DNA of 64,000 bases from Sphaerotilus mobilis (GTDB taxonomy: Bacteria > Pseudomonadota > Gammaproteobacteria > Burkholderiales > Burkholderiaceae_C), in assembly GCF_004216565.1 (NCBI RefSeq), contig NZ_SGWV01000008.1, positions 806,001 to 870,000 on the forward strand, written 5' to 3'. Below, piece after piece: positions 1 to 64,000 of this stretch. Position 1 is the first letter of the stretch. Each line of letters opens with the position of its first letter. The notes beneath the pieces were generated by a model. The model ran no database searches, was not told the DNA's origin, and saw only the letters and a program-made list of their open reading frames with translations. A program made the translations under genes and the position numbers.

Positions 1-851
1 ACGAGTCCGGTCGCAGCCTGCGCCACCGCATCGACTGGCCCGGCGCCTGGGCCGTGTCGACCGGTCTGCGGCAGGTCGATTTCCGCGAAGGCCAAGCCAA
101 GGCGGGCGCGGCCATGGCCACCGTGCACGAGATGCAGCACCGCGTGCACGACGTCAGCCTCGAACGCCCTTGGTCAGACGACTGGCTTGGCACGCTGGCC
201 TGGGCAGATGGCGTCGAGCCCAACACCGGGCAGACGCGCCTTGGCGACTGGTTGCCGCCCCAGCGCAGCGCAACGGTCGAGATGGGCTTGCGACACAGGC
301 CGATAGCAGCGGCCTCGCCGACCTGGCAACTGGCGCTCTACCGCACCCGGCTTGATGGTCTGACCCGCGCCGACCCGGTCGACCGCAACTTCGCCATCGC
401 CGATGCGGCACGTCAGGTCACCGGGCTGGCATTCAGCGCGCGCCGGCAGCACGGCGGCTGGACGGTGTCCAGCCAGTTCCATGCCCTGCGCCCGCGCTGG
501 TTGCAAGCGACCAGCGCCAGCGTCGGTGAACGAGCGGTCAACACACCGTCCCGCACGGCGAGCCTGCGCCTCGAACGCCGCTTCGAGGACGGGCCGACCT
601 GGCAGGGCCCGCGTGTATGGCTGCTCTGGCAGGCTCGCAGCAGCCTGTACGCGGACAGCGCCAACCTGCGGCGCATCCAGGGCACGGCGATCGCCGACCT
701 GGGCTGGCAAGGCAGATGGGGACGCTGGCTGAGCACGCTGGTCGTGCGCAACGTCGCCGACCGCGACCACGTCGCCTCGGTCTCCAGCGTGGACGAGGTC
801 TACCAGGGGCCGGTGCGGCAGTGGCGCCTGACCGTGGAGGCCGGCTGGTGA
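1..851 (+). CDS. TonB-dependent outer-membrane receptor, C-terminal part
   Basis: The reading frame is open from the left edge (first full codon at base 3), so about 282 C-terminal residues are present and the plug domain is missing. The visible part has alternating polar/hydrophobic strands with Arg- and Trp-rich turns, a late segment resembling the last barrel strands (RNVADRDHVASVSS...), and ends in ...EAGW with a terminal aromatic residue, as outer-membrane barrels usually do. Such receptors import siderophores, cobalamin or other scarce ligands using TonB energy; the ligand cannot be read from this fragment. The stop codon overlaps the start of the next gene by four bases (GTGA), so the two proteins are very probably co-translated. 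An autotransporter-like or other barrel is possible but less likely. Confidence 0.7.
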   Translation, partial: ESGRSLRHRIDWPGAWAVSTGLRQVDFREGQAKAGAAMATVHEMQHRVHDVSLERPWSDDWLGTLAWADGVEPNTGQTRLGDWLPPQRSATVEMGLRHRPIAAASPTWQLALYRTRLDGLTRADPVDRNFAIADAARQVTGLAFSARRQHGGWTVSSQFHALRPRWLQATSASVGERAVNTPSRTASLRLERRFEDGPTWQGPRVWLLWQARSSLYADSANLRRIQGTAIADLGWQGRWGRWLSTLVVRNVADRDHVASVSSVDEVYQGPVRQWRLTVEAGW

Positions 852-2302
852 CGGCGGCACCCCCGCTAGCCTTGCGGATCGACCCGTCGCGCAACCTGGC
901 CGTCCTGCCAGACGGCCAGCGGGTGGTCTGGCAACGCCGCTGGACGGGCGAGTTCCTGGCGCTGCTGGTGCAGCAAGGCCGGCACGACCTGGCCGTCGAC
1001 CACGCCATGCTCGACACCCACCTGGCCCGGCGCGGTCAGTCGGCCCGGCTGGCAGCGGTCAGCATCCTGCGCCTGCTGGAGACCTTGCAGACCTTCCTCG
1101 ACGGTCTGCCAGAACGCCCGCTCATCCTCGAACATCCGCCGCGCAAGGCCAGCCTCGGGCCCTGGCGGCTGCGCTGGCGTCTGCCGCTGGCAATCGTCAT
1201 CGACGGTGAGCCGGGTGCGGACCAGGCCGACTCGATCGACCCGCCCGCCGACCTCTTCACCGCCCTGTTCGACGGCCCGCCCGGCCAGATCGACCGGCTG
1301 CATGCCCTGTTGCTGAGCCTGATCTCCAGCGACGCCTTCCACGCCATCGGCGATCACGCCTCGTCGCACGAGGTGCTGCAGTCCTGCCGCGAGCTGCCGC
1401 TGAGCGCCAACGGGCGCGTGCTGATCGGCCTGCGCGACGCGCTGTGCCTCAAACGCATCGGGCGCTTCGAGGACGCCCGCCAGCTGCTGCGCGCGCTTGC
1501 CCACCTGCCCGACGTGAGCGACCGCAGCGCCCTGGCCTCGGTGCAGTTCCTGTTCGACCGCATCGACTACGACGCCGATCCCGGCGGCCAGCACACCCGC
1601 CTGTGGGCGTCCTGCGCCGCGCCCACACGCGTCCAACTGCCAGACCGCCACCTGCTGGCCCAGTGGCACAACCTGCGCGCGCTGTTGTGCCGGCGGCGCT
1701 CGGAGGCCGCCGGCCACGCCGACCCTGTCCTGCACATCCTCGCCCTGCGTCACCTCGAAAGCGCCTTTCACCACGCCCTGATGCAGCGCGACAACGAAGG
1801 CCTGCTCGCCTACGCCGCCAACCTGGCGCTGCACCTGACGTCGGTGCTGCCAGCCGGCTGGTCGACCGCTCGGCAGGTCATGGCCTGGCATGAGCTGGTG
1901 CTGGTCTGCATGGACAAGCTGGGGGTGGGTGGCGACAACGCCTGGGAAACCATCTTCCTCGCCCAGTTCTGGCTGGATCACGAGGACGAGCTGGGCGCGC
2001 TCGACCATGACCCGGCCCACAAGGGCTGGATGCCGGTCATCGGCAACCTGCACCCGCGCGACGCGGCCTACCACGTCGCCATGGTCCAGCGGGTCCAGGC
2101 CAGCGGCGACGCGCGCCAGATCGCACTCGCCTGGTTGTGCTGCTGGCGACATGCCCGACAGCACCTGCCGCCGCACGACGAACTGCCGATCCGGCTCGCG
2201 CTCATCAAAGCCGTCAAGGCCGAAGCGGACCTGCCCCAGCGCCTGCGCCGCGAGGGCTACGGCGACTGGCTGGATCGCCTGGGCATCCCCTGTAAAGACT
2301 GA
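848..2302 (+). CDS. Hypothetical protein coupled to the TonB-dependent receptor gene
   Basis: I do not recognise this 484-residue protein. The frame stays open upstream inside the receptor gene, but the GTG at 848 overlaps the receptor stop (GTGA), a classic translational-coupling arrangement, so I choose it. The product is soluble-looking with no signal peptide. The first 90 residues (LRIDPSRNLAVLPDGQRVVW... then a Leu-rich helical stretch) loosely resemble the small beta-plus-helix layout of OmpR/SARP-like winged-helix domains. The remaining 390 residues are almost all helical, rich in Leu, His and Arg, and look like a TPR-type or regulatory solenoid. A cytosolic regulator or accessory factor for the receptor system is possible, but this is inference. 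Confidence 0.75.
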   Translation: MTAAPPLALRIDPSRNLAVLPDGQRVVWQRRWTGEFLALLVQQGRHDLAVDHAMLDTHLARRGQSARLAAVSILRLLETLQTFLDGLPERPLILEHPPRKASLGPWRLRWRLPLAIVIDGEPGADQADSIDPPADLFTALFDGPPGQIDRLHALLLSLISSDAFHAIGDHASSHEVLQSCRELPLSANGRVLIGLRDALCLKRIGRFEDARQLLRALAHLPDVSDRSALASVQFLFDRIDYDADPGGQHTRLWASCAAPTRVQLPDRHLLAQWHNLRALLCRRRSEAAGHADPVLHILALRHLESAFHHALMQRDNEGLLAYAANLALHLTSVLPAGWSTARQVMAWHELVLVCMDKLGVGGDNAWETIFLAQFWLDHEDELGALDHDPAHKGWMPVIGNLHPRDAAYHVAMVQRVQASGDARQIALAWLCCWRHARQHLPPHDELPIRLALIKAVKAEADLPQRLRREGYGDWLDRLGIPCKD

Positions 2303-2391
2303 AAAAACATCCTGGAGCGGGCCTTCTTCCAATCGATCGGTCACGCCGATGTCCGGCGTGTCTCGATCCCAACCCTCCACGGAGAAATGCC

Positions 2392-2967
2392 ATGCAACAC
2401 CAGTCCCGCGCATCCAGCGCTTCCCGCAAGTCCCGCGCCGACATCCGCCTGATCGCCGCCGCGCTGCTCGGCCTGACCGCCCTGACCAGCACCGAAGCAT
2501 CCGCACAAGTCGCCCTCTCGCAGCCCTATGTCACCGCCGGCTACGCCAGCTTCGAAGGCTTCAGCGGCGGCCTCTACCTCGGCGGCGGCGCCAAGCTGGG
2601 CACGCTCAGCAGCCTGTTCAAGCTCAACGTTCCGGGCGACCTGAGCGTCGAAGGCCGCTACGCATCGGCCAGCGATTCGTCCTATGGCTTGGACCTCAAG
2701 GCCACGTCCTTCGAAGGCGTCGCCGTCGCCAACTACCCCATCTCGCCGGTCTTCTCCGCGATCGCCTACGCCGGCCTGGGCATGCTCAAGAGCGACGTCT
2801 CGTTCTCCTTCGGCGGCATCACGTCCAAGGGCTCGGCCTCCACCACCGAACTGATCGGCGGCGTGGGCGTGCAGTACGAGGTCATCCCTCGCCTGAAGGT
2901 CGAAGCCCGCCTGGGTCTGCTGGGCTATGGCAGCACGACGACGGTGGGGGCGCAGTACAGGTTCTGA
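2392..2967 (+). CDS. Small outer-membrane beta-barrel protein
   Basis: A 191-residue protein with a classical signal peptide: basic N-terminus (HQSRASSASRKSRADIR), hydrophobic core (LIAAALLGLTALT) and a likely cleavage after ASA near residue 37. The mature part is Gly- and Tyr-rich with about eight amphipathic strands (YVTAGYASFEGFSGGLYLGGG, VEGRYAS, VAVANYPI, VEARLGLLGYG) and ends ...VGAQYRF. The terminal Phe is the usual BAM recognition signal. It belongs with the OmpA-N/Ail/OmpW-like small porin-type barrels, and its precise role is unknown. A GGAG ribosome-binding site lies just upstream of the ATG. It sits 89 bases after the unknown coupled gene and may be expressed separately. Confidence 0.8.
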   Translation: MQHQSRASSASRKSRADIRLIAAALLGLTALTSTEASAQVALSQPYVTAGYASFEGFSGGLYLGGGAKLGTLSSLFKLNVPGDLSVEGRYASASDSSYGLDLKATSFEGVAVANYPISPVFSAIAYAGLGMLKSDVSFSFGGITSKGSASTTELIGGVGVQYEVIPRLKVEARLGLLGYGSTTTVGAQYRF

Positions 2968-3033
2968 CGACACGCAGGGCGCCGCAGCGGACGGCTGCGG
3001 CGCCGTTGAAACAGACACCCTGGAGGCCCGCAC

Positions 3034-3450
3034 ATGCGCCCCTGCATCACGATCATCCTCAGCGCCATCCTTGCCCTTGCTGGATGCAGCGCCGGCCAGG
3101 AAACGAGCGACCTCAACCCTTCCGGAACCGACACGTCCAGTGTCGAGGTCGCGTTGAACATCAGCACCTTCGGAGCTGGCACCGTGACCAGCACTTCGGC
3201 CAACCTGAGCTGTTCCGACGGTCGGTGCAGTGCCGCTGTCCAGGCCGGCACCAGCGTGGACCTGAAGGCCATGCCGGACGAGGGATGGACGCTGGATCAC
3301 TGGACGGGGTGCGACAGCGTTTCCGCGGACACGTGTCGGTCACGGTGGCCGAAGCACGGACGGTCCAGCCATTCTTCGCACGATCCGCTGCGCCGCAGAT
3401 TCATGCCGATGTCGTCGTGCTGTCCGACGCCACGCTGGATGAGCTGGTGA
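3034..3450 (+). pseudogene. 5' part of a frameshifted lipoprotein gene (InlB-like repeat domain)
   Basis: The first 20 residues form a lipoprotein signal peptide with lipobox LALAGC. Residues from about 35 follow the divergent InlB B-repeat pattern: GAGTVTSTSANLSC, C-A-V-G-V-L-A-P-GW, then DHWTGCDSVSADTC. The repeat should close with SVTV-EARTV-FF, and exactly that sequence continues in another frame from base 3333. Inserting one C after 3334 would give DTC-SVTVAEARTV, so a one-base deletion, real or a sequencing error, interrupts the gene. Translation in this frame ends at 3450 with an Arg/Ser/Pro-rich tail that looks like out-of-frame sequence. The restored protein would be about 780 residues and surface-attached. 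Confidence 0.65.
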
Positions 3451-5372
3451 GTGACACCCAACAGGTTCTCACCTTCAAGGCAGGTGCGAGACAACTGGAC
3501 GACCTGCGCGAAGGCGCCGTGATCATCTCCGGGCGTGGAGCCGGCTTTGCCAGAAGGATCCTCAAGAAGATCGTCCTGCCGCAAGGCAACTTCCTGCTGG
3601 ACACCCTCCCGGTCAGCTTGAGCGACATCATCGAGGACGGAACGCTGATCGGCGGCTATGCGACAGCAGGTTCAGGGACCGAAGGCATCGCCCGAGTCCT
3701 GAGTCTGGGACAGGGCGTGACGCTGGCCAATCGCGCTCGCCCCTTGGGCGCGTCCAGCGAGTTCAATGTCGACGTTCCGCTCAACGCCGAAGAGACGTCG
3801 AAGATCACCGGGAAGATCAATGTCGAGTGGAATCCGGAGTTCGCCGTCGACTTCCGGCTGGGAAGTGGCCTGAAGGAGGCCGAGCTGCTGGTCAACCCGA
3901 CCGTGCGACCCGATCTGTCCTTCGTCAAGGGACCAGAGGACATCGAGAAGGAAGTCCTGTTCGACCTCGGCGTATTCGAGTTGACACCGTTCACGATCCA
4001 GGTCGGCTTCGTCCCCGTGGTGGTGGTTCCAACCGTGAAGGGGTATGCCAAGGTGTCGGCCAAGGGCGGCGTTCAGGTGAACTTCGCAAGTGGCTATTCC
4101 CTGCAGGGCAGCTATGGCGCTCACTACCGCAAAGGATCGGGATGGGACGGGGTGTTCAGCACGCAACTTGACGGCAACTTCACGCCGGTGGGTGCTGTCA
4201 AGATCGAAGGCGAGCTGGGTGTTGGCGTCTACATGGCAATGGCGGTCTACAACGTCATCGGACCCTTCATCCAGGTCGGTCCGTATCTGCGAGCGACTGG
4301 GGAATTGAACACCGCCAGCGAGACGGGCCTGTGCAAGAAGTTCCGCGCTGACCTCGGCATCGCCGCCAAGGTCGGAGGCAGCTTCAAGGTCTTGAGCTGG
4401 TATGAATCGAAGCTCGAACTGAGCCTGATCGACAAGGTCGTGAAGAACCTCGTGGACACACAATCGTCAAGCTGCAACGACACCACGCCCCCCTTGTCTC
4501 CTGAGGGATTGAACGCCGTGGCAACCGGGTCCCGCACGATCGAACTGAGCTGGACGCCATCCACCGACGAAGGCGGCCTGCGAGGCCATCAGGTCGAACG
4601 CGACGGGGTCGTCGTGGCCCTCGCGAGGGAAGGGAAGCACGTGGATGCGTCATTGCAAGCAGGTCACGAACACTGCTATCGAATCATTGCCGTCGACCTG
4701 TCCGGCAATCAATCCCTGCCCAGCACCCGCGCATGTGCGCGCACATCGGCGACCGACCGGACTGCACCCACCGTTCCAGCCCAGGTCACGGCGACGGCGA
4801 CGTCCACAACCGCGATCCACTTGAGCTGGCAAGCAAACTCGGATGACGTCGGCGTGATCGGCTATGTCGTCAGCGCCAACGGCAAGCGTCTGCGCAGCCT
4901 GGCTGACACATCGATGGACATCGGAAAGCTCACACCTGAGACGAACCATTGCTTGGTGATCGAAGCCTTCGACGCCATGGGCAACGTGTCGCCCCCCAGC
5001 GAGCCGGTGTGCGTCTCGACCCTTCCCCCCGATCAGGCCGCCTGGACCATGCAGCTCGGATGCGTGGGACGCGATCACAACATCAGCCGGAACATCGATC
5101 TGGACGTTGATGGCGCCAGCCTGGTCAATGTCACGGGCGAGGCCATCGACTACAGCGGTTCGGCACTCGCCTACCACCTGCATGGCAGCTACGAACCCTC
5201 GACACACGTGCTGGACGCGCAGATCGACTGGACCTTCTCGAACTCGACGGCGGTGCGCATGGACCGTTTCACCGCACAGTTGTCCACCGATGACACAGGC
5301 CCGGTCACGATGACGCAGGTTCTGAAGACAGGCTGCGACGCGAACATCCGCTTCGTGCAGAACACGCGCTGA
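3285..5372 (+). CDS. Frameshifted surface protein, main part with two fibronectin type III domains
   Basis: This is the larger, downstream part of the lipoprotein gene that begins at 3034. The ATG at 3285 is only the first in-frame start available after the frameshift; sense similarity begins near 3333. A roughly 380-residue beta-rich region of unknown function follows (VVLSDATLDELVSD..., VIISGRGAGFARRI, then Gly/Val-rich strands). Next come two fibronectin type III-like domains at about 4479-4749 (LSWTPSTDEGGLRGHQVERDG...YRIIAVDLSGNQS) and 4762-5022 (LSWQANSDDVGVIGY...IEAFDAMGNVS). A C-terminal domain of about 110 residues holds a Cys pair. Base composition is less GC-biased than in neighbouring genes, so the region may have been acquired. 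The function is probably extracellular binding; the substrate is unknown. Confidence 0.65.
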   Translation: MDAGSLDGVRQRFRGHVSVTVAEARTVQPFFARSAAPQIHADVVVLSDATLDELVSDTQQVLTFKAGARQLDDLREGAVIISGRGAGFARRILKKIVLPQGNFLLDTLPVSLSDIIEDGTLIGGYATAGSGTEGIARVLSLGQGVTLANRARPLGASSEFNVDVPLNAEETSKITGKINVEWNPEFAVDFRLGSGLKEAELLVNPTVRPDLSFVKGPEDIEKEVLFDLGVFELTPFTIQVGFVPVVVVPTVKGYAKVSAKGGVQVNFASGYSLQGSYGAHYRKGSGWDGVFSTQLDGNFTPVGAVKIEGELGVGVYMAMAVYNVIGPFIQVGPYLRATGELNTASETGLCKKFRADLGIAAKVGGSFKVLSWYESKLELSLIDKVVKNLVDTQSSSCNDTTPPLSPEGLNAVATGSRTIELSWTPSTDEGGLRGHQVERDGVVVALAREGKHVDASLQAGHEHCYRIIAVDLSGNQSLPSTRACARTSATDRTAPTVPAQVTATATSTTAIHLSWQANSDDVGVIGYVVSANGKRLRSLADTSMDIGKLTPETNHCLVIEAFDAMGNVSPPSEPVCVSTLPPDQAAWTMQLGCVGRDHNISRNIDLDVDGASLVNVTGEAIDYSGSALAYHLHGSYEPSTHVLDAQIDWTFSNSTAVRMDRFTAQLSTDDTGPVTMTQVLKTGCDANIRFVQNTR

Positions 5373-5413
5373 TCGGCCTCCTTCCACGTTTGAGACTGAC
5401 CCTCGACCCGCCC

Positions 5414-5929
5414 ATGCCCCTCCACCAATACACCGCCGAATGGATCACCCGCGAAGACCGCATCCGCTTGCGCATCAACGCCGGTGACGGTCAGGAGTTC
5501 CGCTTCTGGCTGACCCGTCACATCGTTGCGGGACTGATGACCGGGGCGCGCAGCGTGGCGGTGCAGGTGCTGGCGCGGGAGCATCCGCCGGCGGTGGCGC
5601 AGGCCTTGCACGAGTTTCGGCAGCAGAGCGCCGTGTTGCAGGCCGACTTCACGCGCGCCTTCGAGAACCAGGACAACCTGCCACTGGGCGAAGCGGCGCA
5701 ACTGGTCACTGGCGTGACGATCACCCAGTCCGGCGAACAGGTGACGGTGCGCCTGACGACCGAGTCGGGTCACGAGGTCCAGCTTCAGATCAGCGAGGCG
5801 GTGCTGCGCGGCTGGGTCGAGCTGCTGGACAAGCTGCAGCTCCATGCTGGCTGGCGGATCGACTCGGCACAGGACGTTCAGGTCACCGTCTTGCCGGACG
5901 GGCCGGCTGCGGGCCAGCAGGTGCATTGA
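5414..5929 (+). CDS. Hypothetical protein
   Basis: A 171-residue soluble protein with no signal peptide that I do not recognise. The ATG at 5414 is preferred over an upstream TTG at 5390 because the peptide begins sensibly there (MPLHQYTAEWITREDRIRLRIN). It has an N-terminal beta segment, a long helix around residues 30-85 (FWLTRHIVAGLMTG...VAQALHEFRQQSAVLQADFTRAF) and a C-terminal beta part with a regular strand pattern (VTGVTITQSGEQVTVRLTTESGHEVQLQIS). It is 41 bases after the frameshifted lipoprotein gene and convergent with the flavoprotein gene, from which a GC-rich hairpin separates it. Confidence 0.6.
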   Translation: MPLHQYTAEWITREDRIRLRINAGDGQEFRFWLTRHIVAGLMTGARSVAVQVLAREHPPAVAQALHEFRQQSAVLQADFTRAFENQDNLPLGEAAQLVTGVTITQSGEQVTVRLTTESGHEVQLQISEAVLRGWVELLDKLQLHAGWRIDSAQDVQVTVLPDGPAAGQQVH

Positions 5930-5937
5930 CGGGCAGC

Positions 5938-5959
5938 CGGGCCGGACAGCGCCGGCCCG
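5938..5959. terminator. Bidirectional terminator-like hairpin
   Basis: Perfect 8-base arms CGGGCCGG / CCGGCCCG with a six-base loop (ACAGCG) lie between the convergent stop codons at 5929 and 5961. There is no T-tract on either side, so termination efficiency is uncertain. Confidence 0.45.
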
Positions 5960-5960
5960 C

Positions 5961-7733
5961 TCATGCCGACCGGCAGCGGCGCCAGGCATCCCTTGCGGCC
6001 AGGAAACCGAAGACCATGCCCGGTCCGATGGTGATGCCGGGTCCCGGATAGGTGCCACCCATGATGGACTGGGCATCGTTGCCGACCGCGTAGAGGCCGC
6101 CGATCGGCATGCCCTGGGCGTCAAGCACGCGGGCCTGGTCGTCGGTCTGCAGGCCGACCGCCGCGCCGATGTCGCCGGGCACGACCTGGACGGCGTAGTA
6201 CGGGCCGGCGGTCAACGCGCCCAGGTTGGGGTTGCGGCCCGGCCAGGTGGCGTCGCCGATGTTGCGCTGGTAGGCGGTGACACCGCGTTGGAAGTCGGGA
6301 TCGTGGCCGGCCTCGGCGTGGCGGTTGTGGGTGGCGACGGTGGCCTCCAGCGTGGCCGCGTCCATGCCGAGTTGATGGGCCAGATCGGCCAGGGTCGCGC
6401 CGTGGCGCAGGTAGCCGTCGGCGATGAAGGGCGCCAGGCCGCCGCCGCCCGGGCGGACCATGCCGAGGCCGTGGCGCTTCAGCGCTGCCGCGTCGCAGAC
6501 GATCCACGACGGAAGTGCCGCCGCCGCACCCGGCTCGCCCGCCTCGCTGCGGCACTGTTCGGCCTGCATGGCCAGGCCGTAGCGGTGGTAGGACATGCTC
6601 TCGTTGAGGTAGCGCCGGCCGGCCTGGTTGACAGTCAACATGCCGGGCTTGGCGCGGTCCATCACAAAGTGCGGAAAGACCGCCGTGCTGCCGTCGGCCC
6701 GCTGGCGGCGCGACACCGGCGCCCAGAAGGTCGGGCTGGCCGCCCCTTGCCCATGACGGGCGCCGATCTGCAGGGCCAACGCCTGCGCCTGACCGGTGTG
6801 GCCGGGCGCGCCTGGGCACCAGTCCATCGGGATGCCGGGCAGGTGGCGTTCGCGCCAGACTGGGTCGCGGTTGATGCCGCCGCTGGCGAGCGCCAGGCCG
6901 CCGCGCACGGCGATGCGGCGCGACGTGCCGGCCGATTCGAGGGTGACGGCCTCGATCGACCGCCCCGGGCCGGGATGCCCGTCCGACACGTGGATCTCGC
7001 GCATCTGCGTGTCCATCAGCAAGGTCACCCGGGGACGCTGTGCCAGCGAGTGCAGCAGGCGGGCGACCAGCGCGTTGCCCATCACCAGCCGGGTGCCGCG
7101 CGGATGGCGGAGCCGATCGTGGGCATGTCGGGCGACGATCTTCACGGCATGGCGCAGCGACGGCCACGAGCGACCCATGGACAGCAGGTGGTTGATGTCG
7201 GTGCGGTCGACCATCATCCCGCCCAGCACGGTGAACTCGGGGATGGGCGGGCGCAGCAGACCGAACAGCGCGCCGAGCTGGCGGCCGTCAAAGGGCAGCG
7301 GCTCCAGCGCCCGGCCGCGCAGAGTCGAACCGTCGACATCGGACTCGTAGTCCGGGTGCAGCGCATAGGGCCGGTAGTGCACGTCGCTGTGCTGCTCGAA
7401 ACGTTCGACCGCCTCGGCGCCATGGGCCAGGAAGGCCCGCCGCAACGCCGCATCGGCGTGGTCACCGACGACGCGGTCGAGGTAGCGGGCGGCCCGTTCG
7501 AGGCTGTCCTCATCCGCCACCCCTTTTGCATGGCGGGTGCACGGGATCCAGGTCGTGCCGGCCGACCAGGCGGTCGTGCCGCCCACGTGGGCGGTGCGTT
7601 CGACCACCAGCACCTTCGCGCCGTCGATGGCCGCATGCAGCGCCGCCGACAGCCCGGCCCCGCCCGCACCGATCACGACGAGGTCGTAGGCCGCGTCCGA
7701 GGGCAGCGACGGGAGCGTTTGCAGCAGCGACAT
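5961..7733 (-). CDS. FAD-dependent oxidoreductase, KstD / fumarate-reductase flavoprotein family
   Basis: A 590-residue flavoprotein. An N-terminal Rossmann motif VVIGAGGAGLSAALHA is followed by VERTAHVGGTTAWSAGTTWIP, and the C-terminal FAD-binding signature is GLYAVGNDAQSIMGGTYPGPGITIGPGMVFG. This arrangement is typical of 3-ketosteroid-delta1-dehydrogenase-like and soluble fumarate-reductase-like enzymes, which introduce or remove a C=C bond next to a carbonyl. The substrate is not determinable from the sequence. I place the start at 7733 (MSLLQT) rather than an in-frame ATG at 7769, because the latter lies inside the operator palindrome shared with the divergent MarR gene. That arrangement suggests MarR-family control. 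Given the neighbouring genes it may act on an alicyclic or aromatic acid intermediate, but this is inference. Confidence 0.8.
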   Translation of the reverse strand: MSLLQTLPSLPSDAAYDLVVIGAGGAGLSAALHAAIDGAKVLVVERTAHVGGTTAWSAGTTWIPCTRHAKGVADEDSLERAARYLDRVVGDHADAALRRAFLAHGAEAVERFEQHSDVHYRPYALHPDYESDVDGSTLRGRALEPLPFDGRQLGALFGLLRPPIPEFTVLGGMMVDRTDINHLLSMGRSWPSLRHAVKIVARHAHDRLRHPRGTRLVMGNALVARLLHSLAQRPRVTLLMDTQMREIHVSDGHPGPGRSIEAVTLESAGTSRRIAVRGGLALASGGINRDPVWRERHLPGIPMDWCPGAPGHTGQAQALALQIGARHGQGAASPTFWAPVSRRQRADGSTAVFPHFVMDRAKPGMLTVNQAGRRYLNESMSYHRYGLAMQAEQCRSEAGEPGAAAALPSWIVCDAAALKRHGLGMVRPGGGGLAPFIADGYLRHGATLADLAHQLGMDAATLEATVATHNRHAEAGHDPDFQRGVTAYQRNIGDATWPGRNPNLGALTAGPYYAVQVVPGDIGAAVGLQTDDQARVLDAQGMPIGGLYAVGNDAQSIMGGTYPGPGITIGPGMVFGFLAARDAWRRCRSA

Positions 7734-7764
7734 GGCGGGCGGTCGAGGCAAGACCGGAATGAAT

Positions 7765-7795
7765 TCCAATAATGGAATGATATTCCACTATTGGA
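7765..7795. promoter_or_regulatory. Probable MarR-family operator between divergent genes
   Basis: Two 14-base arms, TCCAATAATGGAAT and ATTCCACTATTGGA, match at 13 of 14 positions around the spacer GAT. Inside are further short dyads (ATTCCA-ATAA-TGGAAT and TGGAAT-GAT-ATTCCA), giving three overlapping half-sites. It is AT-rich in a GC-rich region and lies between the flavoprotein start (7733) and the MarR start (7950), as expected for an autoregulated MarR/target pair. Confidence 0.65.
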
Positions 7796-7949
7796 CGATC
7801 CTTCGCCTTTGGCGGGGCTGGAACAGCAGCTCGCGCGGCACTGTCGAAGCGGCGCGCCGGGCCTGGTGCTCGTCACGATGTTGCCTAACATCGGCGGCAA
7901 GCCCGATGCGCCGCCGGGTGCAGACCGGCCTTTTCCTCATGATGCCCCA

Positions 7950-8489
7950 ATGCCCACCACGGATACCACCCAGATCACCCGCATCGACCTGGCCAACCGG
8001 CTGTTCTTCCGGCTCTACCAATGCGCCAACATGTTGCACAAGACCGGCACCCGCGCAGTCGAGGCCGAGGGCCTGACGACGCAGCAATGGGCGGTGCTCG
8101 GCGCGCTGTCGCGGCCGCAGGTCGAAGACGGCATGGGGGTCGGTGAACTGGCCCGCTACCTGATGGTCAGCCGCCAGAACCTGTCGGGCCTGATTGGCCG
8201 CATGGAACGCGACGGCCACCTCGTCAGCGCCCCCGATGACCGCGACCGCCGCGCGCGCCGGGTGCGCATGAGCGAGTCCGGCCGCATCGTCTGGCAGCAG
8301 CACGCCTTGCCCAAGATCCACGCCTACTACGAGCAGGTGCTGGGCGACTTCTCGGTCAACGACATGAGCCACGCCCTGCACTACCTGCTCAAGATGCTCG
8401 ACCGCATGGAGCAGATCGACCGGCAGAACGGTGGCGGAGACGGTGGCGGAGACGGTGGCGGAGACGGCGGCGGGGACGAGGAGGCCTGA
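7950..8489 (+). CDS. MarR family transcriptional regulator
   Basis: A 179-residue dimeric winged-helix repressor. The MarR core is clear: an N-terminal helix LANRLFFRLYQCANMLHK, a helix-turn-helix (GLTTQQWAVLGALSR...GVGELARYLMVSRQNLSGLIGRMERDGHLV) and the wing APDDRDRRARRVRMSESG. MarR proteins usually bind small aromatic acids and release a palindromic operator; one such palindrome lies 155 bases upstream, next to the divergent flavoprotein gene. The ATG at 7950 gives a normal family N-terminus; earlier in-frame starts add an Arg/Pro-rich leader or lie in the operator. The C-terminus carries an unusual (GGGD)4-EEA tail encoded by a 12-base tandem repeat. Confidence 0.85.
   Translation: MPTTDTTQITRIDLANRLFFRLYQCANMLHKTGTRAVEAEGLTTQQWAVLGALSRPQVEDGMGVGELARYLMVSRQNLSGLIGRMERDGHLVSAPDDRDRRARRVRMSESGRIVWQQHALPKIHAYYEQVLGDFSVNDMSHALHYLLKMLDRMEQIDRQNGGGDGGGDGGGDGGGDEEA
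8430..8477 (+). repeat. 12-base tandem repeat, four copies, at the 3' end of the MarR gene
   Basis: Three perfect copies of GGTGGCGGAGAC followed by GGCGGCGGGGAC, in frame, encode Gly-Gly-Gly-Asp four times just before the stop codon. This is a slippage-prone sequence, so the tail length may vary between strains. Confidence 0.85.
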
Positions 8490-8530
8490 ACACGACGGCC
8501 TGAAGCGGTGAAGCCCGAAGGGTGTTCAGG
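8485..8530. terminator. Possible long hairpin between convergent marR-like and livF genes
   Basis: Nine-base perfect arms CCTGAACAC and GTGTTCAGG are separated by 28 bases that span the convergent gene ends. The loop is long and there is no T-tract, so a terminator role is tentative. Confidence 0.3.
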
Positions 8531-8533
8531 GCC

Positions 8534-9286
8534 TCAGCTCGACGCCGCCGGTGCGGGCGCAGCGGCATGCGCGCCGCCCAGGAACAGGCGCTCGATGTGC
8601 GGGTCGTTCAACAACTCGTCGGCGGGCTTTTGCAGCACGCGGCGGCCGGACTCCAGCGCGATCGCCTCGTCGGAGATCTTCAGCGCGCTCTTGACGTTCT
8701 GTTCGACCATCAGCACGGTGGTGCCCTGGTCGGCCAGTTGGCGCAGCAGCTTGAAGACGTCCTGCACGACCAGCGGGCTCAGGCCGATCGACGGCTCGTC
8801 GATCAGCAGCACCTTGGGGCGCAGCAGCAGCGCACGTCCGACTTCGAGCTGCTTTTGCTCGCCACCGGACAGCGCGGCCGCTGGGCTGTTGATGCGCTCC
8901 TTGACGCGCGGGAAGCGGTCCAGCACCTCGGGGATGCGCTCGCGCGTGGTCTTCATGCCCAGCGTGATGCCGCCGAGCTCCAGGTTCTCGTAGACGCTGA
9001 GCTGGCCGAACAGGTTGCGGCCCTGCGGCACGAAGGCGATGCCGTGCTGGACCAGCAGGTCCTTGGCATTGGCGCCGGTGATGTCCTGACCGTCCAGCTT
9101 GATGTGACCCGAGCGCACCTTGAGCAGGCCGAACAGCGTCTTGAGCACCGTCGACTTGCCCGCGCCGTTCGGGCCGATCAGCAACGTGATCGCGCCGCGT
9201 CGGGCCTTGAACGTCAGGTTGTTGAGGATCATGAAATCGCCGTAGCCGGCGACGACCTTGTCGAACTCGATGGCGTGATCAGACAT
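8534..9286 (-). CDS. livF: Branched-chain amino acid-type ABC transporter, ATP-binding protein LivF
   Basis: A 250-residue ATPase of the HAAT importer family. Walker A GPNGAGKST is at residues 38-46, the Q-loop region is FVPQGRNLFGQLSVYENL, the ABC signature LSGGEQ starts at 139, Walker B VLLIDEP is at 159-165 and the switch region VLMVEQN follows. Length and motifs are typical of LivF, which pairs with LivG to drive the LivH/LivM channel. It is the last gene of the minus-strand unit, 84 bases after livG; the gap holds a small GCCCCC-AAC-GGGGGC hairpin. HAAT systems also import aromatic acids, amides and urea, and the context here (AroE-like and dehydroshikimate-type genes) favours an aromatic or alicyclic acid over amino acids. 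Confidence 0.88.
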   Translation of the reverse strand: MSDHAIEFDKVVAGYGDFMILNNLTFKARRGAITLLIGPNGAGKSTVLKTLFGLLKVRSGHIKLDGQDITGANAKDLLVQHGIAFVPQGRNLFGQLSVYENLELGGITLGMKTTRERIPEVLDRFPRVKERINSPAAALSGGEQKQLEVGRALLLRPKVLLIDEPSIGLSPLVVQDVFKLLRQLADQGTTVLMVEQNVKSALKISDEAIALESGRRVLQKPADELLNDPHIERLFLGGAHAAAPAPAASS

Positions 9287-9370
9287 GTCGGGACTCCTGC
9301 CGGGCCGCCCCTGAGGAGGCCTGCGCCCCCAACGGGGGCTGCGTATGAAATGAGCGCGGGGGCACCATGA

Positions 9371-10129
9371 TCAGCTGCCCAGGTAAGCGTCGAGGACTTG
9401 CTTGTTGCCACGGATCTCGGCGGGCGTGCCGATGGCCATGACCTCGCCTTCGACCATCACCATGATGCGGTGGCACAGGTCCATCACGAAGTCCATGTTG
9501 TGCTCGATCACCACGAAGCTCCCCTTTTGCTTCTGGTTGAGCTGCTTGAGCAGCGTGCTGATGCCGCCCACCAGGCTGGGGTTGACGCCGGCGCAGGGCT
9601 CGTCGAGCAGCACCAGGTCCGGCTCGCTCATGAAGGCCATGGCGATGTCGACCAGCTTCTGCTGGCCGTAGCTCAGCTCGCCAGCCTTCTTGTCGGCAAC
9701 ATGACGGATGCGGAACAGGTCGATCAGTTCATCGGCCTTGCCGCCCAGGCCCGAATCGGTGGGCGCGAACATGCGGCTGAACAGGCTGCCACGGTGTTCC
9801 TGCGCCGCCACGATCAGGTTGTCGCGCACGGTCATCTTGCCGAACACCTGCAGGGTCTGGAAGGTGCGACCGACGCCGCGCCGATTGAGTTCCAGCGGAC
9901 TCAGGTTGGTGATGTCCTGGCCCTTGAGCTCGATGCGGCCGGCGTCCGGCGTGATCTGGCCGAGCACGCTGTTGAACATGGTCGTCTTGCCCGAGCCGTT
10001 CGGGCCGATGACACCGAAGATCTCGCCGGGGCGGACCTCGAACTCGACGCCATTGACCGCGCGGATCGCGCCATACGACTTCTTCAGGCCGCTGACCTTC
10101 AGCAGGGCCGGTCCTTGTACGGGACTCAT
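9371..10129 (-). CDS. livG: Branched-chain amino acid-type ABC transporter, ATP-binding protein LivG
   Basis: A 252-residue ATPase. Walker A GPNGSGKT is at 42-49, the signature LSYGQQ starts at 152, Walker B LVLLDEP is at 172-178, and FVVIEHNMDFVM carries the switch His. It has the characteristic LivG insertion after the Q-loop (IVAAQEHRGSLFSRMFAP...) and the C-terminal extension MVEGEVMAIGTPAEIRGNKQVLDAYLGS. The start overlaps the livM stop by four bases (ATGA), indicating translational coupling. It works as a heterodimer with LivF beneath the LivH/LivM membrane pair. Confidence 0.9.
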   Translation of the reverse strand: MSPVQGPALLKVSGLKKSYGAIRAVNGVEFEVRPGEIFGVIGPNGSGKTTMFNSVLGQITPDAGRIELKGQDITNLSPLELNRRGVGRTFQTLQVFGKMTVRDNLIVAAQEHRGSLFSRMFAPTDSGLGGKADELIDLFRIRHVADKKAGELSYGQQKLVDIAMAFMSEPDLVLLDEPCAGVNPSLVGGISTLLKQLNQKQKGSFVVIEHNMDFVMDLCHRIMVMVEGEVMAIGTPAEIRGNKQVLDAYLGS

Positions 10130-11142
10130 GACTGCGCTCCTTGAACAGCTTCGGCGGCTTCGGCCGATTCAGCCGCTGCGGCGGACGCGGCACGTGCGGC
10201 CGAGGCCTCACGCGACAGGCGACGGGCACGCAGGCGGTCCGGGATGCTCAGCAGGCCGTCGGGCAGCCACAGCATCAGCAAGATGACGGCGGTGCCGAAC
10301 ACGAACAGGTACCAGGCCTGTGCGAAGCGCAGCCACTCCGGCAGCAGCACGCCGACCGCCGCACCCAGCACCGGGCCGAAGAAGTAGCCCGAGCCTCCCA
10401 GCACGACCATCAGGTACATCATGATCGACGAGCCCACCGTGAACGGCGCCGGCTCGATGAAGCCGACCAGGCTGGCAAACAGCGCACCGGCCACGCCCGC
10501 ATAGACCGCGCCGATGGCGAAGGCCAGCAGGGTGTAGGCCTGCACGCTGACACCCAGGCTCTCGGCCCGGATCGGGTTGTCGCGCAGGGCGGTGAAGGCC
10601 TTGCCCCAGGGCGAACGCAGCAGCGCGAACAGCAGGGCACCGAGGATCAGGGTCACGCCCAGCACGAAGTAGTAGTAGCTGAGGTTGCTGTCCAGGCTGA
10701 TGCCGAACAGGCCCGGCCGGGTGATGCCGTTGATGCCGAAGGTGCCACCGGTCAGCCATTCCTCGTTGCGCATCACCAGCCAGACGGCGGTGTTGAAGCC
10801 CAGCGTGGCGAAGGCCAGATAGATGGTCTGCACCCGCAGGGCCGGGAAGCCGACCAGCAGGCCGATGCCGAAGCAGCCCAGCATCGCCAGCGGCAGGCCG
10901 ATCCAGAAGCTGATGCCGTGCTGCAGCAGGATCGCCACCGTGTAGGCGCCGATGCCGAAGAACGCCGCATGGCCGAGCGACTTCTGGCCGGCGTAGCCGA
11001 TGGTCAGGTTCAGGCCCATCGTCGCGACGATGAAGACCAGCCAGTAGGTGAACAGGTAGATGCCGTAGTTCTTCAGCATCGGGGGCACCGCGAGCATCAC
11101 CAGGATGATGAGCAGCAGGCCGAACTTGTGCAGCGGTTTCAT
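10126..11142 (-). CDS. livM: Branched-chain amino acid-type ABC transporter permease LivM
   Basis: A 338-residue inner-membrane permease with about nine to ten hydrophobic segments. It shows the conserved LivM signature LTIGYAGQKSLGHAAFFGIGAYT and the cytoplasmic coupling region LRDNPIRAESLGVS. The C-terminal tail after residue 310 is an Ala/Glu-rich low-complexity stretch (SREASAARAASAAAAESAEAAEAVQGA), longer than usual. It lies 13 bases after livH and overlaps livG by four bases, inside the importer operon. Confidence 0.9.
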   Translation of the reverse strand: MKPLHKFGLLLIILVMLAVPPMLKNYGIYLFTYWLVFIVATMGLNLTIGYAGQKSLGHAAFFGIGAYTVAILLQHGISFWIGLPLAMLGCFGIGLLVGFPALRVQTIYLAFATLGFNTAVWLVMRNEEWLTGGTFGINGITRPGLFGISLDSNLSYYYFVLGVTLILGALLFALLRSPWGKAFTALRDNPIRAESLGVSVQAYTLLAFAIGAVYAGVAGALFASLVGFIEPAPFTVGSSIMMYLMVVLGGSGYFFGPVLGAAVGVLLPEWLRFAQAWYLFVFGTAVILLMLWLPDGLLSIPDRLRARRLSREASAARAASAAAAESAEAAEAVQGAQS

Positions 11143-11155
11143 GGTCGTGTGCTCC

Positions 11156-12031
11156 TCAAACCTTGCGCATTTCCTTCTTGCCCAGCAGCCCTTGCGGCTT
11201 GAACAAGATGACGATCATGAAGAGCACCAGCGCCACCGCGTCCTTGTAGGACGGCGAGATGTAGGCCGCCGCCAGGTTCTCGGCCACGCCCACGATCACG
11301 CCGCCCAGCAACGCACCGCGGCTGTTGTTGAAGCCGCCGATGATGGCCGCGAAGAAGGCCTTGGTGCCCAAGCCCTCGCCCATGTCGAACTTGGCAAGGT
11401 AGACCGGCGCAACCAGCAGCGCGGCGGCACAGGCCAGCAGCGCGTTGATGGCGAAGGTGTAGAAGATCATGCGGGGCACGTTGATGCCCAGCACGGTCGC
11501 GCTCTCGGTGTTCTGCGCCACGGCCTGCATCGCGCGGCCGGTGACCGTCTTGCTCAGGAAGGCCTGCGTGACCAGCACCAGCGCCAGCGCGAAGACCAGT
11601 GTGCCGATGTCGGCCAGCGTGATCGTCACGCCAGCGATGTTGAACAGCTTGTCGGCGAACAGGCTGGGGAAGGGATGCGCCTCGGCGCTGTAGCCGGCCC
11701 GCACGCCGTTGCGCATGGCGATCGACAGGCCGATGGTGGCCACCACGATGGGCATCATGCCGAAGCGCAGCAGCGGGTCGGCGATGCCGCGCTTGAAGGC
11801 CCAGCCGAGCACGAACACCGCCAGCAGGCAGGTCGCGACAAAGGCCGGCAGCAGCGACAGTCCAGCGGCCTGAAAGCCCAGCATCATGAAGGCGGGCAGC
11901 ATGACGAACTCGCCCTGGGCGAAGTTGATCGTGCCGCTGGCCTGCCAGAGCAGTGTGAAGCCCAGCGCCGCCAGCGCGTAGACGCTGCCGGTGGCGAGGC
12001 CGGAGAAGAAAAGCTGGAAGAAGTCGGTCAT
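11156..12031 (-). CDS. livH: Branched-chain amino acid-type ABC transporter permease LivH
   Basis: A 291-residue inner-membrane permease with about eight membrane segments. The LivH family motif is near the N-terminus (GSVYALAALGFTLLWQASGTINFAQGEFVML) and the EAA-like coupling loop later (MQAVAQNTESATVLGINVPRMIF). It forms the translocation channel with LivM. It follows livJ after a 158-base gap that contains two stable hairpins, while livM follows after only 13 bases. The importer membrane and ATPase genes therefore form a tight sub-unit of the operon. Confidence 0.9.
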   Translation of the reverse strand: MTDFFQLFFSGLATGSVYALAALGFTLLWQASGTINFAQGEFVMLPAFMMLGFQAAGLSLLPAFVATCLLAVFVLGWAFKRGIADPLLRFGMMPIVVATIGLSIAMRNGVRAGYSAEAHPFPSLFADKLFNIAGVTITLADIGTLVFALALVLVTQAFLSKTVTGRAMQAVAQNTESATVLGINVPRMIFYTFAINALLACAAALLVAPVYLAKFDMGEGLGTKAFFAAIIGGFNNSRGALLGGVIVGVAENLAAAYISPSYKDAVALVLFMIVILFKPQGLLGKKEMRKV

Positions 12032-12049
12032 GCGAGCACCGGAGGTTGG

Positions 12050-12072
12050 ACAGGCTCAACGCGTGAGCCTGT
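12050..12072 (-). promoter_or_regulatory. Intercistronic hairpin upstream of livH
   Basis: Perfect 9-base arms ACAGGCTCA / TGAGCCTGT around the loop ACGCG lie 19 bases before the livH start in the transcript direction. This is the second of two hairpins in the livJ-livH gap and may influence RNA processing or livH expression. Confidence 0.4.
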
Positions 12073-12153
12073 GCGGCCGGGCATGAGGCAAGCCCGCGCC
12101 GAGCTGGCAAACGCCGGTCGGCCGTCGGTGGCAAACGTCCTCATGCCGGCGGG

Positions 12154-12175
12154 CACGCCTGCGGGCGCAGGCGTG
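12154..12175 (-). terminator. Intercistronic hairpin after livJ
   Basis: Perfect 9-base GC-rich arms CACGCCTGC / GCAGGCGTG with a GGGC loop begin 14 bases after the livJ stop. There is no T-tract. Hairpins here in binding-protein operons commonly protect the abundant binding-protein mRNA and lower downstream permease expression; that role is inferred. Confidence 0.45.
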
Positions 12176-12189
12176 GCCAGGGCTGTGCC

Positions 12190-13344
12190 TTACTTGGCAG
12201 CGCCCAGGGCGGGCAGGATTTCCTTGACGACCTGGCGGCCGTCCTTGACCTCGACCAGGAAGCTCTCGCGGTCCAGGTCGCCGTTGGCGTCGATCGAGAC
12301 GTCATAGAGCACGCCGGGGTTCTTGGCGGCCTTGATGCTCAGGCCGTGCAGCGCGGCGGCAACGGCCTTGCGGTCAACCTTGCCGACCTTCTCGATGGCG
12401 GCCTTCAGGATGTACACGCCGGTGTAGCCCTTGATGCCGTTGTGGTCCGAGATGGTGTTGGTGGCGGCGAAGAAATTGCCCTTGAACTTGATCATCTGCG
12501 GGTTGGGCGCATCGACCGTCAGGCCGACGTGGGCGGTCGCACCGTTGGCGGCATTGCCGGCCAGCTCGATCACCTTCTGGCCGGTCAGCGTGGTCTCGCC
12601 GACGATGGGCTTGTCATAGCCTTGCTTGCGCAGTTCGCGCAGCGCACGGGCCGATTCCTCTTCGTTGGTGTAGACGAACAGCGCATCGGCGTTGGATTGC
12701 TTGGCCTTGAGCACCGGTGCCGAGAAGTCGACCTGGCCGCTGTCGGTCGAGATGTCGGCCACAACCTTCACGCCATTGGCTTCCAGCGCCTTGGTGATGG
12801 CGTCACGGCCACCCTTGCCGAAGTCGTTGTTCACGAACATGACGGCGATCGTCTTGGCCTTCAGGTTCTTGGCGATGTAGCGCGCCACCTTGGGCATCGC
12901 GGTCGACTGGGTGAAGCTGGTGCGGAAGATGTAGGGGTTGCCCTTCTGGGTGATCGCCGCAGCCTCGCCGCCGGTGAAGTTGATCACCTCGGCGCGCTGG
13001 GTCTCGGCCATGCTGACCATGATCGAGCCGGAGAAGACCGGGCCGAAGACCGCGAACACGTCGTCATCGACGGCCTTGGACGCCAGGCCCTTGGCCACGC
13101 CCGGGTTGCTCTGGGTGTCGGCCGAGCTGTGCTCGATCTTCTTGCCCAGGATGCCGCCGGCGGCGTTGATTTCCTTGACGGCCAGGTCGACGCCGTTCTT
13201 GAACATCGTGCCAGCGCTGGCGCCCGCACCCGACAGCTCGTAAAGGCCGGCGATCTTGATGGTGTTCTGGGCCTGTGCCAGACCGCTGGCGCACAGGGCG
13301 GACAGGGCGGCGGCGGCGATGAGGTGGCGGCGGTTGAAGCTCAT
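12190..13344 (-). CDS. livJ: ABC transporter periplasmic substrate-binding protein, HAAT type
   Basis: A 384-residue type I periplasmic binding protein. The signal peptide is NRRHLIAAAALSALCASGLAQA, with cleavage after AQA; the mature protein begins QNTIKIAGLYELSGAGASAGTMFKNGVDLAVKEINAAGGI, the canonical Leu/Ile/Val-binding-family N-terminus. A strong AGGAG site precedes the ATG at 13344. It delivers ligand to LivHM. The amino-acid-binding family also covers aromatic acid and amide binders; its position directly after the AroE-like gene suggests a shikimate/quinate-like ligand, which is inference. The gene is followed by a stable hairpin that separates it from livH. Confidence 0.88.
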   Translation of the reverse strand: MSFNRRHLIAAAALSALCASGLAQAQNTIKIAGLYELSGAGASAGTMFKNGVDLAVKEINAAGGILGKKIEHSSADTQSNPGVAKGLASKAVDDDVFAVFGPVFSGSIMVSMAETQRAEVINFTGGEAAAITQKGNPYIFRTSFTQSTAMPKVARYIAKNLKAKTIAVMFVNNDFGKGGRDAITKALEANGVKVVADISTDSGQVDFSAPVLKAKQSNADALFVYTNEEESARALRELRKQGYDKPIVGETTLTGQKVIELAGNAANGATAHVGLTVDAPNPQMIKFKGNFFAATNTISDHNGIKGYTGVYILKAAIEKVGKVDRKAVAAALHGLSIKAAKNPGVLYDVSIDANGDLDRESFLVEVKDGRQVVKEILPALGAAK

Positions 13345-13390
13345 GGGTGGTCTCCTGGGGACAAGAAATGGCGTCAAGCGCCGGCGGGTT

Positions 13391-13414
13391 GGAATGGGAA
13401 TGGGAACGGGAATG
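13391..13414. repeat. 6-base tandem repeat between livJ and aroE-like genes
   Basis: Four consecutive units GGAATG, GGAATG, GGAACG, GGAATG in the short gap between the two genes. No function is evident; it may be slippage-prone. Confidence 0.6.
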
Positions 13415-13434
13415 GCAACAAGAAGGTGGAAGCA

Positions 13435-13458
13435 GCGCGTCAGGCGGCGCGTCAGGCG
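13435..13458. repeat. 12-base tandem duplication over the aroE-like stop codon
   Basis: Two perfect copies of GCGCGTCAGGCG. The stop codon of the AroE-like gene (13452-13454) lies in the second copy, and the first copy gives a second in-frame TGA 12 bases downstream. Confidence 0.7.
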
Positions 13459-14351
13459 GCGCACGGCAGCGCGGAAATCGTCGCGCTCGCCGCGCTCGCC
13501 GGCTCGCTGCGCATCAGCGCACGCACCGGTTCGAGATCGGCCTGGGTGGCCCGGGCCAAGGCCTCGAAGCCGAAGAAGCGCAGGTACTCGGGCACCTGCT
13601 GGATCAGCATCTCGTGACCCGGATGGGCGGTGATGCCGCGCGCCGCGCACGCCCGCAGCAGCGGCGTGCTGGCGTCCTTCATCAGGATGTCGACCACGGC
13701 GGCGCTGCCGTCGAGGCGGCGCACGTCGAAGGGCATCGGGTCGCTGTCGCGCAGGCCCAGCGGGGTGGCATTGATGACGAGGTCGTAACCAGCCGGGTCG
13801 GCGCTGGCCGGCGTGCTGACCTGGACCGAGCTGATGCTGCGCAGGCGGTCGGCGGCGGCAGCGGCGCGGCCCGCGTCGACGTCGTGGATGGAGAGTTCGG
13901 CCAGCGCGCGCTGGACCAGCGCACAACCGATCGCGATGCCGGCGCCACCGGCACCGACGACCAGCACCCGCGCGCCGGTGCAGGCGATGCCGAAGTGGTC
14001 GAGCGCCTTGACGAAGCCGATGCCGTCGAACAGCGCCCCCTCGATCGTGCCGTCGACGTTGCGGCGCACGGCGTTGACCGCTTCGGCCGTGCTGCCGCTC
14101 AGGTCGCAGTGGTCGAGCAGGCCGGGCAGCGCGGTCTTGTGGGGGATCGTGACCCACAGACCGTCGACGTTGCGGGCTTGAAAGACACCCCGCACAAAAG
14201 CGTCGAGCTGACCGGCCGGCACCTGCATCGGCACCAGCACCGCGTCGACGCCGGCCTGGGCGAACAGCGGGTTGAAGACCTCGGGCGCACGCACCTGGGC
14301 CACGGGATCGCCCAGGATGAGGAAGACGCGGGTGGTGCCGGAGATGTGCAT
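13452..14351 (-). CDS. Shikimate/quinate dehydrogenase-like protein (AroE family, variant)
   Basis: A 299-residue AroE-family oxidoreductase. The catalytic Lys is in VTIPHK (residue 72), the Asp in FDGIGF (109), and the nucleotide-binding loop is VVGAGGAG (133-138). Two features are unusual. The shikimate-gripping Ser-x-Ser of AroE is replaced by V20-R21-A22 (GDPVAQVRAPEVFN). The end of the second Rossmann strand reads IHDVD with acidic residues, where NADP-using AroE has a basic NR(T) motif, suggesting NAD preference. Together with the adjacent importer and dehydroshikimate-type genes this looks catabolic, not biosynthetic, and possibly acts on a related alicyclic acid. The ATG at 14351 fits the family N-terminus. 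It is first in the minus-strand unit with livJHMGF. Confidence 0.78.
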   Translation of the reverse strand: MHISGTTRVFLILGDPVAQVRAPEVFNPLFAQAGVDAVLVPMQVPAGQLDAFVRGVFQARNVDGLWVTIPHKTALPGLLDHCDLSGSTAEAVNAVRRNVDGTIEGALFDGIGFVKALDHFGIACTGARVLVVGAGGAGIAIGCALVQRALAELSIHDVDAGRAAAAADRLRSISSVQVSTPASADPAGYDLVINATPLGLRDSDPMPFDVRRLDGSAAVVDILMKDASTPLLRACAARGITAHPGHEMLIQQVPEYLRFFGFEALARATQADLEPVRALMRSEPASAASATISALPCAA

Positions 14352-14420
14352 GGACGGTCGCTGCAAAGTGCGCGAACGATAGGCAGCGCGCCGGTCGGTC
14401 ACAAGCTGGTTTCACCTCGT

Positions 14421-14457
14421 GTGCGCGACAATCGCGCACCTGGCGCGATCATCGTGC
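14421..14457. promoter_or_regulatory. Two adjacent palindromes, probable IclR-family operators
   Basis: GTGCGCGA-CAA-TCGCGCAC (14421-14439) has perfect 8-base arms. GCGCGAT-C-ATCGTGC (14443-14457) matches at 6 of 7 positions and shares the CGCGAT/ATCG core. They lie between the divergent aroE-like (start 14351) and IclR (start 14498) genes, the expected place for IclR-type control of both. Confidence 0.5.
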
Positions 14458-14497
14458 ACTTCTCGGGTTAGTCCCGAGCCCCTGTGAAGGACACCGG

Positions 14498-15262
14498 ATG
14501 GACACGCCCATCGACCGCAAGGACATCATCGACGGCCTCGGCAAGGGCTTGCGGGTCATCGAGGCCTTTGACGATGACCACCCCCGCCTGACGCCCAGCG
14601 AGGCGGCGGCGCTGTCCGGCCTGACCCGCACGGCCGCCCGGCGCTACCTGTTGAGCCTCGTGCACTTTGGCTATGCCGACGGCGACGGCAAGCACTTCTG
14701 GCTGCTGCCCAAGGTGCTGCGGCTGGGTCAGAGCTACCTCGGCGCGGCACGTTTGCCCCGACTGGTCCAGCCCTTCATCCAGCGCCTGTCGCAGGCCACC
14801 GGCGAGACCTTCAACTTCAGCGTGCTGGACGGCCACGAGATCGTCTACCTGGCGCGCAGCAACAGCCCGCGGGTGATCTCGATCGGCTTCCAGCCCGGCG
14901 CGCGGGTGCCGGCCCATGTGGTGACGCCGACCATGCCCATCCTGGCGACCTACACCGACGAGGCGCTGGCCGAGTGGATCGCGGCCCATGAATTCACCGC
15001 CTTCGGCCCGCAGACCCAGACCGACGCGGCGCTGTTCCGCGACGCGGTGCTGTCGGCGCGGCGGCTGAACTTCTGGGTCACCGAGCAGCAGCTCGAACCC
15101 GGTCTGCGCGGCATCGCCGTGGCGATCAAGGACCGCAAGGGCATCTGCCGGGGCGCGATCGGCTCGACCATGCCGATGCAGAACGAGGGTCGGGAGGCGA
15201 TGGTGGCGCGCATCCTGCCCTTGCTGCAGGAATGCGCGCAGGCCTTGCGGCCGGTCGTTTGA
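14498..15262 (+). CDS. IclR family transcriptional regulator (PcaR/PobR-like)
   Basis: A 254-residue regulator. The N-terminal winged helix-turn-helix is GLGKGLRVIEAFDDDHPRLTPSEAAALSGLTRTAARRYLLSLVHFGYA. The C-terminal effector-binding GAF-like domain has FNFSVLDGHEIVYLARSNSPRVISIGFQPGARVPAHVVTPTMPILA, and late motifs LNFWVTEQQLEPGLRGIAVAIKDRKG. This is the subgroup that includes PcaR, PobR and related controllers of protocatechuate and hydroxybenzoate catabolism. It is divergent from the aroE-liv unit across two palindromes and convergent with the dehydratase-like pair, so it is the likely pathway-specific regulator. Whether it activates or represses cannot be read from the sequence. Confidence 0.88.
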   Translation: MDTPIDRKDIIDGLGKGLRVIEAFDDDHPRLTPSEAAALSGLTRTAARRYLLSLVHFGYADGDGKHFWLLPKVLRLGQSYLGAARLPRLVQPFIQRLSQATGETFNFSVLDGHEIVYLARSNSPRVISIGFQPGARVPAHVVTPTMPILATYTDEALAEWIAAHEFTAFGPQTQTDAALFRDAVLSARRLNFWVTEQQLEPGLRGIAVAIKDRKGICRGAIGSTMPMQNEGREAMVARILPLLQECAQALRPVV

Positions 15263-15294
15263 GCCGCTCGGCCGGCGCGCGTCCTGCGGGACGG

Positions 15295-16194
15295 CTAACG
15301 CGGCCGGCGCAGCGTCATCCGCCCGGGCAGCGGCACCGAGCGACGCAGCACCTCCTCGCCCAGCCACTGGGCCGAGCGGTGGGCGCGCTGGGCGACCAGG
15401 GGCAGCGGGAGCTGCTGGTAGTCGTCGTTGAAGACCTCGAAGCTGTAGTCGCCGCGGTAGCCGATGGCGTCCAGGCGCGAGACCAGGTCGGCCACCTGGG
15501 CGCTGTGCACGCCCTCGCCCGGGAAGACGCGGAAGTGGCGCGCGGTCGACATGCGCTCCTCCACCGAGCGGATCTCCTGCCACATGAAGTCGGCCAGCTG
15601 GACCAGGAAGATGCGGTCGGCATCGAGCTGGTCGATCTCGTCGAGCGAGGTGTCGGTGGCGAGGATGTGGAAGGAGTCGATGCCCAGACCGAGGTTGGGC
15701 GCGTCGGCGCGGCAGACCACCTCCCAGGCGGTCGTGAACTCGCTGACGGTGCGGCCCCAGGACAGGCCTTCATAGGCCACCTTGATGCCCAGCGGCACCG
15801 CCAGCATGGCCAGCTTGCGCAGGTCGCGGGCCAGCGCATCGATGTCCTGGCTGGCGTGCTGGCTGGTCGACGAGCAGGCCAGCAGCACCGGTGCGCCCAG
15901 TGCATGCGCCATTTCCAGCATGGCCTTGGCGATGTCGACCTTGTAGTCGTGCAGGTGCCCGGCTAGGCCCTCAAAGTCGCGCAGCACCTGGAAGCCGGTG
16001 ACGCGCAGGCCGCTGTCCTTGACCAGCTGCACAGCGGCGTCGATGCCCTGTGGGTGGCCCACGATGTCGTTGGCCTTGAGCATGACCTGGGTGAAGCCGG
16101 CCGCGCGGATGGCCTGCAGCTTGGCCTCAAGCGGCCCGGCCAGCGAGATGGTGTCCATCCCGAAATCGTCGATGTAGCCGTGGCGCTGGGTCAT
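15295..16194 (-). CDS. TIM-barrel sugar phosphate isomerase-like protein, probable 3-dehydroshikimate dehydratase
   Basis: A 299-residue xylose-isomerase-like TIM barrel. Its sequence follows the N-terminal domain of QuiC/QsuB-type 3-dehydroshikimate dehydratases: E142 (VAYEGLSWG), D173 and H176 (GIDSFHILA), Q199 (FLVQLADF) and E253 (YSFEVFNDDY) occupy the expected metal and catalytic positions. These enzymes convert 3-dehydroshikimate to protocatechuate, the step linking quinate/shikimate degradation to ring cleavage. The ATG at 16194 (MTQRHGYIDDFG) is preferred to an upstream frame that runs into the neighbouring gene. It lies 17 bases after the HPPD-like gene; in known QuiC1-type enzymes the two domains are fused in one chain, with this domain first. 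Confidence 0.75.
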   Translation of the reverse strand: MTQRHGYIDDFGMDTISLAGPLEAKLQAIRAAGFTQVMLKANDIVGHPQGIDAAVQLVKDSGLRVTGFQVLRDFEGLAGHLHDYKVDIAKAMLEMAHALGAPVLLACSSTSQHASQDIDALARDLRKLAMLAVPLGIKVAYEGLSWGRTVSEFTTAWEVVCRADAPNLGLGIDSFHILATDTSLDEIDQLDADRIFLVQLADFMWQEIRSVEERMSTARHFRVFPGEGVHSAQVADLVSRLDAIGYRGDYSFEVFNDDYQQLPLPLVAQRAHRSAQWLGEEVLRRSVPLPGRMTLRRPR

Positions 16195-16211
16195 CGTCGC
16201 GCTCCGCCGGC

Positions 16212-17114
16212 TCAGGCCGACGCGCCGGCATCGGCCGGCACATCGTGGTGGACCAGCTCGAACATCACGTCGCCCAGCCAACTGCGTGTGAGCGCGCCGC
16301 GCTCGTCGGCATGGACCTGGCGGCTGGCGACGAACTCGACGCCCCGCGCGGCCAGAGCCGCGACGGCGGCGGGCACATCCGGCGTGCCCAGGCCGAGGCG
16401 CTGCAGCGATTCACTGCCCTCGATGTCGACGATGCCGGGCTCCGGCTCGATCAGCTGCAGGTAGAAGGTGCCGCAGGGGCTGCGCAGGATGCGGCCCTTG
16501 GGCAGGATGCCGAAGCGCTGCTCGTCGGGCAGCTCGGCGAAGCCGAACAGCTCGCGGTAGAACTCGCACCAGTCGGCCATGCGGTCGATGCCGATGTACT
16601 GGACCAGGCCGAACCAGTGCAACCCGGCGACGGCCGGCGGCTGCTTGTCGACGGTCGGGATGGGCACGAAGTCGACATCCCAGATCGAGAACTCGCGGAA
16701 GCGGTCGACGAAGTAGATCCGGCTGGTGCCCACACCGTGAATGGCCGGGATGTTCAGCTCCATCACCTCGACATGCGTGGGCACGGCCCAGGCACCACGG
16801 TCGAGCGCCCGGCGGTAGGCCGCAGCGGCATCGCGCACCCGCAGCGCGACGGCGGCGATCACCGGCGTCTCGGTCGGCTGGACCGAACGCGGCATGCTGC
16901 TGGTGTGGGCGTTGATGACGACGTTCATGCGGCCCTGGCGGTAGAGCAGCACCTCGCGCGAGCGGTGCCGCGCGATCGGACGGAAGCCCATCATCTCCAG
17001 CACCTGACCCAGCGCCTGCGGTCGAGTGGTGGCGTATTCGATGAACTCGATGCCTTCCATGCCCAGCGGGTTGGGCCACTCGCCCAGGTCTTCGCGGTCG
17101 GCGCTGTCATGCAT
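16212..17114 (-). CDS. 4-hydroxyphenylpyruvate dioxygenase-like VOC protein
   Basis: About 300 residues forming two vicinal-oxygen-chelate halves, resembling 4-hydroxyphenylpyruvate dioxygenase and especially the C-terminal domain of QuiC1-type dehydroshikimate dehydratases. Of the three iron ligands of true dioxygenases, H166 (LHWFGLV) and E286 (MFELVHH) are present, but the second His position (QHIA in HPPD) reads LQRLGL, with R239. Ordinary HPPD activity is therefore doubtful and an accessory or altered role is more likely. The start at 17114 has GAGGAG nine bases upstream; an ATG at 17135 is possible. It sits just before the TIM-barrel partner gene, with which it probably works as a split version of the fused enzyme. 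Confidence 0.72.
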   Translation of the reverse strand: MHDSADREDLGEWPNPLGMEGIEFIEYATTRPQALGQVLEMMGFRPIARHRSREVLLYRQGRMNVVINAHTSSMPRSVQPTETPVIAAVALRVRDAAAAYRRALDRGAWAVPTHVEVMELNIPAIHGVGTSRIYFVDRFREFSIWDVDFVPIPTVDKQPPAVAGLHWFGLVQYIGIDRMADWCEFYRELFGFAELPDEQRFGILPKGRILRSPCGTFYLQLIEPEPGIVDIEGSESLQRLGLGTPDVPAAVAALAARGVEFVASRQVHADERGALTRSWLGDVMFELVHHDVPADAGASA

Positions 17115-17208
17115 GGGGGGCTGCTCCTCGGTCATCGGTTCGGGTGTCCAGGTCGATAGGTTAGCCGCTGGCACGGCCAGACTTCATGCCAAGGCGGACC
17201 ACCATGCA

Positions 17209-17233
17209 GAAGGGCCGCACAAGGCGGCCCTTC
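17209..17233 (-). terminator. Terminator-like hairpin downstream of gltA
   Basis: Perfect 10-base arms GAAGGGCCGC / GCGGCCCTTC with the loop ACAAG lie between the gltA stop (17318) and the start of the HPPD-like gene. No T-tract follows on either strand. Confidence 0.55.
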
Positions 17234-17280
17234 GAGGGGGGTGGGCATGCGGCCCGCCGGAGGTGCGAACAGCGTGTGTT

Positions 17281-17322
17281 GATCAGCGATCAGCGATCAG
17301 CGATCAGCGATCAGCGATCAGC
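17281..17322. repeat. 7-base tandem repeat, six perfect copies, over the gltA stop codon
   Basis: GATCAGC repeats six times without interruption; a seventh degenerate copy (GCGCAGC) follows. The gltA stop codon (17318-17320) lies in the sixth copy. A 7-base unit would shift frame on slippage upstream of the stop, but most of the array is in the untranslated 3' side. Confidence 0.9.
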
Positions 17323-18631
17323 GCGCAGCGAGCGGCGTCACGTCGCGACGGGCCGAGCCGGCGAAGAGCTGGCGCGGACGGCCGATCTTGTACTCGGGGT
17401 CGCCGATCATCTCGTTGAGCTGGGCGATCCAGCCGACCGTGCGGGCCAACGCGAAGATCGCGGTGAACAGGCTCACGGGGATGCCGATGGCGCGCTGCAC
17501 GATGCCCGAGTAGAAATCGACGTTCGGGTAGAGCTTGCGGGCGACGAAATACTCGTCTTCCAGCGCGATCTTCTCGAGCGCCATGGCCAGCTTGAACAGC
17601 GGGTCGTTCTCGAGGCCCAGGGCACCGAGGACTTCATGGCAGGTCTCGCGCATCAGCTTGGCACGCGGGTCGTAGTTCTTGTAGACGCGGTGTCCGAAGC
17701 CCATCAGCTTGACGCCGCTGTTCTTGTCCTTCACCTGGCGGATGAACTCGCCGATCTTCTCGACGCCGCCCATCTGCTGGATCTCGCCAAGCATGTTCAA
17801 GCAGGCCTCGTTGGCACCGCCGTGGGCGGGGCCCCACAGGCAGGCCACGCCAGCCGCGATGGCTGCGAACGGGTTGGTACCCGACGAGCCGCACAGGCGC
17901 ACGGTCGAGGTCGACGCGTTCTGCTCGTGGTCGGCGTGCAGGATGAAGATGCGGTCCAGCGCACGCACCAGCACATCGTTGGGCTCGTAGTCCTCGCAGG
18001 GCGTCGCGAACATCATGTGCATGAAGTTCGCGGTGTAGCTCAGCTTGTTCTTCGGGTACATGTAGGGCTGGCCAGCCGAATACTTGTAGGCCATCGCCAC
18101 CAGCGTGGGCATCTTGGCGATCAGGCGGATCGCCGCGATCTCGCGGTGCTGCGGGTTATTGATGTCCGTGCTGTCGTGATAGAAGGCCGACAGGGCGCCC
18201 ACCAGGCCGGTCATCACCGCCATCGGGTGCGCGTCACGACGGAAGCCACGCAGGAAGAACTGCATCTGCTCGTTGACCATCGTGTGGTTGGTCACACGGC
18301 TGACGAAGTCGGCCTTCTGCGCCACGTTGGGCAGATCGCCGTAGAGCAGCAGGTGGCAGGTTTCGAGGAAGTCGCAGTTCTCGGCCAGCTGCTCGATCGG
18401 GTAGCCGCGGTAGAGCAGCTCGCCCTTGTCACCGTCGATGTAGGTGATCGTCGAGTTGCACGAGGCCGTGCTCAGGAAGCCGGGGTCGTAGGTGAACTTG
18501 CCGGTCTGCGCGTAGAGCTTGCGGATGTCGATGACATCCGGGCCGATCGTGCCTTTGTAGATCGGCAGGTCCATCGCGGCGCTGCCGTCGGAGAACGATA
18601 GCGTCGCCTTCACGTCGGAGGGAGTCATCAT
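17318..18631 (-). CDS. gltA: Citrate synthase (type II)
   Basis: A 437-residue citrate synthase, which condenses oxaloacetate and acetyl-CoA at the entry of the TCA cycle. Length matches the hexameric Gram-negative type. Signatures include [21 protein letters not shown] near the N-terminus, the active-site stretch [31 protein letters not shown] and [15 protein letters not shown]. Two consecutive ATGs occur (18631 and 18628) with a GAGGA site upstream; I keep the first. It is 86 bases or more downstream of sdhE on the same strand and is probably the last gene of the gntR-sdhCDAB-sdhE unit, closed by the hairpin at 17209. The stop codon lies in an unusual 7-base tandem repeat. Confidence 0.95.
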
Positions 18632-18717
18632 GGCTAAATCCTCAGGGTTTCAAAAGCTCAAGCTCGAGGGGGCAATCTTGTCGGGACGGACACACACGTT
18701 CGGCATCACCGCTCGGC

Positions 18718-19005
18718 TCACCTCGGGGCGGGTGGCTCGCGCAGCTGGGCCAGGACCTCGTTCACCTCAGGCCTCGCCAGGTCGCCGTCGGGGTCGCGAC
18801 GGCGCAGCAGCAGGTCCAGCAGATCGTTGTCCGCCAGATCCATCAGGGCCTCCAGACCGGCGGCTTGCCGCACGGTCAGGGTGGCCTCGTGACGCCCGAA
18901 GAAGCGCTCGATGAACAGGTCGTTCTCGAGCAGTCCACGTCGGCAACGCCAGCGCAGCTTGCTCAGGGACCGTTCGTCCAGCAGGTCGTTGGCAAGAGTG
19001 TCCAT
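18718..19005 (-). CDS. sdhE: Succinate dehydrogenase flavinylation factor SdhE
   Basis: A small acidic helical protein (95 residues from the ATG at 19005). It carries the family signature RWRCRRGLLENDLFIERFF and ends with a helix bundle (ALMDLADNDLLDLLLRR). SdhE assists covalent attachment of FAD to the SdhA subunit. An in-frame GTG at 19044, overlapping the sdhB stop region, would add 13 residues ([13 protein letters not shown]) and is a possible coupled start, but the family usually begins close to the ATG chosen here. It is located between sdhB and gltA, where many betaproteobacteria carry it. Confidence 0.85.
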   Translation of the reverse strand: MDTLANDLLDERSLSKLRWRCRRGLLENDLFIERFFGRHEATLTVRQAAGLEALMDLADNDLLDLLLRRRDPDGDLARPEVNEVLAQLREPPAPR

Positions 19006-19033
19006 CGGGCGACTTGCTGCGGTCTGACCAGCC

Positions 19034-19744
19034 TCAGACGGCACGGCGGACCATCAGCTCCTTGATCTTGCCGATGGCCTTCGTCGGGTTCAGGCCCTTG
19101 GGGCAGACGTCGACGCAGTTCATGATGGTGTGGCAGCGGAACAGGCGGTACGGGTCCTCGAGGTTGTCGAGGCGGCCGGCGGTGTCCTGGTCGCGGCTGT
19201 CGGCGATGAAGCGATAGGCCTGCAGCAGGCCGGCCGGGCCGACGAACTTGTCCGGGTTCCACCAGAAGCTCGGGCAGCTGGTCGAGCAGCTCGCGCACAG
19301 GATGCACTCGTACAGGCCGTTGAGCTCGTCGCGCTCCTCGGGCGACTGCAGGCGTTCCTTGTCGGGCGCGATGGTGTCGTTGACGAGATAGGGCTTGATC
19401 GAGTTGTACTGCTTGAAGAACTGCGTCATGTCCACGATCAGGTCGCGGATGACCGGCAGGCCGGGCAGCGGCTTGAGGACCACCACGCCGGGCAGGTCGC
19501 GCATGTTCGTCAGGCAGGCCAGACCGTTCTTGCCGTTGATGTTCATCGCGTCCGAACCGCACACGCCTTCGCGGCAGGAGCGGCGGAAGCTGAGCGTTGG
19601 GTCGACCGCCTTGAGCTTGATCAGGGCGTCCAGCAGCATGCGTTCGTTGCCGTCGAGTTCGACCTCGATGGACTGCATGTAGGGCTTGGCGTCCTTGTCA
19701 GGGTCGTAGCGGTAGATCTGGAAGGTGCGCTTCTGTGCTGCCAT
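19034..19744 (-). CDS. sdhB: Succinate dehydrogenase iron-sulfur subunit
   Basis: A 236-residue subunit carrying electrons from the SdhA flavin to ubiquinone. The [2Fe-2S] cysteines are in [16 protein letters not shown], the [4Fe-4S] cysteines in [16 protein letters not shown], and the [3Fe-4S]/late cysteines in [17 protein letters not shown]. All expected ligands are present. It is peripheral on the cytoplasmic face of the inner membrane, bound to SdhCD. It lies 21 bases after sdhA. Confidence 0.96.
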
Positions 19745-19765
19745 GTTGTTTCTCCTGCGTGACGC

Positions 19766-21574
19766 TTAGAAGGTGCGAACCTTCGGGGGCACCGACTCGA
19801 CCGTCAGCGGCGTCAGGTTGACCGGCTTGTACGACAGGCCATTGGTGGCGCTGTCCCACAGGGTGTGCTTCATCCAGACCTTGTCGTTGCGACCGAGCGG
19901 GAACTCGGCATCGTCGGCACCACGCTCGTAGTCCTTGACGGTGTGCGCGCCACGGCATTCCTGGCGGGCCGCCGCCGACGTCATCGTGGCCTGTGCAGCC
20001 TCGATCAGGTTGTCGACTTCCAGCGCCTCGATGCGCGCGGTGTTGAAGACCTTGGACTTGTCCTTGAGCGTGATCGCCTTGACCCGCTCGCGGATCGCGT
20101 TGATCTTGGCGACGCCCTCGTCCATCGTGGCCTGGGTGCGGAACACGCCGGCATGCTGCTGCATGGCCGCACGGATGTCGTTGGCGACGTCCTGCGCGTA
20201 TTCGCCCTGGTCGCTGCCGTCCAGGCGAGCCAACCGGGCCAGCGAGAAGTCCGCCGCGTCCTTGGGCAGTTCCTTGTGCGACTTGGGCGAGCCCTTGATC
20301 GCGTCGACGATGTGGTTGCCGGCCGCACGGCCGAACACCAGCAGGTCCAGCAGCGAGTTGGTGCCCAGGCGGTTGGCGCCGTGCACCGACACGCAGGAGC
20401 ATTCACCGACCGCGTACAGGCCATTGACCACGCTCTTGTGGTCGTCGCCCTTGGGCACCACGACCTGGCCGTTGATGTTGGTGGGGATGCCACCCATCTG
20501 GTAGTGGATGGTCGGCACCACCGGGATCGGCTCCTTGGTGATGTCGACGTTGGCGAAGTTGTGGCCGATCTCGTAGACCGAGGGCAGGCGCTTGAGGATG
20601 GTCTCGCCGCCCAGGTGGGTCATGTCGAGTACGACGTGATCCTTGTTGGGACCGCAGCCGCGACCTTCCTTGATCTCCTGGTCCATGCAGCGCGAGACGA
20701 AGTCGCGCGGTGCGAGGTCCTTCAGCGTCGGGGCGTAGCGCTCCATGAAGCGCTCGCCATTGCTGTTGCGCAGGATCGCGCCCTCGCCGCGGCAGCCTTC
20801 GGTCAGCAGCACGCCCGCGCCGGCCACGCCGGTCGGGTGGAACTGCCAGAACTCCATGTCCTGCAGGGGAATGTTGGCGCGGGCGGCCATGCCCAGGCCG
20901 TCGCCGGTGTTGATGAAGGCGTTGGTCGAGGCGGCGTAGATGCGCCCGGCACCGCCGGTCGCAAACAGCGTGCACTTGCCTTCGAGGATGTAGACGTCGC
21001 CGGTCTCCATCTCCAGCGCGGTCACGCCGAGCACGTCGCCCTCGGCGTCACGGATGATGTCCAGCGCCATCCATTCGACGAAGAACTGGGTGCGCGACTT
21101 CACGTTCTGCTGGTAGAGCGTGTGCAGCATCGCGTGGCCGGTGCGGTCGGCAGCGGCGCAGGCGCGCTGGACCGGCTTCTCGCCGTAGTTGGCGGTGTGG
21201 CCGCCGAACGGACGCTGGTAGATCGTGCCGTCGGGGTTGCGGTCGAACGGCATGCCGAAATGTTCGAGCTCGTAGACGACCTTGGGCGCCTCGCGGCACA
21301 TGAACTCGATCGCGTCCTGGTCGCCGAGCCAGTCGGAGCCCTTGACGGTGTCGTAGAAGTGGTAGTGCCAGTTGTCCTCGCTCATGTTGCCGAGCGAGGC
21401 ACCGATGCCGCCTTGCGCCGCGACGGTGTGCGAGCGGGTCGGGAAGACCTTGGACAGCACGGCCACGTTGAGGCCTGCGCGGGCCAGTTGCAGGGAAGCG
21501 CGCATGCCCGAGCCGCCCGCGCCGACGATGACCACGTCGAACTTGCGACGCGGCAGGTTGTTGACCGATGCCAT
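19766..21574 (-). CDS. sdhA: Succinate dehydrogenase flavoprotein subunit
   Basis: A 602-residue flavoprotein oxidising succinate to fumarate. It has the Rossmann motif VVIVGAGGSGMRA, the FAD-linking His in TRSHTVAAQGG (H49), the active-site region GGHTANYGEKPVQRACAAADRTGHA, and HGANRLGTNSLLDLLVFGRAAG. The start at 21574 (MASVNNLPRRKF) shares one base with the sdhD stop (TGATG), so translation is coupled; the longer open frame upstream is only overlap with sdhD. FAD attachment would depend on the SdhE encoded downstream. Confidence 0.96.
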   Translation of the reverse strand: MASVNNLPRRKFDVVIVGAGGSGMRASLQLARAGLNVAVLSKVFPTRSHTVAAQGGIGASLGNMSEDNWHYHFYDTVKGSDWLGDQDAIEFMCREAPKVVYELEHFGMPFDRNPDGTIYQRPFGGHTANYGEKPVQRACAAADRTGHAMLHTLYQQNVKSRTQFFVEWMALDIIRDAEGDVLGVTALEMETGDVYILEGKCTLFATGGAGRIYAASTNAFINTGDGLGMAARANIPLQDMEFWQFHPTGVAGAGVLLTEGCRGEGAILRNSNGERFMERYAPTLKDLAPRDFVSRCMDQEIKEGRGCGPNKDHVVLDMTHLGGETILKRLPSVYEIGHNFANVDITKEPIPVVPTIHYQMGGIPTNINGQVVVPKGDDHKSVVNGLYAVGECSCVSVHGANRLGTNSLLDLLVFGRAAGNHIVDAIKGSPKSHKELPKDAADFSLARLARLDGSDQGEYAQDVANDIRAAMQQHAGVFRTQATMDEGVAKINAIRERVKAITLKDKSKVFNTARIEALEVDNLIEAAQATMTSAAARQECRGAHTVKDYERGADDAEFPLGRNDKVWMKHTLWDSATNGLSYKPVNLTPLTVESVPPKVRTF

Positions 21575-21936
21575 CAGAGTCTCCAGAGAACTTGGATCGC
21601 CCAGCCGGCACAGCCGACGAGCCACACGATCGAGAACACCTGCAGGGCCAGACGCAGCCCAACCGGCTTGATGTAGTCCATCCAGATGTCGCGCACGCCG
21701 ACCCAGGCGTGCACGAGCAGGGCGACGATCACGGTGAAGGTCAGGAACTTCATCCACTGCTGGGCAAAGATGCCAGCCCAGCGTTCGTAGCCCAGCGGGC
21801 CGCCGAACAGCACCTGCAGCAGCAGGACCACGGTGAAGAGCGCCATCAGCACGGCGGTCACGCGCTGCGAAAGCCAGTCGCGCAAGCCGTAGTGCGCACC
21901 GACGACGATGCGCTTGGATCCAAAGTTCTGGGACAT
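21574..21936 (-). CDS. sdhD: Succinate dehydrogenase membrane anchor subunit SdhD
   Basis: A 120-residue integral membrane protein with three hydrophobic segments (VTAVLMALFTVVLLLQVLF, FLTFTVIVALLVHAWVGV, LALQVFSIVWLVGCAGW). The conserved His in LLVHAWVGVRDIWMDYI is the likely heme b ligand of SdhD-type anchors, and the following Arg-Asp-x-x-x-Asp-Tyr segment lines the quinone site. It follows sdhC after about 100 bases and is translationally coupled to sdhA. Confidence 0.9.
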   Translation of the reverse strand: MSQNFGSKRIVVGAHYGLRDWLSQRVTAVLMALFTVVLLLQVLFGGPLGYERWAGIFAQQWMKFLTFTVIVALLVHAWVGVRDIWMDYIKPVGLRLALQVFSIVWLVGCAGWAIQVLWRL

Positions 21937-22039
21937 GGGGGCAGTGTCCTTGTTGATGTTCTGCGGGGACGGGGGGGGACAGGCGGAGCGTCCAGGGGGC
22001 TGGCGAGCGCGAGCCGCCGCCCTCAGGGCGCGGGAAAAC

Positions 22040-22468
22040 TCAGAACAGACCGAACAGCTTGGCGCCCAGCAACACGGTCAGCAAGGAGCTCAGTCCGAGC
22101 GTCAGCACCGCCGAGCTCTTGCCCTGTTCCTTTGTGACGCTGTGGGTGGCGTCCATCCAGAGGTGGCGCACGCCGGCGATGAAGTGAACCAGATAGGCCC
22201 AGATCAGGCCCAGCACCACGACCTTGACCAGCAGGCCCGGGACGAAGCCGATGCCGCCGGTGAACGCGGCCGTGAAGGATTCGTAGGACACCTCGGAGCT
22301 GACGCTGGTGTCGAACAGCCAGACGAACAGCGGCATCAGCAGGAACATCACCGCGCCACTGATGCGGTGCAGGATGGACACGATGCCCGCCGGCGGGAGC
22401 CGGTAGCTGACGATGTCGGACACATGGATGTTGCGGTGGACCGGGCGCTTCTTGGAGGTGTCAGCCAT
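22040..22468 (-). CDS. sdhC: Succinate dehydrogenase cytochrome b556 subunit SdhC
   Basis: A 142-residue integral membrane subunit. The N-terminus is KKRPVHRNIHVSDIVSYRLPPAGIVSILHRISGAVMF, in which SILHRISG is the family signature near the quinone site; the heme-ligand His lies in YLVHFIAGVRHLWMD. Three membrane segments are visible. The ATG at 22468 (MADTSKKRP) is chosen because the longer frame adds an unrelated leader. It is the first structural gene of the sdh operon; the upstream 94 bases hold two copies of GCAATGCA. Confidence 0.93.
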   Translation of the reverse strand: MADTSKKRPVHRNIHVSDIVSYRLPPAGIVSILHRISGAVMFLLMPLFVWLFDTSVSSEVSYESFTAAFTGGIGFVPGLLVKVVVLGLIWAYLVHFIAGVRHLWMDATHSVTKEQGKSSAVLTLGLSSLLTVLLGAKLFGLF

Positions 22469-22511
22469 GGTGAGCCTGTTTGTAATGACAAAGAAACCGA
22501 TGAAGTTTATT

Positions 22512-22548
22512 GCAATGCAGCACGAGCCTGCCTTACTCCGGCAATGCA
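22512..22548. repeat. Direct repeats GCAATGCA upstream of sdhC
   Basis: Two perfect 8-base copies at 22512-22519 and 22541-22548, with start points 29 bases apart (close to three helical turns), lie between the sdhC start and the end of the gntR gene. They are a possible regulator site in the sdh promoter; no matching protein can be assigned. Confidence 0.35.
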
Positions 22549-22562
22549 CTGTGCTGTCAGCT

Positions 22563-23336
22563 TCAACTCAATTCATTGCGGTAATGATGTTGCGTGGTGT
22601 TGTACAAGCCGCGCCGCAGTTCGACCGGCCGATCGCCATAGGTCAGCGACAGGCGCTCGACGCTCAGCAGCGGTGCGCCCTCGTCCACACCGAGCAGCGC
22701 GGCGACGCTGCGGTCGGCGCAGATGGCGCGGATCTTTTCCTCGGCGCGGATCATGCGCACGCCGAACTCGGACTCGAACAGGCTGTAGAGCGGGCCGCGG
22801 TACTCGGTCAGGCGCTCGGCGGTCAATCCCTTGAACAGGCTGCCCGGGAGCCAGATGTCATCGAGCACCACCGGCCGGCCAGCCTGCGACAGCGTGCGCC
22901 GCAGTTGCACCACCATGTCGCCGCTGCGCAGGTCGAGCGAACGCACGATGTCGGCCGGCGCGCGCAGGCGTCGGCAGTCGAGGAACTCGCGCTGCATCGG
23001 CTGCGGCGCGCCCTCTTCGGGCTGCAGGCGCAGGAAGCGGTACTGGATCTTCTCTTCGTTGTGGGTCGCGACGTAGGTGCCCTTGCCCTGCCGGCGCACC
23101 AGCAGGTTCTCGGCCGCCAGCTCGTCGATGGCCTTGCGCACGGTGCCCTGGCTGACCTTGAAGCGCGCCGCCAGCTCCAGCTCGCTGGGGATGGCCTCGC
23201 CGGGCTTCCATTCGCCGCCCTGCAGGCCGCGCATGATGAGCGCCTTGATCTGCTGATAGAGGGGGCTGAACGCCGGCGCCACCTCCCCACCGTTGGGTGC
23301 GGAAGGAGGCACGGGCAAGGACGCGGTCTGCGACAT
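22563..23336 (-). CDS. GntR family (HutC/UTRA) transcriptional regulator of TCA-cycle genes
   Basis: A 257-residue regulator. The winged helix-turn-helix occupies about residues 23-90 (SPLYQQIKALIMRGL...AIPSELELAARFKVSQGTVRKAIDELAAENLLVRRQGKGTYVA) and a UTRA effector domain follows (LRRTLSQAGRPVVLDDIWLPGSLF...). It lies immediately upstream of sdhC on the same strand and is divergent from mdh. The perfect palindrome ATGTCTTATATAAGACAT is 51 bases upstream of its start, and its 14-base core recurs in the acnB promoter, so it probably controls itself, mdh and/or sdh, and acnB. The effector may be a TCA metabolite such as citrate; that is inference. The ATG at 23336 is chosen over an open upstream frame that crosses the operator. 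Confidence 0.85.
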   Translation of the reverse strand: MSQTASLPVPPSAPNGGEVAPAFSPLYQQIKALIMRGLQGGEWKPGEAIPSELELAARFKVSQGTVRKAIDELAAENLLVRRQGKGTYVATHNEEKIQYRFLRLQPEEGAPQPMQREFLDCRRLRAPADIVRSLDLRSGDMVVQLRRTLSQAGRPVVLDDIWLPGSLFKGLTAERLTEYRGPLYSLFESEFGVRMIRAEEKIRAICADRSVAALLGVDEGAPLLSVERLSLTYGDRPVELRRGLYNTTQHHYRNELS

Positions 23337-23387
23337 GGTCGAGATTCCAGCACAAGCCACAAGGCCCGCGCAACCAAATGTCAACAG

Positions 23388-23405
23388 ATGTCTTATATAA
23401 GACAT
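23388..23405. promoter_or_regulatory. Perfect 18-base palindrome, probable GntR operator (gntR-mdh)
   Basis: ATGTCTTATATAAGACAT is its own reverse complement. It lies between the divergent gntR and mdh genes, eight bases upstream of the -35 element I assign to mdh. The core GTCTTATATAAGAC is repeated exactly at 26479-26492. Confidence 0.75.
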
Positions 23406-23412
23406 AAGATCG

Positions 23413-23441
23413 TTGACGTGCCCAGGGTCTACCCCTAGACT
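23413..23441 (+). promoter_or_regulatory. Probable sigma-70 promoter of mdh
   Basis: TTGACG (23413-23418) and TAGACT (23436-23441) are separated by 17 bases, matching the consensus at 5 of 6 and 4 of 6 positions. Transcription would start about 120 bases before the mdh ATG. Confidence 0.5.
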
Positions 23442-23568
23442 GCGAGATACTCCACGCCCGCCGGACCCGTCAACCTCCCAGCCGCAGCCCCCGAAGCCGC
23501 GCACGACGCCCCCCGGCCTGCCTCCGGATTCCCGTTCCATCCCCAGCCTCAGTCCCAGGAGCCCCGCC

Positions 23569-24555
23569 ATGAGCAAGAGTCCCGTCCGTGTCGCCGTCAC
23601 CGGTGCAGCCGGCCAGATCGGTTATGCCCTGCTGTTCCGCATCGCCTCCGGCGAGATGCTCGGCAAGGACCAGCCGGTCATCCTGCAACTGCTCGAGATC
23701 CCCGACGAGAAGGCCCAGAACGCGCTCAAGGGCGTGATCATGGAACTGGAAGACTGCGCCTTCCCGCTGCTGGCCGGCGTCGAGGCCCACAGCGACCCGA
23801 TGACCGCCTTCAAGGACACCGACTACGCCCTGCTGGTCGGCGCCCGTCCGCGTGGCCCCGGCATGGAGCGCGCCGACCTGCTGGCCGCCAACGCCCAGAT
23901 CTTCACCGCCCAGGGCAAGGCCCTGAACGCGGTCGCCTCGCGCAATGTGCGTGTCCTGGTGGTCGGCAACCCCGCCAACACCAACGCCTACATCGCGATG
24001 AAGAGCGCGCCGGACCTGCCGCGCAAGAACTTCACCGCCATGCTGCGCCTGGACCACAACCGCGCCGCCAGCCAGATCGCCGCCAAGATGGGCGTGGCCG
24101 TGGGTGACATCGAGAAGCTGGCCGTCTGGGGCAACCACTCGCCCACCATGTACGCCGACTACCGCTTCGCCACCGTCAACGGCCAGTCGGTCAAGGACAG
24201 CATCAACGACCACGACTGGAACGCCAACACCTTCTTGCCGACCGTCGGCAAGCGCGGTGCGGCCATCATCGCCGCACGCGGTCTGTCGTCGGCCGCCTCG
24301 GCCGCCAACGCCGCCATCGACCACATGCGCGATTGGGCCCTGGGCACCAACGGCAAGTGGGTCACGATGGGCGTGCCGTCCAACGGCGAATACGGCATTC
24401 CGAAGGACGTCATGTTTGGCTACCCGGTGACCTGCGAGGGCGGCGAGTACAAGCTGGTCGAGGGCCTGCCCATCGACGCCTTCTCGCAGGAATGCATCAA
24501 CAAGACCCTGGCCGAGCTGCAGGGCGAGCAGGACGGCGTCAAGCACCTGCTGTGA
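23569..24555 (+). CDS. mdh: Malate dehydrogenase
   Basis: A 328-residue NAD-dependent malate dehydrogenase of the cytosolic-type (MDH2 group) common in betaproteobacteria; it interconverts malate and oxaloacetate. The N-terminus [27 protein letters not shown] is the cofactor loop, substrate-contact residues lie in [17 protein letters not shown] and [10 protein letters not shown], and the catalytic His is in [11 protein letters not shown]. An AGGAG site precedes the ATG at 23569. It is divergent from the GntR gene with a shared operator, and a strong terminator follows. Confidence 0.95.
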
Positions 24556-24617
24556 CACCAGTCGACACGACTGCCTGAGCCGCCCAACGCCCCACGGCGT
24601 CAGGCAGACGCTCACAA

Positions 24618-24646
24618 TGAAAGCCGGTCCTTGTGACCGGCTTTTT
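24618..24646 (+). terminator. Rho-independent terminator of mdh
   Basis: AAAGCCGGTC / GACCGGCTTT 10-base perfect stem with a CTTGT loop, ending in a run of five T on the plus strand. This is a textbook intrinsic terminator 65 bases after the mdh stop. Confidence 0.9.
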
Positions 24647-24666
24647 CACTTTCGCCGAGACGCCCC

Positions 24667-25710
24667 ATGACCGCTGTGACCCGCCCCGCTTCCACGAATC
24701 GCGTGCACCCGCGCGACGCCCTGTTCGGCGCCGGCGAGGTCGCCCCCAGCCTGCCGGCGTGTGACCACTACTGCGGTGTCGAGGCGCGCATGCGCAAGAG
24801 CCTGGCCCTGCAGGGCGAGCTGGGCCCCTGCTTTGACATCACGCTGGATGCCGAGGACGGCGCGCCCGTCGGCGGCGAGCTCGACCACATCGCGCTGATG
24901 GCCGAGCTTCTCAACTCGGCCGAAAACCGCCACGGCCGTGTCGGCGCACGGGTCCAGGCGGTCGACCATCCGATGTTCGACGCCATGGTCGACGCACTGG
25001 TGCGCGACGCCGGCCAGCGCGTGGCCTACGTGATGCTGCCCAAGCCGCGCGGCCTGGCGGACCTGCAGCGCGGCATCGAGGCGATCGACGCGGCCGCCCT
25101 GCGACATGGCATCGGCCGCACGATCCCTGTGCATGCGCTGGTCGAGACGCACGGCGCGCTGCGCGAGGTGCAGGCGCTGGCTGCACACCCGCGCATCGAG
25201 TCACTGTCCTTCGGGCTGATGGATTTCGTCTCTGAACACCGCGGCGCGATTCCGCAGGGCGCCATGGGCGTCAAGGGCCAGTTCGAACACCCGCTGGTGG
25301 TGCGCGCCAAGCTCGAGATCGCGGCGGCCTGTCACGGTTTTGGCAAGACGCCGTCGCACTGCGTCGTGACGGAGTTCAAGCACCGCTCGGCGCTGGAAGC
25401 CGCCGCCACCCGGGCCTGCCGCGAGTTGGGTTACACGCGCATGTGGAGCATCCACCCGGACCAGATCCGGCCGATCGTCGAGGCCTTCTCGCCAACCGTC
25501 GCCGAGGTCGATCACGCCATCGAGATCCTGCTGGCCGCCCAGGCTGCGGACTGGGCCCCGATCCGCCACCTGCACGCCGGCCAGGACACGCTGCACGACC
25601 GGGCCAGCTACCGCTACTTCTGGCATGTGCTCGAACGGGCCCACCGCACCTCGGTGGCCGGTGGCGAACAACTGCCCGGCGAGGTCCGGCAGGCCTTCTT
25701 CGCGGCCTGA
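24667..25710 (+). CDS. HpcH/HpaI aldolase / citrate lyase beta (CitE-like) family protein
   Basis: A 347-residue TIM-barrel lyase of the CitE/malyl-CoA lyase superfamily, which cleaves or forms C-C bonds in (CoA-linked) hydroxyacids using a divalent metal. The metal-binding and catalytic stretches are visible as FDITLDAEDGAPVG (acidic metal ligand), RVGARVQAVDHP (conserved Arg), VHALVETHGALREV (Glu) and SLSFGLMDFVSEH (Asp). Length is near that of malyl/beta-methylmalyl/citramalyl-CoA lyases, but the substrate cannot be fixed. It stands alone between two terminators in the TCA gene block, 111 bases after mdh. Confidence 0.8.
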   Translation: MTAVTRPASTNRVHPRDALFGAGEVAPSLPACDHYCGVEARMRKSLALQGELGPCFDITLDAEDGAPVGGELDHIALMAELLNSAENRHGRVGARVQAVDHPMFDAMVDALVRDAGQRVAYVMLPKPRGLADLQRGIEAIDAAALRHGIGRTIPVHALVETHGALREVQALAAHPRIESLSFGLMDFVSEHRGAIPQGAMGVKGQFEHPLVVRAKLEIAAACHGFGKTPSHCVVTEFKHRSALEAAATRACRELGYTRMWSIHPDQIRPIVEAFSPTVAEVDHAIEILLAAQAADWAPIRHLHAGQDTLHDRASYRYFWHVLERAHRTSVAGGEQLPGEVRQAFFAA

Positions 25711-25879
25711 ACGCCGGCTGGCTGCGCTCAGTTGTGTGACCAGACGCATCCTGCGCGCCGGCGGGATCGCCGGAACTGATACTTTTCCCCGCTGCATTTG
25801 GTGACGTTGGCTCGCTTGGCTTAGCCAAGAATCCTCGGTTGTTGCATCCCGTCGCACCCCGAGATCCGGAGTCACCACA

Positions 25880-26338
25880 ATGAATACCTCGCGCTCGTTC
25901 CCCGCCCTGGCCCTGTCGGCCGCCCTGTCCATGGCCCTCATCGGCGCCGCCGTGTTGACCAGCCTGCCGGCCGCCGCTGCCGATGCGCCCGCCGCCGCGC
26001 CGGTCAAGAAGAAGGCTGCCAAGGCACCGGCCCTGCCCGACCTGAGCCCCGAACAGCTCGCCAACGCCGAGCGCGTGCTGACCGGCGCCAGCGCCTGCGA
26101 GTTCGATCAGTCGGTCAGCGTCGACGCGGTCAAGGACAAGGCCGGCTATTTCAAGGTTGGCTACAAGGGCAAGTCCTGGGTGATGGCGCCGGAGCCGACC
26201 ACCACCGGCGCGGTCCGCCTGGAGGACAAGAAGAACGGCCTGGTCTGGCTGCAGATCGCCAACAAGTCGATGCTGATGAACGCCAAGATCGGTCGCCGCA
26301 TGGTCGACAACTGCGTGCATCCGACCCAGAAGACCTGA
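25880..26338 (+). CDS. Exported hypothetical protein
   Basis: A 152-residue protein with a clear signal peptide (NTSRSFPALALSAALSMALIGAAVLTSLPAAAA) and an Ala/Pro/Lys linker (DAPAAAPVKKKAAKAPALP). A compact domain of about 95 residues follows, containing two Cys (GASACEFDQS and VDNCVHPTQ) likely to form a periplasmic disulfide. I do not recognise the family; the beta-strand pattern (YFKVGYKGKSWVMAP, AVRLEDKKNGLVWLQIANKSMLMN) resembles small periplasmic lysozyme-inhibitor-like folds but only loosely. A GGAG site precedes the ATG. The 169-base upstream gap holds a small dyad CTTGGC-TTA-GCCAAG at 25815-25829, and an intrinsic terminator follows. Confidence 0.75.
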   Translation: MNTSRSFPALALSAALSMALIGAAVLTSLPAAAADAPAAAPVKKKAAKAPALPDLSPEQLANAERVLTGASACEFDQSVSVDAVKDKAGYFKVGYKGKSWVMAPEPTTTGAVRLEDKKNGLVWLQIANKSMLMNAKIGRRMVDNCVHPTQKT

Positions 26339-26403
26339 GCGCGGCCGGCACCCCGGTCACGCCCGACCTGCGTCGGGCCCGGAACGTGCTCGACCCCGCC
26401 GAC

Positions 26404-26436
26404 ACGGCCGCCCACCGGGCGGCCGTCTGTCTTTTT
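26404..26436 (+). terminator. Rho-independent terminator
   Basis: ACGGCCGCCC / GGGCGGCCGT perfect 10-base stem with an ACC loop, then CTGTC and a run of five T. It closes the transcript of the exported hypothetical gene before the acnB promoter. Confidence 0.88.
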
Positions 26437-26471
26437 GAGGCACGTCAGCCCCTTCGCGCATCAGGGAAGGC

Positions 26472-26499
26472 TTGGCAAGTCTTATATAAGACATAAAAT
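26472..26499 (+). promoter_or_regulatory. Probable sigma-70 promoter of acnB with embedded operator
   Basis: TTGGCA (26472-26477) and TAAAAT (26494-26499) are separated by 16 bases, each matching consensus at 5 of 6 positions. The palindrome GTCTTATATAAGAC (26479-26492) fills the space between them, so a bound repressor would block RNA polymerase directly. The predicted 5' leader of acnB is about 85 bases. Confidence 0.7.
26479..26492. promoter_or_regulatory. 14-base palindrome, second copy of the putative GntR operator
   Basis: GTCTTATATAAGAC is identical to the core of the palindrome between gntR and mdh (23390-23403) and is placed between the -35 and -10 elements of acnB. AT-rich 14-base perfect palindromes are rare by chance in this GC-rich sequence. 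Confidence 0.75.
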
Positions 26500-26591
26500 G
26501 TCGGGCAAACCCCAGGAGCAGTGTCCCGACGCTGTGACAAGGTTCTCGTCCCGCCCCACTCTCTCTCGTCACCCCGCACGGAGTTCCCTTC

Positions 26592-29183
26592 ATGCTGCAA
26601 GCCTATCGCCAACACGTTGCAGAGCGCGCCGCGCTCGGCATCCCGCCGCTGCCGCTCGACGCCAAGCAGGTGGCCGAGCTGATCGAGCTGATCAAGAACC
26701 CGCCGGCTGGCGAAGAGGCCTCCCTGCTGGACCTGCTGACGCACCGCGTGCCCCCGGGCGTGGACGATGCCGCCAAGGTCAAGGCCAGCTTCCTGGCCGC
26801 TGTGGCGCATGGTGACTTCGCCGTGGGTCTGGTCTCGCGCGCCAAGGCGACCGAACTGCTGGGCACCATGGTCGGTGGCTACAACGTCAAGCCGCTGATC
26901 GACCTGCTTGACGACGCCGAGGTCGCCAGCGTCGCCGCCGCCGGTCTGAAGAAGACCCTGCTGATGTTCGACTTCTTCCACGACGTGGCCGAGAAGGCGA
27001 AGGCGGGCAACACGCAGGCCAAGGACGTGATGCAGAGCTGGGCCGATGCCGAGTGGTTCACCAGCCGCCCGGAAGTGCCGCGCAGCATCACCGTGACCGT
27101 CTTCAAGGTGCCCGGCGAGACCAACACCGATGACCTGTCGCCGGCCCCGGACGCCTGGAGCCGCCCGGACATCCCGCTGCACTACCTCGCGATGCTCAAG
27201 AACACCCGCGACGGCGCGGCGTTCAAGCCCGAGGAAGACGGCAAGCGCGGCCCGATGCAGTTCATCGAGGACCTGAAGAAGAAGGGCCACCTGGTCGCCT
27301 ACGTCGGTGACGTGGTCGGCACCGGTTCGAGCCGCAAGTCGGCCACCAACAGCGTGATCTGGGCCACCGGCCAGGACATCCCCTTCGTGCCGAACAAGCG
27401 CTTCGGCGGCGTCACGCTGGGCGGCAAGATCGCCCCGATCTTCTTCAACACGCAAGAAGACTCCGGCTCGCTGCCGATCGAGGTCGAGGTCGGCGCGCTG
27501 GAGATGGGCGACGTCATCGAGGTCCAGCCCTATGACGGCAAGCTGGTCAAGAACGGCCAGACCGTGGCCGAGTTCAAGCTCAAGAGCGACGTGCTGTTCG
27601 ACGAGGTGCGTGCCGGCGGCCGCATCAACCTGATCATCGGCCGCTCGCTGACCGCCAAGGCGCGCGAGTTCCTGGGCCTGGGCGCTTCCACCCTGTTCCG
27701 CCTGCCGCAGCCGCCGGCCGCATCGAAGGCCGGCTTCACGCTGGCGCAGAAGATGGTTGGCCGCGCCGTCGGCCTGCCCGAAGGCCAGGGCGTGCGCCCG
27801 GGAACCTACTGCGAACCGAAGATGACGACGGTCGGCAGCCAGGACACCACCGGCCCGATGACCCGCGACGAGCTCAAGGATCTGGCCTGCCTGGGCTTCT
27901 CGGCCGACCTGGTGATGCAGTCCTTCTGCCACACCGCCGCCTACCCGAAGCCGGTTGACGTCAAGACCCACCGCGAACTGCCCGCCTTCATCAGCAGCCG
28001 TGGCGGCGTGGCCCTGCGCCCGGGTGACGGCGTGATCCACAGCTGGCTCAACCGCCTGCTTCTGCCCGACACCGTCGGCACCGGCGGCGACAGCCACACC
28101 CGCTTCCCGATCGGCATCAGCTTCCCGGCCGGCTCCGGCCTGGTCGCCTTCGGTGCCGCCACTGGCGTGATGCCGCTGGACATGCCCGAGTCGGTGCTGG
28201 TGCGCTACAAGGGCCAGATGCAGCCCGGCGTGACGCTGCGCGACCTCGTGCACGCCATCCCGCTGTACGCGATCAAGGCCGGTCTGCTGACCGTCGCCAA
28301 GGCTGGCAAGAAGAACATCTTCTCGGGCCGCATCCTCGAGATCGAAGGTCTGCCGGACCTCAAGGTCGAACAGGCCTTCGAGCTGTCGGACGCCTCGGCC
28401 GAACGCTCGGCCGCTGGTTGCACGATCAAGCTGAACCCGGCGCCGATCAAGGAGTACCTCACCAGCAACATCGTGCTGATGAAGAACATGATCGCCGACG
28501 GCTATGCCGACGCTCGCACGCTGGAGCGCCGCATCCGCAAGGTCGAGGAATGGCTGGCCAACCCGCAACTGCTCGAAGCCGACCGGGACGCCGAATACGC
28601 CGCCGTCATCGAGATCGATCTGGCCGACATCAAGGAGCCGATCGTCTGCTGCCCGAACGATCCGGACGACGCCAAGTTCATGTCCGAAGTGGCCGGCACC
28701 AAGATCGACGAAGCCTTCATCGGCTCGTGCATGACCAACATCGGTCACTTCCGTGCCGCCGCCAAGCTGCTGGGCGGCCAGCGCGACATCCCCGTCAAGC
28801 TGTGGGTCGCCCCGCCGACCAAGATGGACCAGAGCGAGCTGATCAAGGAAGGCCACTACGCCGCCTTCGGCACCGCCGGTGCGCGCACCGAGATGCCGGG
28901 CTGCTCGCTGTGCATGGGCAACCAGGCGCAGGTGCGTGAAGGCGCGACGGTGATCTCGACCTCGACCCGCAACTTCCCGAACCGCCTGGGCAAGAACACC
29001 AACGTGTTCCTGGGCTCGGCCGAACTCGCCGCGATCGCCTCCAAGCTCGGCAAGATCCCGACCGTCGAGGAATACCACGCCGCAATGGGCGTGGTGAACA
29101 AGGACGGCGCGTCGATCTACAAGTACCTGAACTTCGACCAGATCGAGGAATACGCCGACACCGCCAAGGGCGTGACGGTCTGA
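26592..29183 (+). CDS. acnB: Aconitate hydratase B
   Basis: An 863-residue bifunctional aconitase (citrate/isocitrate, and 2-methylisocitrate in some species) of the AcnB type. The N-terminal HEAT-like domain comes first ([30 protein letters not shown]), then the swivel domain ([26 protein letters not shown]), then the catalytic domains with [11 protein letters not shown]. The [4Fe-4S] cysteines are in [18 protein letters not shown] and [10 protein letters not shown]. An AGTT-spaced GGAG site precedes the ATG. It is transcribed from a promoter overlapped by the TCA palindrome and ends in a strong terminator. Confidence 0.96.
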
Positions 29184-29210
29184 TATCCCACCTGCGGGTG
29201 AGATGACGGG

Positions 29211-29233
29211 GGCCCGCTTCGGCGGGCCTTTTT
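29211..29233 (+). terminator. Rho-independent terminator of acnB
   Basis: GGCCCGC / GCGGGCC perfect stem with the stable TTCG tetraloop and a run of five T, 27 bases after the acnB stop. Confidence 0.9.
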
Positions 29234-29257
29234 CATGGGTGAGCCGACACCGGCGCG

Positions 29258-30220
29258 TCAGACGCCATCGCCCACCACCACCCGCCAGAACGTCGCGAAC
29301 CTCGGCCGACCGGTGCGCGTCAGGCCGCGGTGGCGGTAGCTGATGCGCTGGCCGATCGCGGGTGGCGAGTCGCGCTGGGCGTCGCTCAGGCCGCTGCCGA
29401 TGGCGAAGCGGCGGCCGCTGTCGTCGCGGACCTGCAGGGCGCCCAGGCGGCCGGCGTGGCGGCCTTTGCCGGGTAGGTGGGCGATCACCACCGCTTCGGC
29501 GTCGGACAAGGGCTTGAGCTTGAGCAGGTGGCCGTTGCTGCGGCCGGGCCGGAAGTCGGCGTCCGCCGCGTGAAGCATGAGTCCTTCGCCGCCCTGGGAG
29601 ACGACCTCGTCCAGCCAGCGCTGCAGGGTGTCGGCATCGGCCACGCGGCGTTGTTCGACGGCGTCGATGTGGACCGCCGCGCCACCGCTGTGCAGCCCGG
29701 CCAGGATGGCCCGCAGGCGCAATTGGCGTTGCAGGAAGGAACCTGGGGCACCGGGTAGGTCGAAGATGGCATAGCGAACGGACGACCACAGCGGGTCGGC
29801 GGGCGCGTCGGCGCGGTGCAGCAGGCCCGACAGGGCCTCGAAGCGGCCCCGGCCGAGCCACAGTTCACCGTCCAGCGCGACACCCGCCGGCAGCGCCGCC
29901 AGCCAGTGCGCCGGTGCGGCGATCGGGCGACCGCTGCGGGTCAGCCAGCGTGTTCCGGTCCAGAGGGCGCGCACGCCGTCGAGCTTCTCGCTGACGAGGT
30001 GACGGGACAGGTCCACGGTCGCCAGCAGGTCCGGGGACAGGTCGCCCGCCAGTTCGATCGGGATGGGCGCCACGCGGCTCTCGGGCGTGCCGGCCCCGGT
30101 CGGGCCGGCGGATGACCAGCCGCCCAGCGCCAGCAAGACATGGCGGATGAGCCAGCGACGGCGTTCAGGCTGGGCGGCGCCGGTGGGCGTGGTGCGTGCA
30201 GGGAAGGCGGGTCGGGTCAT
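29258..30220 (-). CDS. Exported ATP-dependent DNA ligase (LigE type)
   Basis: A 320-residue minimal ATP-dependent DNA ligase. The nucleotidylation motif is SEKLDGVRALW (Lys adenylated), motif III LDGELW, motif IV GGEGLML and motif V HLLKLK, followed by an OB-fold (LGALQVRDDSGRRFAIGSGLSDAQR...). There are no extra DNA-binding domains, as in the Lig E group. The N-terminus contains a twin-Arg/basic patch and hydrophobic stretch (ERRRWLIRHVLLALGGWSSAG), consistent with export to the periplasm. Lig E proteins have been linked to handling of DNA outside the cytoplasm, such as during competence. It is next to exonuclease I on the same strand, convergent with acnB. Confidence 0.85.
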   Translation of the reverse strand: MTRPAFPARTTPTGAAQPERRRWLIRHVLLALGGWSSAGPTGAGTPESRVAPIPIELAGDLSPDLLATVDLSRHLVSEKLDGVRALWTGTRWLTRSGRPIAAPAHWLAALPAGVALDGELWLGRGRFEALSGLLHRADAPADPLWSSVRYAIFDLPGAPGSFLQRQLRLRAILAGLHSGGAAVHIDAVEQRRVADADTLQRWLDEVVSQGGEGLMLHAADADFRPGRSNGHLLKLKPLSDAEAVVIAHLPGKGRHAGRLGALQVRDDSGRRFAIGSGLSDAQRDSPPAIGQRISYRHRGLTRTGRPRFATFWRVVVGDGV

Positions 30221-30322
30221 GGTGTCCTCGGCAGGCGGGGGAAGCCGCCAAGGTAGCCAGTCATCGGACGCCAGCGTCTCCCTCTGGCGAGGGACGTCTC
30301 CCGCCGAAGAGGGATGCGCGGC

Positions 30323-31792
30323 TCAGGGCGCGATCTGTTCGGCGTAGTCGTAGAGCGCGCCGAGGATGTCCTGGCCACGCTCGTCGTCGTCGGCCAGCGA
30401 CTCGCCCAGGGTGTCGATGCGTTCGTGGAACTGTTCGATGGTCAGCACGCCGCCCGCGCCTTCGATCAGACGGGTCTGGCGCAGGGCCTGCCAGCGGGCC
30501 TCGTCGTCGCCGTCCAGCGTGGCCGGGAAGTTGCGCGCACGCCAGCGGAAGACCAGTTCGTCAAGCCGCTCGTCCTGAAAGGCCGGGCGCTTACCGGCGA
30601 GCTGGTCCGGGCTCAGGAGCCGCAGCCGTTCCAGCGTGCGGCGGTCGTCGTTGGATAGAAAGCCACCATAGAGGTCTTCGTCGACGTCGGTGACCTGGCC
30701 GGCCTGCGCGGCGGGTCGGGCGTAGACGTCCGGCCAGATGCCGGCCATGGTCACACCCTGCTTCGCGGCGATCTCGGCATGGATCAAGCATCGCGCCACA
30801 TCGATGCCCCAGCGCTGCGCCATGTCCGGGCTCAGGACCTTGAGGTTGCCGATCACCACGGGCGACTTGTTGAGGTGGATGGTCTTGAGCGGCAGCCGGG
30901 TGACGCCCTCGGGCAAGTCGTCGGCCTTGGTGTAGAGGCGCAGGCGGATGGTCGCTGCGTCGAGCGTGAACAGCTCGCTCGGGTCGTGCGAGAGGTCCCA
31001 GACGATCAGCTCGTTCTTGTTGGTTGGGTGTGGCGCCAGCGGCCAGACGATGGCGATGCCACCACGCTCGGTGCCGTACATGCCACTGATGTGCAGGAAG
31101 GGCCGTCCGATGCCGATCTCCTGCAGCACCGCGTCCTTCTTGCGCAGCTTCAGGCAGAAGTCCCACAGCCGGGGCTGGGCCGAACGCACCAGCCGGGCCA
31201 GTGCCAGCGTGGCGCGCACGTCGGACAAGGCATCGTGCGCCGCCTCGTGGCTCAGGCCGTTGGCGGCGGTCAGGTGTTCGAGCTTGAACGACGGCCGACC
31301 GGCCATGGGCCCTTCCCGGTGGGTCGGCCAGGTGATGCCGTCGGGCCGCAGGGCGTGGCAGCAGCGCAGCACGTCGAGCAGGTCCCAGCGCCCGCACTGG
31401 TCCTTGTATTCGCGGGCATAGGGCTCGATCAGGTTACGCCAGAACAGGAAGCGCGTGACCTCGTCGTCGAAGCGGATGCTGTTGTAGCCCACGCCGATGG
31501 TGCCGGGCCGGGCGAGCTGGGCCTCGATGGCACGGGCGAAGTCGTGCTCGGGCACGCCTTGGGCCAGGCAGTGCTGCGGCAGGATGCCGGTCAGCAGACA
31601 GGCTTCGGGATCGGGCAGGTAGTCCGGCGCGGGCTGGCAATGCAGCATCACCGGCTCGTCGACCTCGTGCAGGTCAAGGTCGGTGCGGATGCCGGCGAAC
31701 TGGGCCGGACGGTCACGGCGCGGGGACTTGCCGAAGGTCTCGTAGTCGTGCCAGAAGAAGGTCGGGGCGACGTCGGCTGCGGTGCGGTTCAT
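30323..31792 (-). CDS. sbcB: Exodeoxyribonuclease I
   Basis: A 489-residue 3'-to-5' single-strand DNA exonuclease acting in mismatch repair and recombination. The DEDD residues are visible: D and E in WHDYETFG, D in GYNSIRFDDEVTRFLFWRN, and H/D in AAHDALSDVRATLALARL. The SH3-like and C-terminal helical domains follow (YGGFLSNDDRRTLERL, FRWRARNFPATLDGDEARW) at normal family length. It is an isolated gene with about 90-100 bases of flanking space on each side; LigE follows on the same strand. Confidence 0.93.
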   Translation of the reverse strand: MNRTAADVAPTFFWHDYETFGKSPRRDRPAQFAGIRTDLDLHEVDEPVMLHCQPAPDYLPDPEACLLTGILPQHCLAQGVPEHDFARAIEAQLARPGTIGVGYNSIRFDDEVTRFLFWRNLIEPYAREYKDQCGRWDLLDVLRCCHALRPDGITWPTHREGPMAGRPSFKLEHLTAANGLSHEAAHDALSDVRATLALARLVRSAQPRLWDFCLKLRKKDAVLQEIGIGRPFLHISGMYGTERGGIAIVWPLAPHPTNKNELIVWDLSHDPSELFTLDAATIRLRLYTKADDLPEGVTRLPLKTIHLNKSPVVIGNLKVLSPDMAQRWGIDVARCLIHAEIAAKQGVTMAGIWPDVYARPAAQAGQVTDVDEDLYGGFLSNDDRRTLERLRLLSPDQLAGKRPAFQDERLDELVFRWRARNFPATLDGDDEARWQALRQTRLIEGAGGVLTIEQFHERIDTLGESLADDDERGQDILGALYDYAEQIAP

Positions 31793-31879
31793 GGGCGCGC
31801 ATCTTGCCCGATGGGCCGGCCAGGCGCCCCGCCCGTGAGGGGGATGCGCAGGACCGGCGGGACGCCCTTCGGCGACGGA

Positions 31880-33142
31880 TCAGCGCCAGTAGACCTGCCC
31901 GCTGCAGGTCACGATGGTGACGTCGTAGGCGTAGGTGATGGTGACGTTCGGGTCGCTGACGCTGCGGTCCTCGCGGCGCAGGCCGCAGCCGACTTCGACG
32001 TTGCGCAGCGGCAGGTAGCGCACGCTCAGGTCCCAGGCCACGGTGCGGTCCGAGGCCGAGGTGCTGGAAGCCGTGGTGCTGGTGACCAGCGCGTTGTCCA
32101 GCGTGCGACGGCTCAGGGATGCGCCACCACCCAGCAGGATCTTGCCCGTCAGCTCCCAGCTCGCACGCATGGCCAGGCTGGTGCGCAGGCGGGTGTCGCT
32201 GGTGTCGAAGGAGAACAGCGTGCTGTCGAAGGCGGTGTTGCCGATGTTGCTGTCGCGGGTCAGCGAGGTCTCGAAGGACAGCTTCGGGCTGGGCTTCCAG
32301 GTCCAGCCGGTGCTGCCGGTCCAGGCGGAGTAGGTGCGGGCCTGCTGGGCGCTGTGGGTCTCGCGCGTGCGGCTGATGCGGGCGTTGACGGTGCTGGCCC
32401 CGCTCAGCTCGATGGTGCTGCTGAGGTCCAGGTCATTGCGGCGCACGTCGTCACCGGCGCCGGCATTGAAGTTCGGGTAGTCGGCGCGGGTGTGACGGGC
32501 TCCCAGGCGGACCTGCAGGCCGCTGCCCGGGCGCATGGTCACGCCGCCGTTGCCGGTCAGCTGGCGGACATTGCGCGACGTCAGGTTGTCGTAGCTGACC
32601 CGCGTGCCGGTCAGGCCGGCATCGAAGGTGTAGCGGGTCGGGCCGCCCAGGCGCACACCGGCGCCAAGCACGTCGGTCTTGACCAGGTTGCGGCCGGCGA
32701 AGGTGCTGGTGGTCGTGACATCGGCGCGGTCCAGCGCCTGACGGGTCTCGACCAGCACATTGCCCGACAGCAGGTCGGCGCTGCTCCAGTCCAGCCGGCC
32801 ATTCAACAGGTAGTCGTTGTGGTCGTACTGGCCGTGGCTGTTGTAGCGGTTGTGGTTGGCGTCGAAGCGGCCCTGCAGGCGCTGACGGCCGATCGGCTGG
32901 TCCAGGCCCAGGCGCACACCGGTGGAGATGTAGGTGTCGCTCAGCACCGGCTGGCCGGACACGCCGGCCTTGGCGCGGTCGAGGTTGCTGTCGTGTGTCA
33001 CACCCAGCGAGGCGCCCAGGTAATAGGGCGAGGCCTGTGCCAGCACAGGCGTCGCGGGCAGGACCAGCAAGACGCCGGCCGCGCCCATGGCGGCCGCACG
33101 GGCCAGAACGTTCATCGGGAACAGGTGACGCAACGGGCTCAT
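31880..33142 (-). CDS. Outer-membrane beta-barrel protein
   Basis: A 420-residue exported barrel. The ATG at 33142 (MSPLRHLFPMNVLARA) is followed by a signal peptide ending ATPVLAQA; a later ATG at 33115 is possible. The mature protein shows a long series of amphipathic strands with Asp/Asn/Arg-rich turns (YYLGASLGVTHDSNLDRAK, RFDANHNRYNSHGQYDHNDYLL, RTSLAMRASWELTGK) and ends ...GQVYWR. The N-terminal GxTHDSN motif resembles the EpsL/'beta-barrel porin 2' type of exopolysaccharide-associated outer-membrane proteins; assignment to that role is tentative because no polysaccharide genes are adjacent. It stands alone; the 269-base gap to the next gene shows no clear promoter or gene. Confidence 0.7.
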   Translation of the reverse strand: MSPLRHLFPMNVLARAAAMGAAGVLLVLPATPVLAQASPYYLGASLGVTHDSNLDRAKAGVSGQPVLSDTYISTGVRLGLDQPIGRQRLQGRFDANHNRYNSHGQYDHNDYLLNGRLDWSSADLLSGNVLVETRQALDRADVTTTSTFAGRNLVKTDVLGAGVRLGGPTRYTFDAGLTGTRVSYDNLTSRNVRQLTGNGGVTMRPGSGLQVRLGARHTRADYPNFNAGAGDDVRRNDLDLSSTIELSGASTVNARISRTRETHSAQQARTYSAWTGSTGWTWKPSPKLSFETSLTRDSNIGNTAFDSTLFSFDTSDTRLRTSLAMRASWELTGKILLGGGASLSRRTLDNALVTSTTASSTSASDRTVAWDLSVRYLPLRNVEVGCGLRREDRSVSDPNVTITYAYDVTIVTCSGQVYWR

Positions 33143-33411
33143 GCAGGGCTCTCCAGACGGGGATCGGTCTTGTCGCCGGTTCGCGTCATCCATCCTCGCC
33201 TTGCCACCACGTGGCGGTCGCGACCCACACGACTTGCACACGCATTTGCAAACGGAAACGTTCTCACCGGCTCTGGCCGCATTCTCCGCGCGACAGCCTC
33301 AGACCGACGGCATGTCCTCCCCCCGCGCGTGAAGGTTGTCGCGCCCCGCAGTTGCAGGTATTCACGCTCCGACAAGGCGCGAAGCGCGCAGCCGTGTCAG
33401 GCCGCTCGGAC

Positions 33412-35319
33412 TCAGGCGGCGCAGGTCCTGTTCTTGCCGGTGCGCTTGGCCTCGTAGAGCGCCTCGTCGGCACGCTGCAGCGCGGCTTCGAGCGACTCGC
33501 CGCGCCGGAACAGCGTCACGCCGGCCGAGAAGGTCACGAAGGTCTGCTTGTTCTCGTGCATGAACAGCTCGGCCGACATCAGGCGCTGGACCCGCGTCAG
33601 CACGGTCTGCGCTTCGGCCACTTCGGTGGCGGGCAGCAGCACGACAAATTCCTCGCCGCCGTAGCGCGCCAGGGTGTCGGTCGGGCGCAGCATCTCGCCG
33701 ACCCGGCGGGCCAGGAACTTCAGCGCCTCGTCACCGGTTTGGTGACCCAGCGTGTCGTTGAGGCGCTTGAAGTTGTCGATGTCGAGCAGGCCCACCGCCA
33801 GCACGATGCCGTCGCGGTCGATGCGGGACTGTTCGACCTCGAACTGGCGCAGCAAGCCGCGCCGGTTGGCGATCTGGGTGAGCTGGTCGGTGCCGACTTC
33901 CTGCGAGAGCTGGCGCAGCTCGTCCTCGAGCTGGCGCACGCGTTCGGCCATCTCGGCAGCGCGGGCATGTTCGTCGTGCAGGCGCTGGGTGGTCTGGCTG
34001 ACGACCTGGTGCACGGTGCGGGTCTCGTCGACCATCTCGCGCACGATGCCGGCCAGGCTTTCGAGCGACTCAGCCTGTCCGATCACGCTGGCATAGCGGC
34101 CCACGTTGTCGTTGAAGCGGCCGGTCTGCACGCCCAGCTCGCCGATGTCCTGCAGCATGCGGTGGATCATTTCCTTGAGCGCATCGCGGGCCTGGCGGCG
34201 CTCCAGCCGCAGCTGGGTCTGGCGCGCCCGGGTGCCCGCCAGCAACTGGCTGACGGCGCTGACGCCACGGCTGCTCAGGCCCATGCCGATGTGTTCGCGC
34301 ATGGCCAGACACTGGCCCTCGACCCAGGAATCGTCCTCGGCCAGGTCGCCCAGGCCGTCGGTCAGCTCGCGCACCAGGCCGCCGATCTGGTCGACCAGGT
34401 GATGCCGGTGCTGCAGCACCAGGCGGACCTCGTCGCAGGCCAGGTGCAGGGCATCGACCAGCTGCGCGTCGGCACGGACCTCGGCGCGCAGCGCGCCGGC
34501 CACCTCTGCCAGCCGGCCACCCACCTCGCCGGCCCGCGGTTCGCCCGGCGGCAGGGCCGATTGCAGCGTCGCCTCCAGCAGCTGCACGGCGCGCGGCCAG
34601 TGCGTATGGGACTCGCTCGCTGCATCGGCCTCGGACGGCGTGGCTTGCAGCACCATCGCATGCAGCCGCGCGCCCTCGGTCACGGTGGCGGAGTTGGGCA
34701 GCATCTCCAGCGGCACCGGCTCGGTCGGACGGTCCAGGGCTGGGGCCACGACCGGGGCAGTGACCGCGGCAGTGACCGCGGCAGTCAGTGGAGCCACAGC
34801 CGCAGCGTCGCCCTCGTCGACCCCCTCGCCGGCCTCGCCATCCCAGCTCGCCAGCAGGTTGCCCAGCCGCTGCTGCAGCCGGAAGGGGTCGCTGCGGCTG
34901 GACTCCAGCACGTGGGCCAGGCTGTCGCGCCGCCGGCCGATCGGCCAGCCCTTGCTGGCCCGGCCGACGCCGCGCACGCTGCGGTCGATCAGGCCGGCCC
35001 AGCTGCGGGCCTGCTCATCGGGGGCGGGCACATCGGCCTCGACCAGCCGGCCGGCCTCTTCCCAGCGGCCGGCGACCAGCGCCTTGACCAGCGCGTCACG
35101 GCCGTCGCCCGCCGGCAGCAGGCGCTTGACGATGGCCTGGATGGCCGGGCCGGATTCGGCGGCCGGCGCCTCGGCCTCGATCGGCCCGCCCTCCTCGCGC
35201 CAGGCGCGGGCGTAGTTGCCCGGCGTGGGCTCGCGCTTGGACAGCGCCAGACGCCGCAAGGCGGCCTTGGCCAGCTGGGCAGGTTCGTTCACATCCCTGG
35301 AGGTCGTCGTCTGCTGCAT
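33412..35319 (-). CDS. Diguanylate cyclase (GGDEF domain)
   Basis: A 635-residue soluble protein making cyclic di-GMP. The C-terminal GGDEF domain has the active-site motif GGEEF at 554-558 and an intact inhibitory site RPTD (545-548) five residues before it, so product feedback is expected. The N-terminus (AQLAKAALRRLALSKREPTPGNYARAWREE) is a helical module seen in many Burkholderiales GGDEF proteins. A variable Ala/Val/Thr linker (encoded by a short 12-base repeat near 34757-34785) and a long coiled-coil (ARAAEMAERVRQLEDELRQLSQEV) come before the GGDEF domain. No membrane segment is visible. It lies 53 bases after the REC-PAS-GGDEF-EAL gene on the same strand. Confidence 0.9.
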   Translation of the reverse strand: MQQTTTSRDVNEPAQLAKAALRRLALSKREPTPGNYARAWREEGGPIEAEAPAAESGPAIQAIVKRLLPAGDGRDALVKALVAGRWEEAGRLVEADVPAPDEQARSWAGLIDRSVRGVGRASKGWPIGRRRDSLAHVLESSRSDPFRLQQRLGNLLASWDGEAGEGVDEGDAAAVAPLTAAVTAAVTAPVVAPALDRPTEPVPLEMLPNSATVTEGARLHAMVLQATPSEADAASESHTHWPRAVQLLEATLQSALPPGEPRAGEVGGRLAEVAGALRAEVRADAQLVDALHLACDEVRLVLQHRHHLVDQIGGLVRELTDGLGDLAEDDSWVEGQCLAMREHIGMGLSSRGVSAVSQLLAGTRARQTQLRLERRQARDALKEMIHRMLQDIGELGVQTGRFNDNVGRYASVIGQAESLESLAGIVREMVDETRTVHQVVSQTTQRLHDEHARAAEMAERVRQLEDELRQLSQEVGTDQLTQIANRRGLLRQFEVEQSRIDRDGIVLAVGLLDIDNFKRLNDTLGHQTGDEALKFLARRVGEMLRPTDTLARYGGEEFVVLLPATEVAEAQTVLTRVQRLMSAELFMHENKQTFVTFSAGVTLFRRGESLEAALQRADEALYEAKRTGKNRTCAA

Positions 35320-35372
35320 CGCTCACCTGACAGTTGTGGGCTGCCCACCAGGTCGCCGATGCCAGGCCTTGC

Positions 35373-37559
35373 TCAGAGCCGCTGCTGGCGGACCCAGTTG
35401 ACCACTTCATCGGCCGGCATCGGCAGGGCATACAGAAAGCCCTGCATGGTGTGACAGCCCAGGCGCAACAACACATCGCGCTGTGCTTCGTTTTCGACCC
35501 CCTCGGCGACCAACTTGAGGCCCAGGCCACCGGCGAGCGCGACGATGGCCGTGACAACTGCGGAATTTCCACCGGATTGGTCCAGCCGATGCACAAAGGA
35601 GCGGTCGATCTTGAGCTCGCTGATCGGCAACTGGGTCAGGTAGCTCAGCGACGAGTAGCCGGTGCCGAAGTCATCGATCGACAGCCCGACGCCGTGCTGG
35701 TTGAGGCGGTGCAGCATCGGCGTGACCTCGTCGATGCCCTTCATCAGACCGGTCTCGGTGATCTCCAGCACCAGCGAGCTGAGCGGCACGTCATGCGCCG
35801 CCGCCGCGCTGTGGATCAGGTCCAGCACGTCGCCGCGCTCGAAGCTGCGGCTGGGCAGGTTGACGGCCACGGTGAGCGCCAGGCCGTCGTGGTCGCGCCA
35901 GCGGCGGATCTGGCGCGCCGCCTCGCGCAGCGCCCAGTCGCTCATCGGCACGATCAGGCCGGTTTCCTCGGCCAGCGGGATGAACTCGGCCGGCGGCACC
36001 AGCACACCGGCGCGTTGCCAACGCATCAGGGCCTCCACGCCGATCACGCGGATGACGACGCTGCGGCCCTCGGCGTCGCGGCCAACTTCCACCTTGGGCT
36101 GGTAGTGCAGCACCAGCTCGCCACGCTCCAGCGCCTTGTGCAGGGCGCTTTCGAGTTCGAGCTTCTCGCGGTTGCGTCCGCCCATCTGGGCCTGGTAGAC
36201 GGCCATGGCGTTGCGTCCGCTGCCCTTGACCGAATACATCGCCAGGTCGGCATGGCGCATCAGGTCGACCACGCTGATGCCGTCACGCGGGAACATCGCC
36301 AGCCCCACGCTGCCGGTGACGAAGTACTCGCGTCCGCCCAGCAGCACCGGCTGGCGCAGGGCGTCCAGCACCTTCTGACCGACCGCCAGTGCGGCCGCCT
36401 CGTGGGGCACCTCGGGCAGCAGCACGACGAACTCGTCGCCACCGTGCCGGCCGACCGTCTCCAGGCCGAGGTGGGAGCGCTGCATGCCCGCATCCACGTC
36501 GGTGTCGCTGAGCTTGTCGTGGTAGTCGACGCAGCGACGCAGGCGGCGCGACATCGCCACCAGCAGCTCGTCGCCACTGCCGTGGCCGAGCGTGTCGTTG
36601 ATGTTCTTGAAACGGTCCAGGTCGATCAGCAGCAGGGCGCTGTCATGGCCTTGCCGGCGGGCATGTTCGAGCATGCGTTCAGCCCGCAGGATCAGCTGGC
36701 GGCGGTTGGGCATGCCGGTCAGCGGATCGAAGTTGGCGAGGTGACGGATCCGGTCCTCGATCATGCGGCGGTCGGTCACGTCCTGGACCACGCCGGTGTA
36801 GCCCACCAGATTGCCCTGCTCGTCGAACTCGGGCTCGGCCTCGATGTGAACCACCCGCTGGCGATGGTCGGGCATGACGATGCGCACGTCGGTGTCGATC
36901 ACGGTGCTGTGGCGCACCACCTCGCGCAGCAGGGCGCAGAAGCCGGCGCGTTCCTCGCCGACCAGGGCTCGCAGCAGCTGGCCCAGGCTCAGCGTTTCTT
37001 GAGGGCCGCGGCCGAACACGCGCAGGGCCTCGGCCTCCAGCACCAGACCGGTGGCGTTGCCATGCCACTCGAAGCTGCCCATGCGAGCGAGGTCCTGGGC
37101 GCGCGCCAGCTTGGCCCGGCTGCGCAACAGTTCCAGATGGATGCGCGAGGTGCGCAGCAGGTAGCGCAAGCGCCCGGCCAGCAGGCTCCATTGCGTGCTC
37201 TTGACGAAGAAGTCGGTCGCGCCGGCCTCGTAGGCACGTTCGATCGAGGCGTCGTCGTCCAAGCCGGTCAACATCAGCACCGGCATCAGCTCGAACCCGG
37301 GCAGGCCGCGCAGCTCGATGCAGGTGTCGAAGCCGTCGCGGCCGGGCATCAGCGCGTCCAGCACGATCAGGTCCGGCGTCCAGTCGCCCAGCAGCCGCAA
37401 GGCCCGGTCACCGTGGTTGGCCTCGGTGACCGCGAAGCCGCGTTCCCGCAACGCCGCTGCGGTCAGCATCAGGCTGACCTCGTCGTCGTCGACCAGCAGG
37501 ATGCGCGGCTGACGGACCTCAGCAATGGCAGACGACGAGAAATGGTTGTTGAAGAACAT
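35373..37559 (-). CDS. Response regulator with PAS, GGDEF and EAL domains
   Basis: A 728-residue protein. A REC domain (PRILLVDDDEVSLML, phospho-acceptor Asp in LIVLDALMPG, Lys in FFVKST) is followed by a PAS domain (about 150-280), GGDEF with intact motif HGGDEFVVLL, and EAL with VIGVEALMRW, the lobe residues LEITETGLM, DDFGTGYSSLSYL, KIDRSFV and AEGVE. Both catalytic domains look complete, so it may make or break cyclic di-GMP depending on phosphorylation. It lies six bases after the hybrid histidine kinase gene and is thus its likely phosphorelay target. Confidence 0.92.
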   Translation of the reverse strand: MFFNNHFSSSAIAEVRQPRILLVDDDEVSLMLTAAALRERGFAVTEANHGDRALRLLGDWTPDLIVLDALMPGRDGFDTCIELRGLPGFELMPVLMLTGLDDDASIERAYEAGATDFFVKSTQWSLLAGRLRYLLRTSRIHLELLRSRAKLARAQDLARMGSFEWHGNATGLVLEAEALRVFGRGPQETLSLGQLLRALVGEERAGFCALLREVVRHSTVIDTDVRIVMPDHRQRVVHIEAEPEFDEQGNLVGYTGVVQDVTDRRMIEDRIRHLANFDPLTGMPNRRQLILRAERMLEHARRQGHDSALLLIDLDRFKNINDTLGHGSGDELLVAMSRRLRRCVDYHDKLSDTDVDAGMQRSHLGLETVGRHGGDEFVVLLPEVPHEAAALAVGQKVLDALRQPVLLGGREYFVTGSVGLAMFPRDGISVVDLMRHADLAMYSVKGSGRNAMAVYQAQMGGRNREKLELESALHKALERGELVLHYQPKVEVGRDAEGRSVVIRVIGVEALMRWQRAGVLVPPAEFIPLAEETGLIVPMSDWALREAARQIRRWRDHDGLALTVAVNLPSRSFERGDVLDLIHSAAAAHDVPLSSLVLEITETGLMKGIDEVTPMLHRLNQHGVGLSIDDFGTGYSSLSYLTQLPISELKIDRSFVHRLDQSGGNSAVVTAIVALAGGLGLKLVAEGVENEAQRDVLLRLGCHTMQGFLYALPMPADEVVNWVRQQRL

Positions 37560-37565
37560 GTGCGT

Positions 37566-40500
37566 TCAGCTCATCGCAGCCGGGCTCGGCTCCAGATAGG
37601 GGATCAGGCCCTGCTGGACCCGCAACATCTCCAGCTGCAGCTGGTTCAGGCGGGTGCCGATCTGGCCAAGGTCAGCGCCTTGGCGCAGCTGCAACTCGCA
37701 GTCGACGCACATCTGCGCCAGCACCAGGGCACCCACGCTGTGCGACGAGGACTTGAGGGTGTGCAAGACCTGCCGCACCTGCGCGAGGTCGTGCGCCGTC
37801 TGGCCTTCGGCCAGTTGCGTGAGCATCCGGCCGATCGACTGGTCGAAGGCCTTGAGCACCCGCTCGACCAGCCGGTTCTGGCCACCCGGATCAAGCTCGC
37901 GCAAGCGCGACAGGGCCTGCGGATCGAGCGTGGACGCCACGCCGCGCGGGCCGCCCTCGCCAGCGGCGGCGATCGGGGCGAACACGCTGTCGCGGCGATC
38001 GGCGGGCACGAGGTCGGTGCCGCCATCGGGTCGGGTGCGCACGAAGCGCGGCTCGCCCACCCACGGGGCCTTCTTGCCGACCACCGAGGCCGGCAGCAAG
38101 GCCTCGAAGCCGACCGCGTCCAGGGAGGTGTCGACCTCGGTGGTCTGGCCGACCAGCGCCGGCAGCAGCCGTTGCAAGGTCGCCAGCAACTGGGCCTGCC
38201 GGTAAGGCTTGGGCAGGTAGGCATCGAAGCCGAGGTAGAGGAACCGCTCCTCGTCGCCATCCAGCGCATTGGCCGTCACGGCCACCACCGGCACGTCGGC
38301 CGGCGTCAGCAGCGCAAAGCGTGGCGTGCGGCCGCGCCGGATCCAGGTCAGCGCCTCGATGCCGTCCATGCCCGGCATCTGGATGTCCATCAGCACGATG
38401 TCGACCGACTGGTCGCACAGCGAGCGCAGCCCGTCCAGCGCATTGGCCGCCACGCGCACGCCGCAGCCCAGCCGGGTCAGCATCTGCGCCATGACCTCCT
38501 GGTTGACGGGGTTGTCCTCGACCACGAGGACCTGCGCGCCCAGCGGTGCCGAACTCACCTCGCCGACGCCGCTCTGGCTCACGCCCAGCAGCGCCTGGCG
38601 CAGCTCGGCCTTGCGCACCGGCTTGTGCACAAAGCGGTCGAAGCCGGCCACCTGTGCCACCTTGACGTCGTCGGGCGCACTGGCCGACGACAGCATGATC
38701 AGCTTCATGCGCGGGGCGAGGCCCTGCTCGCGCAAGGCCCGCGCGAAGCCGATGCCATCGAGCACCGGCATGCGCCAGTCGACCAGCGCCACGTCGAAGC
38801 CCGGCGCATCGGCCGGCAGGTCGCGCAACAGGGCCAGCGCGTGCTCGCCGTCGTCGCTGGTCACCACCGTCATGCCCCAGGCGCCCAGCAGGTTCTCCAG
38901 CACCGTGCGGTTGGTGGCGCTGTCGTCGACCACCAGCACACGCAGCTGCGGCAGGGCGGCCAGATCGCCGGCCTGGTGTTCGCTGGCACTGCCGGCCTCG
39001 ACCGCCAGCGTGAAGCGGAACTCCGAGCCCACGCCGGCCTGGCTGGTGACGTCGATGCGCCCGCCCATCAGCTCGACCAGCTGGCGCGAGATCGCCAGCC
39101 CCAGGCCCGTGCCGCCATAGCGCCGCGCCATGCCGCCGTGGGCCTGCGTGAAGGCCTGGAAGAGCTTGGGCTGCAGCGCCGGCTCGATGCCGATGCCCGT
39201 GTCGCGGACCCGGAACTCCAGCATCAGCGGCGCCTCGCCCGGACCGCCGGCCCTGGCCTTGACGTCGACCGTGACCTCGCCGTGTTCGGTGAACTTGATC
39301 GCGTTGGCCACCAGATTGGTCAGCACCTGACGCAGCCGCAGCGGGTCGGCCACGATGCTGGTGGGGGTCGGACCGGTCTCGCGCAGGCTCAGCTCCAGGC
39401 CCTTCTCGTGGGCCCTGGGCGCCAGCAGGTCCAGCGTGTCCTCGATCAAGGTGCGCAGGTGGAAGTCGGTCGGCGCCAGTTCCAGCCGACCGGCCTCGAT
39501 CTTCGAGAAGTCGAGCACGTCGTTGATGATCTCCAGCAGGTTCTCGCCCGAGCGGTAGACCGCCTGCGCGAAGCGCCGCTGGCGCTCGTCCAGTGGCGTG
39601 CCCAGCAGCAGCTCGGTCATGCCCAGGATGCCGTTCATCGGCGTGCGGATCTCGTGGCTCATGCTGGCCATGAACTGGCTCTTGGCCTGGCTGGCGGCCT
39701 CGGCCACGTCGCGTGCCGACTGCAGCTGCAGGGCCCGCTCGCGCTCGTTGGAGACGTCATCGAGCAGGCCGTAGACACGGGCCTCGCCGGCTGGCAGTGC
39801 GCGGGTGCGGGTGCGCTGGCGCAACCAGCGCAGCCCGCGTGTCGGATGCTGGATGCGCAAGGTCACGTCGGTGGCTTCGAGCGCTTCCTCGTGTTCACGC
39901 TGGCGGTCCAGCAGCGGGGCGTCCTCGGGCAGGACCAGCGCACGCAGGATGTCCGGATGGTCGCGCCGGTCGGCCGGGTTCAGGCCCAGCATCTCGTAGA
40001 TGCGCGGCCCGATGTAATACCAGGCATCGCGTGTCGGGTTGCTGATGAACACGCCCTCGTCGATGGTCTCGACCAGCTCGCGGTAGCGCGTCTCGGACTC
40101 GCGCAGGCGCTGTTCGTCGCGCCGTTGTCGGGTCACGTCGCGCAGTTGCGAGATGACCAGCCGGCGCGGCCCGTGGCGGCCACGCACGGCGACGTGGCGG
40201 GCCCGGATCAGGCGCTGGCCGTCGGCGGTCTCCCAGACGAACTCATGTTCGACCGCGCTGGGCCGCTTCATCACCTCGCGCAGTTGCGGCAGCATCAGCG
40301 CGCTCAGGCCGCGCCCCATCGCCTCACCCAGCGTCGGTCGGCCCGAGGCCGGCGAGATGCCGAACTCCAGCTGCGCATGGCGGTTGAAGGACAGCAGCTC
40401 CATCGTCGCCACATCGACCACCAGCAGGCTGATCGGCAGGTTCTCGGTCAGGGCGCCGAGCAGCTCGCGCTGTTCGTCGACATCGGATTCACGCGCCTTG

Positions 40501-41480
40501 CGGGCCGAGACGTCGCTGCACTGGCAGACCCGCTGCAGGCGGCCCGTGCTTTCGTCGAGCACCTGGACCACGTCGATCTCCAGCCAGTAGCCCTGCCCCG
40601 GCGTGGCCGATTCGGGCCCGAGCCGGGCCGAGAGTTCATGGCGGAAGCTGCCCTGCGCGCCAAAGCGCTGCTGCAGCTGCAGGGCCTCGTCGCCGGGCGC
40701 GAGCTCGCGTGTCAGCACCGCCCACAGCGGCTGGCCGAGCACGCTGTCCACGCCATGGCCGGTGACCTCGGCAAAGCCGGGGTGGACCCACTCGACCACG
40801 CCCAGCGCATCGGTGATCACGGTGGCCCGGCCGGCCCGTACCGCCAGCGTGGCGACCTGGGCCAGCTGGGCGTCGCGCTGGCGTGCCAGCGTGTGTTCGC
40901 GCTCCCGCGTGGCGATGGCCGACAGCTGCAGGCCGACCAGGCCCAGCAGGCTGCGGCGCGTGGCATCGAGCGGCACGGCGTCATGGAACTCGATCGCCGC
41001 CAACGTAGGCACCGGCGTGTCGCCGGACCCTTGGGCGCCCATCGGCAAGGTCAGCTCGGCCGCCCCGGCGATCCAGCCCGGCACCGGCAGCACCAGCACC
41101 TGTCGCACGCCGTCGGCGCGCCAGCCCCAGCTGCGGCTCAGGTCGGCCGGCTCGGCCGCGCCTTGCTCGACCGCACCGCCGCGCAAGGCCCGGCCCAGCG
41201 GCCCGCCATCGGCGCCGATCACGCTGAGCTGGTCCAGGTCGATCACGTCGTCGCGCAGGTCCGGTGTGGCCCAGGGCTGGACCACGATCGACGACGGCTG
41301 CCACTGCAGCACCTGCAGCACGCCGATGCCTTGCGCGCCCAGCGCGCGGGCCAGACGCGGCACGGCGATCGCCAGCGCATCGATCAGCCGATCGCTGCCC
41401 GCGATGGCCTGACCCAGCCGCAGCAGCAGATCGGCATCGAGGCTGTCGAGCGTCTCCTCGACCCGACGGATCAATCGCAC
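37566..41480 (-). CDS. Hybrid sensor histidine kinase with GAF/PAS, two REC and Hpt domains
   Basis: A 1304-residue soluble kinase. In order: an N-terminal GAF-like region, three PAS domains (one with PAC-type [22 protein letters not shown]), HisKA with phospho-His in [18 protein letters not shown], HATPase ([41 protein letters not shown]), REC1 ([14 protein letters not shown], Asp in VALVDWRMP), REC2 ([14 protein letters not shown], Asp in [13 protein letters not shown]) and Hpt ([14 protein letters not shown]). The GTG at 41480 is chosen because GGAGG lies seven bases upstream; an in-frame TTG at 41546 has no such site. The architecture supports an internal phosphorelay ending on the adjacent REC-PAS-GGDEF-EAL protein. 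Confidence 0.9.
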
Positions 41481-41840
41481 GCGAGTTCCTCCCGCAGCGC
41501 CCTGCCGCTGCGCACCCGGCTGTTCAAGACCATCATCCCGTATCAACCCGCCAACTTCCCTGCTTCCTCACGAACGACCGCCCCGCCACCGTGGCCGGCA
41601 TCGACGGCCTCGTCCTGCCGCGCACGTCTCGCGGCCTGCACCCGAGCATAGGCGCAGGGCCGCGCCCCGACACGGCCGAGAACCGCCCAAACGCGCAAAT
41701 TCCACATCCGCGGCCACGGCTGATTCGGTCGACCCGCAGGGGCCATCCGCGTCCGCCGGTCGCTCCCTACAATTGTCCCGACACCAAGAGCGACACCGCG
41801 CAAGACGGTCACAACCGGCCGTCACGAAGGGACTTCGAGT
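41481..41840. promoter_or_regulatory. Divergent promoter region between two histidine kinase genes
   Basis: A 360-base gap without a gene. A TACAAT hexamer at 41768-41773 is a plausible -10 element for the plus-strand kinase, but no good -35 is seen 16-18 bases before it. The minus-strand kinase has a strong GGAGG ribosome-binding site directly at its start. I see no conserved palindrome or RNA structure. Confidence 0.35.
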
Positions 41841-43229
41841 TTGAGCGCCACGAACCGATCTGGTAGCGCCTGGCGCACCGCACTGGCCGGCATGCTGGGC
41901 CTGCTGCTGATCACCCTCGCCGCCGTGCTGATCGGCCTGGCTGTCGGCCCGTCCTGGCCCGTCGCCGCGCTCAGCGCGCTGGCCGGTGTGATCGCCCTGG
42001 CCGTGGCCGTGAGGTCCTGGAACGGGTTACAGGGCGATACGTTTGTCGCCCCGCGGTTGCCGGTCCAAACCACACCTGGACCCACCCCCGGCCACCCCCC
42101 CGGCCCCACCCCCGGCACCACCCCTGCCTCGCCCACGGTCGCGGCGTTGACAGCCACGTCATCGGCCCCTCATGAACGCCAGCTGCTGCGGCGTCTGCCC
42201 GGACGGTCGCTGCTGCTGCAGCGGGTGGTCGACGGACCGCTCACCGACTGGCTGGTGCTGGCCATGCACGACGAAGGCAGCCCAGGCTCATCGACCGAGC
42301 CAGCCGCGCCTCGGCCCGAGCTGCTCAGCCACTGGCTGGCACGCCACCCGGAGGTCCGGCCTGCCGATGTGGTCGCCACCCTTCAGGGCGCCGATGACGA
42401 GAGCCTGGCGATGGACACGGCCTGGTCGGCCCTGCCGCTGGGCATCGACCGCCACGTGCTGTGGCTGCGGCCGACACCCCCGAGCGCGCCGGCGGCCAGC
42501 GTGGGGGTCGACGACACGAACCCGTCGACGCAGGACCGCGACCGCGAGTCGCTGGTCTACACCGTCACGCATGACCTGAAGGCGCCGATCCGCGTCATCG
42601 AGGGCTTCACCCGCATCGTGCGCGAGGACTACGGCCACCTGCTCGACCGCATCGGCAACGACCACCTCGACCGCGTGCTCGGTGCCGTCGACCGCATGAA
42701 GGGCATGATCGAGGCGCTGCTGGCCCTGTCACGGCTGAGCAGCGCGCCGCTGGTGCGTGCGCCGGTCGATCTGTCGGCGATGGCCGCGACCATCTTCGAG
42801 GAACTGCGGGCCCAGGACCCGCAGCGCGAGGTTCGCCTCGACATCGGCGCCGGTCTGGTCGCCCAGGGCGACGCCAACCTGCTGCGCACCGTGCTCGACA
42901 ACCTGCTGGGCAATGCCTGGAAGTACAGCGGCAAGCGTGCGGTGGCGAGCATCGAGTTCGGCAGCACCCGGCTGAAGGCCTTGCGGCCCGAACTGAGCGA
43001 TGCACAGGACCGGCCGGTCTACTACGTGCGCGACAACGGCGCCGGCTTCGACCTGCGTTTCGCCGAACGCCTGTTCAAGCCCTTCCAGCGCCTGCACAGC
43101 GCCAGCGAGTTCGCCGGCAGTGGCGTTGGCCTCGCCTCGGTGCGCCGCATCGTGCTGCGCCACGGCGGCGAGATCTGGGCCCAGGCTGCGGTCGATCAGG
43201 GGGCGTGTTTCTTCTTCACCCTGAACTGA
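41841..43229 (+). CDS. Membrane sensor histidine kinase
   Basis: A 462-residue kinase. The TTG at 41841 follows an AAGGGA site; two closely spaced membrane segments (residues about 12-60: GMLGLLLITLAAVLIGLAVG, VAALSALAGVIALAVAV) are followed by a Pro/Thr/Gly-rich linker and a poorly conserved input region. The catalytic core is clear: H-box VTHDLKAPIRVIEGF, N-box DNLLGNAWKYS, G1 YYVRDNGAGFD, F-box/G2 LFKPFQRLHSASEFAGSGVGLASVRRIV. The H-box and VRDNGAGF sequences resemble the phytochrome/Bph-like or 'light-type' kinases that commonly pair with response regulators encoded next door. The convergent ANTAR regulator is 24 bases away, but partner choice is uncertain. Confidence 0.85.
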   Translation: MSATNRSGSAWRTALAGMLGLLLITLAAVLIGLAVGPSWPVAALSALAGVIALAVAVRSWNGLQGDTFVAPRLPVQTTPGPTPGHPPGPTPGTTPASPTVAALTATSSAPHERQLLRRLPGRSLLLQRVVDGPLTDWLVLAMHDEGSPGSSTEPAAPRPELLSHWLARHPEVRPADVVATLQGADDESLAMDTAWSALPLGIDRHVLWLRPTPPSAPAASVGVDDTNPSTQDRDRESLVYTVTHDLKAPIRVIEGFTRIVREDYGHLLDRIGNDHLDRVLGAVDRMKGMIEALLALSRLSSAPLVRAPVDLSAMAATIFEELRAQDPQREVRLDIGAGLVAQGDANLLRTVLDNLLGNAWKYSGKRAVASIEFGSTRLKALRPELSDAQDRPVYYVRDNGAGFDLRFAERLFKPFQRLHSASEFAGSGVGLASVRRIVLRHGGEIWAQAAVDQGACFFFTLN

Positions 43230-43253
43230 GCCGGCGGCCGGCTGGCTACGCGT

Positions 43254-43904
43254 TCAAAGATCGCCCGGTGCGGCCAGCTGCTCGAGCGCCTGCACCATCG
43301 CCTTCGCGCTCGCCTCGATCGCCCGCCCTTCCCGCTCGGCCAGCTTGCGCAGGCGCTGCAGCGCGGCGTCGGGACTGAGCGAGTAGCGGTGCATCAGGAT
43401 GCCCACGGCCATGGGCACATGCTGTTCAAGCGGGTTGAGCGGCGCGACCGGTGCAGGCGCGGCGGCCGGTGACGGCGCCACCAGCCCGGCCCGCTCTCGC
43501 GCCTGGGCAAAGGCGGCCTCGACGGCGGGCACGATCTGCGCCACGTCCAGCGGCTTGACCAGATAGGCCAGCGCGCCGAGTGCCTTGATCTGGTTGACGG
43601 TCGCCTCGTCGGAGAAGGCCGACAGGAACATGAAGGGGATGCGCAGGTGCTCGCGCAGGTAGGCGGCGACGTCGAAGCCGCTCATGCCGTCCATGCGGAT
43701 GTCGAGCAAGGCGAGATCGGGCTTGTGCTGACGCGCCAGCAAGATGGCGTCGTCGCCGTTGTCGGCATCGACGACGTCGAAGCCGGCCTGCGCCAGACCA
43801 TGCACCAGCGTGGCCAGGACCAGCCGGTCGTCGTCGACGACCAGGATGCGGCCCTTGGCGGGCGGGTGGGCGCTGGGCGCTGCGAGGGTCTCGGTCGATG
43901 TCAC
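43254..43904 (-). CDS. Response regulator with ANTAR RNA-binding domain
   Basis: A 216-residue regulator. The REC domain is GRILVVDDDRLVLATL with the phospho-acceptor Asp in LALLDIRMDGMSG, Thr/Ser in FMFLSAFSDE and Lys in AYLVKPLD. The C-terminal ANTAR domain reads HVPMAVGILMHRYSLSPDAALQRLRKLAEREG. ANTAR proteins (AmiR, NasR, EutV type) bind RNA hairpins and prevent transcription termination. The GTG at 43904 has AAGG five bases upstream and follows the kinase stop at 43957, so it is co-transcribed with that kinase, a HisKA_2-type protein as in EutW/EutV pairs. Confidence 0.85.
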   Translation of the reverse strand: MTSTETLAAPSAHPPAKGRILVVDDDRLVLATLVHGLAQAGFDVVDADNGDDAILLARQHKPDLALLDIRMDGMSGFDVAAYLREHLRIPFMFLSAFSDEATVNQIKALGALAYLVKPLDVAQIVPAVEAAFAQARERAGLVAPSPAAAPAPVAPLNPLEQHVPMAVGILMHRYSLSPDAALQRLRKLAEREGRAIEASAKAMVQALEQLAAPGDL

Positions 43905-43956
43905 GGTGGCCTTGATGGGCAAAGGGCGTGGGCGCTGGGCGGGCGGCCGCCGGAGT

Positions 43957-46900
43957 TTAGGTCGCGCCCACCGGCGGGGCGGCGAGGATGACGGCGCCGG
44001 TGTCGGCATCGATGCGTCGCAGCACCGGACCGGCCAGCGCGACGGTGGCCACGACCCGGTCGGCGCGCTGTTCCAGCGCAAACGAGGCGTTGCGGCGCGG
44101 CAGCAGCGAGCGCACCAGGCCCAGCCCGGACACGGTCGACGGCCGGTGGTCGATGCGCAGCCCCTCGGGCAGGCGGCCGACGTTGCCGATCTCGATGCGC
44201 ACACCGGCGCGCTCGCACACCAAGCGGCACTGCACCGTGCTCCCGGCGGGGCTGTGCTTGATGGCGTTGGTCAGCAGCTCGTTGACCGTCAGCGCGATCG
44301 GGATGGACTCCGACTCCGGCAGCGCCCAGTCGGCGCCCGCGTTGGTGTCGTCCTCCTCGACCTTGAGCTCGATCTCGCGGCCGAAAGTGCGCTGCACCGA
44401 CTGCGCAATGGCTTGCATGACATGTCGCAAGCGCAGCGCGCCCAGGTTGCCGACCTGCAGACCGTAGACGTGTGCAATGGCCTGCACCTGGCCAACCACC
44501 TCGGCGATGAAGGGCTGCATCTCGGGCCGCCGCACCGCGATCTGCTGCATCAGGCCGGCAACGCCCTGCAGGTTGTTCTTGATGCGGTGGTGGACCTCCT
44601 GCACCAGCATCTCACGCTGCGCGATGGCGGCTTCCAGCTCCGCCTTCTGCGCCGCCCGCTGGGCACTGACGTCGCTGGCGACCATCAGGATCTGGTCGAC
44701 CTGGCCGGCCTCGCCGGGCTGGCCACCGGGCCGTGCCAGCGGCAGGAACCGGGCATCCCAGACCTGCTCGGCCTGCATGCCCTCGCCACGCCGCAGCCAG
44801 CGGTATTCACGCTGCGTCACCGAGGTCGGATCGGCCAGCGCGGTGCGCATGTCCGCGCGCAGGCTGGCGGCGGTCTCGGGCGAGAACAGCTGCTCGGGCT
44901 GCAAGCCCACCGCGTCCTCGGCACCGACGCGGCAAAGCTGGGCAGCGACCCGGTTGAGCTGGCGCACCGCCAGCGTGCCGGCGTCACACAGCGTGATCGC
45001 CATCGGCGCGGCCTCGATGATCTGCTGCAGCGAGGCGCGGGCCTCGGCGATGCGCGCTTCGGCCTGGCGGCGCTGCTCGATGTCCATCAGCGCGAAGGTC
45101 AGCTCGCGCTGGCCCTGCTGGCCCAGCGTGTTGACGGCATTGCCAACGACCCAGAAGGTGCGGCCATCGCGGCCATGCACGCGGCACTCGAACATCACCG
45201 CCTCGCCGTCGCGCAGCGAGCCGACCATCTCCAGCGTGCGGCGAAACGGGTGCATCGTGTCATCGGCCGCGACCGACCCGATGGACTGGCCGAGGAAGTC
45301 GCCCAGGTCGCCCCCGAACATGCGACGGGCCGAACGGTTGAGCCACGAGATGGCCCCCTGCTCATTGACCGTGACGATGCCCACCAGCACCGAGTCCAGC
45401 ACCGCCCGCGTGCGGTCGGCCTGCTGGCCCAGCACATGAGCCAGCTGGGCCCGTTCGACGGCCAGCCGCTCCAGCTCGACCTGCTGGGCTTTCAGGCGGG
45501 TGATCTCGGAGACCACCGCAATGGCCTGCGTGACCTGCGGCACGTCGCCCGGCGCGGCCGGGCCGGTGCGGCGGATGCTCAGCGCATACCAGTGGCTGCT
45601 GCCGTCGTCGGCCTGCACCTCCAGCTCGGCCTCGTAGAGCAGACCCGGGTCGAGCTGATCGGGCAAGGGCGTCTGCGCATGGCTGGCCAGCAGCGCGCGG
45701 ATGTCCGAGCCGACCGCCGAGCCCTGCGGCAGGCGCAACATGCGCTCGAACCGGCGATTGCAGTGCACCAGCGTGTAGCCGCGCATCGACGCGATGCCGG
45801 CCGGCGAACTTTCCAGGATGTTGGTCAGCTCGGCCAGCAGCTGCCCGGCCCGCTCGCGTGCGCTTTGCTGTTCGGTGATGTCGAGCGTGACCACCGGCGT
45901 GCTGACCCGGCCGGAGGCCGTGCGCCCCGGCTCCACCCGCGTCACCAGCCAGCGCAGGCCCAGTTCGGGGTGCTCGATGGCGTAGCGTGCCTCGATGCGC
46001 TCGCCCCGCAGCAGCGCCTGCTGCAGGCGCTCGAACTCGGGCAGCGACGCCGGCAGCACCCAGTCACGCCGCACGCCCTGCACGAACAGGCCGGCATGGG
46101 CGGCGCTTGCCGCAACGGGCGCAACGGGCGCAACGGGAGTAGCGGGCGCAGCGGTGGCCGCCAGGGCCGGCGTGACGTTGAGCGCGCGGCGCGTCGGCGC
46201 GGCGTCGTTGGCGGCCGTCATCGGCCCTGCAACCGGTCCTGCAACCGGCCCTGCAACCGGTCCAGCGACCTGCCCCGCCGACCCGGTGACCCCCAAGGTG
46301 GTGAGGCCCGCGCCAGCGGTGTGCACCAGCGTGCCGAGCTGCAGCCGCGCCAGATCGCGTTCTTCCTCGGCGGTGCGGTCCTCCAGCATGCACATGATGC
46401 GGGCTGGCGGACGCGGCGCCGCGCCGCCTTCGCGCGCTGCGGCTGCGCCACGAAGCTCGTGGGTTTCGAAGCCGCGCAGCAGCGCCCGGACCCAGCGCGA
46501 GCGGCCGTCGGCCAGCGTGACGCTGCCATCGCGGGCACGCCAGCCGGCGCCGTCATCGGCGCCTTCGGGAGTCGGTGACGGCGGCCAGCTGCGTTCCCAG
46601 CGGTCGGTCCAGCCCAGCAACGACTGGACCTCGGCGCTGGCCTCGCGCAGGTCGACCAGCGAGCCACCGACCAACTGCTCGAACACCGGGTTGGCACGCA
46701 GCACCAGCCCGCTCGGGTCGAACAGCGCCATGCCGAGTGGCGAGCGGTCGAACCACTGGTCCAGCTCGCGCGAGTAGCGCTCGGCCTGGTCACGGGCGAC
46801 GTGTTCGGCGGTCGACTCCTGCATCAGCGTCAGCAGCAGCCGCCGCCGGTCCTGCGTCAGCGTGACATAGCGTGCCGCCCGGAACCAGCGCGAGCTGCCG

Positions 46901-47577
46901 TGGGTGTCGAGCAGCCGCTGTTCGACCAGCGCGGGGACGTCGACGTGGAAGGGGTCCTGCATCAGGCGTTCGCGATCGGTCAGCACCTGGGCCCGCTCGG
47001 CCTCGGGCTGCAGCTCGATCGGGTCGCGGCCCAGCAGCTGATCGCGGCTGGCCCCGGTCAGCGCCACGAAGGCCGGGTTGACATCGAGGATGCGGAAGGC
47101 CTCGTCCTGCAGCATCGCCGGGAAGGGCGAGCCCCACAGCATGGTGTGGACGTGGCGCAGCGGGCCGTCGGCGATCTCCAGCACCGGCACCGGCGTGGCA
47201 TCACGCTGCGGCTCGCGCGGCCGGGCCGTGTCGGCCGGCAGGCACAGGGCCCAGAGCCGGTCGGCGATCCGGTTGACCACCGCACGGGCCCGCGTCGGCA
47301 TCGGGCCCGGCGCGGGCGAGGATGTCGCCGCGCCGGTGGTTGTTGGGGTCGGCGGGGTCGGCGGGGTCGGCAGCACGACATTGCGCCCGCCGCTGATGGC
47401 CAGGCTGACCGCATGCCAGACCGGCCCGTCCAGCACCTCACGCAGGTCTGCCAGCCGCATGCCGGCCTCGACCGGCAGGGCCCGCAGCGCGGCCGGGTTG
47501 GCATAGCGCAGCGAGGTCGCGTCGTCGAACACCAGAACCGGCTCGACCAGCGCGTCGAACAAGGCCTCGGGCAGCAT
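43957..47577 (-). CDS. Multi-PAS sensor histidine kinase, HisKA_2 type, partner of ANTAR regulator
   Basis: A 1206-residue soluble kinase. At least five PAS-type units are visible (for example LFDALVEPVLVFDDATSLRYAN, FRILDVNPAFVALTGASRDQ, ALFDPSGLVLRANPVFEQLVGG, GIVTVNEQGAISWLNRSARRMFGG, ITLCDAGTLAVRQLNRVAAQL). The dimerisation/phosphoacceptor segment LVQEVHHRIKNNLQGVAGLMQQIA and ATPase motif LTVNELLTNAIKHSPAGSTV follow. HHRIKNNL is the HisKA_2 signature found in kinases that pair with ANTAR regulators, and the ANTAR gene is 52 bases downstream. A linker (46223-46270) carries PVAG repeats. The ATG at 47577 gives MLPEALFDAL. No membrane segment is seen, so the signal is probably cytoplasmic. 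Confidence 0.87.
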   Translation of the reverse strand: MLPEALFDALVEPVLVFDDATSLRYANPAALRALPVEAGMRLADLREVLDGPVWHAVSLAISGGRNVVLPTPPTPPTPTTTGAATSSPAPGPMPTRARAVVNRIADRLWALCLPADTARPREPQRDATPVPVLEIADGPLRHVHTMLWGSPFPAMLQDEAFRILDVNPAFVALTGASRDQLLGRDPIELQPEAERAQVLTDRERLMQDPFHVDVPALVEQRLLDTHGSSRWFRAARYVTLTQDRRRLLLTLMQESTAEHVARDQAERYSRELDQWFDRSPLGMALFDPSGLVLRANPVFEQLVGGSLVDLREASAEVQSLLGWTDRWERSWPPSPTPEGADDGAGWRARDGSVTLADGRSRWVRALLRGFETHELRGAAAAREGGAAPRPPARIMCMLEDRTAEEERDLARLQLGTLVHTAGAGLTTLGVTGSAGQVAGPVAGPVAGPVAGPMTAANDAAPTRRALNVTPALAATAAPATPVAPVAPVAASAAHAGLFVQGVRRDWVLPASLPEFERLQQALLRGERIEARYAIEHPELGLRWLVTRVEPGRTASGRVSTPVVTLDITEQQSARERAGQLLAELTNILESSPAGIASMRGYTLVHCNRRFERMLRLPQGSAVGSDIRALLASHAQTPLPDQLDPGLLYEAELEVQADDGSSHWYALSIRRTGPAAPGDVPQVTQAIAVVSEITRLKAQQVELERLAVERAQLAHVLGQQADRTRAVLDSVLVGIVTVNEQGAISWLNRSARRMFGGDLGDFLGQSIGSVAADDTMHPFRRTLEMVGSLRDGEAVMFECRVHGRDGRTFWVVGNAVNTLGQQGQRELTFALMDIEQRRQAEARIAEARASLQQIIEAAPMAITLCDAGTLAVRQLNRVAAQLCRVGAEDAVGLQPEQLFSPETAASLRADMRTALADPTSVTQREYRWLRRGEGMQAEQVWDARFLPLARPGGQPGEAGQVDQILMVASDVSAQRAAQKAELEAAIAQREMLVQEVHHRIKNNLQGVAGLMQQIAVRRPEMQPFIAEVVGQVQAIAHVYGLQVGNLGALRLRHVMQAIAQSVQRTFGREIELKVEEDDTNAGADWALPESESIPIALTVNELLTNAIKHSPAGSTVQCRLVCERAGVRIEIGNVGRLPEGLRIDHRPSTVSGLGLVRSLLPRRNASFALEQRADRVVATVALAGPVLRRIDADTGAVILAAPPVGAT
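46223..46270 (-). repeat. 12-base tandem repeat, four copies, inside the multi-PAS kinase gene
   Basis: GGCCCTGCAACC, GGTCCTGCAACC, GGCCCTGCAACC, GGTCCAGCGACC encode a Pro-Val-Ala-Gly repeat in a linker between PAS domains. A related 9-base repeat lies just upstream in the gene at about 46117-46150. Confidence 0.8.
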
Positions 47578-47797
47578 CAGCGTGACCCCGCACACGTCAC
47601 GACGGCCGGCCCGGTGCACCCGGTCGGCCGTCGTGGGGAGATCTCAGGAACCGGGGGATGCAGCTGGCTTGGGATCATCGTGGTGGCAGTGTAGGCACGC
47701 ACCCGACGCGTGACACAGCGCGAGCCCCGAATGCCAAGCACCCTGGGCCTGCGGCGTGACCCTTGAGAGCAAGAGAACCGGCTCGGTGTGAGAACCC

Positions 47798-48997
47798 TCA
47801 CACCAGCTGGATCGCCCCCGCCAGCGCCTTCAGCAAGGCGCGGTTGACCTCGCGCATGTCGAGCATGGCCTTGTCGGCCATGTCGGTGATGTCGTGGGCG
47901 GTGCCGCCTTCGAGACAGCGCACCAGACCGATGGCGTATTCGTAGGGGCCCTTGCCGTCGACCAGCGCCTGATAGACCTGATCGGGCACCGGGATGGTCT
48001 TGAGCAGTTCGGCGAAGGGCAGCTGGAACATGCGGTCGAGCAGCGAGAAGACGCCGCAGATGAACATCTCGCTGCGGGTGTCGGCCGCCGTGCCTTCGGG
48101 TGCAAGGGCCTCCATCAGCAGGCCGCGGCGCACGGCCGCGAACATCACCGGTCGCAGGTTGACGTCGCTGCTGGCGGTCACCAGCAGCAGCGCCAGCCAG
48201 CGCTTCAGGCGCTGGTAGCCCAGCAGCATGATGGCGTGGCTGAAGGACGAGATCTCCACGCTCAGCCCGAACACCGGCGAGTTGATGTAGCGCATCAGCT
48301 TGTAGGCCAGCGTCGGGTCGCGCTTGAGGGTGGTCTCCAGCTGCGCCAGCGGCAGTTCGGCGTCGACCTGGTTGATCAGCTCGACGATGGCCTGCAGGTC
48401 CGGCCGCGTGTTGGCCGGCGAGCGGCCGGGCTTGGGCTTGGCGACGTCGTCGATCGGCCAGCCGAGCACCGCGATGGCATTGCGCTGGAAGGCCGAGTCC
48501 ATCTCGGCCAGCGTGCGCACGCCGTCCTGGAAAAAGCCGATGTTGCGGCTGATGCCGGCTGGCACCGGCTGGCCGTCGAGGCGGCGCTCATCGGCCGTGT
48601 CGACGATGGCGTACTTGAAGCAGCCCAGCAGCTCGCGCGGCAGGGGCTGGTCGGGCCGGCCCGACAGCAGCAGCACATTGCCGTTGGCCGCCAGCGTCTG
48701 GATGGCCTCGCGGTGCAGCGGGTCCCCGGCCATGAACTTGGGGATTTCGACCATCACGTTGGTGGTCGGCTGGACCGCCAACAGGTCGGCCAGCAAGGTC
48801 TCGCTGCGCACCGACAACGCCACGCTGGGCCCGTCCGCCGGCCAGACCTGCCCCACCGCGTCGAGCAGTTCGGCCACCGGCGGCGTGCTGCCCGGACGCA
48901 GCGGTGTGACGGTCAGGCGGGTGGCCATCACGTTGCGCTGCCGGTCGATGATCGGGCAGTAGCTCAGGGCCACCTGGCCCAGGATGGAGAGGTTCAT
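47798..48997 (-). CDS. HDOD domain protein (EAL-like/HDOD regulatory protein)
   Basis: A 399-residue soluble protein. The first 190 residues resemble a degenerate EAL domain (YCPIIDRQRNVMATRL..., NVMVEIPKFMAG) without the EAL catalytic residues. Residues 200-380 form an HDOD domain (LQAIVELINQVDAELPLAQLETTLKRDPTLAYKLMRYINSPVFGLSVEISSFSHAIMLLGYQRLKRWLALLL). YuxH-type proteins of this layout act in signal transduction, often in motility and cyclic di-GMP networks, probably by protein-protein contact, not catalysis. It begins 33 bases after the flgL stop, so it may be transcribed as the last gene of the flagellar operon. The 220-base gap to the kinase gene below shows no gene. Confidence 0.82.
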   Translation of the reverse strand: MNLSILGQVALSYCPIIDRQRNVMATRLTVTPLRPGSTPPVAELLDAVGQVWPADGPSVALSVRSETLLADLLAVQPTTNVMVEIPKFMAGDPLHREAIQTLAANGNVLLLSGRPDQPLPRELLGCFKYAIVDTADERRLDGQPVPAGISRNIGFFQDGVRTLAEMDSAFQRNAIAVLGWPIDDVAKPKPGRSPANTRPDLQAIVELINQVDAELPLAQLETTLKRDPTLAYKLMRYINSPVFGLSVEISSFSHAIMLLGYQRLKRWLALLLVTASSDVNLRPVMFAAVRRGLLMEALAPEGTAADTRSEMFICGVFSLLDRMFQLPFAELLKTIPVPDQVYQALVDGKGPYEYAIGLVRCLEGGTAHDITDMADKAMLDMREVNRALLKALAGAIQLV

Positions 48998-49030
48998 GGA
49001 GGACGTCTGTGAGGTTCGGGTTTCGAGCGT

Positions 49031-50257
49031 TCAGTTGCCGATGTAGTTGAACAGCGAGAGCTTCTGCACCATCGAGTAGGACTGCAGCGCAGCCTGGTAG
49101 CTGGTCTGCTTGTTGGTGAAGTCCGAGACCGCCTGGACCATGTCGAGATCTTCGGCGTCCGAGCGGGTGGTCTGAGCCGAAAGAATGCGGGCATCCGTGC
49201 GATCCGACAGCCCGTCGATGCGGTTGAGCGTCTCGCCCGCCGACGAGCGGGCCGACTGGAAATTGCCGAGCGCCTGGTCGACATCGCGCAGCCCGCTGTT
49301 GACCGCCTGGGTGACCGAGCCGTTGTTGGCCAGCGGGTTCTCCAGCACCGCCAAGGCGCGGTCGAGCGCGTCGAACACGCTCAGGTTGGCGTTCGACGGG
49401 GTGATCGTGAACTGGTCGCCCGCAGCCGGCTGGCCGGTCACGGTCACGCTCATGCCGAAGGCCGAGATCGCGCGCCCGCTGTTGTAGGGCAGACCGGCCA
49501 TGGGCGTGCCGGCGGCATCGTTGAGCACCGCGCCGCTGTCGGGGTCGACCACGCTGTAGGTGGTCGCGCCGGTCGCGTCGGTGCCGAACTGCAGCGCGAC
49601 ATTGCCGCCCGGCAGGTCGGCCGGGCTGGTGACCTGGCCGGCGTTGATCCAGGCGTTGCCGGTGTTGCCGGCGGTCGCGGCGGTCTCGAACACGCCGTTG
49701 CCGCTGCGGGCATGCAGCCAGACCTGTTCGCCGTCCATCGACAGGGGCAGGCGTTCGCTGGTCGAGCCCTCGATCTGGCCACCGGTCGAGGCAAAGGCCA
49801 CGCCGCCGACCGCGTCGATGAAGGGCGGCGCCTGCACGCCCTGGCCGCCGAACAGGAAGCCGCCGTTGCCGTCCTGCTGGTTGGCGACGTTGAGCAACTG
49901 CGAGCGGACCTCGCGCAGCTGCTGGGCCAGTGCGCGCCGTTCGGCCGGCTGGTAGGTCGCGTTGCCGGCGGCCACGAGGGTCTCGCGGGCCGACTGCAGC
50001 AGGTTGGTCGCGTCGCCGAGGGCCGATTCCGACAGCAGCATCGCGTTGCGGCTGGCATCGGCCACACGCAGCGTGGTCTCGCCGCGGGCCTGCTCGATCA
50101 GCGCACGTTCGGCCCGCGCGGCGGCGGTCGGGTCGTCGCTGGCGCGGTCGATGCGCTTGCCGCTGGTCATCTGCGACTGCGCGCGCGACAGCTCCTGCTG
50201 GCGCCGCTGCATCGTGTTGACCGAGTTCTCGTAGGTCTGGGCGGTCGAGATTCTCAT
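49031..50257 (-). CDS. flgL: Flagellar hook-associated protein 3 FlgL
   Basis: A 408-residue junction protein between hook and filament. The conserved N-terminus is MRISTAQTYENSVNTMQRRQQELSRAQSQMTSGKRIDRASDDPTAAAR and the C-terminal D0 helix SDFTNKQTSYQAALQSYSMVQKLSLFNYIGN, both coiled-coil regions needed for axial assembly. The middle surface domain has Gly/Ala-rich strands. It follows flgK after 26 bases in the flgB-L unit and precedes the HDOD gene. Confidence 0.94.
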   Translation of the reverse strand: MRISTAQTYENSVNTMQRRQQELSRAQSQMTSGKRIDRASDDPTAAARAERALIEQARGETTLRVADASRNAMLLSESALGDATNLLQSARETLVAAGNATYQPAERRALAQQLREVRSQLLNVANQQDGNGGFLFGGQGVQAPPFIDAVGGVAFASTGGQIEGSTSERLPLSMDGEQVWLHARSGNGVFETAATAGNTGNAWINAGQVTSPADLPGGNVALQFGTDATGATTYSVVDPDSGAVLNDAAGTPMAGLPYNSGRAISAFGMSVTVTGQPAAGDQFTITPSNANLSVFDALDRALAVLENPLANNGSVTQAVNSGLRDVDQALGNFQSARSSAGETLNRIDGLSDRTDARILSAQTTRSDAEDLDMVQAVSDFTNKQTSYQAALQSYSMVQKLSLFNYIGN

Positions 50258-50283
50258 GGGGTGCTCCGAAGGTCGTGCCGCGC

Positions 50284-52197
50284 TCAGGCGTTGATGGACA
50301 GGATGGTGTCGAACACCTTCTGCGCCACCTGCAGCACCTTGGCCGCCGCCTGGTAGCTCTGCTGGTACTGCATCAGGCGGGCGGCTTCCTCGTCGAGGTT
50401 GACGCCGGTGCGCGCGCCGAGCTGGTTGGCGGCCTCGTCGGCGGCGGCCGAGGAGACGTCGGATGCGGCCTGCGCGCCCTGCACCCGCACGCCGATGCCC
50501 GACAGGGCCTGGGCGTACTGGTTGGTGAAGCTCAGGCCCATCGACATGGCGACGTTGGCCAGGCCCTCCAGCGCCAGCGCGTTGCCGTTGCTGGACGAGG
50601 CCTGCAGGGTCGGGCTGATCCGGAAGGCATCGCCTGACGCCGGCACGCCGTCAAGTTTGATGGCGATGCCGTCGTGGCGGATGGGGGTGCCCGCGCTCCA
50701 GCTGCCGCTGGTGATGAAGTTGCCGCTGCCGTCGTCGAGCACGTAGTCGCGGCCGCCCTGGGCGTTCTGGGCACCGAAGGTGATCTGGAAGGTGCCGTAG
50801 GCGCCGGGCGGGCTGCTCTCGATGGTCAACGCGCTGATGGTGCCGGTGCCGGTGTTGCCCGATGTCGCCACCGCGTTGACCGGGTTGGCCGCCGCGATGC
50901 CGCGCGGATCGGCCAGCGCCACGCCCATGCCTTGGGCGGCCGTGCTGACGGGTTGCAGCAAGAAGCGGTCACCGGGCACCCCGCCGCCGGTGATGGTGAA
51001 GCCGTCGAGCGTGGCCCCATCGGCCAGGTTGGCGAAGGTCGCGCCGTCCGAACGACGCAGCACGTTGAAGCTGCCGTCGTCGTTGACCTTGAGCTCGTAC
51101 TCGCTCGCTTGCAGCGCGCGGCTGTCGGTGACGGCCAGCGTGATCGCGCCGACGTGGTTGCCAGCGCCATCGACCGCGTTGCTGCGTGCCGGGATGGCGT
51201 TGGCCTCGCCCATCTGGAACAGCGCGTTGCCGGGCTGGCCGTCCAGACCCAGGCCGAAGGACTGCTGGCGGTTCACCTCGCGCGCCAGCGTGCCGGCCAG
51301 CAGGCCCAGCTGGTCGCGGGCATGGCTCAGGTCGTCGTTCTGGAAACGGATCAGGCCGGCGAGGCTGCCGCCGCCGAGCAGGTCCTCGTCGAGCTGGCGT
51401 TCGATGCCGCCGATCTGGATGCCGACCCGCACGCGCGACGGGTCGTATTCATCGGCCTGCGCGATCAGCTGGTAGGCGCCATTGCCCAGGACCAGGCTCT
51501 GACCCCCGCCGATGAAGAGGTTGAGCGTGCCGTCGTCCTGTTCCAGCCGCGTGACCTGGACGTGCGAGCTGAGCTCGCTGATGAACTGGTCGCGCTGGTC
51601 GAGCAGGTCGTTGGGCGCCTGGCCGTTGCCGCGCATGCCGGCGATCTGGTCGTTCAGCGCGGCGATCTGGGTGGCCAGGCTGTTGACGGTGTCGACGGTG
51701 TTGCGCACGTCCAGCACGGTGGCCGCCTGCAGCGACTCGATCTGCTCGGCGCTGGAGCGGAAGCGCGACGCGAGTTCCTCCGAGCGCGCCAGCACGACCT
51801 GACGGGCGCTCGGATCGGCGGGCGAATTGGCGACGTCGCTGAAGGCGTTGAAGACCTGTGTGGCGGCATAGCCCAGCCCGGACTCGCCATTGCCGAAGCT
51901 GCCTTCAAGGCGATTGAGCAGGTCCAGCCGGGTGCTGTCGGCACTGGCCTGGGCGCGGGTCTGCGCGACCTGGTCGGTCAGGAAACCGTCGACCGCGCGG
52001 GTCACGGTCTGCACCGTCACGCCACGGCCGAAGTAGCCCGCGCCGGTGTAGGAGCCCGGCGCCGTGGTCAGCACCGTGTCCTGGCGCGAGTAGCCCGCGA
52101 CGTTGGCGTTGGAGATGTTGTGGCCGGTGGTCTGCAGCTGCGCCTGGGCCGCGAACATGGCCCGCGTGCCGACGTTCATCAAGCTGGTCGTGCTCAT
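50284..52197 (-). CDS. flgK: Flagellar hook-associated protein 1 FlgK
   Basis: A 637-residue hook-filament junction protein. The N-terminal axial helix has TRAMFAAQAQLQTTGHNISNANVAGYSRQDTVL (SNANVxGYSRQ signature), and the C-terminus ends DEEAARLMQYQQSYQAAAKVLQVAQKVFDTILSINA, the usual FlgK closing helix. The large middle domain (residues 200-530) is beta-rich and variable. Exported by the flagellar type III system, probably with FlgN as chaperone (encoded at 61732). It lies 13 bases after flgJ. Confidence 0.95.
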   Translation of the reverse strand: MSTTSLMNVGTRAMFAAQAQLQTTGHNISNANVAGYSRQDTVLTTAPGSYTGAGYFGRGVTVQTVTRAVDGFLTDQVAQTRAQASADSTRLDLLNRLEGSFGNGESGLGYAATQVFNAFSDVANSPADPSARQVVLARSEELASRFRSSAEQIESLQAATVLDVRNTVDTVNSLATQIAALNDQIAGMRGNGQAPNDLLDQRDQFISELSSHVQVTRLEQDDGTLNLFIGGGQSLVLGNGAYQLIAQADEYDPSRVRVGIQIGGIERQLDEDLLGGGSLAGLIRFQNDDLSHARDQLGLLAGTLAREVNRQQSFGLGLDGQPGNALFQMGEANAIPARSNAVDGAGNHVGAITLAVTDSRALQASEYELKVNDDGSFNVLRRSDGATFANLADGATLDGFTITGGGVPGDRFLLQPVSTAAQGMGVALADPRGIAAANPVNAVATSGNTGTGTISALTIESSPPGAYGTFQITFGAQNAQGGRDYVLDDGSGNFITSGSWSAGTPIRHDGIAIKLDGVPASGDAFRISPTLQASSSNGNALALEGLANVAMSMGLSFTNQYAQALSGIGVRVQGAQAASDVSSAAADEAANQLGARTGVNLDEEAARLMQYQQSYQAAAKVLQVAQKVFDTILSINA

Positions 52198-52210
52198 GTG
52201 CTGTTCCTGG

Positions 52211-53317
52211 TCAGGCCGACGTGTTCACGCGCGGTGCCAACGTGTCGACGCGGGCCTGCGGGCTGGCGTCGAGCTGGCGTTGCACCCGCGCGGTGGTCTC
52301 GATGACGCGGCCAAGCTTGGCGGCGTACTGGGGGTCGGTGGCATAGCCGGCGCGCTGCAGGCCCTGCGCGAAGGCGGCCGCCGTCTGCGGCGATGCGCCA
52401 TCGCCGGCCTTGGCGCTGTTGACGACGCCCTGCATCACGTCCCGGTAGCGCGGGCTGTTGCCGATCAGCCGGGCGTAGTCGCGGAAGCTCTCCTCGGCCG
52501 AGGCATAGGCCCGGAAACGCGCCTGCACCTTCTGCGGCTGGCCGTTGATGACCTCGGTGGTGGTGGCGACCACGCTCGGGCCGTTCCAGCCCGGGCCGGC
52601 CTTGATGCCGAACAGGTTGTTCGAGACCGTGCCGTCCTGGCCGACGATCTGCTTGCGGCCCCAGCCGGTCTCGTGGGCGGCCTGGGCGAGCATGAACTGG
52701 GCGGGGATGCCGCTGTCGGCCGCAACCGCTGCGGCCGCGTCGCTGTGGACCTGCACAAACTCGGCCGGCGTGTCCACGCGTGCGGCCGGGTCGAGCTGCG
52801 CATAGCGCGCCGCCGACTTCAGGCCCTGCACGTTCTGGCCGCTCAGCCCGTTCTGGCCGTTCTGAACGTTCTGCAGGCTCTGCAGGTTCTGGATCGCGGC
52901 CGGACGCACAGGCAGTTGGAAGCCGCCGGCCGGGTTGGCGCCGCTCGCGCCGTTGGACAAGCCGGTCTGCCGTTCGAGCTGGCGTGCGATCGCCTCGGCC
53001 AAGCCGCCGGGACGGCCGGTCATCTCGGTTGCGTACTGCTGGTCGAGCAGGCCGGTGGCCATCTCGGTGCCGTTGTTGTCGAGCATGCCGCTGGACTGGG
53101 TGGCCGCGCGCATGCTCTTCATGATCTCCTGCATGAACAGGGCCTCGAACTGCTTGGCCACTTCCTGGATCGCGCCCTTCGGATCGCTCTTGGCGGCGGC
53201 GCGCAGGCCGTCGAGCTGGCCGCCGCCGGCCGCCAGGCGCTGGCTCGCCACCGAGGTGGTCGAGCGGCTGGCGCGCCAGTCGGGCTGGGTCTTGGCCGGC
53301 ATGGAGGGCGTGGTCAT
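52211..53317 (-). CDS. flgJ: Flagellar rod assembly protein / muramidase FlgJ
   Basis: A 368-residue bifunctional protein. The N-terminal rod-cap domain has EVAKQFEALFMQEIMKSMRAAT...GLLDQQYATEM. The C-terminal glucosaminidase-type hydrolase domain has the catalytic Glu in FMLAQAAHETGWGRKQI, and NNLFGIKAGPGWNG. It opens the peptidoglycan for the rod. The linker between the domains is unusually Gln/Asn/Gly-rich (IQNLQSLQNVQNGQNGLSGQNVQGLKS, about residues 138-164) and longer than in enterobacteria. It sits between flgI and flgK. Confidence 0.93.
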   Translation of the reverse strand: MTTPSMPAKTQPDWRASRSTTSVASQRLAAGGGQLDGLRAAAKSDPKGAIQEVAKQFEALFMQEIMKSMRAATQSSGMLDNNGTEMATGLLDQQYATEMTGRPGGLAEAIARQLERQTGLSNGASGANPAGGFQLPVRPAAIQNLQSLQNVQNGQNGLSGQNVQGLKSAARYAQLDPAARVDTPAEFVQVHSDAAAAVAADSGIPAQFMLAQAAHETGWGRKQIVGQDGTVSNNLFGIKAGPGWNGPSVVATTTEVINGQPQKVQARFRAYASAEESFRDYARLIGNSPRYRDVMQGVVNSAKAGDGASPQTAAAFAQGLQRAGYATDPQYAAKLGRVIETTARVQRQLDASPQARVDTLAPRVNTSA

Positions 53318-53395
53318 GTCAGGACTCCGGCCGGGTCGACCCCAGGGCGGCCTGAGCCCCCTCGGGGAGCCACGAACGACGTGCGCGTGCGGGCA

Positions 53396-54496
53396 TCAGA
53401 TGACTTCCAACTCGGCCTCAAGGGCACCGGCGGCCTTGATGGCCTGCAGGATCGCCAGGAGGTCGCCCGGCGTCGCGCCCAGCGAGTTGAGGGCCTTGAC
53501 CACATCGGTCAGCTGGGTGCCGGCCGGCAGCTGGATCAGCGAGCCGGGCTCCTGGTTGATCTTGATGTCGGTCTTCTCGGTGACGGTTGTCTGGCCGTTC
53601 GAGAAGGGCGCGGGCTGGCTGACCTGCGGGGTCGAGGTGATGGTCACCGACAGGTTGCCGTGTGCCACCGCGCAAGGCTTGAGGGTGACGGTCTGGTTCA
53701 TCACGATCGAGCCGGTGCGGGCGTTCACGATGACCTTGGCGGCCGGCGCGGCCAGCGTCAGCGGCAGTTCTTCGAGATCGGCCAGGAAGCCGACCCGTTC
53801 GTCCGGAGAGGCCGGCATGCGCACCTTGACCGCGCGGGCATCGAGCGCCTGCGCGGTGCCGCTGCCGTACTTGGCGTTGATGACGCGGCTGACCTCGCGG
53901 GCCATGCTGAAGTCCGACGAACGCAGGTCCAGCTGCAGCGAGTCGCCCTGGTTGAGCGGCGTGGGCACGGCCCGTTCGACGGTGGCGCCCTCGGGGATGC
54001 GGCCGGCCGACAGGTGGTTGACCTGGACCTTGCTGCCACCGGCCGAGGCGCCGGCACCGCCGACGATCACATTGCCCTGCGCCAGCGCATAGATGTTGCC
54101 GTCGGCACCGCGCAGCGGCGTGGCCACCAGCGTGCCGCCGCGCAGGCTCTTGGAGTTGCCCAGCGAGGACACGGTGATGTCGATGGCCTGACCGGGCTGT
54201 GCAAACGGCGGCAGGGTCGCGGTCACCATCACCGCCGCGACGTTGCGCAGCTGCATGCTGACGCCGGCCGGCACGGTCACGCCGAGCTGCTGCAGCATCG
54301 CCTGCAGGCTCTGCGCGGTGAAGGGGGTTTGGGTGGTCTGGTCGCCGGTGCCGTCCAGGCCGACGATCAGGCCGTAGCCGACCAGCTGGTTGCTGCGCAC
54401 GCCCTGGATGCTGGCGACTTCCTTGATGCGCTGTCCCGCCTCGGCCGGCCCGGGCCACCAGAGGGCGGCACTGGCCGCCAGTGCGGCCAGCAGCAT
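53396..54496 (-). CDS. flgI: Flagellar P-ring protein FlgI
   Basis: A 366-residue periplasmic ring protein around the rod. The ATG at 54496 starts a signal peptide (LLAALAASAALWWPGPAEA) followed by GQRIKEVASIQGVRSNQLVGYGLIVGLDGTGDQTTQTPFTAQS, the canonical mature FlgI start; the C-terminus ends DVVKALNSLGATPGDLLAILQAIKAAGALEAELEVI. Length from this ATG matches the family. An in-frame ATG at 54670 would add 58 charged residues before the signal peptide; it starts 46 bases after flgH and cannot be excluded, though it would give an unusually long n-region. Confidence 0.88.
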   Translation of the reverse strand: MLLAALAASAALWWPGPAEAGQRIKEVASIQGVRSNQLVGYGLIVGLDGTGDQTTQTPFTAQSLQAMLQQLGVTVPAGVSMQLRNVAAVMVTATLPPFAQPGQAIDITVSSLGNSKSLRGGTLVATPLRGADGNIYALAQGNVIVGGAGASAGGSKVQVNHLSAGRIPEGATVERAVPTPLNQGDSLQLDLRSSDFSMAREVSRVINAKYGSGTAQALDARAVKVRMPASPDERVGFLADLEELPLTLAAPAAKVIVNARTGSIVMNQTVTLKPCAVAHGNLSVTITSTPQVSQPAPFSNGQTTVTEKTDIKINQEPGSLIQLPAGTQLTDVVKALNSLGATPGDLLAILQAIKAAGALEAELEVI

Positions 54497-54716
54497 CGCC
54501 GCACGCACCAGCCGTTCGGCCAGCGCGACGGCCAGGCGTTCCAGCCGATCGGGCCAGCCCGAGGCTTGCGCGGTCTCGATCGCATCGTGTACGGCCTCGA
54601 TGGCCGCCTCGTGGCGATCGATCAGTTGGGGGTCTTGGGTGGCATCAAGCCAGGCAGGCAGCGCGTTCATCCGCGGGTCCGATCCTTTTGGTGGTCGAAC
54701 CCATTCTGTGGCGGAC

Positions 54717-55403
54717 CTAGATGGGCAGAAGGTTCAAAAAGAAGCGGCTGAGCCAGCCTATCTTCTGCGCATCGGCCTGGCCGCCACGGCCGCGCTGCTC
54801 GACCCGCACGTTGGCGATCTGGGCCGAGGCGACCGAATTGCCCGGCTGGATCGAGCGCGGGTCGACCTGGCCGGAGAAGCGCAGCACGTCGGCGTTGTCG
54901 TTCACGCCGATCTGCTTCTCGCCGGCGATCAGCAGGTGACCATTGGGCAGTACGTCGATGACGGTGGCGGTGATGGTGCCGGCGAACTCGTTGGTGTTCT
55001 CGGTGCCGCCCTTGCCCGAGAAGGTGTTGGCGCTGCTGCCACCGACGCCGAGCTTGCCCAGCGCGGCCACGCCCTGGTAGGGCAAGGCGGTGATGGCGGA
55101 TTCGACCGAGCCCTTCTTCTCGATCGTGCTGGTCGACGAGGCGGTCGCGCTGACCTTCTCGACGATCTGCACCGTCAGCGTGTCGCCGACCAGGCGGGCG
55201 CGGTGGTCCTCGAACAGCGGGCGGTATTGCGCGGCCTGGAAGATCGAGCCGTTGGCAACCACCGGCACGATCACCGGCGCGGGCCGGGCCTGGGTCGGCT
55301 CGGCCACGTCGACCTTGGGCGAACTGGGCAGGGAGACGGTGCCGCAGGCCGCCAGCGTGGCGGTCACGGCGAGGAGCGCGAAGGCGCGCAGCGGGCGGGT
55401 CAT
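54717..55403 (-). CDS. flgH: Flagellar L-ring lipoprotein FlgH
   Basis: A 228-residue outer-membrane lipoprotein forming the L-ring. The signal peptide RPLRAFALLAVTATLAAC ends in the lipobox LAAC. Family motifs follow: GSIFQAAQYRPLFEDHRARLVGDTLTVQIVEKVSATASS, NEFAGTITATVIDVLPNGHLLIAGEKQIGVNDNADVLRFSGQVDPRSIQPGNSVASAQIANVRVE, and the C-terminal WLSRFFLNLLPI. The start at 55403 is fixed by the lipoprotein signal. It lies 47 bases after flgG. Confidence 0.95.
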   Translation of the reverse strand: MTRPLRAFALLAVTATLAACGTVSLPSSPKVDVAEPTQARPAPVIVPVVANGSIFQAAQYRPLFEDHRARLVGDTLTVQIVEKVSATASSTSTIEKKGSVESAITALPYQGVAALGKLGVGGSSANTFSGKGGTENTNEFAGTITATVIDVLPNGHLLIAGEKQIGVNDNADVLRFSGQVDPRSIQPGNSVASAQIANVRVEQRGRGGQADAQKIGWLSRFFLNLLPI

Positions 55404-55450
55404 GGACGAGGTCCTTCGGCGTGGGGTCGGGGCGCGGGTCACGGCCTTGC

Positions 55451-56233
55451 TCAGAGCTGGCCGAGCTTCTGCAGCATCTGGTCCGAGGTCGAGATGGCCT
55501 TGGAGTTCAGCTCGTAGGCACGCTGGGTCTGGATCATCGTGACCAGCTCCTCGACCACGTTGACGTTGGAGGTCTCGACGAAGCCCTGGCTGAGCTGGCC
55601 CAGACCCCCGCTGCCCGGCACGCCGCTGTTGGGCGCGCCCGAGGCGGCGGTTTCGCCGAACAGGTTGCCGCCCAGCGCTTCGAGGCCGGCCGGGTTGATG
55701 AAGTTGGCCACCGGGATCTGGCCCAGCGTCTGCGGCGCCACCTGGCCGGGCAGCGCCACGCTGACGGTGCCGTCCGGCGCGATGGTCACGGTCTGGGCCT
55801 GCGCGGGGATGGTGATGCCCGGCTGCACGGCATAGCCGGCGTTGGTGACGATCTGGCCGGTGGCGCTGACCTGGAAGGCACCGTCGCGGGTGTAGCCGGT
55901 GCTGCCATCGGGCATCTGGATCTGGAAGAAGCCGCCGCCCTTGATCGCCAGATCCAGCGAGTTGCCGGTCTGCTGCAGGTTGCCCTGCGTGAACTGGCGC
56001 GAGGTCGCCACCGAACGCACGCCCAGACCGACCTGCAGGCCGGTGGGCAGCTGGGTCTGCTCGGAGCTGCTGGCGCCGGGCTGGCGCAGCGTCTGGTACA
56101 TCAGGTCCTCGAACACCGCATGCGACTTCTTGTAGCCGTTGGTGGCGACGTTGGCGAGGTTGTTGGAGACCACGTCCAGCTGGGTCTGCTGGGCTTCCAT
56201 GCCGGTCTTGGAGATCCACAGGGCGCGCATCAT
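55451..56233 (-). CDS. flgG: Flagellar distal rod protein FlgG
   Basis: A 260-residue axial protein. The N-terminal flagellar-rod motif is [36 protein letters not shown], the middle part [44 protein letters not shown], and the C-terminus [34 protein letters not shown]. All are typical of FlgG. It lies between flgF and flgH; two consecutive Met codons start the frame (56233 or 56230). Confidence 0.95.
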
Positions 56234-56278
56234 GGCGGTGTTCCTTCGGGTAGGACGGGGGGTTCAGGACCGGGCCGA

Positions 56279-57004
56279 TCAGCCCAGCGACAGCAGCTGC
56301 GCGGCGGCGCGTTCGTCCTGCTCGGCGGTCTGCATCGACTTCATCTGGGCCTCGAACTGGCGGGCCGCCGAGATCATCGAGACCATGGTCTCGATCGCGC
56401 TGACGTTCGAGCCTTCCAGCGCGCCCGACTGCAGGCGCGCGTTCGGGTCGGCCGGCAGGTCGCCGCCGGTGGCGCGGAACAAGCCGTCATCGCCGCGCTG
56501 GAGCTTGTCCTGCGGCGTCACGAGCTTGAGCTTGCCCACGGGGGTGTTGCCGCCGGTGGCCGAGCGGGCGCTGATCGTGCCGTCCTGGCCGACCGTCACC
56601 TCGGCATTGGCCGGCAGCGTGATCGGGCCACCATCGCCGAGCACCGGCAGTCCGTTGTGGCCGACCAGCACGCCTTCGTTGCTGACCTGCAGCGAGCCGG
56701 CCCGCGTGTAGGCCTCGGTGCCATCGAGCGCCTGCACGGCCAGCCAGCCATTGCCCTGCAAGGCCACGTCGAGGTTGCGCCCGGTCGTGGTCATCGGACC
56801 CTGGTTGGGGTTGTAGCCGGTGGTGGTCTCCAGCGCATAGGCCCGCGTGGTCGCGCCGTCGCCGCGCACCGGCACGGCCCGGAAGGCCTGCAGCTCGGCG
56901 CGAAAGCCCACGGTGGACACGTTCGCCAGGTTGTTGGCGAGCGTCTCCTGGCGCTGCATGGTGGCCTTGGCGCCGCCCATGCTGAGGTAGATGCGACGGT
57001 CCAT
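56279..57004 (-). CDS. flgF: Flagellar proximal rod protein FlgF
   Basis: A 241-residue axial protein. The N-terminus is MDRRIYLSMGGAKATMQRQETLANNLANVSTVGFRAELQAFRAVPVRG and the C-terminus SNVSAIETMVSMISAARQFEAQMKSMQTAEQDERAAAQLLSLG, the standard FlgF pattern (shorter than FlgG, with the GWLAVQALDGTEAYTRAGSLQVS core). It is between flgE and flgG in the canonical order. Confidence 0.93.
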   Translation of the reverse strand: MDRRIYLSMGGAKATMQRQETLANNLANVSTVGFRAELQAFRAVPVRGDGATTRAYALETTTGYNPNQGPMTTTGRNLDVALQGNGWLAVQALDGTEAYTRAGSLQVSNEGVLVGHNGLPVLGDGGPITLPANAEVTVGQDGTISARSATGGNTPVGKLKLVTPQDKLQRGDDGLFRATGGDLPADPNARLQSGALEGSNVSAIETMVSMISAARQFEAQMKSMQTAEQDERAAAQLLSLG

Positions 57005-57041
57005 GTCGGCTCCTGCTCAGGTCGTGATCGGTGGCGCGGGA

Positions 57042-58304
57042 TCAGCGCAGGTTGACCAGCGTCTGCATGATCGAGTCTTCGGTCTTGATGGTCTGCGCAT
57101 TGGCCTGGTAGACCCGCTGCGCCGTCATCATGTTGACCAGCTCGGAGGTCAGGTCGACGTTGGACTCCTCCAGCGCGCCCGATTGCAGCTGGCCCATATT
57201 GCCGCTGCCGGCGGTGCCCACGATCGGGCCGCCCGAGGCGAAGGTCGAGGTCCAGGCGTTGCCGCCCATGGCCTGCAGGCCCTGCGGGTTGCGGAAGCTC
57301 GCCAGCTCCAGCTGGCCGGCCGCCTTGGTCAGGCCGTTCGAGTAGCGCGCGGTGATGATCCCGTTGCTCTCGATGTTCAGGCTGGTGATCTGGCCCGGCG
57401 CATAGCCGGTCTGGGCCACGTCGGTGACGCTGAACAGCGCGCCGTACTGCGTCGCCTGGGTGAAGTCCATGCTGACGGCGGTGATGGGCTCGGTGGTCGA
57501 GCCATCGGCCAGCGTGGTCGCCGGGATGTCGAAGGTGAAGGGCGCGGCGGGCGCCACGGGCGCCGCGCCGGTGGTCGGGAACTGCAGCGTCGTCAGCGGC
57601 GCGGCATTGCCCGCGCCGTCATCGACCACCGAGGTGCCGTTGGCGGTGGCGTAGACGTCCCAGGTGTCCGCGCCGGTCTTCTGGAAGTAGTAGGTCATCG
57701 CCACCGGCTGGCCCTTGACGTCGTAGGCCGTCAGCGAGGTTGCCTTGTTGTAGGTGCTCGGGTCGTCGAAGTTGATGCCCCCGGCGGCCGGCAGGGTCGG
57801 CTGGTTGCGCGAGTCGAGGTTCATCTCCATCGTGATCTCGTCGGTCGCCTGCGGGTCGATGCCGGCGGTCGGCAGGCGCAGGTCGCTGGCCGCACGCGGG
57901 ATCACCACGCCCTGGTCGTCGGCCTGGTAGCCCATCAGCTTCTGGCCGCCGTTGTTGACGATGTAGCCTTCGCTGTCGAGCTTGAACTGGCCGTTGCGGC
58001 TGTAGACCACCGCGCCGGTCGTGTCGTGCATCTGGAAGAAGCCGTTGCCGTTGATCGCCACGTCCAGCGGGTTCTCGGTCGCGCTGATGCTGCCCTGTGT
58101 GAACTGCTGCGCCACGGTGGCCAGCCGCACGCCGATGCCGATGTTGCTGGTGCCGGTGCTGGCGAGGTTGCTGGCGTACATGTCGGCGAACTCGGCCCGC
58201 GAGGCCTTGGCGCCATAGGTGTTGGCGTTGGCAACGTTGTTGCCGATCACCTCGAGGTTCTTGCTGGTGGCGTTCAAGCCGGAGAGGCCTTGCTGGAAGC
58301 TCAT
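57042..58304 (-). CDS. flgE: Flagellar hook protein FlgE
   Basis: A 420-residue hook subunit. The N-terminus FQQGLSGLNATSKNLEVIGNNVANANTYGAKASRAEFADMYA and the C-terminal LQSGALEESNVDLTSELVNMMTAQRVYQANAQTIKTEDSIMQTLVNLR are the conserved D0 helices. The long variable surface domain (about 170-320) includes a low-complexity Ala/Pro part (TTGAAPVAPAAPFTF). It lies after flgD, the hook cap. Confidence 0.95.
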   Translation of the reverse strand: MSFQQGLSGLNATSKNLEVIGNNVANANTYGAKASRAEFADMYASNLASTGTSNIGIGVRLATVAQQFTQGSISATENPLDVAINGNGFFQMHDTTGAVVYSRNGQFKLDSEGYIVNNGGQKLMGYQADDQGVVIPRAASDLRLPTAGIDPQATDEITMEMNLDSRNQPTLPAAGGINFDDPSTYNKATSLTAYDVKGQPVAMTYYFQKTGADTWDVYATANGTSVVDDGAGNAAPLTTLQFPTTGAAPVAPAAPFTFDIPATTLADGSTTEPITAVSMDFTQATQYGALFSVTDVAQTGYAPGQITSLNIESNGIITARYSNGLTKAAGQLELASFRNPQGLQAMGGNAWTSTFASGGPIVGTAGSGNMGQLQSGALEESNVDLTSELVNMMTAQRVYQANAQTIKTEDSIMQTLVNLR

Positions 58305-58350
58305 GGTCGTGTCCTCGCGGGGGGTGGTGTGTCGGGGTTCGTCTCAGGCG

Positions 58351-59040
58351 TCACTGGGCAAAGGCCTTGACGTCGGCATAGGCCAGGCGCTTGCCGCTGG
58401 CCAGGTCCAGGCTGAGGCTGCCGTTGGCGGTGCTGACGGCGACGATCTCGTCGCGCATCAGGGTCGTCGCACCGACCTGGGCGGCGCCGCTGGTGGCGAC
58501 GACGCGGAAGGTCAGGTTGCTGGTGTCGATCGCGGTCTGGCCCTCGGCCGGCACCGGGGGTGTCCAGTCGACGCTGTGGCGGCCGGTGGTCTCCGCGCCC
58601 AGGTCGATGGTGTCGACCACCCGGCCGGAAGCCGACAGCACCTCGACCTTGGTCGAATCGGCCGCACCGGCGAGGTCGAAGCTGGCGCGCGCGCGGCCAT
58701 CGCTGCCCAAGGCCAGCTTGTTGCCGTTGACCAGCACGCCCTGCCCGACCAGCTGCGCGCCTTGCATGGCCTGCATCTGGGTGAACTGGGTCGACATCGA
58801 CTGGATGCTCTCGTTGACCTTCTCGATGCCCGAGACGGTGTTGATCTGCGCCATCTGGCTGGTGACCTGCGCGTTGTCCATCGGGCTCAACGGGTCCTGG
58901 TTCTGCATCTGCGCGACCAGCAGCTTGAGGAAGCGGTCGGCCGAGGCCTCGGTCGCCGTCTGGCTGCCCGCGCTGCCGTTGAGCTGCTGGTAGAGCGCCG
59001 ACGAGCTGGCCGATGAGGAGGTGCCGGTGATCGTGGTCAT
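58351..59040 (-). CDS. flgD: Flagellar hook capping protein FlgD
   Basis: A 229-residue hook scaffold. The N-terminal conserved region is DRFLKLLVAQMQNQDPLSPMDNAQVTSQMAQINTVSGIEKVNESIQSM; the C-terminal part has the FlgD Ig-like/Tudor strands (VEVLSASGRVVDTIDLGAETTGRHSVDWTPPV) and ends with GSLSLDLASGKRLAYADVKAFAQ. Ser/Thr-rich residues precede the conserved N-terminal region. Canonical place between flgC and flgE. Confidence 0.94.
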   Translation of the reverse strand: MTTITGTSSSASSSALYQQLNGSAGSQTATEASADRFLKLLVAQMQNQDPLSPMDNAQVTSQMAQINTVSGIEKVNESIQSMSTQFTQMQAMQGAQLVGQGVLVNGNKLALGSDGRARASFDLAGAADSTKVEVLSASGRVVDTIDLGAETTGRHSVDWTPPVPAEGQTAIDTSNLTFRVVATSGAAQVGATTLMRDEIVAVSTANGSLSLDLASGKRLAYADVKAFAQ

Positions 59041-59081
59041 GGACGTTCAGCCTTGGGGTAGGGGTTCGACGACGGCCGGGC

Positions 59082-59492
59082 TCAGGAGCCCGAGCCCATC
59101 TGCAGCGTCTTGAGCAGCAGGGTCTTGGCCGTGTTCATGACCTCGACGTTGTTCTGGTAGGAGCGCGAGGCGGCCATCATGTTGACCATCTCCTCGACCG
59201 CATTGACGTTGCTGTAGGTGACGTAGCCGTCGGCATCGGCCTGCGGGTGCTTCGGGTCGTGTACCTTGCGCCCGGGGGTCTGGTCCTCGATGACCTGCGA
59301 GACCTTGACGCCGGCGGCGCCCTGCTCGCCCATCGCGACGGTCTGGAACATCACCTGACGGGCCTTGAAGCTCTGGCCGTCCGGGCCGGCCACCGTGTCG
59401 GCGTTGGCGAGGTTGGTCGCCACCGTGTTGAGCCGCTGGCTCTGCGCGCTGACGGCGCTGCCAGCGACGTTGAAGATCTTCATCATGGACAT
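59082..59492 (-). CDS. flgC: Flagellar rod protein FlgC
   Basis: A 136-residue proximal rod protein. The start MSMMKIFNVAGSAVSAQSQRLNTVATNLANADTVAGPDGQSFKARQVMFQ and the C-terminal SNVNAVEEMVNMMAASRSYQNNVEVMNTAKTLLLKTLQMG are standard FlgC. It lies 49 bases after flgB and 41 before flgD. Confidence 0.94.
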   Translation of the reverse strand: MSMMKIFNVAGSAVSAQSQRLNTVATNLANADTVAGPDGQSFKARQVMFQTVAMGEQGAAGVKVSQVIEDQTPGRKVHDPKHPQADADGYVTYSNVNAVEEMVNMMAASRSYQNNVEVMNTAKTLLLKTLQMGSGS

Positions 59493-59541
59493 GGCGCGTG
59501 CGCTCCTTGCGTCGGTTCAGGTCAGGCGGACGGTGGCCACG

Positions 59542-59961
59542 TCACTGGCCCTTGATGGCCGACATCAGCGTCGACACCTGGCCGTTGACGAAGCGCAGCG
59601 AGGCCTCGTACTTGACGGCGTTGTCGGCGAAGCTGGCCCGCTCGCGGTCCATGTCGACGGTGTTGTTGTCGAGGTTGCTCTGGGCCTGGGTGGCGAACTG
59701 CAAGGTGCTGGCCTCGCGTCCGCCCGCGCCGACGGGGAAGTGGGCGCCGTGGGTCGTCAGCAGCGGCCCGCCCGGGCTGCCTGGGGCCGGCGCGGCGCCG
59801 GTGGCTTGCTTGAGGGCGCTGGCGAAGTCGATGTCGCGGGCCACATAGCCGGGCGTCTCGGCGTTGGCGATGTTGCTGGCGATCAGGCGCTGACGCTCCG
59901 AACGCAGCACGAGCGCCTGGGACTGGAAGTCCAGCGTGTCGGTGAGGCGGTTGGTGATCAT
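59542..59961 (-). CDS. flgB: Flagellar rod protein FlgB
   Basis: A 139-residue proximal rod protein and first gene of the minus-strand flagellar unit. The motif LRSERQRLIASNIANAETPGYVARDIDFASALKQA is diagnostic, and the C-terminus DMDRERASFADNAVKYEASLRFVNGQVSTLMSAIKGQ is typical. The ATG at 59961 gives MITNRLTDTLDFQ, a normal FlgB N-terminus; the longer frame upstream runs into the flgA promoter region. It is divergent from flgA. Confidence 0.94.
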   Translation of the reverse strand: MITNRLTDTLDFQSQALVLRSERQRLIASNIANAETPGYVARDIDFASALKQATGAAPAPGSPGGPLLTTHGAHFPVGAGGREASTLQFATQAQSNLDNNTVDMDRERASFADNAVKYEASLRFVNGQVSTLMSAIKGQ

Positions 59962-60112
59962 GGTGTGCGCTCCTGCGTCGCCCCGACAGATGGCCGGCGC
60001 TTGAACCGATTGTTGGGCGGCACCTCGCCAAACATGAGCGGGAATAGCGGGGCAGTTGGCCGTCATCTCCGCGCCTGGCGGACCACAGCGCAGACCTAAA
60101 GTGCGGCTCACC
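59962..60112. promoter_or_regulatory. Divergent flgB-flgA promoter region
   Basis: A 151-base gap. A GGGAATAGCG stretch at 60040-60049 resembles one half of an FlhDC box, but no convincing second half-site or sigma-54 element was found. It is assumed to hold the class II promoters for both units. Confidence 0.3.
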
Positions 60113-60952
60113 ATGTCCTCAGATCGCCCGCCAGCCACCGCCCACGCCGCACCGGCCCGCCCCCTGTCGGGCCGTGTCGCCGCGTTGCCGCTGCGCGTGG
60201 TCGGCGACTGCATGGGCACCCTGCTCGCGACGCTCGCCGCCGCGCTGCTGCTGACCTTGCTGGGCCTGCCGCAGCAAGCCCGTGCTCAAACCGTCTCACA
60301 GGCCCCGTCACAGGCACCCGCCCAGCCGGGCAGCCCGATCCCGCTGGAACAGATCCTTGGCCTGGCCCGCGACGGTGCCGGCGCACCGCTCGGTGCCCGC
60401 GTCGACGTCATCCCCGGCCAGCTCGATCCGCGCCTGCGCCTCGCGCCCTGCGAGCAGATCCAGCCCTACCTGCCGCCCGGTGCCCGCCCCTGGGGCAAGA
60501 CCCGCGTCGGCCTGCGCTGCACCCGCGGTGCGGTCGCCTGGAACGTCTTCCTGCCCGTCACCGTCAAGGTCTGGGCGCCGGCCATCGTCACCGCCGTGCC
60601 GGTGGCGGCCGACACGCCGCTGGCGGCCGAGCACCTGCAGCTGGCGGTGGTCGACATCGCCGAGTCGAACAGCCCCGTGTACAGCCGCAGCGACGAGCTG
60701 ATCGGCCGCCGCCTGAGCCGCGCCCAGGCCGCCGGCGCGACGCTGCGCGCCGACACCCTGCGCGCGCGGATCTGGTTCGGCGCGGGCGATCTGGTCCAGG
60801 TCGACTCGGTCGGCAACGGTTTTCGCATCAGCGGCGAGGCCGAGGCGCTGAGCCCCGGCGTCGAAGGCCAGCCCGTGCGGCTGCGCGCGGCCAGCGGCAA
60901 GCTGCTGTCGGCCTGGCCAGTCGGCGAGCGACGCGCGGAGATCCGCTTGTGA
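60113..60952 (+). CDS. flgA: Flagellar basal body P-ring formation chaperone FlgA
   Basis: A 279-residue periplasmic chaperone needed for FlgI P-ring assembly. The signal peptide occupies residues about 30-60 (LLATLAAALLLTLLGLPQQARAQ), preceded by an unusually long n-region; an in-frame ATG at 60212 (MGTLLATLAAALLL) would give a conventional signal. The SAF-like domain follows (PGQLDPRLRLAPCEQIQPYLPPGARPWGKTRVGLRCTRGAVAWNVFLPVTVKVWAP) and the FlgA C-terminal domain is ...GRRLSRAQAAGATLRADTLRARIWFGAGDLVQV...GNGFRISGEAEALSPG. It is divergent from flgB. Confidence 0.9.
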   Translation: MSSDRPPATAHAAPARPLSGRVAALPLRVVGDCMGTLLATLAAALLLTLLGLPQQARAQTVSQAPSQAPAQPGSPIPLEQILGLARDGAGAPLGARVDVIPGQLDPRLRLAPCEQIQPYLPPGARPWGKTRVGLRCTRGAVAWNVFLPVTVKVWAPAIVTAVPVAADTPLAAEHLQLAVVDIAESNSPVYSRSDELIGRRLSRAQAAGATLRADTLRARIWFGAGDLVQVDSVGNGFRISGEAEALSPGVEGQPVRLRAASGKLLSAWPVGERRAEIRL

Positions 60953-61346
60953 AAGAACACCGCTCAGGACCCGCCCCCGAGCCGCTTCCGGCGCGCCTGG
61001 CAGACCTGCATCCCCCACGTTCACGGGGCGTGACGGCCGTCACGCGCCTCGCCGCCCTCAAGTCCGCATGGGCGGCTGCCGAAACACACATCAGCCCCGG
61101 GGAACGGAACACGCCCTCCTCGACAGAACCTGAACAAGGTCCTCAAGCCCGAACGGGCGACGCCGATAAACCGGGGGCAGGCCGGACAAGGAAGTCCGGC
61201 CGACCGTTGGGTACGTCTCGCGACAGCGGGGCCGGCCTGTCGTCCCGCCGCTGCGGGATGACCGCAACCGGGCTCACAATGACGCGTCACGCACCGAGGC
61301 TGGCAGGGTCCATCCGGGACCCCGGCCGGCGCCACAGGAGAACGTC
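60953..61346 (+). promoter_or_regulatory. flgA-flgM intergenic region with leader elements
   Basis: This 394-base gap holds no convincing gene. It contains a perfect 18-base palindrome GCGTGACGGCCGTCACGC (61028-61045), a sigma-28 promoter (61143-61169), an 8-base-arm hairpin GGCCGGAC-AAGGAA-GTCCGGCC (61180-61201) in the predicted flgM leader, and a small dyad GGGTCC-ATCCG-GGACCC (61306-61322) close to the flgM start. Confidence 0.55.
61143..61169 (+). promoter_or_regulatory. Sigma-28 (FliA) promoter of flgM
   Basis: TCAAGCCC, an 11-base spacer and GCCGATAA. The -10 is a perfect match to the flagellar sigma-28 consensus, the spacing is exact and the -35 starts TCAAG against TAAAG. It lies about 180 bases upstream of flgM, matching the known class III expression of flgM. 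Confidence 0.75.
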
Positions 61347-61670
61347 ATGAAGATCGGCAACACCTCTGCGCCCGCAGGCATCAACCCGACGGGCGCGGCC
61401 ACGACCTCGAGCCGCCCGGCCGGTGAAGGCGGCGCCGTTCAAGGCACGGCATCGGCCAACAAGGCCGACGGCAGTGCGACGGTCGAGTTGTCCAGCACCG
61501 CACGAGCCCTCATGGAAGCAGCCGACGGGAGTTTCGACGCCCACAAGGTCGAACAGGTTCGCCAGTCGATTTCCGACGGCACCTACAAGATCAACGCCGA
61601 CGCGATCGCCGACAAGCTGATCGCCAACGCCCGCGAAGTGCTCGGCAAGGTCGGTCCGACCGGGCACTGA
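61347..61670 (+). CDS. flgM: Anti-sigma-28 factor FlgM
   Basis: A 107-residue small protein that binds and inhibits FliA until it is exported through the completed hook. The N-terminus MKIGNTS is the export-type start, the middle is disordered (Ala/Gly/Thr/Ser-rich), and the C-terminal sigma-binding helices are DAHKVEQVRQSISDGTYKINADAIADKLIANAREVL. AGGAG precedes the ATG. It is preceded by a sigma-28 promoter and followed after 61 bases by flgN. Confidence 0.92.
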   Translation: MKIGNTSAPAGINPTGAATTSSRPAGEGGAVQGTASANKADGSATVELSSTARALMEAADGSFDAHKVEQVRQSISDGTYKINADAIADKLIANAREVLGKVGPTGH

Positions 61671-61731
61671 GCCCATCGGACCCGTCCCGCCGTCCCGCTC
61701 CACACGCCGCCGCCACGGCACAGGCCACCGC

Positions 61732-62160
61732 ATGCATCCGCAGACCCGCTCCCTCGCCCCCGAGTTGAACCGCCGCCCTGCCGTCATGGCAGGTCCGGCG
61801 CCAGCCGAACTGGAAGGCCTGGTCGAGCAGCTGGAGACATCGCTGGCCGCCCTCGGGCAGGCACTCAGGCTGCGCGACGCGGACGCGATCGAGGGCCATG
61901 CCCAGCGCCTGCACCAGTCGCTCGAACGCGCCGTGCAAGGCTGCCAGCGTGCGGCCCGACAAGGTGGTCTGCCGGCACCGCTGCGTCACCGCCTGGTGCG
62001 GGCCAGCGGCCAGGTCGCCGCCCAGCGCGAGACCCTGGTGCGCGCCACCGTCGCGCTGGACCGCGCGATGGATGCCCTGATGCCGCGCGATGCGGCCAAT
62101 CTCTACGGCAGCCGCGGCTGGAGCGGCGCCAGCGCCGGCGGCGGTCAGCTGATCGGCTGA
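61732..62160 (+). CDS. flgN: Flagellar export chaperone FlgN-like protein
   Basis: A 142-residue helical protein of the expected length and position for FlgN, the chaperone for FlgK and FlgL. Heptad-like helices are visible (LEGLVEQLETSLAALGQALRLRDADAIEGHAQRLHQSLERAV; VRASGQVAAQRETLVRATVALDRAMDAL), and the C-terminal YGSRGWSGAS segment is Gly/Ser-rich. The assignment rests mainly on position and helical pattern because FlgN sequences are divergent. Confidence 0.8.
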   Translation: MHPQTRSLAPELNRRPAVMAGPAPAELEGLVEQLETSLAALGQALRLRDADAIEGHAQRLHQSLERAVQGCQRAARQGGLPAPLRHRLVRASGQVAAQRETLVRATVALDRAMDALMPRDAANLYGSRGWSGASAGGGQLIG

Positions 62161-62171
62161 TCAGCTGTGGA

Positions 62172-62741
62172 TCAGGTCTTGGGCAGCGTCACGCCACGCT
62201 GGCCCTGGTACTTGCCGCCCCGATCGGCATAGCTGGTCTCGCAGACCTCATCGCTCTCGAAGAACAGCACCTGGGCACAGCCCTCGCCGGCATAGATCTT
62301 GGCCGGCAGCGGCGTGGTGTTGCTGAACTCCAGCGTCACATAGCCTTCCCATTCCGGCTCGAACGGCGTCACGTTGACGATGATTCCGCAGCGTGCGTAC
62401 GTGCTCTTGCCGAGGCAAATGGTCAGGACGTTGCGCGGGATGCGGAAGTACTCGACCGTGCGGGCCAGCGCGAAGCTGTTGGGCGGGATGATGCAGACGT
62501 CGGACTCGATGTCCACGAAGCTGCGCTCATCGAAGTTCTTCGGGTCCACCACCGTGCTGTAGATGTTGGTGAAGACCTTGAATTCGGGTGCGCAGCGGAT
62601 GTCGTAGCCGTAGCTGCTGGTGCCGTAGCTGACGATCTTCTGGCCATCGGCCGACTGCCGCACCTGGCCCGGCTCGAACGGCTCGATCATGCCGTGCTGC
62701 TCGGCCATGCGGCGGATCCACTTGTCGCTCTTGATGCTCAT
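62172..62741 (-). CDS. dcd: dCTP deaminase
   Basis: A 189-residue trimeric enzyme that deaminates dCTP to dUTP in thymidylate supply. The N-terminus is [41 protein letters not shown] and the active-site motifs [44 protein letters not shown] (catalytic Glu in TLEFSNT) are present. The C-terminal [11 protein letters not shown] lid is intact. It lies 11 bases from the end of flgN in convergent orientation and is divergent from the dehydrogenase gene. Confidence 0.95.
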
Positions 62742-62830
62742 CGTCGGCCTCTCTCAGGGGATGACGATTCTAGGTTCGCGCCGCTCATGTCAGGATCATG
62801 GCTGGCACGTCAGCAACTGGAGGAGCAACC

Positions 62831-63877
62831 ATGACGACAACGATGCAGGCCGCCTGGCTCACCGGCCACGGTGGCAACGAGGTGGTGCAGATCGGCACGC
62901 GTGAGCGGCCGGTACGCGCAGCGGGCGAGGTCCTCGTGCGCATGAAGGCCGCGACGCTCAACCGGGTCGACCTCTACATGCGCGACAGCGGCGCGGGCAT
63001 CACCCACCCGCTGCCGCTGGTGATGGGCGTGGACGGTGCCGGCGTGGTCGAGGACGTCGGCCCGGAAGAGACCCGCTGGCAGGTCGGCCAACGGGTCGTC
63101 CTGCAGCCCATCGTCAGCTGCGGGCGCTGCGAGTTCTGCGAGCGTGGCGACACGCCGCTGTGCACCAGCGCCAGCTACCTCGGCGAGCACCGCCACGGCA
63201 CGCTGGCTCAGTTCGTGAGCCTGCCAGCGCGCAACGTCTTTGCCCTGCCCGAGGGCCTGGACTTCGCACAAGGCGCCGCCCTCGGCGTCAACCACCTGAC
63301 GGCCTGGCGCATGCTGTTCACCAAGGCCCGTGTGCAGCCCTGGGAGACCGTGTTGATCTTTGGCATCGGCGGCGGCGTCAGCCTGGCGGCCCTGCAGCTG
63401 GTCAAGGCGATCGGCGCCAAGGCCATCGTGACCTCGCGCGACGCCGGCAAGCTCGAACGCGCACGGGCCCATGGCGCCGACGAGGTCGTGCTGGGCGCTG
63501 GCGACGAGATCGCGAAACAGGTCCTGAAGCTCACCGGCGGACGCGGCGTCGACGTGGTGATCGAGAACATCGGCACGGCGGTCTGGAGCGCCGCGTTGAA
63601 GTCCCTGGTGCGCGGCGGCCGCCTCGTCACCTGCGGCGCCACCTCGGGCGATCAGCCCGGCGCCGACATCCGCCGGCTGTTCATCCGCCAGTTGCAGGTC
63701 ATCGGCTCGACCGCCGGCAGCCTCAACGAGTTCCGCGACCTGCTGACCTTTGTCGCCCAGCACAAGCTGCAACCGGTGATCGATCAGACCTACCCGCTGG
63801 CCGAGCTGCACGCGGCGCTCGACCACCTCGATGCATCGCGGCAGTTCGGCAAGGTAGCGGTGGCCTTGCCGGATTGA
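62831..63877 (+). CDS. Zinc-type alcohol dehydrogenase / quinone oxidoreductase-like protein
   Basis: A 348-residue medium-chain dehydrogenase/reductase. GroES-like domain: LNRVDLYMRDSGAGI and PLVMGVDGAGVVEDVGPE; structural zinc cysteines in SCGRCEFCERGDTPLC; nucleotide-binding loop VLIFGIGGGVSLAALQL. The catalytic zinc ligands of true alcohol dehydrogenases appear changed (Asn where the first Cys is expected, GVDGAG in place of GHE), so a zinc-independent quinone-oxidoreductase-like activity is more likely than alcohol oxidation. An AGGAG site is nine bases before the ATG at 62831. It is divergent from dcd and convergent with the fdhD-like fragment. Confidence 0.85.
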   Translation: MTTTMQAAWLTGHGGNEVVQIGTRERPVRAAGEVLVRMKAATLNRVDLYMRDSGAGITHPLPLVMGVDGAGVVEDVGPEETRWQVGQRVVLQPIVSCGRCEFCERGDTPLCTSASYLGEHRHGTLAQFVSLPARNVFALPEGLDFAQGAALGVNHLTAWRMLFTKARVQPWETVLIFGIGGGVSLAALQLVKAIGAKAIVTSRDAGKLERARAHGADEVVLGAGDEIAKQVLKLTGGRGVDVVIENIGTAVWSAALKSLVRGGRLVTCGATSGDQPGADIRRLFIRQLQVIGSTAGSLNEFRDLLTFVAQHKLQPVIDQTYPLAELHAALDHLDASRQFGKVAVALPD

Positions 63878-63889
63878 GGGCGGCCGACG

Positions 63890-63937
63890 AGTCCGCCCTT
63901 CAGTCCGCCATCCAGTCCGCCCTTCAGCCCGCCAGCA
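63890..63937. repeat. 12-base tandem repeat, four units, at a gene end
   Basis: AGTCCGCCCTTC, AGTCCGCCATCC, AGTCCGCCCTTC and AGCCCGCCAGCA in succession. The last two copies span the stop codon of the minus-strand gene that enters from the right edge. Confidence 0.75.
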
Positions 63938-64000
63938 CCCGGTCGGCGTGGGCATAGACCGACGCCCGGTCGCCCCGGGTGAAGCCCGCGAGCACGAGGC
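63924..64000 (-). CDS. C-terminal fragment, possibly formate dehydrogenase accessory protein FdhD
   Basis: Only 24 complete codons before the stop are inside the window, reading LVLAGFTRGDRASVYAHADRVLAG. The pattern L-x-GF-x-RG-R-x-x-VY-x-x-x-x-R resembles the C-terminus of FdhD, the sulfurtransferase that matures formate dehydrogenases, but the fragment is too short for certainty. Its stop lies in a 12-base tandem repeat. Confidence 0.45.
   Translation of the reverse strand, partial: LVLAGFTRGDRASVYAHADRVLAG

Follow-up and report, generated by a model that had tools for sequence, protein, structure and literature searches.

A conserved two-gene unit of Burkholderiales as a probable two-subunit 3-dehydroshikimate dehydratase with a predicted iron-free pseudo-HPPD partner

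Results

An HPPD-like gene and a QuiC1-type barrel gene lie side by side

The window, that is, the whole analysed stretch of 64,000 nucleotides from Sphaerotilus mobilis, contains two adjacent genes that encode an HPPD-like protein (HPPDl) and a TIM barrel of the QuiC1 type (Table 1). Translation of the window showed that the HPPDl gene comes first and that the barrel gene lies downstream in a different reading frame; the coordinates, strand, gene order and 17-nt gap given in the original prediction were all correct. HPPDl matched the Pfam HPPD N-terminal domain with 156 bits and also contains a glyoxalase-type half, and the barrel matched Pfam AP_endonuc_2 with 99.6 bits. The NCBIfam QuiC model NF042435, which describes the full-length two-domain enzyme, was not reached by either protein: the barrel scored 173 bits, far below the cut-off of 1200, and HPPDl 88.7 bits. 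Similarly, HPPDl scored 97.6 bits with the HPPD model TIGR01263 and did not reach its cut-off of 277. A promoter and terminator scan of positions 15200-17400 found none.

Table 1. Positions of the gene pair and of the neighbouring genes in the window
Feature	Position	Strand	Remarks
Branched-chain-amino-acid-type ABC transporter	8534..13371	(-)	Binding protein, two permeases, two ATPases
Shikimate/quinate dehydrogenase-type gene	13452..14402	(-)	Conserved part has its first in-frame ATG near 14351
IclR-type regulator, PcaR/PcaU/PobR kind	14498..15262	(+)	Convergent with the pair; 236 bits against a family cut-off of 284.75
QuiC1-type TIM barrel, 299 aa	15295..16194	(-)	Predicted 3-dehydroshikimate dehydratase; metal ligands E142, D173, Q199, E253
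Intergenic gap HPPDl/barrel, 17 nt	16195..16211	(-)	Same operon presumed
HPPD-like partner HPPDl, 300 aa	16212..17114	(-)	Two VOC halves; iron triad His/His/Glu changed to Gly169/Arg239/Glu286

The pair is conserved in Burkholderiales

Together, HPPDl and the barrel make up a two-gene unit that is conserved among Burkholderiales. HPPDl was found at 59% identity or more in 98 of 299 genomes of the window's family, where the next matches listed, at 45% identity or less, fall in the range of ordinary HPPDs, and at E 1e-60 or better in 4 of 130 genomes of the order. The split-type barrel was present in 6 of 398 genomes of the phylum, five times at 60% identity or more and once (G020) at 47%, all within the same taxonomic order. 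Because the two genes, their order and their strand recur in about 100 further genomes, the pairing goes beyond chance. Among the named carriers are Leptothrix, Piscinibacter, Rubrivivax, Aquabacterium, Polaromonas, Limnohabitans and Ideonella, and the pair also occurs on plasmids of Vitreoscilla filiformis and Massilia putida. The closest named relative was Leptothrix discophora, with 92% identity in HPPDl and 96% in the barrel.

Strict pairing of the two genes was borne out in the sequence rows, which were gathered and are not a random draw. The barrel followed on the same strand for 119 of 120 HPPDl ORFs, a set with overlapping loci in which some genes count two or three times, and came after HPPDl in 45 of 46 loci of the named set; both exceptions (L009 in the larger set) were contig ends. 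Contig ends aside, HPPDl was always accompanied by a barrel gene among these ORFs and loci. The median gap from HPPDl to the first aligned barrel residue was 21 nt, and one locus (L194) has 841 nt between the genes. G020 carries a related barrel in a shikimate cluster without HPPDl, indicating that HPPDl is dispensable in some cases. That locus (L062, 8679-13337) holds an IclR gene, a shikimate dehydrogenase gene, the 47%-identical barrel and an AroQ-like gene.

The neighbouring genes point to a quinate/shikimate pathway

We then compared 47 neighbourhoods of about 12-21 kb, among which one G017 region appears twice (L040 and L312) and L062 is included although it has no HPPDl. A shikimate dehydrogenase-type gene was present in 36, AroQ in 27, an IclR relative in 27, an ABC or TRAP transporter in 31, and PcaB/PcaC or LigA/LigB in 11. 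At least one gene of the shikimate or protocatechuate pathway was found in 40 of the 47, which supports the quinate/shikimate setting, and none of the genes sought was found in 3. These genes constitute the route from quinate/shikimate to protocatechuate. The ABC transporter in the window presumably takes up quinate- or shikimate-like acids.

A scan for IclR-type motifs returned 41 matches against a mean of 66.6 in shuffles and therefore gave no signal. On reading the sequence, we noticed two IclR/PcaU-like palindromes at 14421-14457, in the divergent promoter that separates the shikimate dehydrogenase gene from the IclR gene, and a similar site was not found ahead of HPPDl. The accessible part of a survey of IclR regulogs documents that COGs of quinate/shikimate and 4-hydroxyphenylpyruvate metabolism are often co-regulated (PMC8222616). 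HPPDl genes annotated as HPPD may be part of that signal; the same part of the survey speaks of 4-hydroxyphenylpyruvate metabolism and does not mention a two-gene dehydratase.

The barrel retains the QuiC1 active site

The nearest solved relative of the window barrel, in sequence and in structure, was the two-domain QuiC1 5hmq. The predicted barrel model (pLDDT 87.5) had 5hmq as its top structural match, with Z 36.0 and an rmsd of 2.3 over 278 residues, in agreement with a barrel of the QuiC1 dehydratase type; the second match was IolI, with Z 32.5. Identity to 5hmq and fused relatives was 34-38%. A grouping with unrelated sugar isomerases was also looked for, and in the tree the barrel stood apart from nine isomerase-like outgroup barrels.

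To compare active sites, we used the ten QuiC1 residues given in the accessible part of the QsuB paper (PMC7442255) and an alignment from which rows with fewer than 240 aligned residues were left out. The window barrel keeps nine of the ten: R72, L105, E142, L144, D173, H176, Q199, R222 and E253. The four metal and catalytic residues named in the original prediction are among them, E142, D173, Q199 and E253 aligning with E134, D165, Q191 and E239 of QuiC1. The tenth, Ser206 of QuiC1, is Ala218 in the window barrel. Of 97 split barrels 93 have Ala at this position, and of 29 fused barrels 27 have Ser. Split barrels also have a longer loop ahead of R222; given these two differences, another substrate is conceivable.

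HPPDl has lost two of the three iron ligands of HPPD

In an alignment that leaves out the truncated pieces L024, L048 and L119, the first iron-ligand His is replaced by Gly and the second by Arg in all 99 HPPDl sequences, and the Glu is kept in all 99. Ordinary HPPDs had His/His/Glu in 28 of 28. All 28 HPPD-like domains of fused QuiC1 kept the first His; the second was kept in 24, with Gln in its place in 3 and a gap in 1, and the Glu was kept in 27. The complete iron triad was retained in 24. When 35 further HPPDl rows were added, Gly/Arg/Glu was present in 133 of 134, the exception being L311 with Ser/Arg/Gly, which points to a partner protein without HPPD-type iron binding. Arg239 indeed stands in place of the second iron-ligand His, as originally proposed; the replacement of the first His, by Gly169, had been overlooked. 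We looked for a restored triad in the proper alignment and found only Glu286 left. The former iron site is itself conserved across HPPDl as Gly/Arg/Glu together with an F-G-x-V-Q motif.

The predicted HPPDl model (pLDDT 80.9) has the two-VOC-domain HPPD fold. Its best structural matches were HPPDs, with Z 29.6 over 271 residues to 7x8e, and 5hmq gave Z 25.9; by sequence, HPPDl scored 139.6 bits with free-standing HPPD versus 83.2 bits with the QuiC1 domain. HPPDl also lacks two parts of HPPD, namely one segment of roughly 33 residues and the C-terminal helix. Since two iron ligands are replaced and both of these parts are absent, HPPDl is, judged from its sequence, very unlikely to be an actual HPPD. 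In both of the two public records that we opened it is annotated as '4-hydroxyphenylpyruvate dioxygenase', a name that the lost ligands make very unlikely.

The pair and a fused QuiC1 coexist in some genomes

Besides the pair, the genome of the window contains a full fused QuiC1 with an intact barrel (G000:C2:487111-489120) and an ordinary HPPD (G000:C3:694184-695269). The HPPD-like domain of this fused QuiC1 (L036) reads His-Gln-Glu and is one of the 3 of 28 fused domains with Gln. With the first three candidates per genome scored, a fused QuiC1 at E <1e-100 was detected in 39 of 399 family genomes. Among the matches listed, both types occurred together in 19 of the 399, and a fused QuiC1 accompanied the intact split barrel in 11 of 123 genomes. 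In the other 112 the pair was the only QuiC1-type dehydratase detected among the matches listed, where "not detected" means three candidates scored per genome, some genomes being incomplete, and does not equal proven absence. On the Massilia plasmid, the split and fused forms lie in separate clusters. In L057 (G022) and L058 (G150), a fused QuiC1 is followed directly by HPPDl and then by a strongly changed barrel, upstream of LigA/LigB.

The barrel domain comes first in all 29 fused chains that matched both queries. An inverted fusion, suggested by long open frames beside HPPDl, was rejected given this barrel-first order in 29 of 29 chains, and the frames were read as GC-rich extensions.

HPPDl stays conserved beside changed barrels

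Seven catalytic residues were assessed in 136 barrels, namely L057, L058 and 134 labelled as split, of which one has no HPPDl. All seven were kept in 126, indicating that barrel catalysis is usually under selection, and ten barrels had altered residues in the alignment, which is what we call changed. E142 is Lys, Gln or Arg in all ten, and E253, R222, R72, D173, H176 or Q199 are altered as well in various sets. The ten represent four separate losses on the tree, subject to the long-branch warning that applies to the barrel trees, and all are still open frames beside HPPDl. Among the matches listed, a fused QuiC1 was found in 8 of the 10 changed-barrel genomes versus 11 of the 123 intact ones (Fisher's p 1.5e-6, kinship ignored; two of the four losses are without a detected fused QuiC1). 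This enrichment is as expected if both forms catalyse one reaction. In G017 and G695, the two changed-barrel genomes concerned, no fused QuiC1 was detected among the first three candidates scored.

We next compared the divergence of the two proteins. The contrast in conserved columns was used in place of dN/dS because dS appears saturated in these high-GC genomes: pairs with dN >0.2 show dS of 0.43-0.73, and ratios from different sets cannot be compared. For nine of the ten changed barrels, the adjacent HPPDl deviated at 0-3 of 77 conserved columns, where HPPDl of intact pairs averaged 0.37 and reached at most 4. The same nine barrels deviated at 4-49 of 100 columns, where intact ones averaged 0.57 and reached at most 11. 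The tenth, L311, deviated at 19 columns in HPPDl and 31 in the barrel. The barrel/HPPDl distance ratio was 1.02-1.49 in the nine and 0.94 in L311; 122 intact pairs averaged 0.81 and did not exceed 0.98. Since HPPDl stays conserved beside changed barrels, its role probably extends beyond helping the adjacent barrel in catalysis. Candidate roles are a joint complex with fused QuiC1, ligand sensing, and iron-free chemistry at Arg239/Glu286.

Two of these loci deserve description. In the G017 barrel, 4 of 98 conserved columns are changed (E142Q, D173G, R219E and R222G), a pattern for which a new function would be as likely as a loss of function. The corresponding stretch (L312, 7950-13225) contains an acyl-CoA dehydrogenase-like gene, HPPDl, the changed barrel, a CoA-transferase-like gene and a shikimate dehydrogenase gene, and this operon possibly serves a new substrate. 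L311 (G695, 8661-10444) is the most divergent pair, with HPPDl at 42% identity and the barrel at 48%, the latter having two metal-ligand positions occupied by Lys and Leu.

Discussion

We consider it probable that the pair is a two-subunit 3-dehydroshikimate dehydratase of quinate/shikimate catabolism, with HPPDl as an iron-free pseudo-HPPD partner. In this mechanism, the barrel would hold a divalent metal through E142, D173, Q199 and E253 and would eliminate water from 3-dehydroshikimate to give protocatechuate, as published for QuiC1/QsuB. HPPDl would be a dedicated, shortened HPPD relative without iron chemistry that assembles or tunes the barrel in a putative complex. Its role would be structural or regulatory, and the old iron site would have been remodelled around Arg239/Glu286 and the conserved F-G-x-V-Q. 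We counted in favour of the two-subunit dehydratase the nine of ten active-site residues, the 5hmq match, the pairing, the gene setting, the 112 of 123 genomes without a detected fused QuiC1 and the loss of the triad; we counted against it the fused QuiC1 in the window's genome, the Ser206Ala change with the longer loop, the conserved HPPDl beside changed barrels, and G020. The QsuB paper, in the part accessible to us, reports that the HPPD-like domain is dispensable for activity and affects oligomer state and kinetics (PMC7442255). Without this domain, QsuB had an approximately two-fold lower Km and three-fold lower kcat, an altered type of product inhibition, and was mostly monomeric; that part of the paper describes what the HPPD-like domain does as still unknown and proposes a role in oligomerisation (PMC7442255).

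How the pair arose can be argued in two ways. The pair may be a QuiC1 that was split, with the gene order reversed and the iron site subsequently lost from the HPPD part, an origin that we regard as plausible but somewhat short of an even chance. Both domain types are shared with QuiC1, and in the rooted HPPD tree HPPDl and the fused clade group weakly together (64/58); three alternative arrangements were not rejected (p-AU 0.31, 0.289 and 0.345). However, the structure and bit scores place HPPDl nearer to free-standing HPPD, although slow change of HPPD could explain this too, and the HPPDl stem is long in the two HPPD trees (1.32 and 0.92 changes per column). In the barrel tree with nine outgroup barrels, the split (99/97) and fused (96/92) barrels form sister clades with joint support of 93/89, and the deepest row on each side, L062 and L190, has no HPPD-like partner in the stretches read. 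These two rows speak against fission and hint at a single-domain barrel ancestor that was joined twice by an HPPD, with long branches making the placement unsure. No HPPD-like match was found near the lone barrels L190-L193 in the stretches fetched around them. One of these, L192 (G414, 4277-5107), is a QuiC1-like barrel of 35% identity in a 1.1 Mb genome and is close to that of L193.

Separate recruitment also belongs to a broader proposal, namely that the unit is built around an iron-free pseudo-HPPD with a selected role of its own (sensor, scaffold or new chemistry), recruited apart from QuiC1, while the barrel is usually a dehydratase whose metal site was lost at least four times as the pair persisted. 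We consider this unlikely. A related explanation, which we find distinctly unlikely, makes HPPDl the functional core, binding or converting a quinate/shikimate intermediate without iron as a sensor, carrier or metal-independent enzyme, with the barrel as an obligate scaffold that is catalytic in most lineages only. The four independent losses of barrel catalytic residues, the conservation contrast beside nine of the ten changed barrels, the lack of barrel-less HPPDl except at contig ends and the conserved former iron site are all consistent with such a core. On the other hand, 126 of 136 barrels keep all seven residues, both proteins have diverged in L311, and any ligand or activity of HPPDl is putative.

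The Ser206-to-Ala exchange and the differing loop also bear on whether the barrel acts on another related substrate, such as a cyclohexene or cyclohexane carboxylate or a polyol/keto acid. Differing substrates would explain why some genomes (19 of 399 family genomes among the matches listed) keep the pair and a fused QuiC1, and the G017 operon with its acyl-CoA dehydrogenase- and CoA-transferase-like genes fits as well. Nevertheless, the metal ligands and other QuiC1 active-site residues are kept, the setting consists of shikimate dehydrogenase, AroQ and protocatechuate genes, and most intact-pair genomes have no detected fused QuiC1 among the matches listed, which leaves this explanation quite doubtful. 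That the window pair is a decaying leftover, redundant beside the fused QuiC1 of its genome as changed barrels in some other lineages with both types might suggest, is highly improbable and was rejected as the sole explanation because all catalytic residues are present; HPPDl keeps Gly/Arg/Glu, and both frames are open and closely matched in Leptothrix discophora.

The observation is more general than the original prediction could know. What makes the proposed two-subunit dehydratase of interest is a pseudo-HPPD that can be separated from the barrel, together with the natural experiments that other lineages provide. With the HPPD-like part as a separate protein without an iron site, its contribution becomes testable, since either subunit can be supplied or left out. 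Natural controls exist in the lineages where HPPDl is conserved beside a changed barrel and in the one lineage whose barrel lacks HPPDl.

We found no description of a two-gene form of the dehydratase among the open-licence papers listed. According to the accessible part of a published account, AsbF-type and fungal Qa-4-type dehydratases are one-domain barrels encoded by their own gene with the same class of reaction (PMC9324987), in which they resemble the split barrel; that part describes AsbF without mention of an HPPD-like partner, and the split barrel matched QuiC1 best. HPPDl shares the two-VOC fold with HPPD (TIGR01263, Pfam PF14696) and is up to 45% identical to HPPDs of the family, but it differs in the replacement of two of the three iron ligands and in the missing C-terminal helix. 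With QuiC1 (P. putida, 5hmq) and QsuB (C. glutamicum), represented by NF042435, the pair has in common the barrel type, the HPPD-like part and the pathway setting. The founding paper is reportedly Peek et al. 2017. Unlike QuiC1 and QsuB, which are single chains with a C-terminal HPPD-like domain, the window encodes two genes with the HPPD-like gene first, and its HPPD-like part is shorter and lacks the iron triad.
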